Position numbers and translations under genes: made by a program
DNA from: Lachnospiraceae bacterium
GTDB taxonomy: Bacteria; Bacillota; Clostridia; Lachnospirales; Lachnospiraceae
Assembly: GCA_024403555.1 (NCBI GenBank)
Contig: JAKSRP010000013.1
Coordinates: 1 to 42,306, forward strand
Length of the DNA stretch: 42,306 nt
Direction: 5' to 3'
The notes under the pieces: generated by a model
Seen by the model: only the letters and a program-made list of their open reading frames with translations
Databases searched by the model: none
What the model was told of the DNA's origin: nothing
Shown: positions 1 through 42,306 of the stretch, in pieces
Layout of the letters: every line of letters begins with the position of its first letter
How positions within the stretch are numbered: position 1 is the stretch's first letter

Positions 1-39
1 TCTCTATGATTATACACTCTCTGGGGCTATAATAGCAAT

Positions 40-83
40 TTCCTATAAATTAAAATAAGCCTCTGGGAGTTTCCCAGAGGCTT
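40..83 (-). terminator. Rho-independent terminator after the polA-to-PFL gene run
   Basis: A 12-bp perfect stem (57-68 with 72-83) and a 3-nt loop lie 20 nt beyond the stop codon of the UPF0210 gene. On the minus strand the stem is followed by a T-rich stretch (ATTTTAATTT). It closes the run polA-coaE-hydrolase-ACT-PFL. Positions 1-39 hold no gene that I can see. Confidence 0.85.
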
Positions 84-103
84 CAAATGTTAACAAATGT
101 TAA

Positions 104-1468
104 TTAATTTTTAAAACTGTGGATAGGCGCTGGAATTCTTCCGCCGCGATTCACAAATGCTTCGCAGGAGAATTCATTTACTGGCATAATTGGTGCATAA
201 CCAAGTAAACCACCAAATTCAACCATGTCTCCAACGTCTTTTCCGATTGCAGGAATTAATCTTACTGCGGTTGTTTTCTGGTTGATCATACCAAGAGCCA
301 TCTCATCGGCGATGATACCGGAAATAGTAGCTGCACTTGTTTTTCCAGGGATCGCAATCATATCAAGACCAACGGAACATACACAAGTCATTGCTTCTAG
401 TTTTTCTAAAGTTAATGCACCAGCATTTACCGCATCGATCATTCTCTGGTCTTCCGATACAGGAATGAATGCACCACTTAAACCACCTACATAAGAGGAA
501 GCCATTACGCCACCCTTCTTAACCTGATCGTTAAGGAGTGCAAGTGCTGCTGTTGTACCAGGTGCGCCGGCATATTCAAGACCGATTTCTTCTAAGATTT
601 CTCCAACGGAGTCACCAACTGCAGGAGTTGGAGCTAAAGATAAATCGACAATACCAAATGGAATGCCAAGTCTTTCAGATGCTTCTCTTGCAACTAACTG
701 ACCAACACGTGTAACCTTAAAGGCTGTCTTTTTGATTGTTTCACAAAGAATTTCAAAATTCTGTCCTCGAACCTGCTCTAAAGCACGTTTTACTACCCCT
801 GGACCGGATACACCTACGTTAATAATCTTATCTGCTTCTGTTACTCCGTGGAATGCACCTGCCATGAATGGGTTGTCGTCAGGAGCATTGGTAAATACTA
901 CTAACTTTGCACAGCCTAAAGAATCGTTGTCTTTTGTATATAACGCTGTTTCTTTGATGATTTCACCAAGTAATTTTACAGCATCCATATTGATTCCTGT
1001 TTTTGTAGAACCAACATTGATGGAAGAACATACGCGATCTGTCACTGCTAATGCTTCAGGAATGGAGCGGATTAAAAGTTCATCTGCTGGTGTCATTCCT
1101 TTGTTTACTAATGCGGAATAGCCACCGATAAAGTTTACTCCAACTTCCTTTGCAGCCTGATCAAGTACTTTTGCAATTTCTACAAAATCAGCGCTTGTTT
1201 TACATACAGAACCACCAACTAAAGCAATCGGTGTAATAGAGATACGTTTGTTTACGATTGGAATACCAAATTCTCTTTCAATGTCCTGCCCTGTTTTTAC
1301 AAGATCTTTTGCAGTTTCTGTGATTTTATTATAAATATTTGTTTTTACCTGTTCTAAAGTAGTTGCTCCGCAGTCAAGTAAGCTGATACCAAGAGTAATG
1401 GTTCTTACATCAAGGTTCATCTCGGAGATCATCTTATTTGTTTCGATTACTTCATTAATATTAATCAT
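104..1468 (-). CDS. PFL family protein (DUF711/UPF0210)
   Basis: A 454-residue protein with the full-length architecture of the UPF0210/DUF711 family, which is related to the pyruvate-formate-lyase fold. The family has no firmly established reaction as far as I know. The glycine-rich segments [12 protein letters not shown] and [12 protein letters not shown] and the C-terminal [15 protein letters not shown] are typical. No glycyl-radical motif is evident to me, so PFL activity should not be assumed. The start is preceded by GGAGG 10 nt upstream. It lies 18 nt downstream of an ACT-domain gene, a pairing seen widely in Firmicutes and suggesting the ACT protein is a regulatory partner. It is the last gene of the polA run and is followed by a strong terminator. 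Confidence 0.9.
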
Positions 1469-1486
1469 AAATCTATGACCTCCAGA

Positions 1487-1759
1487 TTAAATTCTATGCA
1501 TGGAATTGAAGATATCTTCGTTCTGTGCACGAATAAGAACACCGATTTCTTCACCAATCTGACCTAATTCAGATGTAATATCGCCACTTGTTTTCTGAGA
1601 AGCGCTTGTATCAACGATCATCATCATGTTGAAATAACCGCCAACGATTGTCTGGGAAATATCTAAAATATTAATGCTGTTTTCTGCAAGGTAAGTACAA
1701 ACCTTTGCAATGATACCAACGCTGTCTTTACCTACTACTGTGATTACTGTTTTGCTCAT
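1487..1759 (-). CDS. ACT domain-containing protein (UPF0237)
   Basis: A 90-residue single ACT domain: the first ten residues, MSKTVITVVG, followed by KDSVGIIAKV, are the canonical first strand and ligand-binding loop of UPF0237/GcvR-like proteins. ACT domains typically bind amino acids and dimerise; the ligand here is unknown. A strong AGGAGG lies just upstream of the ATG. It sits between the YycJ-like hydrolase (12-nt gap) and the UPF0210 gene (18-nt gap), so the three are almost certainly co-transcribed. A small regulatory subunit for the neighbouring UPF0210 protein is the likeliest role, inferred from pairing alone. Confidence 0.88.
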   Translation of the reverse strand: MSKTVITVVGKDSVGIIAKVCTYLAENSINILDISQTIVGGYFNMMMIVDTSASQKTSGDITSELGQIGEEIGVLIRAQNEDIFNSMHRI

Positions 1760-1771
1760 ATTATCCTCCTG

Positions 1772-2569
1772 CTATACAATGGCCAGATTACTTACTTCAT
1801 CTCTTTTTGCCACTGCTAAATGTATCTGCTTCGCCTTTGGGTCAAAACCATGTTCGACCAGGCTTAATTTTACGGTCTCATATGCCAGTTCAGGAAAATT
1901 ATTCTCTTTGGACAAATGGCCCAAAAAGATATGCTTGGTATTGCCTGAAATGACATCACATAAAAATTCTCCGGAACGGTCATTGGATAAATGTCCGTGA
2001 TTTCCAAGAATTCTCTGTTTCAGATAATAAGGATACGGTCCTACTTCAAGCATCGCAATGTCATGATTCGCTTCCACAAATAAAATATCAGAGCCCTTTA
2101 CCTTTTCTACAATCCCTTTATGATAATTGCCTAGGTCCGTTGCTACGGATGCTTTCACGTCCCCTGCTTCTAAACAATAGCATACAGGATCAGCTGCATC
2201 ATGCCAGATGCTTGTCGGATCAATGGATAAATCACCGATTTTAAAAGGCTGGTCAGGCTTGATGATCTGCAATAAATCGGTATTGATCTTGCCAACACTT
2301 TTCGTGTTCAGGACTGCCTGAGCTGTTTTTTCGGTCATATATAAAGGCAGTTTATAGCGTCTTGCCATAACTCCTAGGCCTGCAATATGGTCGATATGTT
2401 CATGAGTGACCAAAATGCCATCAATTGCCTTTGGATCAACCTCTAAAGCCTTAAGTCCTGTTTCGATTCTTTTCCCACTGATGCCTGCATCAATTAAGAT
2501 ATTCGCTTTGTCACTGCCAACGTAGATACAGTTTCCACTGCTCCCACTGGCGATACTCGTAAGTTTCAT
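1772..2569 (-). CDS. MBL-fold metallohydrolase, YycJ/WalJ-like
   Basis: A 265-residue metallo-beta-lactamase-fold protein. The metal-binding motif THEHIDH is at residues 55-61 (H56, H58, D60, H61), and GHLSND and LGHLSKENN supply later histidines. The N terminus MKLTSIASGSSGNCIYV is typical of the YycJ/WalJ group, which are exonuclease-like hydrolases linked to DNA metabolism in Bacillus. The reading frame stays open upstream to 2632, but ATG 2569 is preceded by GGAAAG and aligns with the family N terminus, so I place the start there. It lies about 100 nt downstream of coaE and 12 nt upstream of the ACT gene. Confidence 0.88.
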   Translation of the reverse strand: MKLTSIASGSSGNCIYVGSDKANILIDAGISGKRIETGLKALEVDPKAIDGILVTHEHIDHIAGLGVMARRYKLPLYMTEKTAQAVLNTKSVGKINTDLLQIIKPDQPFKIGDLSIDPTSIWHDAADPVCYCLEAGDVKASVATDLGNYHKGIVEKVKGSDILFVEANHDIAMLEVGPYPYYLKQRILGNHGHLSNDRSGEFLCDVISGNTKHIFLGHLSKENNFPELAYETVKLSLVEHGFDPKAKQIHLAVAKRDEVSNLAIV

Positions 2570-2670
2570 TCTGTCTTTCCTTTTCTCCGTGTCGCGTACA
2601 AATGTTTCTCTCACAAATACCCGCTTGCACAACGACTAAATGCTATTATATCATAGCTTCCTATCATATG

Positions 2671-3258
2671 CTACCCAAAAACTTTACGAATTTGTGCCTC
2701 TGTTTCTTCAACCGTATAGGAATTATCAATAATAACATCCGCATGAGCACGAAATTCTTCTTCGGACAGCTGATTTTTCATAATAGAATCGGTCTGTTCA
2801 CGACTGTAACCACGTCCCTCGGCCAATCTTTCATATCTTTTTTCTTTATTTACATAGATATACCAGAGTTCATCATAGACATCTTCGTATCCGGTTTCAA
2901 TCAAAAGCGCTGCTTCTAAACAGATTGCAGAAGCTTTTCCTTCTTCTTTGATCTTTGCAATGCGTCTTTTTACTTCTTCTTTTACATTAGGATGCGTGAT
3001 TGCATTTAACTGATTTAACTTTTCTTCATCGGAAAATACAATTGCACCAAGCGCTTTACGATTAATGGTTTTATCTTCGTTTAAAATGCCTTCACCAAAG
3101 GCTTCTACAATACCGACATAACTTTTTTCACCCGGCTGCATCAAATCATGGGCTACCAAATCTGTCAGAATATTTTGTGTGTTAAATTTTTCTTCCATAA
3201 TGGAGAGGACCACGCTTTTGCCAGATCCAACTCCACCAGTAATTCCTAATACTTTCAT
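2671..3258 (-). CDS. coaE: Dephospho-CoA kinase
   Basis: This enzyme carries out the last step of coenzyme A synthesis: ATP-dependent 3'-phosphorylation of dephospho-CoA in the cytosol. The P-loop GVGSGKS is at residues 9-15, followed by the substrate-binding region (LVAHDLMQPG) and the helical lid (RLAEGRGYSREQTDSIMKNQLS). The length of 195 residues is normal. Two in-frame ATGs six bases apart (3264 and 3258) compete. AAGGA is 9 nt from the second but only 3 nt from the first, and the family begins MKVxGxTGG, so 3258 is preferred. It follows polA by about 12 nt; a polA-coaE pairing is common in Firmicutes. Confidence 0.95.
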   Translation of the reverse strand: MKVLGITGGVGSGKSVVLSIMEEKFNTQNILTDLVAHDLMQPGEKSYVGIVEAFGEGILNEDKTINRKALGAIVFSDEEKLNQLNAITHPNVKEEVKRRIAKIKEEGKASAICLEAALLIETGYEDVYDELWYIYVNKEKRYERLAEGRGYSREQTDSIMKNQLSEEEFRAHADVIIDNSYTVEETEAQIRKVFG

Positions 3259-3270
3259 CTTCATCTATCC

Positions 3271-5910
3271 TTATTTTGCATCATACCAGCTTTCCCCTGT
3301 GCTCATATCAATGACTAAAGGAATCGAAAGCTTTGCTGCATTCATCATTTCTTCTTCTAACATCTCTTTTACCTGATCGACTTCTTCTAATTTTGCTTCT
3401 ATTAAAAGCTCATCGTGAATCTGAAGAATTAATCTGGATTTCATATTTTCTTTCTTCATTCGCATGTTTACTCTAAGCATTGCAATTTTCATAATATCTG
3501 CAGCCGTTCCCTGAATTGGTGCATTCATTGCAACACGTTCCCCGAAGCTTCGAGTCATAAAATTACTTGATTTTAATTCAGGCACTGGTCTGATACGTCC
3601 AAACATCGTCTTTACACAGCCCTGTTCTTTGGCATCCTCTACAGCCTGATCAAGAAAGGCTTTGATTCCTGGATAAGTTGCAAAATATTTATTAATGTAT
3701 TCCTGCGCCTGTTTTCTAGGAATATTCAAATCCTGAGAAAGACCAAAGGCACTGATTCCATATACAATACCAAAGTTTACTGCCTTTGCATCTCTTCGCT
3801 GGTTGGATGTAACCTCTTCCATAGGCACCTCAAATACTTCCGATGCCGTAGAAGTATGAATATCTTTCTCATCATTAAATGCCTGAATTAAAGTCTCATC
3901 ACCAGACAAATGCGCAAGCACGCGAAGTTCAATCTGGCTATAATCTGCATCTACAAAGATATAACCCTCTTCCGGAACAAATACCTTTCGAATCGCACGA
4001 CCAAGCGGCATTCGAATCGGAATATTCTGAAGATTTGGATCTGCAGAGCTGATTCGTCCAGTTGCTGTAATTGTCTGATGGAATGTACCGTGGATGCGGT
4101 TATCCGCCTGAATATATGGATACAGACCATCCGCATAGGTGGATTTTAATTTTGCAAGATGACGATAATCTAAGATATTCTGGCAGATTGGATAATCCTT
4201 TGTCAGTTTTTCAAGAACATCCACACTCGTAGAATAACCGGTTTTTGTCTTCTTTCCACCTTTTAATCCCATCTTTTCAAATAAGATTACACCTAACTGT
4301 TTTGGAGAATTGATATTAAATACTTCTCCCGCTTCTTCATAAATTGCCTGTTCTAAGGCATCAATTTTATCTACTAATTGTTCTCCGTACTCCTTCAATG
4401 CATCCTTTTCTACTCGAATTCCTCGTTTTTGTAAGTCTGCAAGAGCAAATACGGTTGGTATCTCGATTTTTTCATAAAGCTCATTCATATCCTGTTTCGC
4501 TAACTGCTTCTTAAGTGCAGGAACTGATTTTGCTGCCACAATAGCATCATAACAAATACAGCGAACGGCCTTTTCTTCTTCTTTTTCTAATGCTTTTGAC
4601 CAGTTAAGCTTATCAAGAAGTTCTTTTTTTGAAGGAAGCATCACACCAAGATAGTCACGAGAAATATCTTCATAAAGATACGTATCCTTCAATGGATTTA
4701 AGAGATATGCTGCCACACGACAGTCAAATAAGGATTTCATCTCTTCCGTAAGATCTGCGTGGAATAACACTCTTTTTAAATCCAGAACAGCAATGCATCT
4801 GCCATCACGGTATAATCGGCTTATCTGATCTTCAAGGTAACCTGAAGTTAAGAATCCTTCGGCAGGAATAAATACAGCTTCCTCTTCTTTATAATAGAGA
4901 GAAATCCCTAAAAGTTCTCCCTCTTCTTCCATCAATCCAAGGCCGGTAATCTCTGCCTTAGCTGCTTCCTTAAAGATTTCATCAACTGCATTAAAATCAC
5001 TTTCTTTACGAAATGCAATATCAAATGCAACTGGCTCTTCCACCCCTTCAAATCGCTTCAGAACCGATTTAATTTCTAATTTCTTTAATAATGCATATCC
5101 TTCTGGAGTATAAATATCATTTAACACTGCATCTTTAAAGGAATAATCAAGTTCACAGTCTAATTTGATCGTTGCTAGCGTTTTGCTAAGCATCGCCTGT
5201 TCATAATATTCTCTTAAGTTATTTTGTGCACGTTTTGGTTTTACTTCATCAATATGCGCAAATGCATTCTCAATGGAATGAAATTCTACGATTAATTTCG
5301 TTGCAGTCTTTTCTCCAATTCCCGGAACTCCCGGAATATTATCTGCCGTATCGCCCTGAAGACCTTTGACATCAATAAACTCCTTCGGAGTTACCTGATA
5401 GGCTTCTAAAACATCCTTTGCATAATAATTTTCTACGGTTGTGCCGCCACGTTTTGTCTTTGGAATACGAATCTGTACATGTTCGGTCGCAAGCTGTAAT
5501 AAATCGCGATCCCCGGATACGATTGTCACTTCAAAGCCGGCTTCTTCTGCTTCCTTTGAGAGCGTGCCTAAAATATCATCTGCTTCATATCCTGCTCTTG
5601 TAATAACCGGAATGTTCATTGCCGCAAGAATCTCTTTCATTGTATCAACCTGTTCATGAAGCTCATCCGGCATCGGCTTTCTCGTGCCCTTATACTCTTC
5701 AAACATCTTATGACGGAAGGTTGGTGCCTTCAAGTCAAATGCTACTAACAGGTGGGTAGCATTTTCCTCTTCTAAAAATCGAAATACAATATTTAAAAAT
5801 CCAAGTACTGCACCGGTATGCTTTCCTTCACTGTTTGTAAGATCCGGCATGCCATAAAAAGCTCTATTTAAAATACTGTGTCCATCAATAAGAACTAATT
5901 TATTGCTCAT
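3271..5910 (-). CDS. polA: DNA polymerase I with inactivated proofreading domain
   Basis: An 879-residue family A polymerase. Residues 1 to about 290 are the 5'-3' exonuclease (YEADDILGTLS, VSGDRDLLQL, then the helix-hairpin-helix GLQGDTADNIPGVPGIGEKTA). The polymerase domain fills the C-terminal half: motif A DYSQIELR, motif B RRDAKAVNFGIVYG, motif C QIHDELLIE with HDE at 832-834. The intermediate 3'-5' exonuclease fold is present but its first catalytic motif reads AEITGLGLMEE where active enzymes have DTET, so proofreading is probably lost, as in Bacillus PolA. The start has a strong AAGGAGG 7 nt upstream. A terminator hairpin sits only about 25 nt before the ATG. It acts in Okazaki-fragment maturation and repair. 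Confidence 0.97.
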   Translation of the reverse strand: MSNKLVLIDGHSILNRAFYGMPDLTNSEGKHTGAVLGFLNIVFRFLEEENATHLLVAFDLKAPTFRHKMFEEYKGTRKPMPDELHEQVDTMKEILAAMNIPVITRAGYEADDILGTLSKEAEEAGFEVTIVSGDRDLLQLATEHVQIRIPKTKRGGTTVENYYAKDVLEAYQVTPKEFIDVKGLQGDTADNIPGVPGIGEKTATKLIVEFHSIENAFAHIDEVKPKRAQNNLREYYEQAMLSKTLATIKLDCELDYSFKDAVLNDIYTPEGYALLKKLEIKSVLKRFEGVEEPVAFDIAFRKESDFNAVDEIFKEAAKAEITGLGLMEEEGELLGISLYYKEEEAVFIPAEGFLTSGYLEDQISRLYRDGRCIAVLDLKRVLFHADLTEEMKSLFDCRVAAYLLNPLKDTYLYEDISRDYLGVMLPSKKELLDKLNWSKALEKEEEKAVRCICYDAIVAAKSVPALKKQLAKQDMNELYEKIEIPTVFALADLQKRGIRVEKDALKEYGEQLVDKIDALEQAIYEEAGEVFNINSPKQLGVILFEKMGLKGGKKTKTGYSTSVDVLEKLTKDYPICQNILDYRHLAKLKSTYADGLYPYIQADNRIHGTFHQTITATGRISSADPNLQNIPIRMPLGRAIRKVFVPEEGYIFVDADYSQIELRVLAHLSGDETLIQAFNDEKDIHTSTASEVFEVPMEEVTSNQRRDAKAVNFGIVYGISAFGLSQDLNIPRKQAQEYINKYFATYPGIKAFLDQAVEDAKEQGCVKTMFGRIRPVPELKSSNFMTRSFGERVAMNAPIQGTAADIMKIAMLRVNMRMKKENMKSRLILQIHDELLIEAKLEEVDQVKEMLEEEMMNAAKLSIPLVIDMSTGESWYDAK

Positions 5911-5934
5911 AGGAATTCCTCCTTATATATTTAC

Positions 5935-5963
5935 AAAAGGGCTTTCCTCTAGAAAGCCCTTTT
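5935..5963 (-). terminator. Terminator hairpin between the zinc-finger gene and polA
   Basis: A perfect 12-bp stem (5935-5946 with 5952-5963), a 5-nt loop and T-tracts built into both ends (the arms are A4/T4 terminated), so it can work in both directions. It follows the LCP-lipoprotein-zinc-finger operon by 18 nt and lies 25 nt before the polA start codon. No separate polA promoter fits in that space, so polA is either expressed by read-through or from a promoter further upstream. Confidence 0.8.
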
Positions 5964-5981
5964 CTTCATCGTTGCTATTGA

Positions 5982-6359
5982 TCAAACTATGCTTAACAGA
6001 CTATACAAATTCATCTGATATTCATAGATATGAAATAATCCATATAAAATGCCAACAAAAATGATCAGCAAAACAACCATCATGATGAAATGGTCTGCCA
6101 CCTGTCTTGTCTTTTTTCTGCCATGTACATCTTTCATGTCCTGATGTCTTTTCTGCTCAAAGCTTTCCGGAAAATTATAGATTGTAATTTCATCCGATTC
6201 CATCTGCCTGATTCCTTCAGAAAGAGTATAGAATAATTCTACTTCTTCTAAGCATCTGGGACAATTCTTGATATGTCGTAAAACTTCATCAAGTTCTTCG
6301 TCATCTAGCTGATTATTCACATATGAAATTATCTTGGTGTCAAGTTCTAAACAGTCCAT
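5982..6359 (-). CDS. Zinc-finger (zf-HC2-like) single-pass membrane protein, anti-sigma-like
   Basis: A 125-residue protein. The N-terminal 45 residues carry Cys3 and H-x3-C-x2-C (HIKNCPRC), the signature of the zinc-binding anti-sigma domain that captures ECF sigma factors. A linker leads to one strongly hydrophobic helix (about residues 90-112) and a short outer tail, i.e. cytosolic N terminus and membrane anchor. No ECF sigma gene is next to it, unlike classical pairs. The ATG lies 2 nt after the stop of the upstream lipoprotein gene, so translation is probably coupled. It is last in the LCP operon. The zinc-finger fold is clear; the anti-sigma role is inferred and the partner unknown. Confidence 0.7.
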   Translation of the reverse strand: MDCLELDTKIISYVNNQLDDEELDEVLRHIKNCPRCLEEVELFYTLSEGIRQMESDEITIYNFPESFEQKRHQDMKDVHGRKKTRQVADHFIMMVVLLIIFVGILYGLFHIYEYQMNLYSLLSIV

Positions 6360-6361
6360 TC

Positions 6362-7087
6362 CTAATACCCAACGTAACCGAAGAAATATTTTTTCTGATA
6401 GTCCATTCTTCCATCCTTCTTCGTATAGCCGGAAACAAGAAGAATCTTCTCCTCAAAGCTATAAGAATAAGAATAGCGATAATTGTCATCTTCCGGATTA
6501 TCTTCACTCCATTCGAGATGTTTGCTGTTTCTTTCGTAAGTGCACTCTTTATAAGCTTTTACATTCTCTTTTTTATCAGTGTCTGTATATGCACCAATAT
6601 GAACGTTACCATCTTCATCAATCGTTGTTCTTACATGAAGAATAGTATCACTATTTAACACAGATCCAAAGTAACCAAAATTCAAATCAAATTTGTCTTC
6701 TTTTACACGTTTTGTCTCTGCTTTCGCTTTGATTGTAAAATGCATCTTCTGATATGTTTTACAGCGATTTTTTAATTTATCACAATTGATCAGATCAGCA
6801 TCCTTATTCACCTTTTTCAGTTTTTTATAAGCTTTCTTAAGTTTCCCCTGACTCATAAGCTCTACTGCATCATAATAATTGCCGATACCTTCTGCTTTGA
6901 TTTTCGCATCTTTATAATCGCCAAGCTTTTCATAAAGCGCTAGTGCACTCTTATAATCCCCTTCCTGAAAAGCTGCTTCTGCTTCGGCATATTTTTCCTG
7001 TGGTACAACCACTTTCATATAATATCCGTAGCAGCCTGCAATTACAGCAAGTAAAATTACTGCAAATGCTGCAAGAATCTTTTTCAT
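6362..7087 (-). CDS. Putative lipoprotein with a TPR-like helical N-terminal region, unknown function
   Basis: A 241-residue protein. The first 20 residues are a hydrophobic signal ending in a lipobox-like IAGC, so Cys19 may be lipidated; an uncleaved membrane anchor is the alternative. Residues 30-105 hold short helical repeats (YAEAEAAFQEGDYKSALALY, then DAVELMSQGKLKKAYKKLKK) resembling tetratricopeptide units. Residues 115-241 look like a beta-rich extracellular domain with many Lys, Asp and Tyr; I recognise no catalytic motif. It lies 17 nt downstream of the LCP gene and 2 nt upstream of the zinc-finger gene, implying one cell-envelope operon. I do not know its function. Confidence 0.65.
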   Translation of the reverse strand: MKKILAAFAVILLAVIAGCYGYYMKVVVPQEKYAEAEAAFQEGDYKSALALYEKLGDYKDAKIKAEGIGNYYDAVELMSQGKLKKAYKKLKKVNKDADLINCDKLKNRCKTYQKMHFTIKAKAETKRVKEDKFDLNFGYFGSVLNSDTILHVRTTIDEDGNVHIGAYTDTDKKENVKAYKECTYERNSKHLEWSEDNPEDDNYRYSYSYSFEEKILLVSGYTKKDGRMDYQKKYFFGYVGY

Positions 7088-7104
7088 ATTGTCTTACTCC
7101 TCAT

Positions 7105-8610
7105 CTACTTATCCGCTTTTTTGCTGGAATTGATTACCTGATCAATACGTTCCTTAACCGCTTCTCTTTCTCCATCTGCAGGAATGAAATAACGTTTGTA
7201 CATACCTCTTACCGGGTCAGTCGCAAATTCAATTTCCCCTTCCATGGAATTTGATTCGATTCGGTCATTTACAATATCCGGAATAAGCTCTGCAGTTGTA
7301 TTAAATACATCCTTAAAGTTTTTCTTTGGAACATTCGTCACAAAGTTTGTAGAGATACTGTCAAGAATGTCTAATGCATGGTTATAGGTTGGTTCCTGTG
7401 CAAATTTTCTGAAAATACCTTTTACTAAATTTAAGTGGTTGATGGAACGAGACTGTGCATTATCCGGTAACATCTTACGGGCACGGGCAAATGCTAAGCC
7501 TTCTTCCCCATTTACATAATTATATCCCTGATTAAATTCTTTTATTTGGCCGCCTTCATCATAGTTTACATTACTAATATCAACAGCAAAGTCATAATCA
7601 GACCAGACATTTACACCGCCTAATTCATCAATTACGGTTGTTAAGCCGGCAAAGTTTAATTTTGCATAATAGTTAATATCAATATCAAAATACTGTTCAA
7701 GAGAATCAATGGATGCCTGAACGCCACCCCACCATGCACTGTAGGATAATTTACTTTCTACGTCTTTATTTGGAATATATACTTTTAAGTCTCGTGGAAT
7801 CACCTGCATACAAGCCTGATTTGTAACTGGATTAATGGTAAGTAAGATGTTACAGTCCCCACGACCGGTAGCAAAGATTTTTCCTTCGTTCATCTTATCA
7901 GTATCATTACCGGAGGAAGCATCTACACCCTGAATATAAATCGTATAAGTTTCATTCTTTACATCAACAGTTTTCGTCTGAATATCTTCTAATGGATATT
8001 CCTTAGAAAGAAGAATCTTAAATTCATTGTCAACATCCACTTCATGTTCATCTAATTTTGCAAGCATCATTGGTGTAAGATAAATCAGCTCACTTCTGCC
8101 TTCTGTTAAAGAAACATAAGCAGACATTGCGCTCTTACAAGGTTTACTCTTCTTTACTGCTTTGTCGTAATCATTTAACAATTCGGAAGATCTCTGATAA
8201 GCGGTATCATCCTTAGCCATATATGCAAGCTTGTATTCATCAAATGCATCTTCTGCTGTAATTTTACTGTCTTTTAAGCAGGCAATGGATACAGTTTCTA
8301 CTTCTTTTTGTGCGTCCTTTGTAATCTGATTTGTCACATTATTAAGCTTAGAAACACTAACCGTACCAAATCCTAAGCACACGATTAATAACAAAGATAC
8401 AATCACACTAAGCTTTGGTGTTTTAAAATGCATCAGCCAGGTAATCATTGCTAAAACTACCGCAACTACAATACCAATTAAGAAAAACTTAGGTGGAAGA
8501 AATGTCTTTGCCATAATAATACTAATCGCTTCTAAAACAAGAATGATCAGCCACATAATTAATGTAATTTTTCCTAAAAGAGATTTCTTTAAATACTCTG
8601 TATACTTCAT
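7105..8610 (-). CDS. LCP (LytR-CpsA-Psr) family cell-wall glycopolymer ligase
   Basis: A 501-residue membrane protein. The first 105 residues hold about three hydrophobic helices, more than the single anchor of most LCP proteins. The LCP domain shows GDCNILLTINP, VIPRDLKVYIP, ELGGVNV and the arginine-rich FARARKMLPDNAQSR. LCP enzymes attach teichoic-acid-like or capsular polymers from a polyprenyl pyrophosphate carrier to peptidoglycan on the outer face. The frame remains open to 8676, but ATG 8610 with GGAG about 9 nt upstream fits a membrane-protein N terminus (MKYTEYLKKS), so I start there. A good promoter lies at 8648-8676. The glf and sugar-transferase genes in this window would fit polymer synthesis. 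Confidence 0.9.
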   Translation of the reverse strand: MKYTEYLKKSLLGKITLIMWLIILVLEAISIIMAKTFLPPKFFLIGIVVAVVLAMITWLMHFKTPKLSVIVSLLLIVCLGFGTVSVSKLNNVTNQITKDAQKEVETVSIACLKDSKITAEDAFDEYKLAYMAKDDTAYQRSSELLNDYDKAVKKSKPCKSAMSAYVSLTEGRSELIYLTPMMLAKLDEHEVDVDNEFKILLSKEYPLEDIQTKTVDVKNETYTIYIQGVDASSGNDTDKMNEGKIFATGRGDCNILLTINPVTNQACMQVIPRDLKVYIPNKDVESKLSYSAWWGGVQASIDSLEQYFDIDINYYAKLNFAGLTTVIDELGGVNVWSDYDFAVDISNVNYDEGGQIKEFNQGYNYVNGEEGLAFARARKMLPDNAQSRSINHLNLVKGIFRKFAQEPTYNHALDILDSISTNFVTNVPKKNFKDVFNTTAELIPDIVNDRIESNSMEGEIEFATDPVRGMYKRYFIPADGEREAVKERIDQVINSSKKADK

Positions 8611-8647
8611 AATATAACTCCTTTTCCTAAAAAATCTATACCTATCT

Positions 8648-8676
8648 ATTTTAACACTATCCCTTATAATAATCAA
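8648..8676 (-). promoter_or_regulatory. Sigma-A-type promoter for the LCP operon
   Basis: TTGATT (8671-8676), a 17-nt spacer, then TAAAAT (8648-8653) on the minus strand. It sits 38 nt upstream of the LCP start codon, back to back with the tRNA-Leu promoter. Confidence 0.7.
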
Positions 8677-8733
8677 TTTGCTTGCATCGAATTCTATTAT
8701 TATATTCGTTTATTAGCGAGAGCAAAGTGGATA

Positions 8734-8763
8734 TTGACATAATTTCCTTCATTATGTTAAAAT
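8734..8763 (+). promoter_or_regulatory. Sigma-A-type promoter for tRNA-Leu
   Basis: A consensus TTGACA (8734-8739), an 18-nt spacer and TAAAAT (8758-8763) lie 14 nt before the first base of the tRNA. Confidence 0.75.
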
Positions 8764-8777
8764 AATATAGTTGATAA

Positions 8778-8860
8778 GCCGTAGTGGCGGAATTGGCAGA
8801 CGCAGCAGACTCAAAATCTGCCGGGCTTTGCTCGTGCCGGTTCGAGTCCGGCCTACGGCA
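8778..8860 (+). tRNA. tRNA-Leu (anticodon CAA)
   Basis: An 83-nt class II tRNA. The acceptor stem GCCGTAG (8778-8784) pairs with CTACGGC (8853-8859), with discriminator A8860. The anticodon stem GCAGA/TCTGC encloses loop CTCAAAA, placing anticodon CAA at 8812-8814 (reads UUG). A long variable arm precedes the T arm GCCGG-TTCGAGT-CCGGC (8836-8852). The 3' CCA is not encoded. It is a single-gene transcription unit with its own promoter and terminator. Confidence 0.97.
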
Positions 8861-8870
8861 TAAAACGTAA

Positions 8871-8901
8871 AAAAGAAGGTGAACATTCACCTTCTTTTTT
8901 T
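8871..8901. terminator. Bidirectional terminator between tRNA-Leu and glf
   Basis: GAAGGTGAA (8875-8883) pairs with TTCACCTTC (8886-8894), followed by seven T on the plus strand and preceded by a run of A that becomes a T-tract on the minus strand. It can end both the convergent tRNA-Leu transcript and the glf operon. Confidence 0.9.
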
Positions 8902-8913
8902 GTTTACTTCTCT

Positions 8914-10035
8914 TTATCTGGACAATTCTTTTTCACACATGTTAAGTGCTGATGCAATAACCTGATCCATGTCGTAGTATTTATATTCGCCGAGACGACC
9001 GCCAAAAATCACATTGTCTTCCTGGTCTGCAAGTTCTTTATACTTTGCGTATAAGCTTCCATTTTTTTCATCATTGACTGGATAATAAGGCTCATCTCCC
9101 GGTTTCCATTCAGAAGAGTATTCTTTGGAAATCATCGTCTTAGGGATATCCTTACCTTCATCATCTTTTCCAAATTCAAACCATTTGTGTTCAATGATTC
9201 TTGTCCATGGAGTTTCTCTGTCAGTATAGTTTACCGCAGCATTCCCCTGGAAGTTTGGCTGATCTAAGAGTTCATTCTCAAATCGTACAGAACGATATTC
9301 TAAGTTTCCAAGCTGATAATCAAAATATGCATCGATTGCACCAGTATAAACCACTTTTTCTGCCATCTCATCAAAGGCTTCTTTGTTTTCTAAATAATCC
9401 GTATTTACTCTTACTTCAATGCCATCTAGCATATTCGCTACTAATTTTGTATAGCCGCCAATTGGAATCCCCTGAAATAATGCGTTGAAATAATTATTAT
9501 CAAAGGTTAAGCGAACCGGAAGACGTTTAATAATAAATGCAGGAAGCTCCTTACAGTCACGTCCCCATTGCTTTTCGGTATAGCCCTTGACTAATTTTTC
9601 ATAGATGTCACGGCCAACTAAGGAAATTGCCTGTTCTTCTAAATTCTGTGGTTCTCCTGTGATTTCTTTTTTCTGTTCTTCGATCTTAGCTGCTGCCTCT
9701 TCTGGAGTTACTACGCCCCACATCTTATTAAATGTGTACATATTAAATGGCATAGAATACAGTTCCCCTTTGTAATTTGCAACCGGAGAATTCGTAAATC
9801 GATTAAATTCAATAAACTGATTGACATAATTCCACACTTTTTTATCATTGGTATGGAAAATATGTGCACCATATTTATGAACATGAATTCCTTCAATTTT
9901 TTCAGTATAAACGTTCCCTGCAATATTCGGACGTTTATCAATCACCAAAACTTTTTTTCCTTTGTTTGTCGCTTCCCTGGCAAATACAGAACCATAAAGA
10001 CCAGCGCCTACTACTAAATAATCATATTTTTTCAT
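8914..10035 (-). CDS. glf: UDP-galactopyranose mutase
   Basis: A 373-residue flavoenzyme that interconverts UDP-galactopyranose and UDP-galactofuranose in the cytosol, supplying galactofuranose for surface polysaccharides. The N-terminal FAD-binding fold reads YDYLVVGAGLYGSVFA. Diagnostic Glf segments follow: YGAHIFHTND, GYTEKQWGRD, RLPVRLTFDNNYFN and the C-terminal GRLGEYKYYDMDQVI. The length is normal. The Shine-Dalgarno is weak (GTGAG), and the gene lies 20 nt behind the small membrane-protein gene, so it is probably co-transcribed with it and the sigma-like gene. Together with the LCP and sugar-transferase genes it points to a galactofuranose-containing envelope polymer. Confidence 0.97.
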   Translation of the reverse strand: MKKYDYLVVGAGLYGSVFAREATNKGKKVLVIDKRPNIAGNVYTEKIEGIHVHKYGAHIFHTNDKKVWNYVNQFIEFNRFTNSPVANYKGELYSMPFNMYTFNKMWGVVTPEEAAAKIEEQKKEITGEPQNLEEQAISLVGRDIYEKLVKGYTEKQWGRDCKELPAFIIKRLPVRLTFDNNYFNALFQGIPIGGYTKLVANMLDGIEVRVNTDYLENKEAFDEMAEKVVYTGAIDAYFDYQLGNLEYRSVRFENELLDQPNFQGNAAVNYTDRETPWTRIIEHKWFEFGKDDEGKDIPKTMISKEYSSEWKPGDEPYYPVNDEKNGSLYAKYKELADQEDNVIFGGRLGEYKYYDMDQVIASALNMCEKELSR

Positions 10036-10055
10036 AATTTAAGCTCACTAATGAA

Positions 10056-10304
10056 TTACTTTAAGAATGCAAATACTGCAAGGATAATTAAAATAATAAG
10101 TACAACCCACTTAGGAATCTTTGTTCCAAGTTTCATAACAAGAAGGATGATTAAATTGATGATTACCGCACTGACAAATGCTGCTACCGTAAGTGCAATT
10201 ACATTTTCAAGGCTGTGTTCTTTTAATCCAAAAAATCCTACGATTTCGCAAAGAATAAATAACCCTGCACATCCTACTAAAAAGCTCTTGATTGAATTTA
10301 ACAT
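10056..10304 (-). CDS. Small multi-pass membrane protein, unknown function
   Basis: An 82-residue hydrophobic protein with about three predicted membrane helices (residues 7-25, 35-57 and 64-81) and a short amphipathic loop between the first two. No motif that I recognise. A clear GAGAGG ribosome binding site precedes the ATG. It lies between the sigma-like gene (22-nt gap) and glf (20-nt gap). An overlapping plus-strand frame exists but lacks a ribosome binding site, so I prefer the minus-strand reading. Confidence 0.65.
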   Translation of the reverse strand: MLNSIKSFLVGCAGLFILCEIVGFFGLKEHSLENVIALTVAAFVSAVIINLIILLVMKLGTKIPKWVVLIILIILAVFAFLK

Positions 10305-10326
10305 AATAATACCTCTCTTTTCTTTT

Positions 10327-11094
10327 TTACATATTCACATTTCTGCTTTCTAATACATTTACTGCATCTAAGGACATCTTCATCAGATCCTTTACCTCTT
10401 CTACTGTAATATGCATCAATTCGGCTAATTCTTCTGGTTTTGCTTCCCGATCATGCTCTTTGGCAAATGCGGTTGCAATGTCATTTAATTGATTCGCCTG
10501 ACGGGAAATCTTTCGGTCCATCTTTGTTGCGATGTTATTCTCTTCAATATAGCTTTCCATCGCTGCCTTCGCACTCTCCATGATGCAGGCATGAAAATCA
10601 CCTTTAGACGCATCATATTCAGTAACTGCAATAAAAAGTGCTAAATTCCCTTCCTGAATCAAATCAGCTACCGGTACCCCTTTCCCTGCATATCTTTCTG
10701 CAAGTCTGGATACTTCAAGAAGGTTCATCTCTACCAGACGATTCATCGCCTCTGCACTACCTTCTAAAAACTGACGAAGAAGTGCTTCCTCTTCTGCTTT
10801 TTGACCAGCGCCAATTTCTTTTAATTCTTCTTTATACATCTCTAATACAGCAGAGTGTTCCTCTTTCGTAACAATCGGATCTTCTTCCTGCTCTGCCATA
10901 GGTGTTACTACGACACCTGTAACCTTGATGTTATTTTCCTGCATAAATAAGCCGACTAAGCTCATCTGTTCTTCTGTCAAATCATAGTCTTCAAAAAAAT
11001 CATGGATTTCTTTTTTCGAAAGCTCATTGCCATTCGTCTTTCCAATTTTAATAAGATCCTGAAGACCATCTAAAAATTCCTGCTGACTTTTCAT
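10327..11094 (-). CDS. Sigma-70-like protein lacking region 4
   Basis: A 255-residue protein. Residues 1-60 resemble sigma region 1.1. Residues 113-185 resemble region 2 (NLLEVSRLAERYAGKGVP, DLIQEGNLALF at 144-154). Residues 190-250 resemble region 3 (REAKPEELAELMHITVEEV). There is no region 4, and the aromatic -10-melting segment FSTYATWWI of true sigma factors is replaced by FHACIMESA. It may therefore bind core polymerase without normal promoter recognition. The frame is open to 11121, but that ATG lies in the loop of a terminator hairpin. ATG 11094, with GAGG 5 nt upstream directly after the T-tract, is the better start. The next gene upstream is rpoZ, an RNA polymerase subunit. Confidence 0.75.
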   Translation of the reverse strand: MKSQQEFLDGLQDLIKIGKTNGNELSKKEIHDFFEDYDLTEEQMSLVGLFMQENNIKVTGVVVTPMAEQEEDPIVTKEEHSAVLEMYKEELKEIGAGQKAEEEALLRQFLEGSAEAMNRLVEMNLLEVSRLAERYAGKGVPVADLIQEGNLALFIAVTEYDASKGDFHACIMESAKAAMESYIEENNIATKMDRKISRQANQLNDIATAFAKEHDREAKPEELAELMHITVEEVKDLMKMSLDAVNVLESRNVNM

Positions 11095-11103
11095 ATCCAC
11101 CTC

Positions 11104-11132
11104 AAAAAAAGGGGATGACATAGTTCATCCCC
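11104..11132 (-). terminator. Terminator between rpoZ and the sigma-like gene
   Basis: GGGGATGA (11111-11118) pairs with TCATCCCC (11125-11132) around a 6-nt loop, followed on the minus strand by seven T (11110-11104). The Shine-Dalgarno of the next gene begins at the very next base, so any expression of that gene from upstream must pass this terminator. Confidence 0.88.
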
Positions 11133-11141
11133 TTCTCCTTT

Positions 11142-11384
11142 TTATTCTTCGTCGTTATCTTCTGGTAAAATCTGAATCTTCTGAGTAGCAAGTTCCTGTA
11201 CTGCTGCAGATAATGGTTTGATTTCTTCTTCAGATTCTACTAATGGCATATCTCCATCAATGATCTGTCTAGCTCGTTTTGCTGTTGCAATTACGATAGA
11301 ATAACGGCTGTTTACAACAGTTTCCTGTTCTTCTGCTTCGCTGTTGATTGTTTCCATTAATTCTGAATAAGATGGGTGTAACAT
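11142..11384 (-). CDS. rpoZ: RNA polymerase omega subunit
   Basis: An 80-residue omega subunit, which helps assemble and stabilise the beta' subunit of RNA polymerase. The conserved NSRYSIVIATAKRARQI segment is at residues 25-41, followed by the acidic tail. It follows gmk, the standard gmk-rpoZ order of Firmicutes. A strong AGGAGG lies upstream, and a terminator hairpin begins about 10 nt after the stop. Confidence 0.95.
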   Translation of the reverse strand: MLHPSYSELMETINSEAEEQETVVNSRYSIVIATAKRARQIIDGDMPLVESEEEIKPLSAAVQELATQKIQILPEDNDEE

Positions 11385-11408
11385 ATTTCTTCCTCCTAAA
11401 TATTCATG

Positions 11409-12026
11409 TTAAATATTGGCGAAACCTTTTCTTGTTTCTTCAATAAAATCAAGTTTCTGATTTAATTCACAATGTTTTGCAATAACAATCGAATTGATAT
11501 CTGCTGCACACTGTTCAACGATATCATTCACTACAATATATTCATACTGAGTCATCTCCTCTACTTCTTCAGAGGCACGCTTCATACGCTCTTCGATGAC
11601 TTCTTGACTTTCTGTTCCACGTCCCTCAAGTCTGGCCTTTAATTCTTCCACACTTGGAGCAGTAATAAAGATCATAAGTGCATCAGGATACTGTTTCTTA
11701 ACATTTAGTGCACCTTGCACTTCAATTTCAAGAATCACATTCTTTCCTGCTTCTAACTGATCTTCCACATATTTTTTCGGTGTTCCATAATAATTTCCCA
11801 CATACTGGGCATATTCAATGAATCCATCTTCTTCAATCAGATGTTCAAATTCATCCACCGTTTTAAAAAAATAAGAAACTCCGTCCACTTCTCCTTCTCG
11901 TGGCTTTCTAGTTGTTGCAGACACAGAAATAAGATATCCATAATCCTTAACCAGCTTCTTTACCACGGTACCTTTTCCTGCACCGGAAAACCCAGAGAGA
12001 ATAATTAAGGAACCTTTCTGATTCAT
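11409..12026 (-). CDS. gmk: Guanylate kinase
   Basis: A 205-residue kinase converting GMP and ATP to GDP and ADP. The P-loop reads GFSGAGKGT (residues 12-20). The GMP-binding region includes SATTRKPREGEVDGVSYFF, and the lid contains RLEGRGTESQEVIEERM. The length is typical. It lies between YicC and rpoZ (24-nt gap) in the usual Firmicute order. Confidence 0.97.
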   Translation of the reverse strand: MNQKGSLIILSGFSGAGKGTVVKKLVKDYGYLISVSATTRKPREGEVDGVSYFFKTVDEFEHLIEEDGFIEYAQYVGNYYGTPKKYVEDQLEAGKNVILEIEVQGALNVKKQYPDALMIFITAPSVEELKARLEGRGTESQEVIEERMKRASEEVEEMTQYEYIVVNDIVEQCAADINSIVIAKHCELNQKLDFIEETRKGFANI

Positions 12027-12058
12027 AGTTTGTCACCTCTTATCATCTACAATAAATA

Positions 12059-12937
12059 TTATTCGATATTTTGAATCTGTTCTCTTACTTTTTCAATTTC
12101 TGTCTTCAAATCAATTGCGATATTAGACAGTTCTAAATCATTCGCTTTTGAAAGAATGGTATTTGCTTCACGGTTCATCTCCTGAGCAATAAAGTCAAGC
12201 TTACGGCCAATGCTTCCGTCTTTTCCTAATTCTTTCTTCATGCTGTTGATATGGCTTCGTAAACGAACGGTTTCTTCATCTACACAAATCTTATCCGCAA
12301 AAATAACTACTTCTGTAGCAATTCTTCCTTCTTCGATTGTTGTATCTGCAAGAAGTTCTTTTACTTTGTCTTCTAATTTGCCACGATATTCTTCAACAAT
12401 CGATGGAGAACGCTGTTCTACCAAATCCACTAAGGATAACATATGATCTAACTTTTCCATAATGTCATGATAGAGATGTTCACCTTCTACAGTTCTTGCT
12501 TCCACAAATTTTTCTACTGCTTCTACAAGTGCCTGTTTAAGAACGGACCAGAGTTCTTCTTCATCACTTGCCTGTTCCCCTAAAGTAAATACTTCCGGAT
12601 AACGGGAAAGAGAGGTTGTTGTAATATCATTGCCAATGCCAAATTCTTCTTCCATGCGTTTTAACATATCAAGATAATTGGCTGCCATAGTCTGATTATA
12701 TTTCAGTTCTACGGTTGCTTCGGAAAGGTTTTCGTAGGTTACAAATACATCCACCTTACCTCTAGCAATATATTTTTTTAATAAAGAACGCATCTGCGTT
12801 TCAAAAAAGCTTAATTTTTTCGGCATACGGATGGAGAAATCTCCATAACGATGATTTACTGATTTCATCTCAACGATCATCTTTGATACGTCATCAGAAA
12901 CCTCGCTTCGTCCAAAGCCTGTCATACTTTTGATCAA
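12059..12937 (-). CDS. YicC/YloC family endoribonuclease-related protein
   Basis: A full-length YicC-family protein of about 292 residues: N-terminal IKSMTGFGR, the central MKSVNHRYGDFSIRMPKKL, and the C-terminal DUF1732 segment with GRKLDFIAQEMNREANTI. Family members are endoribonucleases or RNA-turnover factors. The frame can begin at GTG 12946 (MKALIKSM), but family members begin MIKSMTGFG, which corresponds to a TTG at 12937 with AGGTG 6 nt upstream. I choose TTG; GTG cannot be excluded. It is followed by gmk (32-nt gap). Confidence 0.9.
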   Translation of the reverse strand: MIKSMTGFGRSEVSDDVSKMIVEMKSVNHRYGDFSIRMPKKLSFFETQMRSLLKKYIARGKVDVFVTYENLSEATVELKYNQTMAANYLDMLKRMEEEFGIGNDITTTSLSRYPEVFTLGEQASDEEELWSVLKQALVEAVEKFVEARTVEGEHLYHDIMEKLDHMLSLVDLVEQRSPSIVEEYRGKLEDKVKELLADTTIEEGRIATEVVIFADKICVDEETVRLRSHINSMKKELGKDGSIGRKLDFIAQEMNREANTILSKANDLELSNIAIDLKTEIEKVREQIQNIE

Positions 12938-12992
12938 TGCCTTCACCTTTTTCCTTGTTTTATAATTTTCCCATCGTAACTAATTTAGTATA

Positions 12993-13538
12993 TCAGTTTT
13001 TTTCTTTTCTCACAAGTAAATCTTGATTTAATGTTTCTAAGTAGTGAATAAAGGTTCCATTCTTCACCGGAATTAAGAAATCCTTCTCCATCTCTTCATA
13101 CTTAAAATGCTTCTTCCCGCCATCGATATAGTGACGATTCCAGAATTCCATCATTTTCTCAAATCGCAGATAATAACACTCCTCACGATGCGAAAAATAG
13201 ATGATCAAAAAGCTGATTCCTTCCTGTGCCTCAAAATCGGCCATAAACTCAACCTGATGTTCATGTAAATTCTGCAGAGGAAATGTATCTGTCGCCACTT
13301 CTTTTGCATCAAAGCAGACGGGAATTCCCTGAATGGCTCCAATGTAGTCAACGGTAGACTTCTGGTCAAAGTAAGCTAACGTAATATGTCTGTGTTCCTT
13401 ATCAAACCGTACCGGCTTAATGGAGGTAGGGATTTTCTGTACAAGACCAAGCTTCTGCTCTCGATATCTTTGATTTGTTAAGTTGATCATTTCCTCAAGA
13501 ACCTCTCCTCGAAGCCCTCTCGAATTCCAAGTTGCCAT
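12993..13538 (-). CDS. recU: Holliday junction resolvase RecU
   Basis: A 181-residue Firmicute-type Holliday junction resolvase. It shows WNSRGLRGEVLEEMINLTNQ, the nuclease core STVDYIGAIQGIPVCFDAKEV (catalytic D, E and K) and PLQNLHEHQVEFM. It resolves recombination intermediates during repair and segregation. The frame stays open to 13580, but ATG 13538 has GAGGAAG just upstream and begins at the family N terminus (MATWNSRG). It starts 10 nt after the pseudouridine synthase stop. No pbp gene, its usual Bacillus neighbour, is nearby. Confidence 0.9.
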   Translation of the reverse strand: MATWNSRGLRGEVLEEMINLTNQRYREQKLGLVQKIPTSIKPVRFDKEHRHITLAYFDQKSTVDYIGAIQGIPVCFDAKEVATDTFPLQNLHEHQVEFMADFEAQEGISFLIIYFSHREECYYLRFEKMMEFWNRHYIDGGKKHFKYEEMEKDFLIPVKNGTFIHYLETLNQDLLVRKEKN

Positions 13539-13548
13539 GAATCTTCCT

Positions 13549-14529
13549 CTATTCGTAATAATATTCGCCGACGAGCGCATTCTGAATCTTTATAAACTTC
13601 GCTGGCGGCTGGGCAAGAATCACCTTGCCGGAAAGCTTCTTACATCGTTCCATCTCTTTTGGAAACACAAGCTCTGCAGAGTGAAGAAGCTGATAATTAA
13701 GTCCAAATTCTCTTTTTAGCACATCATTAAATTTACGATCCCCGTATTTATAATCGCCTGCCACCGGATGTCCGATGGATGCAAGGTGGGCACGAATCTG
13801 ATGAGTACGACCGGTAATCAGCCATACCTTAAGTAAAGTCGCATCCTTTCCTACCGCAAGTGGCGTATACTGGGTTTCAATATAAGAACTGCCTTCTTCT
13901 TTTTTCTTAGAGAAGGTTACGGTGTTATTCTTTTCATTCTTCTTTAAATACCCATCAATCTTTCGTGGCTTCTCAATTCGCCCTTTTACGATCGTATAAT
14001 AATATTTGTGGACGCTTCTCTTTTTTAATACCGAAGCCATTGTCTGAAGTCCTTCTAAAGAAATACCTGCGACAATAATTCCACTTGTATTACGGTCTAG
14101 ACGATTACAAATCGAAGGTTTAAATCCGATTCCTTTATTCGGACAAACATCAATAACATAATCATTGACCGATATATCTTCTGGTTTTGCTTTCTGGGAT
14201 AACACACCGACCGGTTTATTTAAAATCAGCACATTCTCATCTTCATAAAGATGCTTGATCTTCGGACCGTCGTACATTGGTTTTTCAGGTCCACTTGCAT
14301 TACCCGGATTTTTCTGAAAGCCTTTGATCGTATCATCCGCAAGAAAGAGTGTTACTACATCCCCTTCTTTTAAGATTTCCCTGCCATCGGCTTTTTTCCC
14401 ATTGAGTTTAATATTCTTTTTTCGCAGCATCTTATAAAGAAAGCTCTTTGGTGCTGCATCTAAAAATTTGCCAAGCAGCTTATCCATTCGCTGTCCGGCT
14501 TCCATTCTGGTTACTTTGATTTCCTGCAT
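13549..14529 (-). CDS. RluA-family 23S rRNA pseudouridine synthase with S4 domain
   Basis: A 326-residue protein. Residues 1-75 are an S4 RNA-binding domain (RMDKLLGKFLDAAPKSFLYKML). The RluA catalytic domain follows, with NRLDRNTSGII carrying the catalytic Asp and TGRTHQIRAHLASIGHPVAGD towards the end. It is RluC/RluD-like and isomerises uridines in 23S rRNA, but the target position cannot be read from sequence. It lies 20 nt behind the SDR gene and 10 nt before recU. Confidence 0.93.
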   Translation of the reverse strand: MQEIKVTRMEAGQRMDKLLGKFLDAAPKSFLYKMLRKKNIKLNGKKADGREILKEGDVVTLFLADDTIKGFQKNPGNASGPEKPMYDGPKIKHLYEDENVLILNKPVGVLSQKAKPEDISVNDYVIDVCPNKGIGFKPSICNRLDRNTSGIIVAGISLEGLQTMASVLKKRSVHKYYYTIVKGRIEKPRKIDGYLKKNEKNNTVTFSKKKEEGSSYIETQYTPLAVGKDATLLKVWLITGRTHQIRAHLASIGHPVAGDYKYGDRKFNDVLKREFGLNYQLLHSAELVFPKEMERCKKLSGKVILAQPPAKFIKIQNALVGEYYYE

Positions 14530-14549
14530 AAAATCACCTAAAATCTATT

Positions 14550-15311
14550 TTAACGATATAAAAGTTTTAAAATCCATTCATTTGGAAGAATCTTTGCCGC
14601 TATATGCATGAGTTTCATGGATGTTTTGCAAATAGAAAGAGATTTTCCATGTTTTGCATCCATTAAAGCACGAACAACCACATCTTCCTTCTTCGCACGA
14701 AATGCCTTTTTATAGGCTGGGCTTTTGTGGATTGCTTCTGCACGGTCAAAAAATTCGGTTTCTACCGGTCCCGGACAGACACAGGTCACTTTAATCCCTT
14801 CTTTTCGAAGTTCTCGCCCGAGTGCTCTTGAGTAATTAAGGACAAATGCTTTGCTGGCCGCATATACGTTAAATCCTGGCTGTGGCAGGAATGCAGATGC
14901 AGATCCTACATTGATGATCTTAGAACCATATTTCATATATGGAATCGATGCTTGCGTGATTGCTTCTAATGCTTCACAGTTAAGTCTGATCATGCCTGTC
15001 TGATTTTTTACATCAATTTCCACTGTTTCACCAATAATTCCATATCCTGCTGCATTCACAAGTGTGGAAATTGCAGGCTGCTCTTTTTCTAATACTTCTT
15101 CGTATTTCTCCCAGCTTTCTTCATTTTCTAAGTCCATTGGGAATAATCGAAAGCCTTTTGTTGGATAACGCTCTGCAATCGAGATGAGCACATCCTTTCT
15201 TCTGGCAATCAGCCAGAATTCATCGATATTGGGCATATAACGAATCATCTGTCTCACAAATTCCGCTCCCATACCAGAGGTTGCCCCGGTAATGACTGCT
15301 ACTCTTTTCAT
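14550..15311 (-). CDS. SDR family NAD(P)-dependent oxidoreductase
   Basis: A 253-residue classical short-chain dehydrogenase. The cofactor loop TGATSGMG is at 8-15, NAAG at 86-89, and the catalytic Ser137/Tyr150/Lys154 lie in INVGSASA and [15 protein letters not shown] follows. The substrate is unknown; the sequence resembles the DltE/YqjQ-like group. Its ATG overlaps the ygiQ-like stop codon by 4 nt, so the two are translationally coupled. Confidence 0.9.
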
Positions 15312-17185
15312 CGTTTTTTCCTTCCTTTTCCCGCGCTGCGGATGGTTTTCTTCTTACCACGTGCTTTTGCAGACACATTTGCCCCTTCTTTGCGTGGACG
15401 AAGTAAGCACTGCGGACCATAGCCGATCAGATCCATTCTGCCCGCTTTTTTAAGTGCTTCTACAACAATGTCGTAATTAGCCGGATTCTTGTATTGCATG
15501 AGTGCACGCTGCATCTGCTTTTCTTGCGGAGAGCGTGGCACGTAAACCGGCTGCATCGTTCTTGGATCAAGACCAGTGTAATACATGGTGGTCGATAACG
15601 TCATTGGTGTCGGATAAAAATCCTGCACCTGTTCTGGCTGATGATTGATTTCCTTTAAATAAAGAGCCAGTTCAATGGCATCCTTTAACGTGCTTCCCGG
15701 ATGGGAGGACATAAGATATGGCACCAGATACTGATCCATACCAAGTTCGTCATTCATCTTGATATATTTTTCAACAAATTTTAAATAAACTTCGTGATTT
15801 GGTTTTCCAAGCTTTTCTAACACACGATTAGAAATATGCTCCGGCGCTACCTTAAGCTGCCCGGAAACGTGATATTTGCAAAGCTCACGTAAGAACGCAT
15901 CACTTTTATCATAAACAACATAGTCAAAACGGATACCGGAGCGGACAAATACCTTCTTCACCTTCGGAATTTTTCGAAGCTTGCGAAGAAGTGCAATATA
16001 ATCGCTGTGATCCACTTCCATGTTTGAACAGCCTGTTGGGAAGAGACATTGTTTTCTCTTACAAACACCTTTCGTCATCTGCTTTTTGCAGGCCGGCTGT
16101 CTAAAGTTCGCGGTCGGGCCGCCGACATCATGAATGTATCCTTTAAAGTCCGGATCCTTTGTCATCTCTTTTGCTTCTTCCACAATGGATTCATGACTTC
16201 TCGTCTGAATTATTCTTCCCTGATGGAAGGTTAAGGCGCAGAAATTACAGCCTCCAAAACAGCCACGGTTGCTGACTAAGGAGAATTTCACCTCTTTGAT
16301 CGCTGGAATGCCACCTGCCTCCTCATAAATTGGATGATAGGTCTTCTGATATGGAAGCTTGTATACATCATCCATTTCCATCTGTGTAAGTGGTTTTGCC
16401 GGTGGATTCTGCACCACATAGCCACGGTTTCCATACGATTCCACCAAGGTCTTTGCGGTAAATGCATCCGTATTCTCATACTGGATCAAGAAGCTTTCTG
16501 CATAAGTTCTCTTGCTCTCACAGACCTCTTCATAGGTTGGAAGCTCTATATAATCATAAACAGTATCTAAATTCTTTGCACGATAAGCTGTTCCTGCCAC
16601 ATAAGTAATGTCTTTGATATCAATTCCTGCATCAAGCGCTTCTGCAACTTCAATCGTCGCATGCTCTCCCATGCCATATTCGAGTAAATCCGCCTGAGAA
16701 TCCATCAAGATCGAACGTTTTACCTTATTGCTCCAATAATCATAATGTGCGAGTCTGCGAAGACTTGCTTCAATGCCGCCAATGATAATCGGTACATCCT
16801 TATAGGTCTGTCGAATGAGATTACAATATACAACCACAGCATAATCCGGTCGTTTTCCCATAACTCCTCCCGGGGTGTAGCTGTCTTTGCTACGGCGCTT
16901 TTTCGACACCGTATAATGGTTTACCATGGAGTCCATATTCCCGGCGGAAACCAAAAATCCAAGACGTGGTTTCCCAAATACATCAATACTCTTTTTATCC
17001 TTCCAGTCCGGCTGCGGAATCATAGCCACTTTAAAGCCATGGGCTTCTAACAGTCGACTGATAATAGCCGGTCCAAAGGATGGATGATCCACATAGGCAT
17101 CCCCTGTGATGTATACAAAGTCTGGCTGTTCCCAGCCGCGCTTTATCATTTCTTCTTTTGTGATTGGTAAAAATGCATTTGCCAT
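15308..17185 (-). CDS. YgiQ family radical SAM protein (UPF0313)
   Basis: A 625-residue protein. The N-terminal half is the conserved YgiQ domain ([20 protein letters not shown]). The radical SAM 4Fe-4S motif C-x3-C-x2-C is C309, C313 and C316 (CFGGCNFC), and a long C-terminal domain ends in a basic tail rich in Lys and Arg. Additional cysteines ([15 protein letters not shown]) may hold a second cluster or zinc. The reaction catalysed is not established. It lies 12 nt downstream of an RsuA-type pseudouridine synthase and overlaps the SDR gene. Confidence 0.93.
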
Positions 17186-17197
17186 CGCGTAAATCCT

Positions 17198-17917
17198 CTA
17201 ACGATTTTTCAAATTTCTGATTTCTTCTTCACTAAGTGGTCGATACGCCCCAATTTCGAGCGTTTCATCTAAAACAAGACTTCCCATGGAAAGTCGCTTC
17301 AGGTATACCACTTCTTTTCCTACTGCATGAAACATGCGTTTAATTTGATGGAATTTTCCTTCCTGAATTGTCACTTCAATTTTTGATTCTTCGTTCGAAT
17401 CAAGAATTACAAGCTTTGCCGGAAGTGTCAAAGATTCTTCGCCGATATCAAGTCCTTCGGCAAACTTCTTCACATCTTCCTCATCTACTATTCCTCGAAT
17501 TTTTGCATAATAGGTCTTATCCACATGCTTTTTCGGGGAAAGCAGCTGGTGGGCTAACTCTCCATCGCTTGTAAGTAAAAGCAGCCCTTCGGTATCTTTA
17601 TCTAATCTTCCCACTGGGAAGAGATCTTTTCTTTTACTGTCTGTAATAAGGTCAAGCACGGTTTTGTCTTTCGCATCCTTCGTGGCAGATACTACCCCAG
17701 CAGGCTTATGAAGCATAATATATTCTTCTTTCGCATAACTGATGCTTCTGCCCTCTGCCGTAATTTCTACGTGATCCGGATCCACCTTCATCTCGGGTTT
17801 TTTGACAACCACGCCATCTACCGTAATCCTGCCCTTTTTGATCATCTGTTTTACTTCACTTCTTGTGCCTACAGACATCTCACTAAGAAGCTTATCAAGT
17901 CTCATTAATTTTGCCAT
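17198..17917 (-). CDS. RsuA/RluB-family pseudouridine synthase
   Basis: A protein of about 239 residues with an N-terminal S4 domain (MRLDKLLSEMSVGTRSEVKQMIKKG region) and a catalytic domain with GRLDKDTEGLLLLTSDG carrying the catalytic Asp. It isomerises a uridine in 16S or 23S rRNA. The frame is open to 17932, but the ATG at 17915-17917 overlaps the stop of the upstream methyltransferase as TGATG and has GGAG 9 nt upstream, so I use it as a coupled start; a further ATG lies at 17905. It is the second pseudouridine synthase in this operon. Confidence 0.92.
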   Translation of the reverse strand: MAKLMRLDKLLSEMSVGTRSEVKQMIKKGRITVDGVVVKKPEMKVDPDHVEITAEGRSISYAKEEYIMLHKPAGVVSATKDAKDKTVLDLITDSKRKDLFPVGRLDKDTEGLLLLTSDGELAHQLLSPKKHVDKTYYAKIRGIVDEEDVKKFAEGLDIGEESLTLPAKLVILDSNEESKIEVTIQEGKFHQIKRMFHAVGKEVVYLKRLSMGSLVLDETLEIGAYRPLSEEEIRNLKNR

Positions 17918-19275
17918 CAGATCCATCTCCAAGCCGCTGCATATTTATTTTTGAGCTGACCGCGACTAAGTTTTCCCCAGCCTAATGGGAATCCATCGAC
18001 GCAGACTAGCACCCATCCCTGTGGTCCGTCTACCATAAGAGATTCGCATTTTAAAAACTGAACGACTCTATCATCTTCAATCGATAAATCCACAATGCGA
18101 GGATAATCTTCTTTTGTAAGAGCCATGGCAAGACTCTGAGATGGCTCAAAACGATTTTTCTTGATGTCCCCAAGATAAAGTCCCGAACGCACAACGCGAA
18201 TTCCTTTCATCTCTGGCATCACATCCGGCACGAGGTAGACCTTATCCTTAATTACCTGAAATACACGCCCCTTTGTATTAAGGCAGACGTCTTTTAAAAA
18301 GCTTTCTGCTTCTTTTGGCATCTTTTTGCTGCCCTTTGCGGACTTGATTTTTGCTGGCTTTCCATCGGCTTTTTTTAGTAATATCGCAAAATGACCTTCG
18401 CCGTGAATTTTGTGCGGCCACATGCGGTACGCATTTTTCAAATCTTCTCTGTCAGATCCAATCCATTCTGGATGTCCATGTTCTCTACCCGGAAAGTCAA
18501 ATGCTTCCACCACCGATAAATCTTCATATTGATCTAAAATCCATGCAATGACCGCTTCATCTTCTTCCGGTGAAAATGTGCAGGTTGAATACACCAAATT
18601 GCCGCCTGGCGCAAGCATACGAATGGCACTTTCTAAGATATCCTTCTGGATTTCGCTGTAAAAGTCCGGTCCTTTTTCCTCCCAGTCCTTCATCATCTGA
18701 GGCTGTCTGCGAAACATCCCTTCCCCGGAACAAGGGGCATCTACTAAGACCTTATCAAAAAAGCCTTTAAACACTTTTGCAAGCTTTTCTGGCTTTTCAC
18801 TTGTCACAACTCCGCAGTCCATGCCTGCCATCTCAAGATTTTTAACAAGCGCTTTTGCTCTTGATACACTGATATCATTTGATACGAGTAACCCTTCACC
18901 CATTAATTTTCCTGCAATCTGAGTGGATTTGCCACCTGGTGCAGCACATAAATCAAGCACCTTATCACCTGGATTTACTGGTAATAAGCTCGCCGGAAGC
19001 ATAGCACTAGGTTCCTGAATATAATAAAGACCTGCGTGATAATAAGGATGCTTGGCTGGCTGAACTAGATTTGCATCATAATAATAACCAGTGTCACACC
19101 AATCAACCTTAGAATAAGCATAAGGACAGAATTTTAAAAATTCTGTCCCCTTAATTTTTAATGGATTGCTTCGAAGGCCATAATAACCTTCCTCTTCATA
19201 GGACGCCAAATATCTGTCCCATTCTTCTCCTAAATATGAACTTGTAATTTCTTCAAATTTTGCTGGAAGTTTCAT
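17917..19275 (-). CDS. RsmF/RsmB-type rRNA cytosine-C5 methyltransferase
   Basis: A 452-residue NOL1/NOP2/Sun-family enzyme. The SAM-binding motif is VLDLCAAPGGKS, motif IV LVDAPCSGEGMFRR has the cysteine that helps release product, and motif VI YSTCTFSPEEDEAVI has the nucleophilic cysteine. The C-terminal 150 residues are the RsmF-type extension with a PUA-like RNA-binding end. It methylates a cytosine of 16S rRNA; the site is not determinable here. It follows the alarmone synthetase by 15 nt and overlaps the next start codon by one base. Confidence 0.92.
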   Translation of the reverse strand: MKLPAKFEEITSSYLGEEWDRYLASYEEEGYYGLRSNPLKIKGTEFLKFCPYAYSKVDWCDTGYYYDANLVQPAKHPYYHAGLYYIQEPSAMLPASLLPVNPGDKVLDLCAAPGGKSTQIAGKLMGEGLLVSNDISVSRAKALVKNLEMAGMDCGVVTSEKPEKLAKVFKGFFDKVLVDAPCSGEGMFRRQPQMMKDWEEKGPDFYSEIQKDILESAIRMLAPGGNLVYSTCTFSPEEDEAVIAWILDQYEDLSVVEAFDFPGREHGHPEWIGSDREDLKNAYRMWPHKIHGEGHFAILLKKADGKPAKIKSAKGSKKMPKEAESFLKDVCLNTKGRVFQVIKDKVYLVPDVMPEMKGIRVVRSGLYLGDIKKNRFEPSQSLAMALTKEDYPRIVDLSIEDDRVVQFLKCESLMVDGPQGWVLVCVDGFPLGWGKLSRGQLKNKYAAAWRWI

Positions 19276-19290
19276 CCTGACTCCTGTTTT

Positions 19291-20094
19291 CTAGCTAAGG
19301 CTCTGTGCTCCATGTCCCTCAGCAATTTTATCCAGCTGTCGTGCAAAATGAGCAAGCTTTTCAATGTCGTTTTCTTCAAACACTTGATAAAATTCACTCT
19401 GAATGCGAAGCACTTCTCGGCGGCTTGCCACTTTATAGAGATTCTGCAGATTGATCAAGATGTCGGATACTAAATTTTCTTTTACGATATTATAATTCTG
19501 CGCATCTAAGATTTCATCTCGTACGGCTGCCATCTCACGATCAAGAACAATGATCGCATTCGACGCATTGATTAACTTGTCCTGTACAAACTCTGGAATA
19601 TGTCCACGATATTTATAATTTAATGAATGTTCCACGGTTGCCCAGAAATCCATCGCCAAGGTTCGAATCTGAATTTCTACCGGCAGCTTCTTCGGCCCAT
19701 CCACCGTATTAACTTCATATTCTACAATCAAATGGAAGCTTCGATAGCCAGAGTTCTTCATGATATTGACATAGTCTTTTTCCTTAATGACCTTCATATC
19801 CGTTCTCTTGCCGATTGCATTCTTTACGCGGAAAATATCTTCCTCAAACTGGCAAATGATTCGCACTCCTGCCAGGTCAAGAATCTCTGTCTCCAAATCA
19901 TTGATATTCACATTCTTCATCTGCATCTTTTCAATGATACTTGAAATAGATTTTACACGACCTTCCACACGCTGCATTGGAGAATACTTCCCTTCCAAAT
20001 GGCGTTCATAGATCAAATGATTAAATTTTGTTACAATTTCGTTCACTGCAAGCTCATAAGGAGCAAGTCTTTTTCTCCATAACTGGATTTCCAT
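19291..20094 (-). CDS. Small alarmone synthetase (GTP pyrophosphokinase, RelQ-like)
   Basis: A 267-residue single-domain (p)ppGpp synthetase. It shows RVKSISSIIEKM, the catalytic DLAGVRIICQF, SGYRSFHLIVEY and EIQIRTLAMDFWATVEHSLNYK. There is no hydrolase (HD), TGS or ACT domain, so it only makes alarmone. It transfers pyrophosphate from ATP to GDP or GTP. The C-terminal helical extension makes it longer than the Bacillus SasB type. ATG 20094 has AAGGTG 5 nt upstream; the frame is open to 20112 but without a good site. A promoter lies at 20184-20211. It is first in a long operon of ribosome-modification genes. Confidence 0.92.
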   Translation of the reverse strand: MEIQLWRKRLAPYELAVNEIVTKFNHLIYERHLEGKYSPMQRVEGRVKSISSIIEKMQMKNVNINDLETEILDLAGVRIICQFEEDIFRVKNAIGKRTDMKVIKEKDYVNIMKNSGYRSFHLIVEYEVNTVDGPKKLPVEIQIRTLAMDFWATVEHSLNYKYRGHIPEFVQDKLINASNAIIVLDREMAAVRDEILDAQNYNIVKENLVSDILINLQNLYKVASRREVLRIQSEFYQVFEENDIEKLAHFARQLDKIAEGHGAQSLS

Positions 20095-20183
20095 ATTCTC
20101 ACCTTCTTCCATGATATTCTTATCATACTATGTATTCTGTCTGGGATCACTTGATAATCCATACTATTACACAGTAGTTCTAA

Positions 20184-20211
20184 CTTATATATTATAACAT
20201 AATTGTGTCAA
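20184..20211 (-). promoter_or_regulatory. Putative promoter for the alarmone synthetase operon
   Basis: A consensus TTGACA (20206-20211) is followed after 16 nt by TATAAG (20184-20189) on the minus strand, about 90 nt upstream of the start codon. A TATAAT overlapping the spacer offers an alternative -10, but with a poorer -35. Confidence 0.5.
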
Positions 20212-20243
20212 AAAATCTATAGATTCTACACTTTTTAGTATTT

Positions 20244-20717
20244 TTATATGCCTTCATCTACAATTAAATTGCTGCCATCTGCTGCTGTTGTTGCAAGCTC
20301 ATCGCAGCGTTCATTTTCCGGATGTCCTGCATGGCCTTTTACCCAGTGCCAGGTTACTTCATGTGGTTTCATCGCCTCAAGCATACGTTTCCACAAATCC
20401 ATATTTAACACTGGTTTATTCCCTGCTCGCTTCCATCCACGTTTGATCCATCCTTCAATCCAGTGCTGATTAAATGCATCGATCACGTATTTGGAATCAG
20501 AATAAACATCCACTTGACAAGGACGGTTTAACTTTTCAAATCCGGTAATCACCGCCATCATCTCCATACGGTTATTCGTTGTTTTTACATACCCCTGGGA
20601 GTACTCTCTTCGATGCACTTCTCCCTTCGGATCAATATATTCTAATATAGTCCCATAGCCACCAGGTCCATTTGGATTTCCTCTGGCTGCCCCATCGGTA
20701 TACATGGTAACTTTCAT
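20244..20717 (-). CDS. rnhA: Ribonuclease HI
   Basis: A 157-residue RNase HI that cuts the RNA strand of RNA-DNA hybrids. The four catalytic carboxylates are visible: D8 ([10 protein letters not shown]), E52 (NNRMEMMAV), D74 (VYSDSKYVI) and D139 (NERCDELA). H129 lies in VKGHAGH. The length matches the E. coli type, with the basic handle region ([14 protein letters not shown]). A GGAGGAG-type site precedes the ATG. Its upstream region contains unusual CGAAAC repeats. Confidence 0.96.
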
Positions 20718-20823
20718 CGGATTCTCCTCCTTTTTGTAAAAAAGTGTGTTTCGTGCATTTGCGAAACATTTATAAGTGCGTTTCGCCCACTTCTTGCCCG
20801 AGCGGAATGCAAAACATCAAAAA

Positions 20824-20850
20824 TCCTCCCACTAAAAGCAGGAGGACTAA
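20824..20850 (-). terminator. Terminator after the aspartate aminotransferase gene
   Basis: TCCTCC (20824-20829) pairs with GGAGGA (20841-20846) around an 11-nt loop. On the minus strand the hairpin is followed by a run of five T. It lies about 50 nt beyond the aminotransferase stop codon. Confidence 0.65.
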
Positions 20851-20897
20851 TTTTTCATTATATATACCTGAATCGTAGGTGCAAATAACGCAGCCAA

Positions 20898-22169
20898 TTA
20901 TCCAAGTAATTTATTCACTGCTGCTAATTTTACACAAACACAGAATACGTCCATAGCCTGCTGTAACTCATCACAGGTTGGATAAGTTGGAGCAATACGA
21001 ATGTTAGTATCTGCCGGATCCTTCTTATAAGGATAAGTTGCGCCCGCACCAGTCATTACTACACCTGCTTCTTTCACAAGTCTTACTGTTTCTTTCGCAC
21101 ATCCATCGATTGTATCAACAGCCACGAAATATCCTCCCTTAGGAGTAGTCCATGTAAGAAGACCAGTTCCTGCTAACTCTTTTTCAAGAGTAGAAAGCAC
21201 GATTTCAAATTTAGGCTTCATAGCATCTGCAAGCTTCGCCATATGAGCATGTAAGCCTTCTGCATTTTTAAAGAAACGCACATGTCTTAACTGATTTAAT
21301 TTATCATGGCTGATTGTCTGGTAAGTCATGACACTCTTGATTTCTTCCACCATATCCGCATTAGCAGCTACAAAGCTTACACCAGCGCCTGGGAATGTGA
21401 TCTTGGATGTGGAAGCAAAGTATAATGGACGGTTTGGATTGCCAGCTTTTTCGGCTTCTTCTAAGATATTTAATACTTTTACATCTTCATAAATTGGGTG
21501 AACACCATAAGCGTTATCCCAGAAAATTCGAAAATCAGGAGCTGCACATTTCATAGAAGCAAGACGTTTTACTGTTTCGTCACTGTAGCAGATTCCCTGT
21601 GGGTTGGAGTACTTAGGTACACACCAGATACCTTTGATGGATGCATCATTTAAAACTAATTCTTCTACCTGATCCATGTCTGGTCCTGTTTCTGTCATGC
21701 GAATTGGAATCATATCAATGCCTAAACGTTCACAGATACCAAAATGTCTGTCATAACCAGGTGCAGGACATAAGAATGTTACTTTATCAAGTCTGGACCA
21801 CGGAATATTGCCTTCGGTTCCTGTTACCATGATACGCATGATATTATCAAACATAAGTGATAAGGAAGCAGTTCCACCTACGATGATCTGTTCTGCTTTC
21901 AGGCCAAATGCATCTGCAAATAACTGTTTCATCTCTGGAACACCATCTAAAATTCCATAGTTTCTTGCATCAAATCCTGTTTCTGTCTTACAGTTGTCAG
22001 CATTTAAAACAGTAAATAAATCATTGGTTAAATCAAGCTGACTTGGAGCTGGTTTCCCTCTGGACATATCAAGAGAAAGACCTGCTTTTACAAACTCATC
22101 ATACTGAGCTAATAATTCTTTCTGTAAAACTTCTAATTGTTCTTTTGTATAGTCGATAATTGCTGGCAT
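20898..22169 (-). CDS. Aspartate aminotransferase-like class I aminotransferase (type Ic, MocR-like Pfam family)
   Basis: A 423-residue PLP enzyme. The N terminus has SLDMSRGKPAPSQLDL and NYGILDGVPEMKQLF. The cofactor-binding residues are DNAY (218-221) and Lys256 in STSKITFPGAG. The C terminus reads NIRIAPTYPTCDEL. This layout matches the Ic subgroup of aspartate aminotransferases, so transfer of an amino group between aspartate and 2-oxoglutarate is likely; other amino acids are possible. It has a GGAAGGAG ribosome binding site, and a terminator follows. A low-complexity A/T-rich stretch (22192-22262) separates it from plsY. Confidence 0.88.
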   Translation of the reverse strand: MPAIIDYTKEQLEVLQKELLAQYDEFVKAGLSLDMSRGKPAPSQLDLTNDLFTVLNADNCKTETGFDARNYGILDGVPEMKQLFADAFGLKAEQIIVGGTASLSLMFDNIMRIMVTGTEGNIPWSRLDKVTFLCPAPGYDRHFGICERLGIDMIPIRMTETGPDMDQVEELVLNDASIKGIWCVPKYSNPQGICYSDETVKRLASMKCAAPDFRIFWDNAYGVHPIYEDVKVLNILEEAEKAGNPNRPLYFASTSKITFPGAGVSFVAANADMVEEIKSVMTYQTISHDKLNQLRHVRFFKNAEGLHAHMAKLADAMKPKFEIVLSTLEKELAGTGLLTWTTPKGGYFVAVDTIDGCAKETVRLVKEAGVVMTGAGATYPYKKDPADTNIRIAPTYPTCDELQQAMDVFCVCVKLAAVNKLLG

Positions 22170-22191
22170 TACAAAAGTCTCCTTCCTGTTT

Positions 22192-22262
22192 GCATTTTAT
22201 ATTTTATCTTTTTCCTTCATTTTATCTTTATTTCTTATATTTTATTTCTATTTTATCTTTCT
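22192..22262. repeat. Low-complexity ATTTTATCTTT-like imperfect repeats
   Basis: Between plsY and the aminotransferase, short units of the form ATTTTATCTTT and TTTTAT recur imperfectly. On the minus strand this gives GATAAAAT repeats ahead of the aminotransferase ribosome binding site. I see no hairpin. It may be an unstructured, A-rich translational enhancer or slippage-derived sequence. Confidence 0.5.
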
Positions 22263-22870
22263 ACTTTTTCACCGATTTTGCTTTCGGTACCATTAAGAAG
22301 TCGTCCGATATTGGCACGGTGACGCCAAATGGATAATCCACCAAGAATACATCCCATAATCACCATTGGAAGATTAAAACTGTAAAAGATTACAGAAAGA
22401 ATCGGAATGGATACCATCAATAAGCAGGAGCCTAAAGATACATATCTTGTGATGGCAACGGTGATAATAAAGATGGCAAGCATAATCATCGTAAGGAGTG
22501 GATTGATTGCAAACATCACTCCACCAGTTGTAGATACACCTTTTCCACCTTTAAAGCCCATATGAACCGGGAAATCATGACCAAGCACTGCAGAAAGACC
22601 TGCAAGCATCATAACTGCCTGTGGATTCATTGCAATATGTGGACACACCAGAAATCTAGCAACAGTAACAATAATCACACCTTTTAATGCATCTCCAAGA
22701 AATGTAATCAAAGAAGCTTTCTTTCCAAGAACACGTAAAATGTTCGTTGCACCAGAGTTGCCACTTCCATAATCACGAATGTCAATACCATTCAACTTAC
22801 CAAGGATAAATCCCCATTGAACACAGCCAAGAGCATATCCTAAGATCATTGTAATTATAAGTCTGATCAT
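22253..22870 (-). CDS. plsY: Glycerol-3-phosphate acyltransferase PlsY
   Basis: A 205-residue integral membrane enzyme that transfers the acyl group of acyl phosphate to glycerol-3-phosphate, the first step of phospholipid synthesis. The three PlsY motifs are visible: [38 protein letters not shown] and the C-terminal [20 protein letters not shown]. It has about five membrane helices. Its start codon overlaps the der stop by 4 nt, the conserved der-plsY order. Confidence 0.95.
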
Positions 22871-24192
22871 CGGTCATTCTTCCTTTCTCTCATAATGATA
22901 TGAATTGGCGTTCCTCTAAAGCCAAAGGTCTGACGGATCTGATTTTCGATATATCTTGTATAGGAAAAATGTGTCAGTTTCTTATCATTGATGAAAATTA
23001 CAAAGGTTGGTGGTTTTACAGACACCTGAGTGATATAGTAGAGTCTTAATCTCTTACCCTTATCAGATGGTGGCTGTTTCATAGCAACTGCTTCTGTTAA
23101 GATTTCATTGAGTACACCTGTCTGAATTCTTAAGTTACAGTTTTCAACGACTGCATCGATAATGTCAAATACTTTGTGAAGTCTCTGACCAGTCTTAGCA
23201 GAGATAAAAACAAGCTCTGCATAAGGCATATACGCTAAAGTTTCACGAACCTGGTTCGTAAATTTGTAGATGGTTTTGTCGTCTTTTTCTACTAAATCCC
23301 ATTTATTCACGGCAATGATCACACCTTTGCCACGTTCATGGGCGATACCTGCAATCTTCGCATCCTGTTCTGTTACGCCTTCCGTTGCATCGATCATTAA
23401 GATGGCAACATCACAACGTTCCACTGCTGCAACAGTACGAATGATACTGTATCGTTCGATTTCTTCTTTAATCTTGTTCTTTCTTCTAAGACCTGCTGTA
23501 TCGATAAAGATGTATTCTTTGCCATCTCTTTTTACTTCTGTATCAATCGCATCTCTGGTTGTACCAGCGATATCGGATACGATTACGCGGTCTTTTCCAA
23601 TCAGCTTATTAATTAAAGAAGATTTACCACTGTTTGGTTTACCGATCACTGCGATTTTCGGACGATCGTCTTCTTCTTCCACTAAAGCTTCCGGATTACA
23701 ATGCTGCATTACTTCATCAAGCATGTCTCCAAGACCTAAACGGGAAGATGCAGAAATTGGAATTGGGTCTCCAAGTCCAAGATTATAGAATTCGTACACA
23801 TCCGCCATATATTTATCGAAGTTATCTACTTTGTTTACTGCTAATACTACCGGTTTCTTAGAACGGCGAAGCATATTTGCCACCTGGAAATCGGAGTCAA
23901 CTAATCCCTGTTTTACATCCACAAGGAAAATGATTACGTCAGAAGTTGCGATTGCAATTTCTGCCTGCTCTCTCATCTGGGAGAGAATGATATCTTTTGT
24001 ATCTGGCTCAATACCACCGGTATCTACCAGAGTAAAACTCTTATCAAGCCATGACACGTCTGCAAAAATACGGTCACGGGTAACGCCTGGAGTATCTTTC
24101 ACGATGGAAATCTTCTCGCCAGCGAGCGCGTTGAACAGAGTGGATTTACCAACGTTGGGTCTACCAACAATTGCTACCATTGGTTTACTCAT
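22867..24192 (-). CDS. der: Ribosome biogenesis GTPase Der (EngA)
   Basis: A 441-residue tandem GTPase required for 50S subunit assembly. The first G domain has [16 protein letters not shown] and NKVD. The second has [17 protein letters not shown] and NKWD. A C-terminal KH-like domain follows. The frame is open to 24219, but ATG 24192 has AAAGGAG upstream and begins [15 protein letters not shown] as in the family, so I use it. A promoter is at 24243-24271. It overlaps plsY. Confidence 0.97.
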
Positions 24193-24242
24193 ATTCTTTC
24201 TCCTTTCAAAAATGACCAATCACAAGGTCAATCCTTCATATG

Positions 24243-24271
24243 ATTTTACATGATTCGCAAAAAAATGTAAA
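24243..24271 (-). promoter_or_regulatory. Sigma-A-type promoter for der-plsY
   Basis: TTTACA (24266-24271), a 17-nt spacer and TAAAAT (24243-24248) on the minus strand, about 50 nt upstream of the der start. Confidence 0.7.
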
Positions 24272-24290
24272 GCAAAAACCGAAAATGAAT

Positions 24291-25115
24291 CTATAACATA
24301 ATAAATCCACCACGATTACCTCTTTTGCCCTTACTTGCTCTATGGGAAAAAAGAAGTTTGTCATTGCAGCAGGTGCAAAGATCCGTCACATCAAGATGCT
24401 CCGGTAATATTCCACAGTCAAGTAAGATCAACTCATTCGTTTTCCACAAATCAAGCTGATATTTTCCATTTTTCTTATCAATTAAGATGTCCTCCACCCA
24501 GTCTGGAAATTCTTTTTGAAACTGGACAGCCACATCTTCCGAAATTTCATAACAATCCTGGCAAATGGATGGTCCAACTGCTACGATAATATCTTCTGGC
24601 TTAGAACCAAATTCATTCATCATTTTCTCAACGGTCACTCTGCCCATACGATGAACCGTTCCCTTCCATCCGGAATGAGAAACCGCAACGACACATTTTA
24701 CCGGGTCATAAAAGAAAAGTGGCACGCAGTCTGCATAGCTCGTTACCATCGGAATTCCCGGAATGTTCGTCATCAGACCATCCATACCGGTCATCACCTT
24801 GCCACAATCCTCTTCAGTTACAATTTTAATGTCCGTTGTATGAATTTGATTTGAAAAAACGAGCTTTGCAGGATCAAATCCAATCGCGTTTCCGATTCTT
24901 CGGTAGTTTTCATCCACCGCTTCTTTTTCATCTCCACGATTATAGGATAAATTCATGCTTTCGAAGATTCCTGTGCTGACCCCGCCCATTCTAGTGGAAA
25001 ATCCGTGAATCACACCCGCTTTACTAAGCTTATCAAAAGTCAAGTATGGAACACCTTCCTTCTCAACCAAAATGGTAGATTGATTATTATTTGCTTTTTT
25101 CCATGTCACTTCCAT
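24291..25115 (-). CDS. pgeF: Peptidoglycan editing factor PgeF / YfiH-type multicopper oxidase-like protein
   Basis: A 274-residue YfiH/DUF152 protein. It shows GFSTRMGGVSTGIFESMNL, the metal-site residues in TSYADCVPLFFYDP and AVSHSGWKGTV, and the C-terminal DLCTCCNDKLLFSHRA. Family members include a muropeptide editing hydrolase, purine nucleoside phosphorylases and proteins once called polyphenol oxidases, so the exact reaction is uncertain. ATG 25115 has GGAG 6 nt upstream and overlaps the end of the YraN gene by 10 nt. An in-frame ATG at 25127 lacks a site. Confidence 0.9.
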   Translation of the reverse strand: MEVTWKKANNNQSTILVEKEGVPYLTFDKLSKAGVIHGFSTRMGGVSTGIFESMNLSYNRGDEKEAVDENYRRIGNAIGFDPAKLVFSNQIHTTDIKIVTEEDCGKVMTGMDGLMTNIPGIPMVTSYADCVPLFFYDPVKCVVAVSHSGWKGTVHRMGRVTVEKMMNEFGSKPEDIIVAVGPSICQDCYEISEDVAVQFQKEFPDWVEDILIDKKNGKYQLDLWKTNELILLDCGILPEHLDVTDLCTCCNDKLLFSHRASKGKRGNRGGFIML

Positions 25116-25474
25116 GATTTTCTCCATTGATATTCAAATGCATTCTTATAAATTGTCAAATGTTTCCCGTCAATCGCCGCCACATCAAATCTCATCTGCA
25201 AATGCGCCACCTCCGGGTGGGTCAGAATATAATAATCTGCCACTCGACAAATGATTCGCTGCTTGTTTCTGGTGACTGCCTCCTCTGGAGCACCCATGCG
25301 TACGGTTTTACGGTATTTTACCTCCACAAATACCAGATTGCTGCCATCGACTGCAATTAAGTCCACTTCGCCAATCCGGTTTCGGAAGTTTATTTCTAAA
25401 ATCTGATAGCCATGCTTCTTTAGCACCTTGGCTACGAGAGTTTCATAGTGAGTTCCTGTTTTTCTGTTATTCAA
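25106..25474 (-). CDS. YraN family protein (UPF0102, nuclease-like fold)
   Basis: A 122-residue restriction-endonuclease-like protein. The fold's core is visible as GTHYETLVAKVLKKHGYQILEINFRNRIGEVDLIA and LVFVEVKYRKT, giving a D-ExK-type active site. The cellular role is not settled; it may be a nuclease or resolvase-like factor. It lies 12 nt after rnhB and overlaps pgeF, the common rnhB-yraN order. Confidence 0.92.
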   Translation of the reverse strand: MNNRKTGTHYETLVAKVLKKHGYQILEINFRNRIGEVDLIAVDGSNLVFVEVKYRKTVRMGAPEEAVTRNKQRIICRVADYYILTHPEVAHLQMRFDVAAIDGKHLTIYKNAFEYQWRKSWK

Positions 25475-25486
25475 TAAAAGTCCCTG

Positions 25487-26242
25487 TTATTCCACAAAAT
25501 TACCTACAAAGGTTTTTCTGTGAATTGGTGTGATACCAAGTGTTTTAATCCCTTCAATATGCTTTCCTGTTCCATACCCTTTGTTTGAAGCAAAGTCATA
25601 TCCTGGATAGATCTTGTCAAATTCCACCATCATATGGTCTCTTGTCACCTTGGCAATAATACTTGCAGCGGCAATGGAAACACTTTTTGCATCCCCTTTG
25701 ATGATTGGCACCTGTGGAATATCCACTTCCGGAATGTGTACTGCATCATTAAGCAACACGTCCGGTCGAACCTTTAAGTTTCCAATTGCCTGGCGCATTG
25801 CCTCATAGGTGGCATTTAAAATATTGATCTCATCGATTCGCTCGCAGGAAGCCATACCAATCCCGATTGCGATCGCTTTTTCCTGAATCTCTACAAAAAG
25901 CTCTTCTCTCTTCTTTTCCGAAAGCTTTTTCGAGTCATTAATATATAAAATTTCACAGTCCTTTGGCAAGATGACAGCCGCAGTCACAACCGGACCAGCA
26001 AGAGGTCCTCTTCCTACTTCATCAATCCCGCAAATGTACTCGCAAAAATCATATTCTCTTTCATAGGAACGCATCTGGTATACTCGTTCCTTCTCTTTTT
26101 GAAGTTTTTCAAGCTTTTTATCAAAGCCTTCTACTAATTTTATTACCCCAGCACGCTCATCACTGCGAAAAGCATCAACTGCTTCAAAATTGCCGCTATC
26201 AAATGCCTCGTTGATGGCTGCCTTGATTTCTCCAATTTTCAT
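25487..26242 (-). CDS. rnhB: Ribonuclease HII
   Basis: A 251-residue RNase HII that removes ribonucleotides embedded in DNA. The catalytic core begins with YICGIDEVGRGPLAGPVVTAAVILP (D and E of DEVGRG), then ILYINDSKKL and IAAASIIAKVTRD. It has the N-terminal helical extension of about 65 residues common in Firmicutes. It starts about 50 nt after the rbgA terminator hairpin and has an AAAGGAA site upstream. Downstream it abuts the YraN gene. Confidence 0.95.
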   Translation of the reverse strand: MKIGEIKAAINEAFDSGNFEAVDAFRSDERAGVIKLVEGFDKKLEKLQKEKERVYQMRSYEREYDFCEYICGIDEVGRGPLAGPVVTAAVILPKDCEILYINDSKKLSEKKREELFVEIQEKAIAIGIGMASCERIDEINILNATYEAMRQAIGNLKVRPDVLLNDAVHIPEVDIPQVPIIKGDAKSVSIAAASIIAKVTRDHMMVEFDKIYPGYDFASNKGYGTGKHIEGIKTLGITPIHRKTFVGNFVE

Positions 26243-26291
26243 ATAAATATTCCTTTCAGACTGGCATCTTCCACGCCAGACCTTAAATCAC

Positions 26292-26325
26292 AAAAGGGGT
26301 TTTAAGCTCCCTTAAAACCCCTTTT
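26292..26325. terminator. Terminator between rbgA and rnhB
   Basis: A 15-bp perfect stem (26292-26306 with 26311-26325) with a 4-nt loop; the arms end in A4/T4, so it can act on both strands. It begins 8 nt after the rbgA stop and lies 49 nt before the rnhB start codon. Confidence 0.85.
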
Positions 26326-26333
26326 AATAATCT

Positions 26334-27176
26334 TTATTCCGGTAATTCTAAAGTGATATGCCCTATTTTACCACTTCTAAACTCTTCTAACAATAAAATA
26401 GCCGCTTTATCAAGATCGTACTCTCCGCCTTTTGCAAGACATTTTCTGTTTTTAGCAATTCCCTCTAATACTGCCACGCGGTCAGCAGATTCATCTACTT
26501 CGTAACGCTGGGCAAGTACTCCTGGATAGCTTTCCTGTAAATAGGAAATAAGTTCAATTGCCATCTCAGAGCGGTTAAGGAGTTCATCCTTAATAGAACC
26601 AATCAGAGCCAGACGAAGACCGATCATCTGATCATCAAATTTCGGCCATAAAATACCGGGTGTATCTAACAATTCAATATTCTTATTGAGCTTGATCCAC
26701 TGTTTTCCTTTTGTTACACCAGGCTTATTGCCAGTTTTTGCACAGGCTTTTCCTGCAAAACTATTGATAAAGGTAGACTTGCCAACGTTAGGAATCCCAA
26801 CGATCATCGCACGGATTGGACGATTCTTAATTCCACGTCTTCTGTCACGTTCAATCTTTTCTTTGCAGGCATCCATAATAACACCATTTACCGCTTTCAC
26901 GCCAGTGCCTCTCTGAGAGTTTACTTTTGCAACAGCAAAGCCTTTGTTTTTAAAATATTCTTCCCATTTCGCAGTCGCTGCCGCATCTGCTAAATCTGTT
27001 TTGTTAAGTAAAATTACTCGAAATTTATTTCTTGCTAAATCATCGATATCTGGATTTTTGCTAGAAAGGGGAACTCTGGCATCTACAAGCTCCACTACAA
27101 TATCGATTAATTTAATATTTTCCTGCATCATACGCTTTGCTTTTGTCATATGACCAGGGTACCACTGAAAATGCAT
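26334..27176 (-). CDS. rbgA: Ribosome biogenesis GTPase RbgA (YlqF)
   Basis: A 280-residue circularly permuted GTPase that matures the 50S subunit. The G motifs appear in permuted order: NKTD (G4) first, then GIPNVGKS (G1), PGVTKG (G2) and DTPG (G3), with a C-terminal RNA-binding domain. The N terminus MHFQWYPGHMTKAKRMM is diagnostic. The frame is open to 27221, but ATG 27176 has GAGGAG upstream and matches the family start. It follows lepB by 13 nt. Confidence 0.96.
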   Translation of the reverse strand: MHFQWYPGHMTKAKRMMQENIKLIDIVVELVDARVPLSSKNPDIDDLARNKFRVILLNKTDLADAAATAKWEEYFKNKGFAVAKVNSQRGTGVKAVNGVIMDACKEKIERDRRRGIKNRPIRAMIVGIPNVGKSTFINSFAGKACAKTGNKPGVTKGKQWIKLNKNIELLDTPGILWPKFDDQMIGLRLALIGSIKDELLNRSEMAIELISYLQESYPGVLAQRYEVDESADRVAVLEGIAKNRKCLAKGGEYDLDKAAILLLEEFRSGKIGHITLELPE

Positions 27177-27189
27177 CTTTTTCTCCTCT

Positions 27190-27723
27190 CTACCAAAGTT
27201 TGAAAATGATTCTTCCGACAATATCGTCTTTGTTCACATTGCCGACACTTGCAACGCGTGAATCTACACTGTTGTTATAATTATCTCCAAGTACAAAATA
27301 CTGATTTTCTTTTAAGGTAATCGGTTTGCTAGCGAGCCCGGCAGAAATGATTGGTTCTTCTCCCTTTTGCTCCACTGCTTTATCATTTACCAAAATCTGT
27401 TCATCACTGATTAACACCGTGTCTCCCGGAACAGCGATGACTCTCTTTATATAGTAGGAATTGTCTTCATCACCATTTCGAAATACAATAATATCGTTTT
27501 GTTTTGCATTTGTAAATCTGACACCAATCAAATGCTGTCCATTTTGAATCGTTTCCTTCATAGAATCACCTTTCATGGTAATTCCAAATCCAACAAAACG
27601 AACAAGCACAAAAGCAAGAAGAATGGATGCGATTACACCTACTGAATAAAAAATAATCTTCTCACGCAGCTGACGTTTCTGGTTTTGTCGAAAGGAATCG
27701 GAATAAGAATAGTATGATGACAT
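27190..27723 (-). CDS. lepB: Signal peptidase I
   Basis: A 177-residue serine protease that removes signal peptides on the outer face of the membrane. One N-terminal membrane helix (about residues 24-44) is followed by GDSMKETIQNG (nucleophile Ser), YYIKRVIAVPGDTV (general base Lys) and GDNYNNSVDSR. The start is preceded by GGAG. It lies downstream of rplS behind a terminator and a 14-bp direct repeat. Confidence 0.95.
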   Translation of the reverse strand: MSSYYSYSDSFRQNQKRQLREKIIFYSVGVIASILLAFVLVRFVGFGITMKGDSMKETIQNGQHLIGVRFTNAKQNDIIVFRNGDEDNSYYIKRVIAVPGDTVLISDEQILVNDKAVEQKGEEPIISAGLASKPITLKENQYFVLGDNYNNSVDSRVASVGNVNKDDIVGRIIFKLW

Positions 27724-27740
27724 AAAAACACTCCTTATAC

Positions 27741-27770
27741 ATCTTTGAAATTAGGAATCTTTGAAATTAG
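27741..27770. repeat. Tandem direct repeat, 14 bp twice at 16-bp period
   Basis: ATCTTTGAAATTAG occurs at 27741-27754 and again at 27757-27770, perfectly matched, between the rplS terminator and the lepB ribosome binding site. Confidence 0.9.
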
Positions 27771-27772
27771 TG

Positions 27773-27802
27773 AAAAATAGGGACAAGCTTTCACTCGTCC
27801 CT
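27773..27802 (-). terminator. Terminator after rplS
   Basis: AGGGACAAG (27779-27787) pairs with CTCGTCCCT (27794-27802, one G-T pair) around a 6-nt loop. On the minus strand it is followed by ATTTTTC. It lies about 20 nt beyond the rplS stop. Confidence 0.8.
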
Positions 27803-27820
27803 AGAAAAGTTCTCTTAATA

Positions 27821-28168
27821 CTAACGTACTCTTTCTTTAACTTTTGCTCTCTTACCTACACGATCACGTAAGTAATATAATTTTGCTCTTCTTACTTTAC
27901 CAAGACGAACAACTTCAATCTTATCAACGATTGGGCTGTGTAATGGCCATGTTTTTTCTACGCCAACACCGTTAGAGAATTTTCTAACTGTGAAAGTTTC
28001 ACGAGCGCCGCCACCCTGTCTTTTGATTACAGTACCTTCGAATACCTGGATTCTTTCGCGGTTACCTTCTACTACTTTAGCGTATACTTTGATTGTGTCA
28101 CCAACATTGAATTCTGTAATGTTAGCTTTTAACTGAGCGTCTTCAATTTTCTTAATAATGTTATTCAT
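27821..28168 (-). CDS. rplS: 50S ribosomal protein L19
   Basis: A 115-residue L19, located at the 30S-50S interface. It shows [43 protein letters not shown] and [18 protein letters not shown]. An AGGAGG site precedes the ATG. It has its own strong promoter just after trmD and a structured leader of about 115 nt, then a terminator. Confidence 0.98.
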
Positions 28169-28194
28169 TGTGCTTCCTCCTATTAATCTTAGAT

Positions 28195-28284
28195 GTTCTT
28201 AATACTTTTCTTCATGCAATCTATATGCAACATGCAAAACCCTTTGTTTTGCGCGTAACAGAGGACCATCCTATTTGTCACAAC
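28195..28284 (-). promoter_or_regulatory. Probable L19 ribosomal leader (autoregulatory 5' UTR)
   Basis: The transcribed leader between the rplS promoter and its start codon contains GGATGGTCCTCTGTTAC next to a hairpin of GCAAAAC and GTTTTGC (about 28220-28245), then a second hairpin with GCATG ends. Position, size and the GGTCCTCTGTTAC block fit the L19 leader known from low-GC Gram-positives as I remember it; a covariance-model search has not been done. Confidence 0.55.
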
Positions 28285-28290
28285 TATCAC

Positions 28291-28319
28291 ATCATAGCAT
28301 AGCAAATGCGAAAATGCAA
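28291..28319 (-). promoter_or_regulatory. Sigma-A-type promoter for rplS
   Basis: TTGCAT (28314-28319), a 17-nt spacer and TATGAT (28291-28296) on the minus strand, starting 9 nt beyond the trmD stop codon. Confidence 0.75.
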
Positions 28320-28327
28320 GCACTATA

Positions 28328-29077
28328 TTATTTATTTTCAGAATTATTTTTCTTCTTTTTTCGTTTCTTCTTTATCACTGGCGGATGCGCTTCCATATGT
28401 TTTTCATACAGATCCGGACGCCATCTCTTCGTGCGCTCTAAGGACTGTTCATAGCGCCACGCTTCAATATTCTTATGATGCCCCGAAAGCAGCACCGCCG
28501 GAACTTCCTTATCATGCCACACGGCAGGTCTTGAATATTGTGGGTATTCTAAAAGATTATCGTAAAAGGTTTCAATATCAGCACTGACATCGTTGTGTAA
28601 TACGTCAGGTACGAGTCTTGCAATCGCATCGATCATAACCATAGCAGGAAGTTCCCCTCCGGTTAATACATAATCCCCGATGGATACATAATCAGTTACT
28701 ACTTCTTCTAATACTCGTTCATCAATGCCTTCATAATGCCCGCACAAAAAGATCAGATTTTCTTCTTTTGCAAGTTCCTGCGCCATGTCCTGTGAAAATG
28801 TTCTTCCCTGTGGTGTCATGTATAACACTCTGGCATTTCCGCCAAGCTGCTTTTTCACATGTTCTACACAGGCATATACCGGCTCCGCCTGCATTACCAT
28901 GCCGGCTCCGCCACCGTATGGATAATCATCCACCTTCATATGCTTATTGGTAGAGAAGTCTCTGATATCTGTCGTTCCAATGGTAATCAACCCTTTTTCC
29001 ATGGCACGGCCTAAAATACTTGTATTACATCCCTGCTTAATCATCTCAGGAAATAATGTACATACATGAAAATTCAT
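28328..29077 (-). CDS. trmD: tRNA (guanine-N1-)-methyltransferase TrmD
   Basis: A 249-residue SPOUT-fold enzyme that methylates G37 next to the anticodon. It shows FHVCTLFPEMI, YPYGGGAGMVMQ, the knot region LCGHYEGIDERV and SIGDYVLTGGELPAM. The C terminus is an extra Lys-rich tail (KKKRKKKKNN). It starts 11 nt behind rimM, the usual order. Confidence 0.97.
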   Translation of the reverse strand: MNFHVCTLFPEMIKQGCNTSILGRAMEKGLITIGTTDIRDFSTNKHMKVDDYPYGGGAGMVMQAEPVYACVEHVKKQLGGNARVLYMTPQGRTFSQDMAQELAKEENLIFLCGHYEGIDERVLEEVVTDYVSIGDYVLTGGELPAMVMIDAIARLVPDVLHNDVSADIETFYDNLLEYPQYSRPAVWHDKEVPAVLLSGHHKNIEAWRYEQSLERTKRWRPDLYEKHMEAHPPVIKKKRKKKKNNSENK

Positions 29078-29088
29078 TACATTCTCTC

Positions 29089-29598
29089 CTAATCTAATAA
29101 ACCTGGCATAATATGCACAGTCATTACTTCTTCATCTAAATCAACATCTAAGATGCAGGAAGGAATTGCCGGGAAGAGTACTTCTTCTCCATCTAATGTT
29201 TCAATTACATAAACATCATTTGCTCCTGTAAGCATAACATCTTTCATCGTACCAAATTCTTCGCCTTCATCTGTTACAACCTTTAAGCCAATTAAATCCA
29301 CGATGAAGTTTTCATTTTCTTCTAATTTAACAGCGTTCTTACGTGTAACATAGAGATCACACTGCTTGAATGCTTCTACATCATTGATATTATCAATACC
29401 CTTGAATTTTAAAATAACTAGATTCTTCTGAAAACGTACCTGCTCGATTTCCATCTTGCGACGTTCTCTTCCAGTATCTAATAAAACACTCTTTAATTTC
29501 TTAAAACGTTTTGGATCATCTGTGGTTGGGAATACCTTCACTTCCCCACGAATCCCATGTGTCTTGGTGATCACACCAACTCTTAAGATATCTTCCAT
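29089..29598 (-). CDS. rimM: Ribosome maturation factor RimM
   Basis: A 169-residue 30S maturation factor. The N-terminal RimM barrel reads LRVGVITKTHGIRGEVKVFPTTDDPKRF; the PRC-barrel C-terminal half ends in LFPAIPSCILDVDLDEEVMTVHIMPGLLD. A promoter (29696-29724) lies about 100 nt upstream. The usual upstream partners rpsP and the KH-domain gene are absent; an MFS gene and its terminator sit there instead. Confidence 0.96.
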   Translation of the reverse strand: MEDILRVGVITKTHGIRGEVKVFPTTDDPKRFKKLKSVLLDTGRERRKMEIEQVRFQKNLVILKFKGIDNINDVEAFKQCDLYVTRKNAVKLEENENFIVDLIGLKVVTDEGEEFGTMKDVMLTGANDVYVIETLDGEEVLFPAIPSCILDVDLDEEVMTVHIMPGLLD

Positions 29599-29695
29599 AA
29601 TATGGTTACTCCTTCTATATCAAATATGATTGTCTACTATATATTGCTTTTATAACTATACACGCTTCGTCATCGATTTTAGCATGTATGGAATG

Positions 29696-29724
29696 AGTAT
29701 AGCATAGATTATTCGAAGGGTAAA
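29696..29724 (-). promoter_or_regulatory. Putative promoter for rimM-trmD
   Basis: TTTACC (29719-29724), a 17-nt spacer and TATACT (29696-29701) on the minus strand, giving a leader of about 90 nt before the rimM ATG. Confidence 0.6.
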
Positions 29725-29757
29725 TGATACAAATTTTGATTTTAGCATATATCGGCA

Positions 29758-29795
29758 CAAAAAAATCCCCCGGCATTTCTGCCGAGGGGTTTTTC
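29758..29795 (-). terminator. Terminator after the MFS gene
   Basis: A GC-rich stem (29765-29775 with 29780-29790, one G-T pair) around a TTTC loop is followed on the minus strand by seven T. It ends the shikimate/quinate-type cluster and separates it from rimM. The plus-strand side also ends in a T-rich tract. Confidence 0.88.
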
Positions 29796-29841
29796 TTTTT
29801 GTATGATATAAGTTAAGAATTTACTTTTAAAAGTCCAAATC

Positions 29842-31284
29842 TTAGAGTGGGCTTTCTCCAAATACTTTCTTGTATCTTGCGATGAAGTATAATGTTACTA
29901 CTAACTGAACTGCAGCTAAGATAAGCATTAAGAGCATTAATGTGTAAACTGCGGAAGCTTCACCTACCATTGTTGTTAATGTAGCAACGATAACTGGCAT
30001 GGAGTAAGAAGCTAAGCCCATGAATGTGTAGTAAATACCTGTGTTACGTCCTTTAGGACCTGGAACGAATTCCTGAACAACAGAAAGACCTGTCTGAAGA
30101 GCACCACCTGCACAACCAAAACCTAATAAAAGGATAGCTGCGTAAACGATTGTGATCTGGTGAATGAATAATACGCCTGCTAATGCAGCAACTGTAAGTA
30201 CACAGTCAACGATTAAAACTTTTAATGGATGCCATTTTAATTTGGACATCATTACAGCCCAGAATGCTACAGCAACGATAGAACCAACCTGGTACATTGT
30301 TGTCATAGAAGCAGCCTGCATTTCTGTTAATCCACAGTAAGCAAAACCGAATGCTTTTGTATACTGCTGAGCACCATACATAACAGCCATTACTAAGAAT
30401 GCGTAGAAGTATGTTAATACAGATGTTAAAGCACCTGGAGCAACTAACTGTCTTTCTTTAGCAGCTTTAACTTCGTCAGATACTACACCACCTGTTGTGT
30501 CTGTCTTAGCAGCTAATGCTAATAATACGAAGGACATAACAACTGGGAAGTATTTGGATACGTTAGAAGAGCTTCCTAATTTAGCGGATACTGCAACGTA
30601 AACTACGATAGCAGCTACTACGATTACTAATGGCATAGTAAGTTTCTTCATCTTTTCAGAAGAATCAGTACCTTTGTTTTCATCATCGTATGCATAAGAA
30701 GCGAATGCAGCTAATGCTAATACTACGAAGGACATTGCAAGAGGGATAATAACGTTAATCTGTGGTCTCTGTGCATTGTTGTTCATTACAGCAATAAGTG
30801 GATAGAAGATAGAAGATAAAGCTACGAAGAACTTAATCATGATTAATGCTGTACCAGGAGCTGCTGGATATGCTTCCTGAACTGCTGGGTAACCAGAAGC
30901 ATCCCAGAAACCGGATGTAGCTAAACCAGCCATAAGACCAGCTGTAGCTGCAACTACTGCACTACCGGTTGTTAACATTGTAGCGAAGCAGAGAACGTAA
31001 AGTACTGCACCACCAACCATAAGTTTTTTACGACCGATAACGTCAGAGATTTCTCCACCAATCCATACAGAGATCATCTTACCAAAACCTGTCCAAGCTA
31101 CAGCTGTGGAAACTGCTGCTGCACCTGCTAAATAAGAAGCAGATGTAGGATCAGCTGTCATATCAAAGCCCCATTTTGTAGCGAAATAAATCTGGTTCTG
31201 GGAGAAGATTAATGCCTGCATACCATGTGTAAGGTAAGCCATATATACGGCTACCATAGACCAAATATACTTTTTAGCTTTCAT
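29842..31284 (-). CDS. MFS transporter, candidate shikimate/quinate importer
   Basis: A 480-residue major facilitator protein with about twelve hydrophobic helices and a soluble loop after helix six (residues about 203-215). The A-type motif after helix two reads GGEISDVIGRKKLMVGG. It belongs to the general sugar/organic-acid MFS set; the substrate is inferred from its neighbours aroE, the enoate reductase and the TIM barrel. It has its own promoter at 31455-31483 with an overlapping inverted repeat, a leader of about 160 nt and an AAGGAG site. Codons look strongly biased towards GCT, GTT and AAC, suggesting high expression. A terminator follows. Confidence 0.85.
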   Translation of the reverse strand: MKAKKYIWSMVAVYMAYLTHGMQALIFSQNQIYFATKWGFDMTADPTSASYLAGAAAVSTAVAWTGFGKMISVWIGGEISDVIGRKKLMVGGAVLYVLCFATMLTTGSAVVAATAGLMAGLATSGFWDASGYPAVQEAYPAAPGTALIMIKFFVALSSIFYPLIAVMNNNAQRPQINVIIPLAMSFVVLALAAFASYAYDDENKGTDSSEKMKKLTMPLVIVVAAIVVYVAVSAKLGSSSNVSKYFPVVMSFVLLALAAKTDTTGGVVSDEVKAAKERQLVAPGALTSVLTYFYAFLVMAVMYGAQQYTKAFGFAYCGLTEMQAASMTTMYQVGSIVAVAFWAVMMSKLKWHPLKVLIVDCVLTVAALAGVLFIHQITIVYAAILLLGFGCAGGALQTGLSVVQEFVPGPKGRNTGIYYTFMGLASYSMPVIVATLTTMVGEASAVYTLMLLMLILAAVQLVVTLYFIARYKKVFGESPL

Positions 31285-31324
31285 TTGTACATTTCTCCTT
31301 TTTCTTTTCTAATATTAAATTGTA

Positions 31325-31352
31325 AATGTTCCGGAACATTGGGTAATGTTCC
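31325..31352. promoter_or_regulatory. 16-bp perfect palindrome plus third half-site in the MFS leader
   Basis: AATGTTCC-GGAACATT (31325-31340) is a perfect palindrome; a third copy AATGTTCC follows at 31345-31352. In RNA from the minus strand, the copy at 31345-31352 can pair with the one at 31333-31340 as an 8-bp stem with an ACCC loop. It may be a protein operator downstream of the promoter or an RNA stem. Confidence 0.7.
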
Positions 31353-31454
31353 ACAAAATATGATTTATCCTGCTCTCTTCAGAATAAATCCGTGCGTTAA
31401 TTTCTTAACTTATCACAACACACAAGCACCATATCATACTTAGGCACTATTAAA

Positions 31455-31483
31455 AGTATACCATCGAACAATAGACTGTTCAA
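31455..31483 (-). promoter_or_regulatory. MFS gene promoter with overlapping inverted repeat
   Basis: TTGAAC (31478-31483), a 17-nt spacer and TATACT (31455-31460) on the minus strand. The inverted repeat GAACA (31466-31470) and TGTTC (31477-31481) covers the spacer and -35 box, a position typical of operators. The half-sites match those of the palindrome at 31325-31352. Confidence 0.65.
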
Positions 31484-31521
31484 CATAGTATTCGTTTCTT
31501 TTTTAGAAACTTTTTATAAAT

Positions 31522-31572
31522 ATCTCGAATTGATTATAGGTTTTTTACAATTATTTCTAATCAATTCGAGAT
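31522..31572 (-). repeat. 15-bp perfect inverted repeat downstream of aroE
   Basis: ATCTCGAATTGATTA (31522-31536) and its exact reverse complement (31558-31572) flank a 21-nt spacer. It starts about 30 nt after the aroE stop. The T-tract after it is poor (ATTTAT), so it may be a weak terminator, an mRNA 3' stabiliser or an operator. Confidence 0.75.
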
Positions 31573-31587
31573 TTTATCATAATTTAT

Positions 31588-31611
31588 TGGTAAATAATAG
31601 ATTATTTACCA
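31588..31611. repeat. 24-bp palindrome spanning the aroE stop codon
   Basis: TGGTAAATAAT (31588-31598) and ATTATTTACCA (31601-31611) are exact reverse complements separated by two bases. The right arm encodes the last codons and stop of aroE. A two-base centre favours a protein-binding site over an RNA hairpin. Confidence 0.7.
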
Positions 31612-32474
31612 GCTTTGAATGCCTGATATTCTTCTACTGGCATTGCTTTACCTGTGAATAATTCATAGTTTAAAGCACCCTGCCATAATAACATACCAGC
31701 ACCACCGATTGCTGCAGCACATCCAGCTTCTTCAGCGTCTAAGATTAACTGAGTTTTTTCTGGGTTGTAAACTGTATCAGCAACTACTAAGTCTTTTCTT
31801 AATAATTCTACAGGAATTAAAGACTGTCCATCTAATGGTTTCATACCAACAGATGTAGCATTGATTAAAATATCACAAGCGTTAACTGCTGCTGCAAGTG
31901 CTTCTGCATCTTCTACAGGAGTAACGGATACTTTACAATCTGGAGTTTCTTTCTGAAGTTTTTCAACTGTTCCTTCAGCTCTTGCATAGAATTCATCTTT
32001 GCGGTTGAAGATTGCAACTTCTGCAGCGCCGTCTAATGCAGCCTGAACTTCGATAGCTGTAGCAGCACCACCAGCACCTAAAACAACAAGTTTTTTACCA
32101 GCTACTTCTACGCCGTTAACGGATAAGTTCTTGATGAAACCTTTACCGTCTGTTACATCACCATATAATCTGCCGTCTCTGTTAACGAATACGTTACAAG
32201 CGCCGATGATCTTGGATGCATCAGATAAATCGTCCATTAATTCGGAAGCGATGTTTTTAACTGGCATTGTGAAGTTACCACCACGAAGGTTCCATAATTT
32301 ACATGTGCTTAATGTCTGTTCCATATCTGGAATATTAACATCAAATGCAACGTAAGCAAGATTTAAATCATCATGCTGGAAGCAGAAGTTGTACATAGCT
32401 GGGGATCCAGAGTGTCCAACTGGTGTTCCGAAAAGTGCTAAAAGACCTGTGCGGCCATCAATTCTTTTTTCCAT
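31602..32474 (-). CDS. aroE: Shikimate dehydrogenase paralogue, probably catabolic
   Basis: A 290-residue AroE-family protein that interconverts shikimate and 3-dehydroshikimate with a nicotinamide cofactor. It shows HSGSP (21-25), TMPVKN with catalytic Lys73, GACN (91-94), Asp109 in DVTDGKG, the dinucleotide loop GAGGAA and the C-terminal GGAGMLLWQGALNYELFTG. The usual NTD triplet before the catalytic Asp reads VTD here. Its position among an MFS transporter, an enoate reductase and a TIM barrel suggests oxidation of imported shikimate or quinate rather than biosynthesis. It starts right behind a terminator hairpin with an AGGAGA site. Confidence 0.92.
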   Translation of the reverse strand: MEKRIDGRTGLLALFGTPVGHSGSPAMYNFCFQHDDLNLAYVAFDVNIPDMEQTLSTCKLWNLRGGNFTMPVKNIASELMDDLSDASKIIGACNVFVNRDGRLYGDVTDGKGFIKNLSVNGVEVAGKKLVVLGAGGAATAIEVQAALDGAAEVAIFNRKDEFYARAEGTVEKLQKETPDCKVSVTPVEDAEALAAAVNACDILINATSVGMKPLDGQSLIPVELLRKDLVVADTVYNPEKTQLILDAEEAGCAAAIGGAGMLLWQGALNYELFTGKAMPVEEYQAFKAGK

Positions 32475-32494
32475 TTTAAAATCTCCTATTTTTC

Positions 32495-32529
32495 AAAAAA
32501 CGCTGCCCGCCACACACAAAGCGGGCAGC
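32495..32529 (-). terminator. Terminator or attenuator before aroE
   Basis: GCTGCCCGC (32502-32510) pairs with GCGGGCAGC (32521-32529) around a 10-nt loop, followed on the minus strand by G and six T. It lies 20 nt upstream of the aroE ATG, leaving only the ribosome binding site in between, so aroE depends on read-through. Confidence 0.85.
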
Positions 32530-32577
32530 ACATGCTTATTTATTCAATAATATCTATAAAAGAATAGTTATGATTGA

Positions 32578-34563
32578 TTATAATTTAAGAGCTACATCGT
32601 AAGCTTCTTTTGTAGCATCTAATGCTCTACGAGCACGGATAGCATCACCTACAACGTGTACTTCTGGAACCATGTCTTTGATTGCTTCTGCGAAGTCATA
32701 AACAACAGTTCTTGTACCATCTTCAGCTGTTTCCATATGAGAGTATCTGGATACAAATCCCATGGAAAGAACAACTGTGTCAAATCCGCGTGCTTCGTAT
32801 AATGTTTCGTCAGATCTGTCTGCTGCGTTCTTGTAGCTTACGCCATCTGGGAAGATTTCAGATACAGCTGCGGATACGATCTGTTCGATTCCGTATTCTT
32901 CAAATGCTTCCATTAAGAATACTCTATGTTCGTGGATTACGTCTGGTCCGATAGCATCTCTCATTTCGATGATGGATACTTCATGGCCCTGTTCAGCTAA
33001 GAATTCAGCTGTTTCAGCACCTACCATACCACCACCAACTACTAATACTTTCTTACCGATTGGACGTTTTCCGTCTAAGCAGTCAATACCATGAACGATT
33101 TCTGGAGATGTGATACCTTTGATGAATGGAAGTACTAATGTCTGAGAACCTGTAGCTAAGATAACTGCTTCTGGAGCACCTTCTTTGATCATTGCAGGTG
33201 TAACTTCTGTGTTCATCTTGATTTCAACGCCAGCTTTTTCACATTTTGTGATGTAAGATCTGATCATGTTTGTGATATCGCCTTTTCCTGGAGGGAATGC
33301 AGCGAGTCTCATGTTACCACCGAGAACGTCTTCTTTTTCGAATAATGTTACTTTATGTCCACGGATCTGAGCTGTGTAAGCAGCGTAAAGACCAGCAGGA
33401 CCACCACCGATAACCCAAACGTTTTTGGATGTTTCAGCAGGTGTGATTCCTTCAAGTTCACGTCCTAACTGTGGGTTTGTTAAACAGCAGATCTGGTTAC
33501 CAGCATACATGTTAGCAACACAACCCTGTAAACAAGCGATACAAGGTGTTAAGTCTTCTAATCTGCCTTCCTGAGCTTTGAGTGGAGTTTCAGGATCAGC
33601 TAAGGACTGACGACCAAATGCTACTAAGTCAGCTTTGCCTGTCTTAACCATGATTTCTGCGAACTGTGGTTCTGTATAACGACCAACAGTGATAACTGGG
33701 ATAGAAACAGATTTCTTGATGTTATCTACTAATTCAGCAGAGAAACCACCGTGAAGACCTGTTGGAGCCCACATATATTCGTCTTTTAAGTGTACAGCAC
33801 GGGATACGTGTAAGCCGTCGATACCTAAAGATTCAAGGTAAGCAGCGATTGCACACATATCGTGGTTATCAAGACCACCAAACATATCTTCTGTGGAGTT
33901 GATACGAGCTAAGATAGCGATTTTGCCTTCTGTAGCTTTCTGTACTTCTTCAACGATTAATCTGGAGAATCTCATTCTGTTTTCGAAAGATCCACCAAAT
34001 TCATCAACTCGTTTGTTTGTTCTTGGGGACATGAAAGAGTTTACTAAGTAACCGTGAGCCATATGGATTTCAACAGCGTCAACGCCTGCTTCCATAGCAC
34101 GTTTAGCAGCTACACCGTAGCCTTTAACTAATTCATATACCTGTTCTGTTGGGATTGCTTCTGGAATGTCTTTTCCAAATGCGTTTTTGATTGCTGTAGC
34201 AGCCTGGATTGGACGACCTGCGTTTTTAGCATTTCCGTCTGGACCAGCATTCTGTAACTGAATGGAGATGCAAGCACCTTCTGCATGAGCGTTGTCACAG
34301 ATTTTCTTTAAGCTTTCTACAGATTCAGGAACGTATAAACATGGTTTACGAGGGCCACCTTTTGCTCCTTCATGTACTACTGTAGCTTCGATAGTAATTA
34401 AACCGAACTGACCTTTTGCTCTTGCTGTATAGTAAGCAATAGACTGATCACTCCATGTACCGTCTGTGTTTGCAAAGTTGTTACCCATTGGAGGTACAAC
34501 AAAACGGTTCTTTACTGTCATAGGTCCAATCTGAATTGGCTGAAACATTGCTGTAAATTTCAC
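32578..34563 (-). CDS. FadH-like NADH:flavin oxidoreductase / enoate reductase (FMN, 4Fe-4S, FAD)
   Basis: A 661-residue enzyme of the 2,4-dienoyl-CoA reductase/BaiCD class. Residues 1-335 are the Old Yellow Enzyme FMN barrel (AHGYLVNSFMSPRTNKR with Tyr172). Cys341, 344, 348 and 360 (C-x2-C-x3-C-x11-C) hold a 4Fe-4S cluster. From 380 on lie two Rossmann folds (GGGPAGL for FAD; VLVVGGGMVGAETAEFL for NAD(P)H). It passes electrons from NAD(P)H to a conjugated C=C bond. 3-Dehydroshikimate is such an enone, so it is a plausible substrate here; that is inference. The start codon is GTG. A hairpin without T-tract (34656-34680) lies in the 174-nt gap before it. Confidence 0.88.
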   Translation of the reverse strand: MKFTAMFQPIQIGPMTVKNRFVVPPMGNNFANTDGTWSDQSIAYYTARAKGQFGLITIEATVVHEGAKGGPRKPCLYVPESVESLKKICDNAHAEGACISIQLQNAGPDGNAKNAGRPIQAATAIKNAFGKDIPEAIPTEQVYELVKGYGVAAKRAMEAGVDAVEIHMAHGYLVNSFMSPRTNKRVDEFGGSFENRMRFSRLIVEEVQKATEGKIAILARINSTEDMFGGLDNHDMCAIAAYLESLGIDGLHVSRAVHLKDEYMWAPTGLHGGFSAELVDNIKKSVSIPVITVGRYTEPQFAEIMVKTGKADLVAFGRQSLADPETPLKAQEGRLEDLTPCIACLQGCVANMYAGNQICCLTNPQLGRELEGITPAETSKNVWVIGGGPAGLYAAYTAQIRGHKVTLFEKEDVLGGNMRLAAFPPGKGDITNMIRSYITKCEKAGVEIKMNTEVTPAMIKEGAPEAVILATGSQTLVLPFIKGITSPEIVHGIDCLDGKRPIGKKVLVVGGGMVGAETAEFLAEQGHEVSIIEMRDAIGPDVIHEHRVFLMEAFEEYGIEQIVSAAVSEIFPDGVSYKNAADRSDETLYEARGFDTVVLSMGFVSRYSHMETAEDGTRTVVYDFAEAIKDMVPEVHVVGDAIRARRALDATKEAYDVALKL

Positions 34564-34737
34564 TAGAATACACTTCCTTTTCTAAAAATTGGGCTTATTA
34601 GGGTATTTTTCGTTTTTCTTATTTATAATGTGTTTTATATCTTGTCGTTATAGCCCCTCTACCCTTTTTCCAGATAGAGGAGACTGTATACTTTATTTGA
34701 ACGTTTAATTTTTAAAAAGATGATTCCGAACTAAAAA

Positions 34738-35598
34738 TTAGTCTTCTAATGCTTCTGTCCAACCAGCAGCTTCTAATGCTTCTTTAGCACCTTCAAATGT
34801 GATCTTAGCGCATTCAGCTACACCTTTAGCTAAAAGGTTATCAGAGATAACTTCTACACCGATCTGTTTTGGAACGATACCATGATCTTTAACCATCTTT
34901 AACCAGTCAGCTGTACATCCGATACCAGGACCTTTGCCTGCAGATGGAGCAAGACGGTCATGCATAGATTCATCACGTAATACGGATGGAGCATAAGATC
35001 TTTCCCAAACGTCGTTGATCTGGATAGAACAGAATTTGTCTGCTGGAATACCTTCTAATTCTTTAACATCGATAGGTGTTCCCCATTTTACCCAGTGCCA
35101 TGTATCGATATGTAACATAGCGTTGTCACATCCGGATTCTCTTACAACATCCCAACCTTTTTTGATATCAGGAATACCAGAATATGGCATTGGTTCTACA
35201 CCGATGATGTACTTGCCAGCTCTCTGACATAATTCTTTTAATTTCTGAGCTGTGTACTCAACAGAGTAAGTTTCCATAAGACCACAGTTGATCTGTTCTA
35301 CGCCGAATAATTCACACATGTGGAAGCACATCTGTTCTTTGTATTTCTGTTCGTAAGAACGTTTTTCTTCACACCACTGAACGATGTATTCTACTTCAGA
35401 ACATACGATGCCGTATTTGTCTAAGATATCTAAGATATCCTGGTCTGTTAAACCTTCCTGTAAAGCATCAACGTATGTTTCTGCACGTAAACCGATTCCA
35501 TCGTAACCAGCTTCTGCTGCAGCTTTAACACGTTCTTCGAAAGAACACTGATCTCCAAGTGTCCAGGAACTTACTGTAATTGGCATTTTTTTAGACAT
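34738..35598 (-). CDS. Sugar phosphate isomerase/epimerase-type TIM barrel, candidate 3-dehydroshikimate dehydratase
   Basis: A 286-residue AP-endonuclease-2-family TIM barrel (xylose isomerase-like). Metal ligands of the family are visible: Glu135 (GVEPMP), Asp165 and His168 (HIDTWHW), Gln193 (SIQINDV) and Glu249 (IGVEVIS). QuiC/AsbF 3-dehydroshikimate dehydratases belong to this superfamily and use such a ligand set, and the cluster (AroE, transporter, LysR) fits that role, which would yield protocatechuate. An epimerase or isomerase on another polyol is the alternative. It is first in the operon, with a promoter at 35669-35697 and a GGAG site 8 nt from the ATG, divergent from the LysR gene. 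Confidence 0.8.
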   Translation of the reverse strand: MSKKMPITVSSWTLGDQCSFEERVKAAAEAGYDGIGLRAETYVDALQEGLTDQDILDILDKYGIVCSEVEYIVQWCEEKRSYEQKYKEQMCFHMCELFGVEQINCGLMETYSVEYTAQKLKELCQRAGKYIIGVEPMPYSGIPDIKKGWDVVRESGCDNAMLHIDTWHWVKWGTPIDVKELEGIPADKFCSIQINDVWERSYAPSVLRDESMHDRLAPSAGKGPGIGCTADWLKMVKDHGIVPKQIGVEVISDNLLAKGVAECAKITFEGAKEALEAAGWTEALED

Positions 35599-35668
35599 AA
35601 TAAAAACTCCTTTCGTTTGCCTTAAAAGCTCTCTCTTACTTTTAGGCGTTTCACTTTTTTACTATTTC

Positions 35669-35697
35669 ATTATACGATATTTTTTTCACAATAACAA
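35669..35697 (-). promoter_or_regulatory. Promoter for the TIM barrel-reductase-aroE operon
   Basis: TTGTTA (35692-35697), a 17-nt spacer and a consensus TATAAT (35669-35674) on the minus strand, about 70 nt upstream of the start codon, in the 210-nt divergent gap shared with the LysR gene. Confidence 0.7.
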
Positions 35698-35739
35698 ATC
35701 AATATTATCAAAACAATCCATAGATTTTATTAATAATTT

Positions 35740-35754
35740 ATGATATACTATCAT
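35740..35754. promoter_or_regulatory. 15-bp palindrome over the LysR -10 region
   Basis: ATGATA-TAC-TATCAT is a perfect inverted repeat and contains a TATACT -10 element for the LysR gene, 55 nt before its ATG. It could be the regulator's own binding site for autoregulation; its spacing resembles LysR-type boxes but is not a proof. Confidence 0.5.
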
Positions 35755-35808
35755 CAGAGTTTTTTACACAATTAAAACAATTATTTAGGGGCATTTTAAG
35801 GAGGAATT

Positions 35809-36693
35809 ATGAACTTATATCATCTTCGATATTTCATCGTGCTGGCTAAACTGGAGCACTATACGAAAGCCGCTGCCGAGCTTTCAATTACCCAGCCATC
35901 CCTAAGCCACGCAATCTCTTCTCTCGAACAGGAATTAGGCGTGAACCTGTTTGAAAAAGAAGGTAGAAACATCGTATTAACAAAGTATGGCAGAATGTTT
36001 TTAGCGGATGTGGAAAGGTCTATGGAGATTTTAGATTCAAGCATCCGACAGGTAAAAGCAGTTGGATCCGGAGAAGGCGTAATCGACCTTGGTTTCTTAA
36101 GAACCTTAGGTACTGATCTCATTCCAGAGATGATTCGCGGATATCAGGAAGAATATCCGGACAGAGTTGTTGATTTTCGCTTAAATACAGGGGTTACAGA
36201 GGATTTATTAGAAGGATTAAAGTCTAAAAAGTACGATATGGTCATCTGCTCAAAGCTTCCGAAACAGCCATCCGTGGAATTTATCCCGGTTGCTCAGCAG
36301 AAATTAGTCGTTGTTGTTCCCGAAGATCATCCATTGGCTTCTCGTAACAGCATCACATTATCTGAAACGATCCCATATCCACAGATTATCTTCTCTAAGC
36401 GAAGCGGTCTTCGCCCAGTTATTGATGAGCTTTTCGATGCCATCGGCGAATATCCGGAAACCGTTTATGAGATCAAGGAAGATCAGGTAATTGCAGGTTT
36501 TGTTTCCAACGGCTTTGGTATTGCAGTTGTACCAGATATGCCAATCTTAAACACTATGAAGATCAAGAAATTAGATATCGTAAGTCCAAACTGGCAGAGA
36601 ATCTTCTATCTTGCATTCTTAAAAGATAAGTATATCTCACCAGCAGCACAGACCTTTAAAAATTATATTATCGAACACAGTCTGTTAGAATAA
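35809..36693 (+). CDS. LysR-type transcriptional regulator, QuiR-like by context
   Basis: A 294-residue LysR regulator. The winged helix-turn-helix occupies residues 1-60 (YHLRYFIVLAKLEHYTKAAAELSITQPSLSHAISSLEQELG). The C-terminal two-lobed effector domain begins near residue 88. It is transcribed away from the TIM barrel operon, the standard arrangement of a LysR activator with its target. In Listeria a LysR protein (QuiR) responds to shikimate and switches on a gene set of the same content, so shikimate is the first effector to test. An AAGGAGG site lies 5 nt before the ATG. It is the only plus-strand protein gene that I accept in the window. Confidence 0.92.
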   Translation: MNLYHLRYFIVLAKLEHYTKAAAELSITQPSLSHAISSLEQELGVNLFEKEGRNIVLTKYGRMFLADVERSMEILDSSIRQVKAVGSGEGVIDLGFLRTLGTDLIPEMIRGYQEEYPDRVVDFRLNTGVTEDLLEGLKSKKYDMVICSKLPKQPSVEFIPVAQQKLVVVVPEDHPLASRNSITLSETIPYPQIIFSKRSGLRPVIDELFDAIGEYPETVYEIKEDQVIAGFVSNGFGIAVVPDMPILNTMKIKKLDIVSPNWQRIFYLAFLKDKYISPAAQTFKNYIIEHSLLE

Positions 36694-36712
36694 TCACTAT
36701 AATAATGCAAAC

Positions 36713-36756
36713 AAAAATCCCGAAGTTTCAATCGAAACTCCGGGATTTTTTATTAA
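36713..36756. terminator. Bidirectional terminator between the LysR and FGGY kinase genes
   Basis: Arms 36713-36729 and 36734-36750 form a long stem with one mismatch region and a 4-nt loop. A5 and T6 runs flank it on either side, so it can end both convergent transcripts. Confidence 0.88.
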
Positions 36757-36848
36757 AATACGGTCTTTTTCTATCTATAGATATAGCATTATCTATTAAT
36801 TTTATCTATATATGATTTCTTTCATTTTGTCAGATTTCTGTGATTTTT

Positions 36849-38390
36849 CTAACAGAGTTCTTTTAATTTTGTGAAAACGTTTGTCATATCTGTCTTAATA
36901 ATGCTTTTCTGGATGCCATATAATTGTCTATATTTTTTTGTATTGCCCGCATCCGGCTCATACTCATTGGAAATTTCCAGATAATCTTCAAGCTTTTCTT
37001 TGATATTATCTACATCCTTACTTGCAAATGCACCAAACAAGCAGTTCATATTTACTGCGCCGCCTGCTTCTTTCATTGTGATCACGCGGCTGTCTAACAT
37101 ATCCGCTTTCATCTGATTCCATAAAGTATTCGCACTTCCACCTTCTGTAATCGCAATTCGGCTAAGATCTACACCTGCACTACGATACAAATCCGTAATT
37201 TCCATATAATCATATCCAATTGCTTCTAAAACTGCACGCCACATTGTATACTGGTCCGTATCAAGCGTCATATTTAAAAAGCATCCGGTCGCATTTGCCT
37301 GTTCGCCCATGCCGCCAGTTAAATACGGAAGAAAGATGGTACCATTTGCTCCAACCGGAATCTTCTTTGCCCCTTCTGTCATCACATCATAATAAGCGCC
37401 GGATTCTTCATGCTTGCATACAGAATCCTTAAACCAGCGAAGAGCAAGACCACCCGTACGAATGTAACCCCAATAAAAATACGTATCAGGAAGAGTTCCA
37501 CTGTTAAAAATTAATCCAGTGCCGTGCTTAGACAGTTCCGGAACAATTCCTTTTGTAGAAACACAAAACATTGCACAAGTTCCGGCAACATCGACCGCAT
37601 GACCAGCCTCTAAGATACCACTTCCGATCATGGACTGCATGGTATCCCCAGCGCCACCACACACAGGAGTTCCTTCCGGTACACCCGTCGCCAGAGCCAT
37701 TTCTTTAGAAAGACCGCCAACAATATCCCAAGGTTTTACGATTTTCGGCAAATAGGATGGATCAATCCCAAGGATGCCTAGCTGATTTTCATCCCATTCT
37801 TTTTTATAAACATCATAACCAAGCCCCCACCCAGACATAGCACCCCAGTCGATGAACATATCATTTGCGGACAAGCCAGCCAAATGCGCCAGCACATATG
37901 GTGCGTTATGAATGAATTTTACGCCTCGTTCCTTAAAGTTTTCATTATTTTTCAAAAACCAACGGGCAAACATAGCCGGAAACATGCAGCTTGCATCCGC
38001 ATTTCCTGTTTTTTCGCCCCAAAGATCCAAATTCATGCTGTTGATATACTGCACATCTTCTTCTGTTCGGGAATCAAGATAGTTGATGTAAGGAGTGATG
38101 GCATTCCCATTCTCATCAACACCTGCGATACCACAGATAATTCCATCCCCCATAATAGAACGAATGTTAGCTGGATCTAACCCTTTTTCTTTCATCTGAT
38201 CCGTGCAGTCTTTCATGCATTTTACGGTTAATTCAAGATATTCATCCACATCCATCTCAACCCATCCAGGATTTGGATAGTTTAATGTAGTCGGCATGCT
38301 TTTCGCTGCCACCTGATTCATATTTTCATCGCAGATTACCACTTTTACACTCTGAGTACCTGCATCAAAACCAACATAATACTTATCCAT
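36849..38390 (-). CDS. FGGY-family carbohydrate kinase behind an FMN riboswitch
   Basis: A 513-residue FGGY kinase, which phosphorylates a sugar or polyol with ATP. The N-terminal phosphate loop is GFDAGTQSVK (7-16); the catalytic Asp249 is in GGAGDT; the C-terminal ATPase half includes ITEGGSANTLWNQMKADML. It is XylB-like in general form, but substrate is not readable (xylulose, ribulose, ribitol and others are possible). The frame is open to 38426, but ATG 38390 with AAAGGAG about 9 nt upstream is the start. It is the only gene between an FMN riboswitch with its terminator and the convergent LysR gene. Confidence 0.9.
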   Translation of the reverse strand: MDKYYVGFDAGTQSVKVVICDENMNQVAAKSMPTTLNYPNPGWVEMDVDEYLELTVKCMKDCTDQMKEKGLDPANIRSIMGDGIICGIAGVDENGNAITPYINYLDSRTEEDVQYINSMNLDLWGEKTGNADASCMFPAMFARWFLKNNENFKERGVKFIHNAPYVLAHLAGLSANDMFIDWGAMSGWGLGYDVYKKEWDENQLGILGIDPSYLPKIVKPWDIVGGLSKEMALATGVPEGTPVCGGAGDTMQSMIGSGILEAGHAVDVAGTCAMFCVSTKGIVPELSKHGTGLIFNSGTLPDTYFYWGYIRTGGLALRWFKDSVCKHEESGAYYDVMTEGAKKIPVGANGTIFLPYLTGGMGEQANATGCFLNMTLDTDQYTMWRAVLEAIGYDYMEITDLYRSAGVDLSRIAITEGGSANTLWNQMKADMLDSRVITMKEAGGAVNMNCLFGAFASKDVDNIKEKLEDYLEISNEYEPDAGNTKKYRQLYGIQKSIIKTDMTNVFTKLKELC

Positions 38391-38486
38391 AAAAAAATGC
38401 TCCTTTCTTAGTATCTTCAATGACATGTTACCAATTAGAGAGCATATATTTTTTTATTTCGCGATTATTAACATTCATATAAATGA

Positions 38487-38515
38487 AAATAGCTCTGAAC
38501 TGTGATGCTCAGAGC
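38487..38515 (-). terminator. Expression-platform terminator of the FMN riboswitch
   Basis: GCTCTGA (38492-38498) pairs with TCAGAGC (38509-38515) around a 10-nt loop, followed on the minus strand by TATTTTC. It lies about 35 nt after the riboswitch aptamer and 100 nt before the kinase start, as expected for transcriptional control. Confidence 0.65.
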
Positions 38516-38549
38516 CATAAATATCATATCATAATCTTCCACGATTACT

Positions 38550-38665
38550 CTCTTCTCTCATCCAGACTATACTGTCGGTTCCGGAATCACACCGGATCAT
38601 GCCTTTCGGCTCGCGGACTCACTTACGCATACCGCCGGTCGGGAATCACACCCTGCCCTGAAGAA
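38550..38665 (-). promoter_or_regulatory. FMN riboswitch (RFN element)
   Basis: Read on the minus strand, the conserved RFN blocks occur in order: CAGGGCAGGGTG, TTCCCGACCGGCGGTA, GAGTCCGCGAGCC, a GATCCGGTG...TTCCGG hairpin, then CCGACAGTATAGTCTGGATG and GAGAAGA closing stem P1 with the 5' TTCTTC. All six arms can be drawn. It senses flavin mononucleotide. A TATAAT -10 (38687-38692) lies just upstream. The gene controlled is the FGGY kinase, not a riboflavin synthesis or transport gene. Confidence 0.95.
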
Positions 38666-38723
38666 ATATGTAATTATTATTCCTTTATTATAATACTTTA
38701 CTAATCGTGTTTTGTAAAGTCTT

Positions 38724-40148
38724 TTACTTTGTATTCTTCTTTTTCGATGGCTTTGGTTCGTAGCCTTCGGCATACTTAAATTTAAGGCCTTCACCTGTTC
38801 CACCCACACCAAATGCTTCTGTACTGTCTGGTTTTAATACAACACCAACGGTCTGGAAAATAAGCTGAATATCTCTTAAAATATTATAATTTTCAATATA
38901 CATGATATCCATCACTAATTTATCTTTTGGAGTCGTATTATATTTACCAGCAATCTGCGCATAACCGGTGAGCCCGCCTTTCACACGAAGACGATATCTA
39001 AATTCAGGAAGCTGTTCTTCGTATGCATTCACGTTCTCGATCATCTCCGGACGTGGTCCAACAAAGGACATATCGCCCTTTAAAATATTAATGAGCTGTG
39101 GAAGTTCATCAATACGTGTCTTTCTAAGAAAATGTCCTGGTTTTGTGATTCGGTCGTCATCTTTTTGTGCAGATTTATTCTCAACATTCTGCTTCATGGT
39201 TCGAAATTTATAAACTTCAAAGATTCGGCCATTTAAGGTTGCTCTCTTCTGTTTAAAAAAGACCGGACCGCCATCAAAACGCTTGATTGCAATCGCTGCA
39301 ATAATACCAATCGGAAGTGCAAAAATACCACCAAATAATACAAGGGCAAGGTCTAAGCATCGTTTCATAAAACGCTGTTCAATACGAAGTCCATCCGCTT
39401 TGTAATTCAGGAAGGATACATCATCAAGCATATAATACTCAGAGTTTACTTCGATAATGTCATGTAATTCCGGGTTATAATAGATGTTGATATTTTCTTT
39501 ATAACAGAATCTTACGATTTCTGTTCGCTTCTCAATCGGAACATCATAGAGAAATACGGTATCATAATCCTTAATCAGACTGCAAATGTCTTTCTCATGG
39601 TAATCAAAAGCAGCTTCTGGTTTGTACTGCTTTTTATATTTTGAAATAACTCGCATGATCATATTGAGTTTTTTCTGACTAGAAGTAACAATACAGCTTT
39701 TTTCTGGTTTATTAATCGCAAAGAATAATTCATTACCGCCATAAGTAAAGATTGCAATCATCAATACCTGCATTACAAACACTGCTAAAAGCCAGCTGAT
39801 ACTACGAAGTCGGAATGCATAAACACTCGCAGCATTCGTTCTCATGATCATCAGTTCCACATAAGTAATTGCATCCGTAAAGAAGGTTGCTAAAGCCATG
39901 GATGTAATAATCGGTTTACTCTTCTTTCTTCCGATTGCAAAACCACCATAGATTGACACAAAAAGGAAGATACTGATGATAAAGGTAACCGAACAGATAC
40001 CCAATGTTCTAGAAAGTGTCGTCAACGCATGGTTTTCCTTGCCAAGACCAATTAAAAAGGTTCCTAAAAGTCCAAGATAAAGAAGAATCTTTAATCCAAT
40101 CCAGATAGGAGAATCCCATCTGCGTTCTTTTTTCATTAATTCCTGCAT
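38724..40148 (-). CDS. Polyprenyl-phosphate sugar-1-phosphate transferase (exopolysaccharide initiation)
   Basis: A 474-residue membrane protein of the WbaP/CpsE type. Four or five N-terminal helices (residues 15-130) lead to a CoA-binding-like domain (about 145-255) and the bacterial sugar transferase domain: KRCLDLALVLFGGIFALPIGI, VYKFRTM, KTRIDELPQLINILKGDMSFVGPRPE and VKGGLTGYAQIAGKYN. It attaches the first sugar phosphate to undecaprenyl phosphate for capsule or exopolysaccharide. No other polysaccharide genes follow; it stands alone with its own consensus promoter. A second ATG 12 nt downstream is also possible. Confidence 0.93.
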   Translation of the reverse strand: MQELMKKERRWDSPIWIGLKILLYLGLLGTFLIGLGKENHALTTLSRTLGICSVTFIISIFLFVSIYGGFAIGRKKSKPIITSMALATFFTDAITYVELMIMRTNAASVYAFRLRSISWLLAVFVMQVLMIAIFTYGGNELFFAINKPEKSCIVTSSQKKLNMIMRVISKYKKQYKPEAAFDYHEKDICSLIKDYDTVFLYDVPIEKRTEIVRFCYKENINIYYNPELHDIIEVNSEYYMLDDVSFLNYKADGLRIEQRFMKRCLDLALVLFGGIFALPIGIIAAIAIKRFDGGPVFFKQKRATLNGRIFEVYKFRTMKQNVENKSAQKDDDRITKPGHFLRKTRIDELPQLINILKGDMSFVGPRPEMIENVNAYEEQLPEFRYRLRVKGGLTGYAQIAGKYNTTPKDKLVMDIMYIENYNILRDIQLIFQTVGVVLKPDSTEAFGVGGTGEGLKFKYAEGYEPKPSKKKNTK

Positions 40149-40177
40149 AATACACCACCGTATTCATTCTAAAATTT

Positions 40178-40193
40178 GTCTGAATAATCAGAC
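40178..40193 (-). promoter_or_regulatory. Short hairpin at the start of the sugar-transferase leader
   Basis: GTCTGA and TCAGAC (40178-40193) form a 6-bp stem with a 4-nt loop, followed on the minus strand by AAATTTT. It would lie at the extreme 5' end of the transcript, about 8 nt from the predicted start site, and may stabilise the mRNA. Confidence 0.4.
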
Positions 40194-40206
40194 TATCGCT
40201 AGCATA

Positions 40207-40235
40207 ATTATACTATTCTACAGAAATATTGTCAA
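40207..40235 (-). promoter_or_regulatory. Consensus sigma-A promoter for the sugar transferase gene
   Basis: TTGACA (40230-40235), a 17-nt spacer and TATAAT (40207-40212): a perfect match to both hexamers on the minus strand. Confidence 0.88.
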
Positions 40236-40244
40236 AAAGAGATG

Positions 40245-40278
40245 AAAAAAATCCCCCAGGAATTACTTCCTGAGGGAT
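40245..40278 (-). terminator. Terminator after ppdK
   Basis: Arms 40251-40262 and 40267-40278 form a 12-bp stem (one G-T pair) with a TTAC loop, followed on the minus strand by six T. It lies about 40 nt after the ppdK stop. Confidence 0.9.
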
Positions 40279-40316
40279 TAAATAATCATTTATTATTTTG
40301 ACCTGTATGGCGGTTC

Positions 40317-42305
40317 TTATTTCTGTGCGATTGCTGCCTGAGCTGCTGCTAAACGAGCAATTGGTACACGGAATGGAGAACAAGATACATAGTCTAAACC
40401 AATCTTGTTGCAGAATTCTACAGAAGATGGGTCTCCACCATGTTCACCACAGATACCGATGTGAAGAGCTTTGTTAACTGGCTTACCAAGTTTGATAGCC
40501 ATTTCCATTAACTTACCAACACCGTTCTGGTCTAATTTAGCAAATGGATCGTTTTCGTAGATCTTGCTGTCATAGTAAGCATTTAAGAACTTACCAGCAT
40601 CGTCACGGGAGAAACCAAATGCCATCTGTGTTAAGTCGTTTGTACCGAAGCAGAAGAAGTCAGCTTCTGCAGCGATTTCGTCAGCTGTAAGAGCTGCTCT
40701 TGGGATTTCGATCATTGTACCAACTTCGTAATCAAGAGCTGCACCAAGTGCTTTGATTTCAGCGTCAGCTGCGTCTACAACGTATTTCTTAACAACTTTT
40801 AATTCTTTTACATCACCTACTAATGGGATCATGATTTCAGGTTTGATATCCCAGTCTGGGTGTTTTTTCTTTGTATTTAATGCAGCACGGATAACTGCTT
40901 TTGTCTGCATAACAGCGATTTCTGGGTATGTTACAGCAAGACGGCATCCACGATGACCCATCATTGGGTTGAATTCATGTAAGCTTTCGATGATAGCTTT
41001 GATTTCTTCTACTGTTTTACCCTGAGCATCTGCTAATTTAGCGATATCAGCTTCTTCTGTTGGAACGAATTCATGTAATGGTGGATCTAAGAAACGAATT
41101 GTTACTGGGCATCCTTCTAATGCTTCGTATAATTCTTCAAAGTCACCCTGCTGGTATGGAAGGATCTTTTCAAGAGCTTCTTCTCTTCCTTCTTTTGTAT
41201 CAGCACAGATCATTTCACGGAAAGCAGCGATTCTGTCTTCTTCGAAGAACATATGCTCTGTACGGCAAAGACCGATACCTTCAGCACCTAATTCACGAGC
41301 TTTCTTAGCATCTGCAGGTGTATCAGCATTTGTACGAACTTTCATTGTACGGAACTTGTCAGCCCATCCCATGATACGTCCGAATTCACCAGCGATCTTA
41401 GCATCTACTGTCATGATAATGCCATCATAGATGTTACCTGTAGAACCATCGATGGAGATGAAGTCACCTTCGTTGTAGATTCTTCCGCCTAAAGCGAATC
41501 TCTTATTAGCTTCGTCCATGTTGATGTCACCACAACCAGATACACAACATGTACCCATACCACGTGCTACTACAGCAGCGTGAGATGTCATACCACCACG
41601 AACTGTTAAGATACCCTGAGCAGATTTCATACCAGTGATATCTTCTGGAGATGTTTCAAGACGAACTAAGATAACTTTTTCGCCTTTAGCAGCCCATACT
41701 ACAGCATCTTCAGCTGTAAATACTACTTTACCACAAGCAGCCCCTGGAGAAGCTCCAAGACCTTTACCGATTGGTGTTGCAGCTTTTAATGCAGCAGCAT
41801 CAAACTGTGGATGTAATAATGTATCTAAGTTACGAGGATCGATCATAGCTACAGCTTCTTCTTCTGTTCTCATGCCTTCATCTACTAAGTCACAAGCGAT
41901 CTTTAAAGCAGCCTGAGCTGTTCTCTTACCATTACGTGTCTGTAACATGAATAATTTTCTATCCTGGATTGTGAATTCCATATCCTGCATATCGCGGTAG
42001 TGGTTTTCAAGAATAGAACATACTTCGATGAACTGATCATATACTTCTGGCATTACACCTTTTAAGGAAGCGATTGGCTGTGGTGTACGAACACCAGCTA
42101 CTACGTCTTCACCCTGAGCGTTCATTAAGAATTCACCCATTAATTTCTTTTCGCCTGTAGCAGGGTCACGTGTAAATGCTACACCAGTACCGGATTCATC
42201 AGACCAGTTACCGAATGCCATTTCCTGTACGTTAACAGCTGTACCCCAGGAATAAGGGATATCGTTGTCACGACGGTAAACGTTAGCACGAGGGTTATCC
42301 CAGGA
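40317..42305 (-). CDS. ppdK: Pyruvate, phosphate dikinase (5' end outside the window)
   Basis: The C-terminal 662 residues of PPDK, which interconverts pyruvate, ATP and phosphate with PEP, AMP and pyrophosphate, a key glycolytic/gluconeogenic step in anaerobes. The frame stays open to the window edge, reading RRDNDIPYSWGTAVNVQEM before the first internal ATG at 42221, so that ATG is not the start. Visible are the end of the nucleotide-binding domain (SGTGVAFTRDP), the phosphohistidine swivel (GGMTSHAAVVARGMG) and the PEP/pyruvate barrel ending in ICGEHGGDPSSVEF. About 210 residues are missing at the N terminus. A strong terminator follows. Confidence 0.97.
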   Translation of the reverse strand, partial: SWDNPRANVYRRDNDIPYSWGTAVNVQEMAFGNWSDESGTGVAFTRDPATGEKKLMGEFLMNAQGEDVVAGVRTPQPIASLKGVMPEVYDQFIEVCSILENHYRDMQDMEFTIQDRKLFMLQTRNGKRTAQAALKIACDLVDEGMRTEEEAVAMIDPRNLDTLLHPQFDAAALKAATPIGKGLGASPGAACGKVVFTAEDAVVWAAKGEKVILVRLETSPEDITGMKSAQGILTVRGGMTSHAAVVARGMGTCCVSGCGDINMDEANKRFALGGRIYNEGDFISIDGSTGNIYDGIIMTVDAKIAGEFGRIMGWADKFRTMKVRTNADTPADAKKARELGAEGIGLCRTEHMFFEEDRIAAFREMICADTKEGREEALEKILPYQQGDFEELYEALEGCPVTIRFLDPPLHEFVPTEEADIAKLADAQGKTVEEIKAIIESLHEFNPMMGHRGCRLAVTYPEIAVMQTKAVIRAALNTKKKHPDWDIKPEIMIPLVGDVKELKVVKKYVVDAADAEIKALGAALDYEVGTMIEIPRAALTADEIAAEADFFCFGTNDLTQMAFGFSRDDAGKFLNAYYDSKIYENDPFAKLDQNGVGKLMEMAIKLGKPVNKALHIGICGEHGGDPSSVEFCNKIGLDYVSCSPFRVPIARLAAAQAAIAQK

Positions 42306-42306
42306 A

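Follow-up and report, generated by a model that had tools for sequence, protein, structure and literature searches.

FMN riboswitches usually control a known gene of riboflavin synthesis or uptake. In the window, i.e., the whole 42,306-nucleotide stretch of DNA analyzed here (Lachnospiraceae bacterium, contig JAKSRP010000013.1 of assembly GCA_024403555.1), the sole gene behind such an aptamer codes for an FGGY-family kinase, not for a known flavin protein, which raises the question of what a carbohydrate kinase may have to do with flavin status. An earlier note on this DNA had offered two answers: either flavin status controls the kinase, or the riboswitch had belonged to a rib gene that disappeared and was then captured. 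No publication on an FMN riboswitch or RFN element paired with an FGGY or carbohydrate kinase was found among the matches listed in the literature searched, partly by title.

The FMN riboswitch and the kinase gene

The features of the locus are compiled in Table 1. The Rfam covariance model matched the leader over its full length (model positions 1–138) with 114.1 bits (gathering threshold 66.2; E 5.3e-26), in agreement with the complete RFN aptamer noted before at 38550–38665. The terminator-like platform described at 38487–38515 was likewise recovered, as a hairpin of –17.9 kcal/mol (z –6.3 against dinucleotide shuffles). Aptamer and terminator-type platform are the same as in the RF00050 units preceding ribDEBAH and ribU, but the controlled gene differs. 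On the minus strand, the interval between aptamer and kinase contains neither a gene (ORF list) nor a promoter-like site (consensus scan), and a hairpin over the Shine-Dalgarno sequence of the kinase fell within the range of dinucleotide shuffles (z –1.7). Promoter-like matches in the region are no more frequent than expected by chance (8 against 8.1), and position is the one argument for the site upstream of the aptamer.

Table 1 Features of the riboswitch–kinase locus (positions in the window)
Feature	Position	Strand	Basis or remarks
Promoter-like site TTTACA-17-TATTAT, just 5' of the aptamer	38690..38718	-	consensus scan
FMN riboswitch aptamer (RFN element)	38546..38669	-	Rfam RF00050
Intrinsic terminator hairpin (expression platform)	38489..38518	-	12 pairs, then T-rich tail TTTCATTTAT
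Shine-Dalgarno sequence AAAGGAG of the kinase gene	38400..38406	-	read in sequence
FGGY-family kinase, 513 aa	36849..38390	-	Pfam FGGY_N/FGGY_C, orthologs
Terminator-like hairpin 3' of the kinase gene	36713..36750	-	17 pairs

The kinase reading frame is listed from position 38426, and the alignment of 29 orthologs begins at the ATG at 38390, which is the likely start. The protein matches the Pfam domains FGGY_N (E 1.5e-38; 133.2 bits, cut-off 28.8) and FGGY_C (E 2.8e-15; 57.1 bits, cut-off 27). Downstream, a LysR gene (35809–36693) lies on the opposite strand, which together with the terminator-like hairpin behind the kinase gene suggests that the latter stands alone, as had been proposed. A GAGD motif with Asp249 is invariant across the 29 orthologs and aligns with GxGD in 23 of 24 other FGGY loci; we take this Asp to be the conserved catalytic residue of FGGY kinases. 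An unusual GDGIICG motif is present where the other loci have QMHG (21 of 24) or QMAG (2 of 24), GQMHG being presumably the substrate motif of xylulokinases. None of the curated NCBIfam subfamily cut-offs scanned was passed: scores were 217 bits for xylulokinase XylB (380 needed), 177 for gluconokinase (649), 142 for autoinducer-2 (AI-2) kinase (528), 135 for glycerol kinase GlpK (590), and 98 for ribulokinase (428). Searches against solved structures returned generic FGGY matches only, with XylB (2itm) among the best and AI-2 kinase included.

The statement that the window lacks a flavin gene can be extended to the source genome, a partial MAG of 86% completeness, in which model searches gave no match for RibH, flavokinase or RibB and no rib operon was found; the RibU scan covered part of the ORFs of the window. 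A second FMN riboswitch in this genome precedes the gene of a 198-aa protein, which, judging from its likeness to other switch-led genes, was taken for the riboflavin transporter RibU. In each of four relatives of the same genus, a riboswitch heads the rib operon, and in two of the four another one heads a ribU-like gene.

Conservation of the riboswitch–kinase pairing

An FMN riboswitch is located directly 5' of the kinase gene in 24 of 39 orthologs (49–75% identity); five loci at 21–24% identity (L135–L139), out of 39 in one search, had been excluded as non-orthologs. These units occur in Lachnospiraceae, Intestinibacter, and a Clostridium, and their leaders span 85–475 nt. Each of the 24 leaders contains a terminator-like hairpin, which in 21 of them, including that of the window, surpasses all 20 shuffles, and RF00050 scored above gathering in all 17 further named loci scanned. 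In a 25th ortholog, that of genome G270, the gene order is FMN riboswitch-ribD-ribE-ribBA-ribH-kinase (RibB and RibH assigned by model, ribD and ribE by eye). The earlier note had regarded rib genes between aptamer and kinase in relatives as evidence against a regulatory link. Such an arrangement does exist in G270, but with the kinase as the terminal gene of the rib operon, and the link to flavins is thereby strengthened.

The other 14 orthologs, among them four from Sutterellaceae and one (L111) with only 353 bases of upstream sequence, have no adjoining FMN riboswitch. Three relatives with about 50% identity instead adjoin genes of a RuBisCO-like protein and a HAD phosphatase, and in two of the three genomes model searches found neither RibH nor RibB. 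Some relatives of the kinase are clustered with two other FGGY kinases. Two of the relatives with about 50% identity adjoin regulators of one cluster, the scanned member of which scored 188 bits with the DeoR and 103 bits with the LsrR model, both below cut-off.

Both the pairing, seen in 24 of 39 orthologs, and the place of the kinase within a rib operon in one more argue for a member of the flavin (FMN) regulon rather than a captured leftover, and membership in this regulon is well supported. Control by flavin status, the first of the two answers offered before, thus finds backing, the response to FMN itself being predicted. Chance capture of the riboswitch of a lost rib gene, in keeping with a current annotation that gives the kinase no catalytic link to flavins, is contradicted by this widespread pairing and by the hairpins of the leaders, and we consider it hardly credible.

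Loss of RibB in kinase-bearing genomes

RibB forms 3,4-dihydroxy-2-butanone 4-phosphate (DHBP), which lumazine synthase (RibH) uses as its four-carbon substrate. Among 34 kinase-bearing genomes that keep RibH, 15 have an intact RibB and 19 do not have a working one: catalytic residues are lost in 14, the domain has collapsed in one, and the gene is missing from four. In the 14 genomes with a dead RibB, H154 is replaced by Phe (12) or Tyr (2), and R38 and D43 are replaced throughout, R38 by Lys in one case; Glu39 is kept in 11. E175, which, like the Cys, we take to be a residue of the catalytic site, is changed to Asp, Gly or Asn. The roles of the other catalytic residues are those given in excerpts of PMC5228156. 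The collapsed RibB half is that of Anaerostipes sp. 992a, which has a 36-residue relic elsewhere, and RibB is cut down in UBA7026. The genomes from which RibB is missing are those of the four Sutterellaceae, in which the model search found no RibB and none lies between ribE and ribH.

RibH is retained in all 19 genomes without a working RibB. An Arg of RibH, which we take to hold the phosphate of DHBP, is conserved in all 26 genomes aligned, 18 of which are without working RibB. The riboswitch–kinase unit is present in each of the 15 genomes with dead or collapsed RibB; among the 15 with intact RibB, eight have a riboswitch-led kinase (seven alone, one in the rib operon). The possibility that the RibB-dead genomes encode another RibB at a different place was considered and rejected: there is one PF00926 place per genome except in G443 and G439, the sole place in G002 being a relic. 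Of the three places in G443, the copy read is dead and the other two score alike, and the two rows in G439 represent fragments of a single gene.

In a kinase tree built from 33 of the 39 sequences (L111, L117, L121, L124, L130 and L132 left out), the losses of RibB fall in three separate places; the largest of these groups is a single clade and may represent a single event. The altered RibB half is nevertheless under purifying selection (dN/dS 0.03–0.13 for the six scorable pairs), the Anaerobutyricum hallii pair at 0.033 evolving no faster than intact RibB pairs (0.03–0.04), so that it may have kept some function. RibBA of the Anaerobutyricum group, predicted to be inactive, scores above the cut-off of the RibB family model, which would be part of the reason why a route via the kinase has been overlooked.

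For comparison, genomes of the family in which both RibB and RibH could be evaluated were assembled, drawn from 151 genomes with RibB and 153 with RibH. The sample comprises 148 genomes, 141 without and seven with the kinase. None of the 141 kinase-free genomes, 61 of which were judged by residue and the rest by score, keeps RibH without a working RibB; RibB scored at least 258 bits in all of them, and the catalytic residues are kept in all 61 sequences read (one cut at its start). In this unbiased sample RibB is dead in one of the seven kinase genomes, so that the unbiased association amounts to one genome, the other losses having been seen in genomes picked for carrying the kinase. Sutterellaceae lie outside this control, which consists of family genomes. 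Set aside were G005 (a piece of RibB at the end of a contig), G143 (fragments only of RibB and RibH), G087 and G377 (RibH at 9.1e-4 and 2.2e-4, no RibB), G167 (no RibB, and RibH at the start of a contig), and G120 (RibB but no RibH). The kinase-free G143 could be a case of decay without the kinase. Taken over all genomes, a kinase where RibB is dead or missing and RibH is kept was found in 19 of 34 kinase genomes, as compared to 0 of 141 kinase-free family genomes. Loss of RibB in a good part of the kinase bearers suggests that the kinase may supply the building block of vitamin B2 in another way.

Proposed role of the kinase and alternative explanations

Pyruvate dehydrogenase is described in part of PMC3424233 to make 1-deoxyketoses, and the FGGY kinase XylB of E. 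coli to phosphorylate one of them, 1-deoxy-D-xylulose. From this activity of XylB and the pattern of RibB losses we infer the substrate. With about even chances, the kinase, as a member of the FMN regulon, phosphorylates 3,4-dihydroxy-2-butanone, or a related 1-deoxy-ketose, to DHBP and so bypasses RibB. The enzyme would transfer phosphate from ATP to the terminal hydroxyl of 3,4-dihydroxy-2-butanone (1-deoxy-L-erythrulose, a 1-deoxytetrulose), and with the resulting DHBP the xylene ring of riboflavin would be made without RibB. Both proteins would thus have the same product, but RibB is a synthase acting on ribulose 5-phosphate, and the kinase belongs to another protein family and would use an unphosphorylated four-carbon ketose. 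By the standard logic of FMN riboswitches, low FMN leads to read-through and high FMN to termination. When FMN is scarce, the empty aptamer would let transcription pass the terminator and the kinase would be made; when it is plentiful, the terminator would form and the kinase would be off. In genomes with intact RibB, the kinase may salvage or repair dephosphorylated DHBP; a steady supply of 3,4-dihydroxy-2-butanone from outside or inside the cell, the latter possibly from a thiamine-diphosphate enzyme joining pyruvate and glycolaldehyde, could have allowed RibB to decay or to be lost. For this family of FGGY kinases we propose, at odds slightly short of even, that it is a 3,4-dihydroxy-2-butanone kinase providing a second, RibB-independent route to the four-carbon precursor of riboflavin, which allowed the three losses of RibB; the losers, all gut anaerobes, would be Anaerobutyricum and relatives, an Anaerostipes, and Mesosutterella and relatives.

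FGGY kinases include ribulokinases and xylulokinases, and ribulose 5-phosphate is the substrate of RibB, so a D-ribulokinase that feeds RibB with ribulose 5-phosphate at low FMN has to be considered. The best curated models, XylB and gluconokinase, are both below cut-off, and ribulokinase is far below. Ribulose feeding would need RibB, which does not work in 19 of the 34 RibH-keeping kinase genomes, even though the riboswitch–kinase unit is retained wherever RibB is dead or collapsed; this reading is therefore unlikely, and the substrates suggested in the earlier note (ribulose, ribitol, or a ribityl product) are not favoured. Salvage of a ribityl or flavin breakdown product (ribitol, a ribose-derived ketose, 5-amino-6-ribitylaminouracil, or riboflavin) would fit the control by FMN, and degradation of riboflavin is reported for Clostridium scindens, a gut member of the Lachnospiraceae (PMC12934955). 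Its fin genes for anaerobic riboflavin degradation are flavin-responsive, as is predicted for the kinase, but are induced by high riboflavin; they code for an aldolase, oxidoreductases, and a RibF homolog, and FGGY is not mentioned in the main text of the preprint. Salvage also leaves the RibB pattern unexplained, and we regard it as improbable. Of the 19 kinase genomes scanned, 18 contain a flavokinase (all but the incomplete G000), which speaks against salvage and against the kinase as a replacement of RibF.

The substrate of the AI-2 kinase LsrK is a small, partly deoxygenated ketone, and 4,5-dihydroxy-2,3-pentanedione 5-phosphate is a presumed intermediate of the RibB reaction. The kinase might form this 5-phosphate by acting on the AI-2 precursor 4,5-dihydroxy-2,3-pentanedione or on some other dicarbonyl of this kind, and DHBP would then be completed by the altered RibB half or by a different enzyme. 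The purifying selection on that half and its retained Glu39 are consistent with this, as are the presence of AI-2 kinase (LsrK, PDB 5ya0), an FGGY enzyme, among the structure matches and the LsrR/DeoR-like regulator beside two relatives, itself below cut-off. On the other hand, the score with the AI-2 kinase model is low, and in 992a, the four Sutterellaceae and UBA7026, where RibB is collapsed, absent or cut down, another enzyme would be needed, and we judge the dicarbonyl a quite improbable substrate. The loss of RibB might also be unrelated to the kinase, DHBP or the xylene ring being supplied by an unknown enzyme or by the non-enzymatic reaction of diacetyl, and a sugar kinase being under FMN control for other reasons. 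The 15 genomes with intact RibB and the relatives located beside a RuBisCO-like protein or clustered with two other FGGY kinases are compatible with such a view; the conserved RibH Arg, the kinase at the end of the rib operon of G270, and the absence of RibB loss from the 141 kinase-free family genomes make it unlikely.

Implications for riboflavin synthesis

The vitamin phenotype rules of PMC6593275, as far as given in the table lines, have one B2 prototroph variant, for which RibB is required. A publication on a riboflavin or ribBA operon of Eubacterium hallii was not found in the literature searched, and PMC7360928 gave no match for hallii or Anaerobutyricum and thus does not settle whether A. 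hallii needs riboflavin. The pathway of riboflavin synthesis is regarded as solved. Should the RibB of A. hallii and similar butyrate producers be dead, these organisms need riboflavin from outside or have a second route to DHBP, and either outcome for such predicted producers changes models of vitamin exchange in the gut. A RibB-independent route to DHBP, if true, would matter for inhibitors of RibB and would add a kinase of the FGGY family to the FMN regulon.

Organization and conservation of the riboswitch-kinase unit

An FMN riboswitch in front of an FGGY kinase, as claimed in the earlier note, was borne out: the elements follow one another in the order promoter-like site, aptamer, terminator hairpin and kinase. 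No promoter-like site was found between aptamer and kinase on the minus strand of the window, and the gene past the kinase is convergent. The kinase probably starts at the ATG at 38390 rather than at the first listed ATG (38426), because a good Shine-Dalgarno sequence precedes the former and the family alignment begins there.

Features of the kinase locus in the window
Feature	Position	Strand	Match
Promoter-like site	38718-38690	minus	
FMN riboswitch aptamer, full	38669-38546	minus	RF00050, 114.1 bits
Terminator hairpin, strong	38518-38489	minus	
FGGY kinase, 513 aa	38390-36849	minus	

The pairing is also conserved among homologous loci, an FMN riboswitch lying directly upstream of 24 of the 39 distinct orthologs. 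In the first set, which comprised the window's own genome plus 60 relatives (61 in all), a close ortholog was present in six, i.e., the window and five at 69-75% identity, and each of the six has an FMN riboswitch just upstream. Named genomes, searched next, yielded 34 orthologs of 49-74% identity, along with five FGGY proteins that are only distantly related. Scanning upstream of the named orthologs with a covariance model built from 34 aptamers revealed a riboswitch directly upstream of 20 of the 34; Rfam confirmed all 17 of these loci that were scanned, the other three being loci of G002, G004 and G003. The 24 comprise these 20 plus the window, G001, G316 and G346, while the 39th ortholog, that of G270, lies in a rib operon and is treated separately. 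Contigs occurring in both sets, as judged by their length, were counted once (L101 belongs to G002, L102 to G004, L103 to G003, L110 to G029, L119 to G099, L134 to G402 and L128 to G243). The model found no riboswitch at L111 (where the upstream sequence spans 353 bases), L116, L119, L120-L126, L128, L129, L131 and L134; for seven of these 14 (L111, L116, L119, L120, L124, L125 and L134), Rfam at gathering likewise gave no FMN riboswitch. All 24 riboswitch-kinase leaders contain a terminator-like hairpin, which is better than all 20 dinucleotide shuffles in 21 of them, the exceptions being L113, L115 and L087. The flavin link of the kinase is real and conserved.

The kinase in the flavin regulon

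In G270, an FMN riboswitch precedes ribD, ribE, ribBA and ribH, with the kinase directly after ribH. Each of four same-genus relatives has separate riboswitch units on the rib operon and on the kinase, and two of the four have an additional unit on a ribU-like gene. Gene names in these operons were read by eye from the proteins, save for model matches of RibB, RibH and RibF. Based on the G270 operon and the separate units of the same-genus relatives, the kinase is a member of the flavin regulon.

Several further genes were observed at these loci. In four same-genus genomes (L076, L079, L081, L082), the rib operon ends with a gene after ribH that is HAD-like by eye, a candidate for the pyrimidine phosphatase of riboflavin synthesis. 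At L077:1138-2750 (G003), an FMN riboswitch is followed by a ribU-like gene and an extra flavokinase gene, the second PF01687 match of that genome. A weaker riboswitch match (L085:6380-6492, G029; 66.9 bits, model R1) precedes an ORF resembling MATE-type transporters by eye, possibly a flavin exporter. In Intestinibacter bartlettii (L127:9213-9644), a flavodoxin-like gene (by eye) is located just upstream of the riboswitch-kinase unit; its cluster (c83) also precedes the unit in L130.

State of RibB in kinase-bearing genomes

RibB forms 3,4-dihydroxy-2-butanone 4-phosphate (DHBP), the substrate of the lumazine synthase RibH. RibH, RibB and flavokinase were searched in 19 kinase genomes, and RibH and RibB in 23 more, three of which (G445, G450, G453) repeat earlier genomes, leaving 39 distinct ones. 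RibH is missing in five (the window's partial genome, G243, G427, G437 and G441). Among the 34 RibH-positive genomes, RibB is intact by residue in 15, dead (catalytic residues lost) or collapsed in 15, and was not found in four. PMC5228156 describes Glu39, Glu41 and His154 of RibB as catalytic, activity being lost on mutation. In the 14 dead copies, Phe (12) or Tyr (two) takes the place of the catalytic His (position 154 in V. cholerae), the phosphate-contacting Arg38 (Lys in one) and Asp43 are replaced throughout, and Glu175 is changed to Asp, Gly or Asn; Glu39 is retained in 11. One of these copies, that of UBA7026, has the middle of RibB deleted. In Anaerostipes sp. 992a, RibBA is reduced to the RibA half, with a 36-residue RibB relic on another contig. 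Four Sutterellaceae show, by eye, the run nrdR-like, ribD, ribE, ribH and thiL-like, with a nusB-like gene after ribH in three of the four listings. The usual order of this run includes ribBA; here, ribBA is absent between ribE and ribH (gap of 93-155 bases).

The riboswitch-kinase unit is present in all 15 genomes with dead or collapsed RibB, in eight of 15 with intact RibB (seven alone, plus G270), and in none of the four RibB-less Sutterellaceae. The RibB:RibA distance ratio is 4.0 in the Anaerobutyricum clade versus 1.2 in intact genomes, a set that is more divergent overall and not strictly comparable; in close pairs, dN ratios are 1.9-14.7 for the altered RibB half versus 1.2-2.2 in intact genomes. 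The dN/dS values of the altered half in this clade (0.03-0.13 in six scorable pairs) indicate that it is not in free decay, and it may have a structural role or a changed chemistry.

As a control, 397 genomes were drawn evenly from the window's family, with a RibB match in 151, a RibH match in 153, and an ortholog at at least 53% identity in nine, the window's own included. After partial cases were set aside, 148 genomes were judged: all 141 without the kinase have RibB at 258-301 bits, whereas one of the seven with the kinase has a dead copy (G346, 222 bits). Residues were read in 61 of these kinase-free genomes (28 from the top of the score range, the 20 with the lowest scores and 13 from the middle), and the ten RibB positions compared are kept in all except G232, which is cut at the start. 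Taken alone, the family sample (1/7 versus 0/141) is thin. The association gains its weight from a quick tree of 33 kinases on which RibB losses, placed by eye, fall in three separate positions: the Anaerobutyricum clade, Anaerostipes sp. 992a and the Sutterellaceae. The loss rate in these groups is not unbiased, because the genomes were found through the kinase; the kinase-free comparison covers the window's family, and Sutterellaceae are represented by kinase bearers only.

Kinase family and other gene neighborhoods

The kinase retains the FGGY catalytic Asp (249), and carries GDGIICG at the position of QMHG in 21 of 24 other FGGY loci compared. Among its 12 matches, the score falls far short of the cut-off for each curated subfamily. 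By motif and scores, the kinase is a separate FGGY subfamily.

Three relatives of about 50% identity adjoin a RuBisCO-like protein and a HAD phosphatase (L129:9049-14106, L131:9046-13549, L128:8030-11533). The RuBisCO-like protein of L129 is nearest to MtnW-type enolase (367 bits, below the cut-off of 409), and a DeoR/LsrR-like regulator is also found beside the L129 and L131 kinases (the L129 one was scanned). This neighborhood looks like an undescribed pathway; either the kinase serves a non-riboflavin purpose in these three relatives, or the substrate range of the family extends beyond a single compound. In Pseudoramibacter alactolyticus (L126:6970-14796), the ortholog, for which the 34-aptamer model gave no FMN riboswitch, lies between two other FGGY kinases, near genes whose products resemble glycerol-1-phosphate dehydrogenase and, as judged by eye, an SDR and a TIM-barrel protein. 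Behind the window kinase (31602-36693), genes for a LysR regulator, a TIM-barrel isomerase-like protein, a BaiCD-like flavoenzyme (below cut-off) and a shikimate-dehydrogenase-like protein (by eye) form a block with the same gene order in L070, L101 and L102, which may represent a quinate/shikimate-type pathway.

Possible function of the kinase

RibH keeps the Arg which we take to hold the DHBP phosphate in all 26 aligned genomes, including 18 that lack a working RibB. Its retention there suggests that DHBP, or something very like it, is still in use in genomes without a working RibB. DHBP is 1-deoxy-L-erythrulose 4-phosphate; a kinase acting on the terminal hydroxyl of 3,4-dihydroxy-2-butanone would form it in a single step. 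The nearest precedent comprises XylB, an FGGY kinase which, according to PMC3424233, phosphorylates 1-deoxy-D-xylulose, and pyruvate dehydrogenase, which, per the same paper, makes 1-deoxyketoses. The literature searched contained no link between the kinase and flavins or a RibB bypass. Retention of RibB in 15 of the 34 RibH-positive kinase genomes counts against a bypass, as do the low dN/dS of the altered RibB half and the RuBisCO-like neighborhood of the three relatives of about 50% identity. The best reading, with the chances of its being right or wrong about equal, is that the kinase would bypass RibB through 3,4-dihydroxy-2-butanone.
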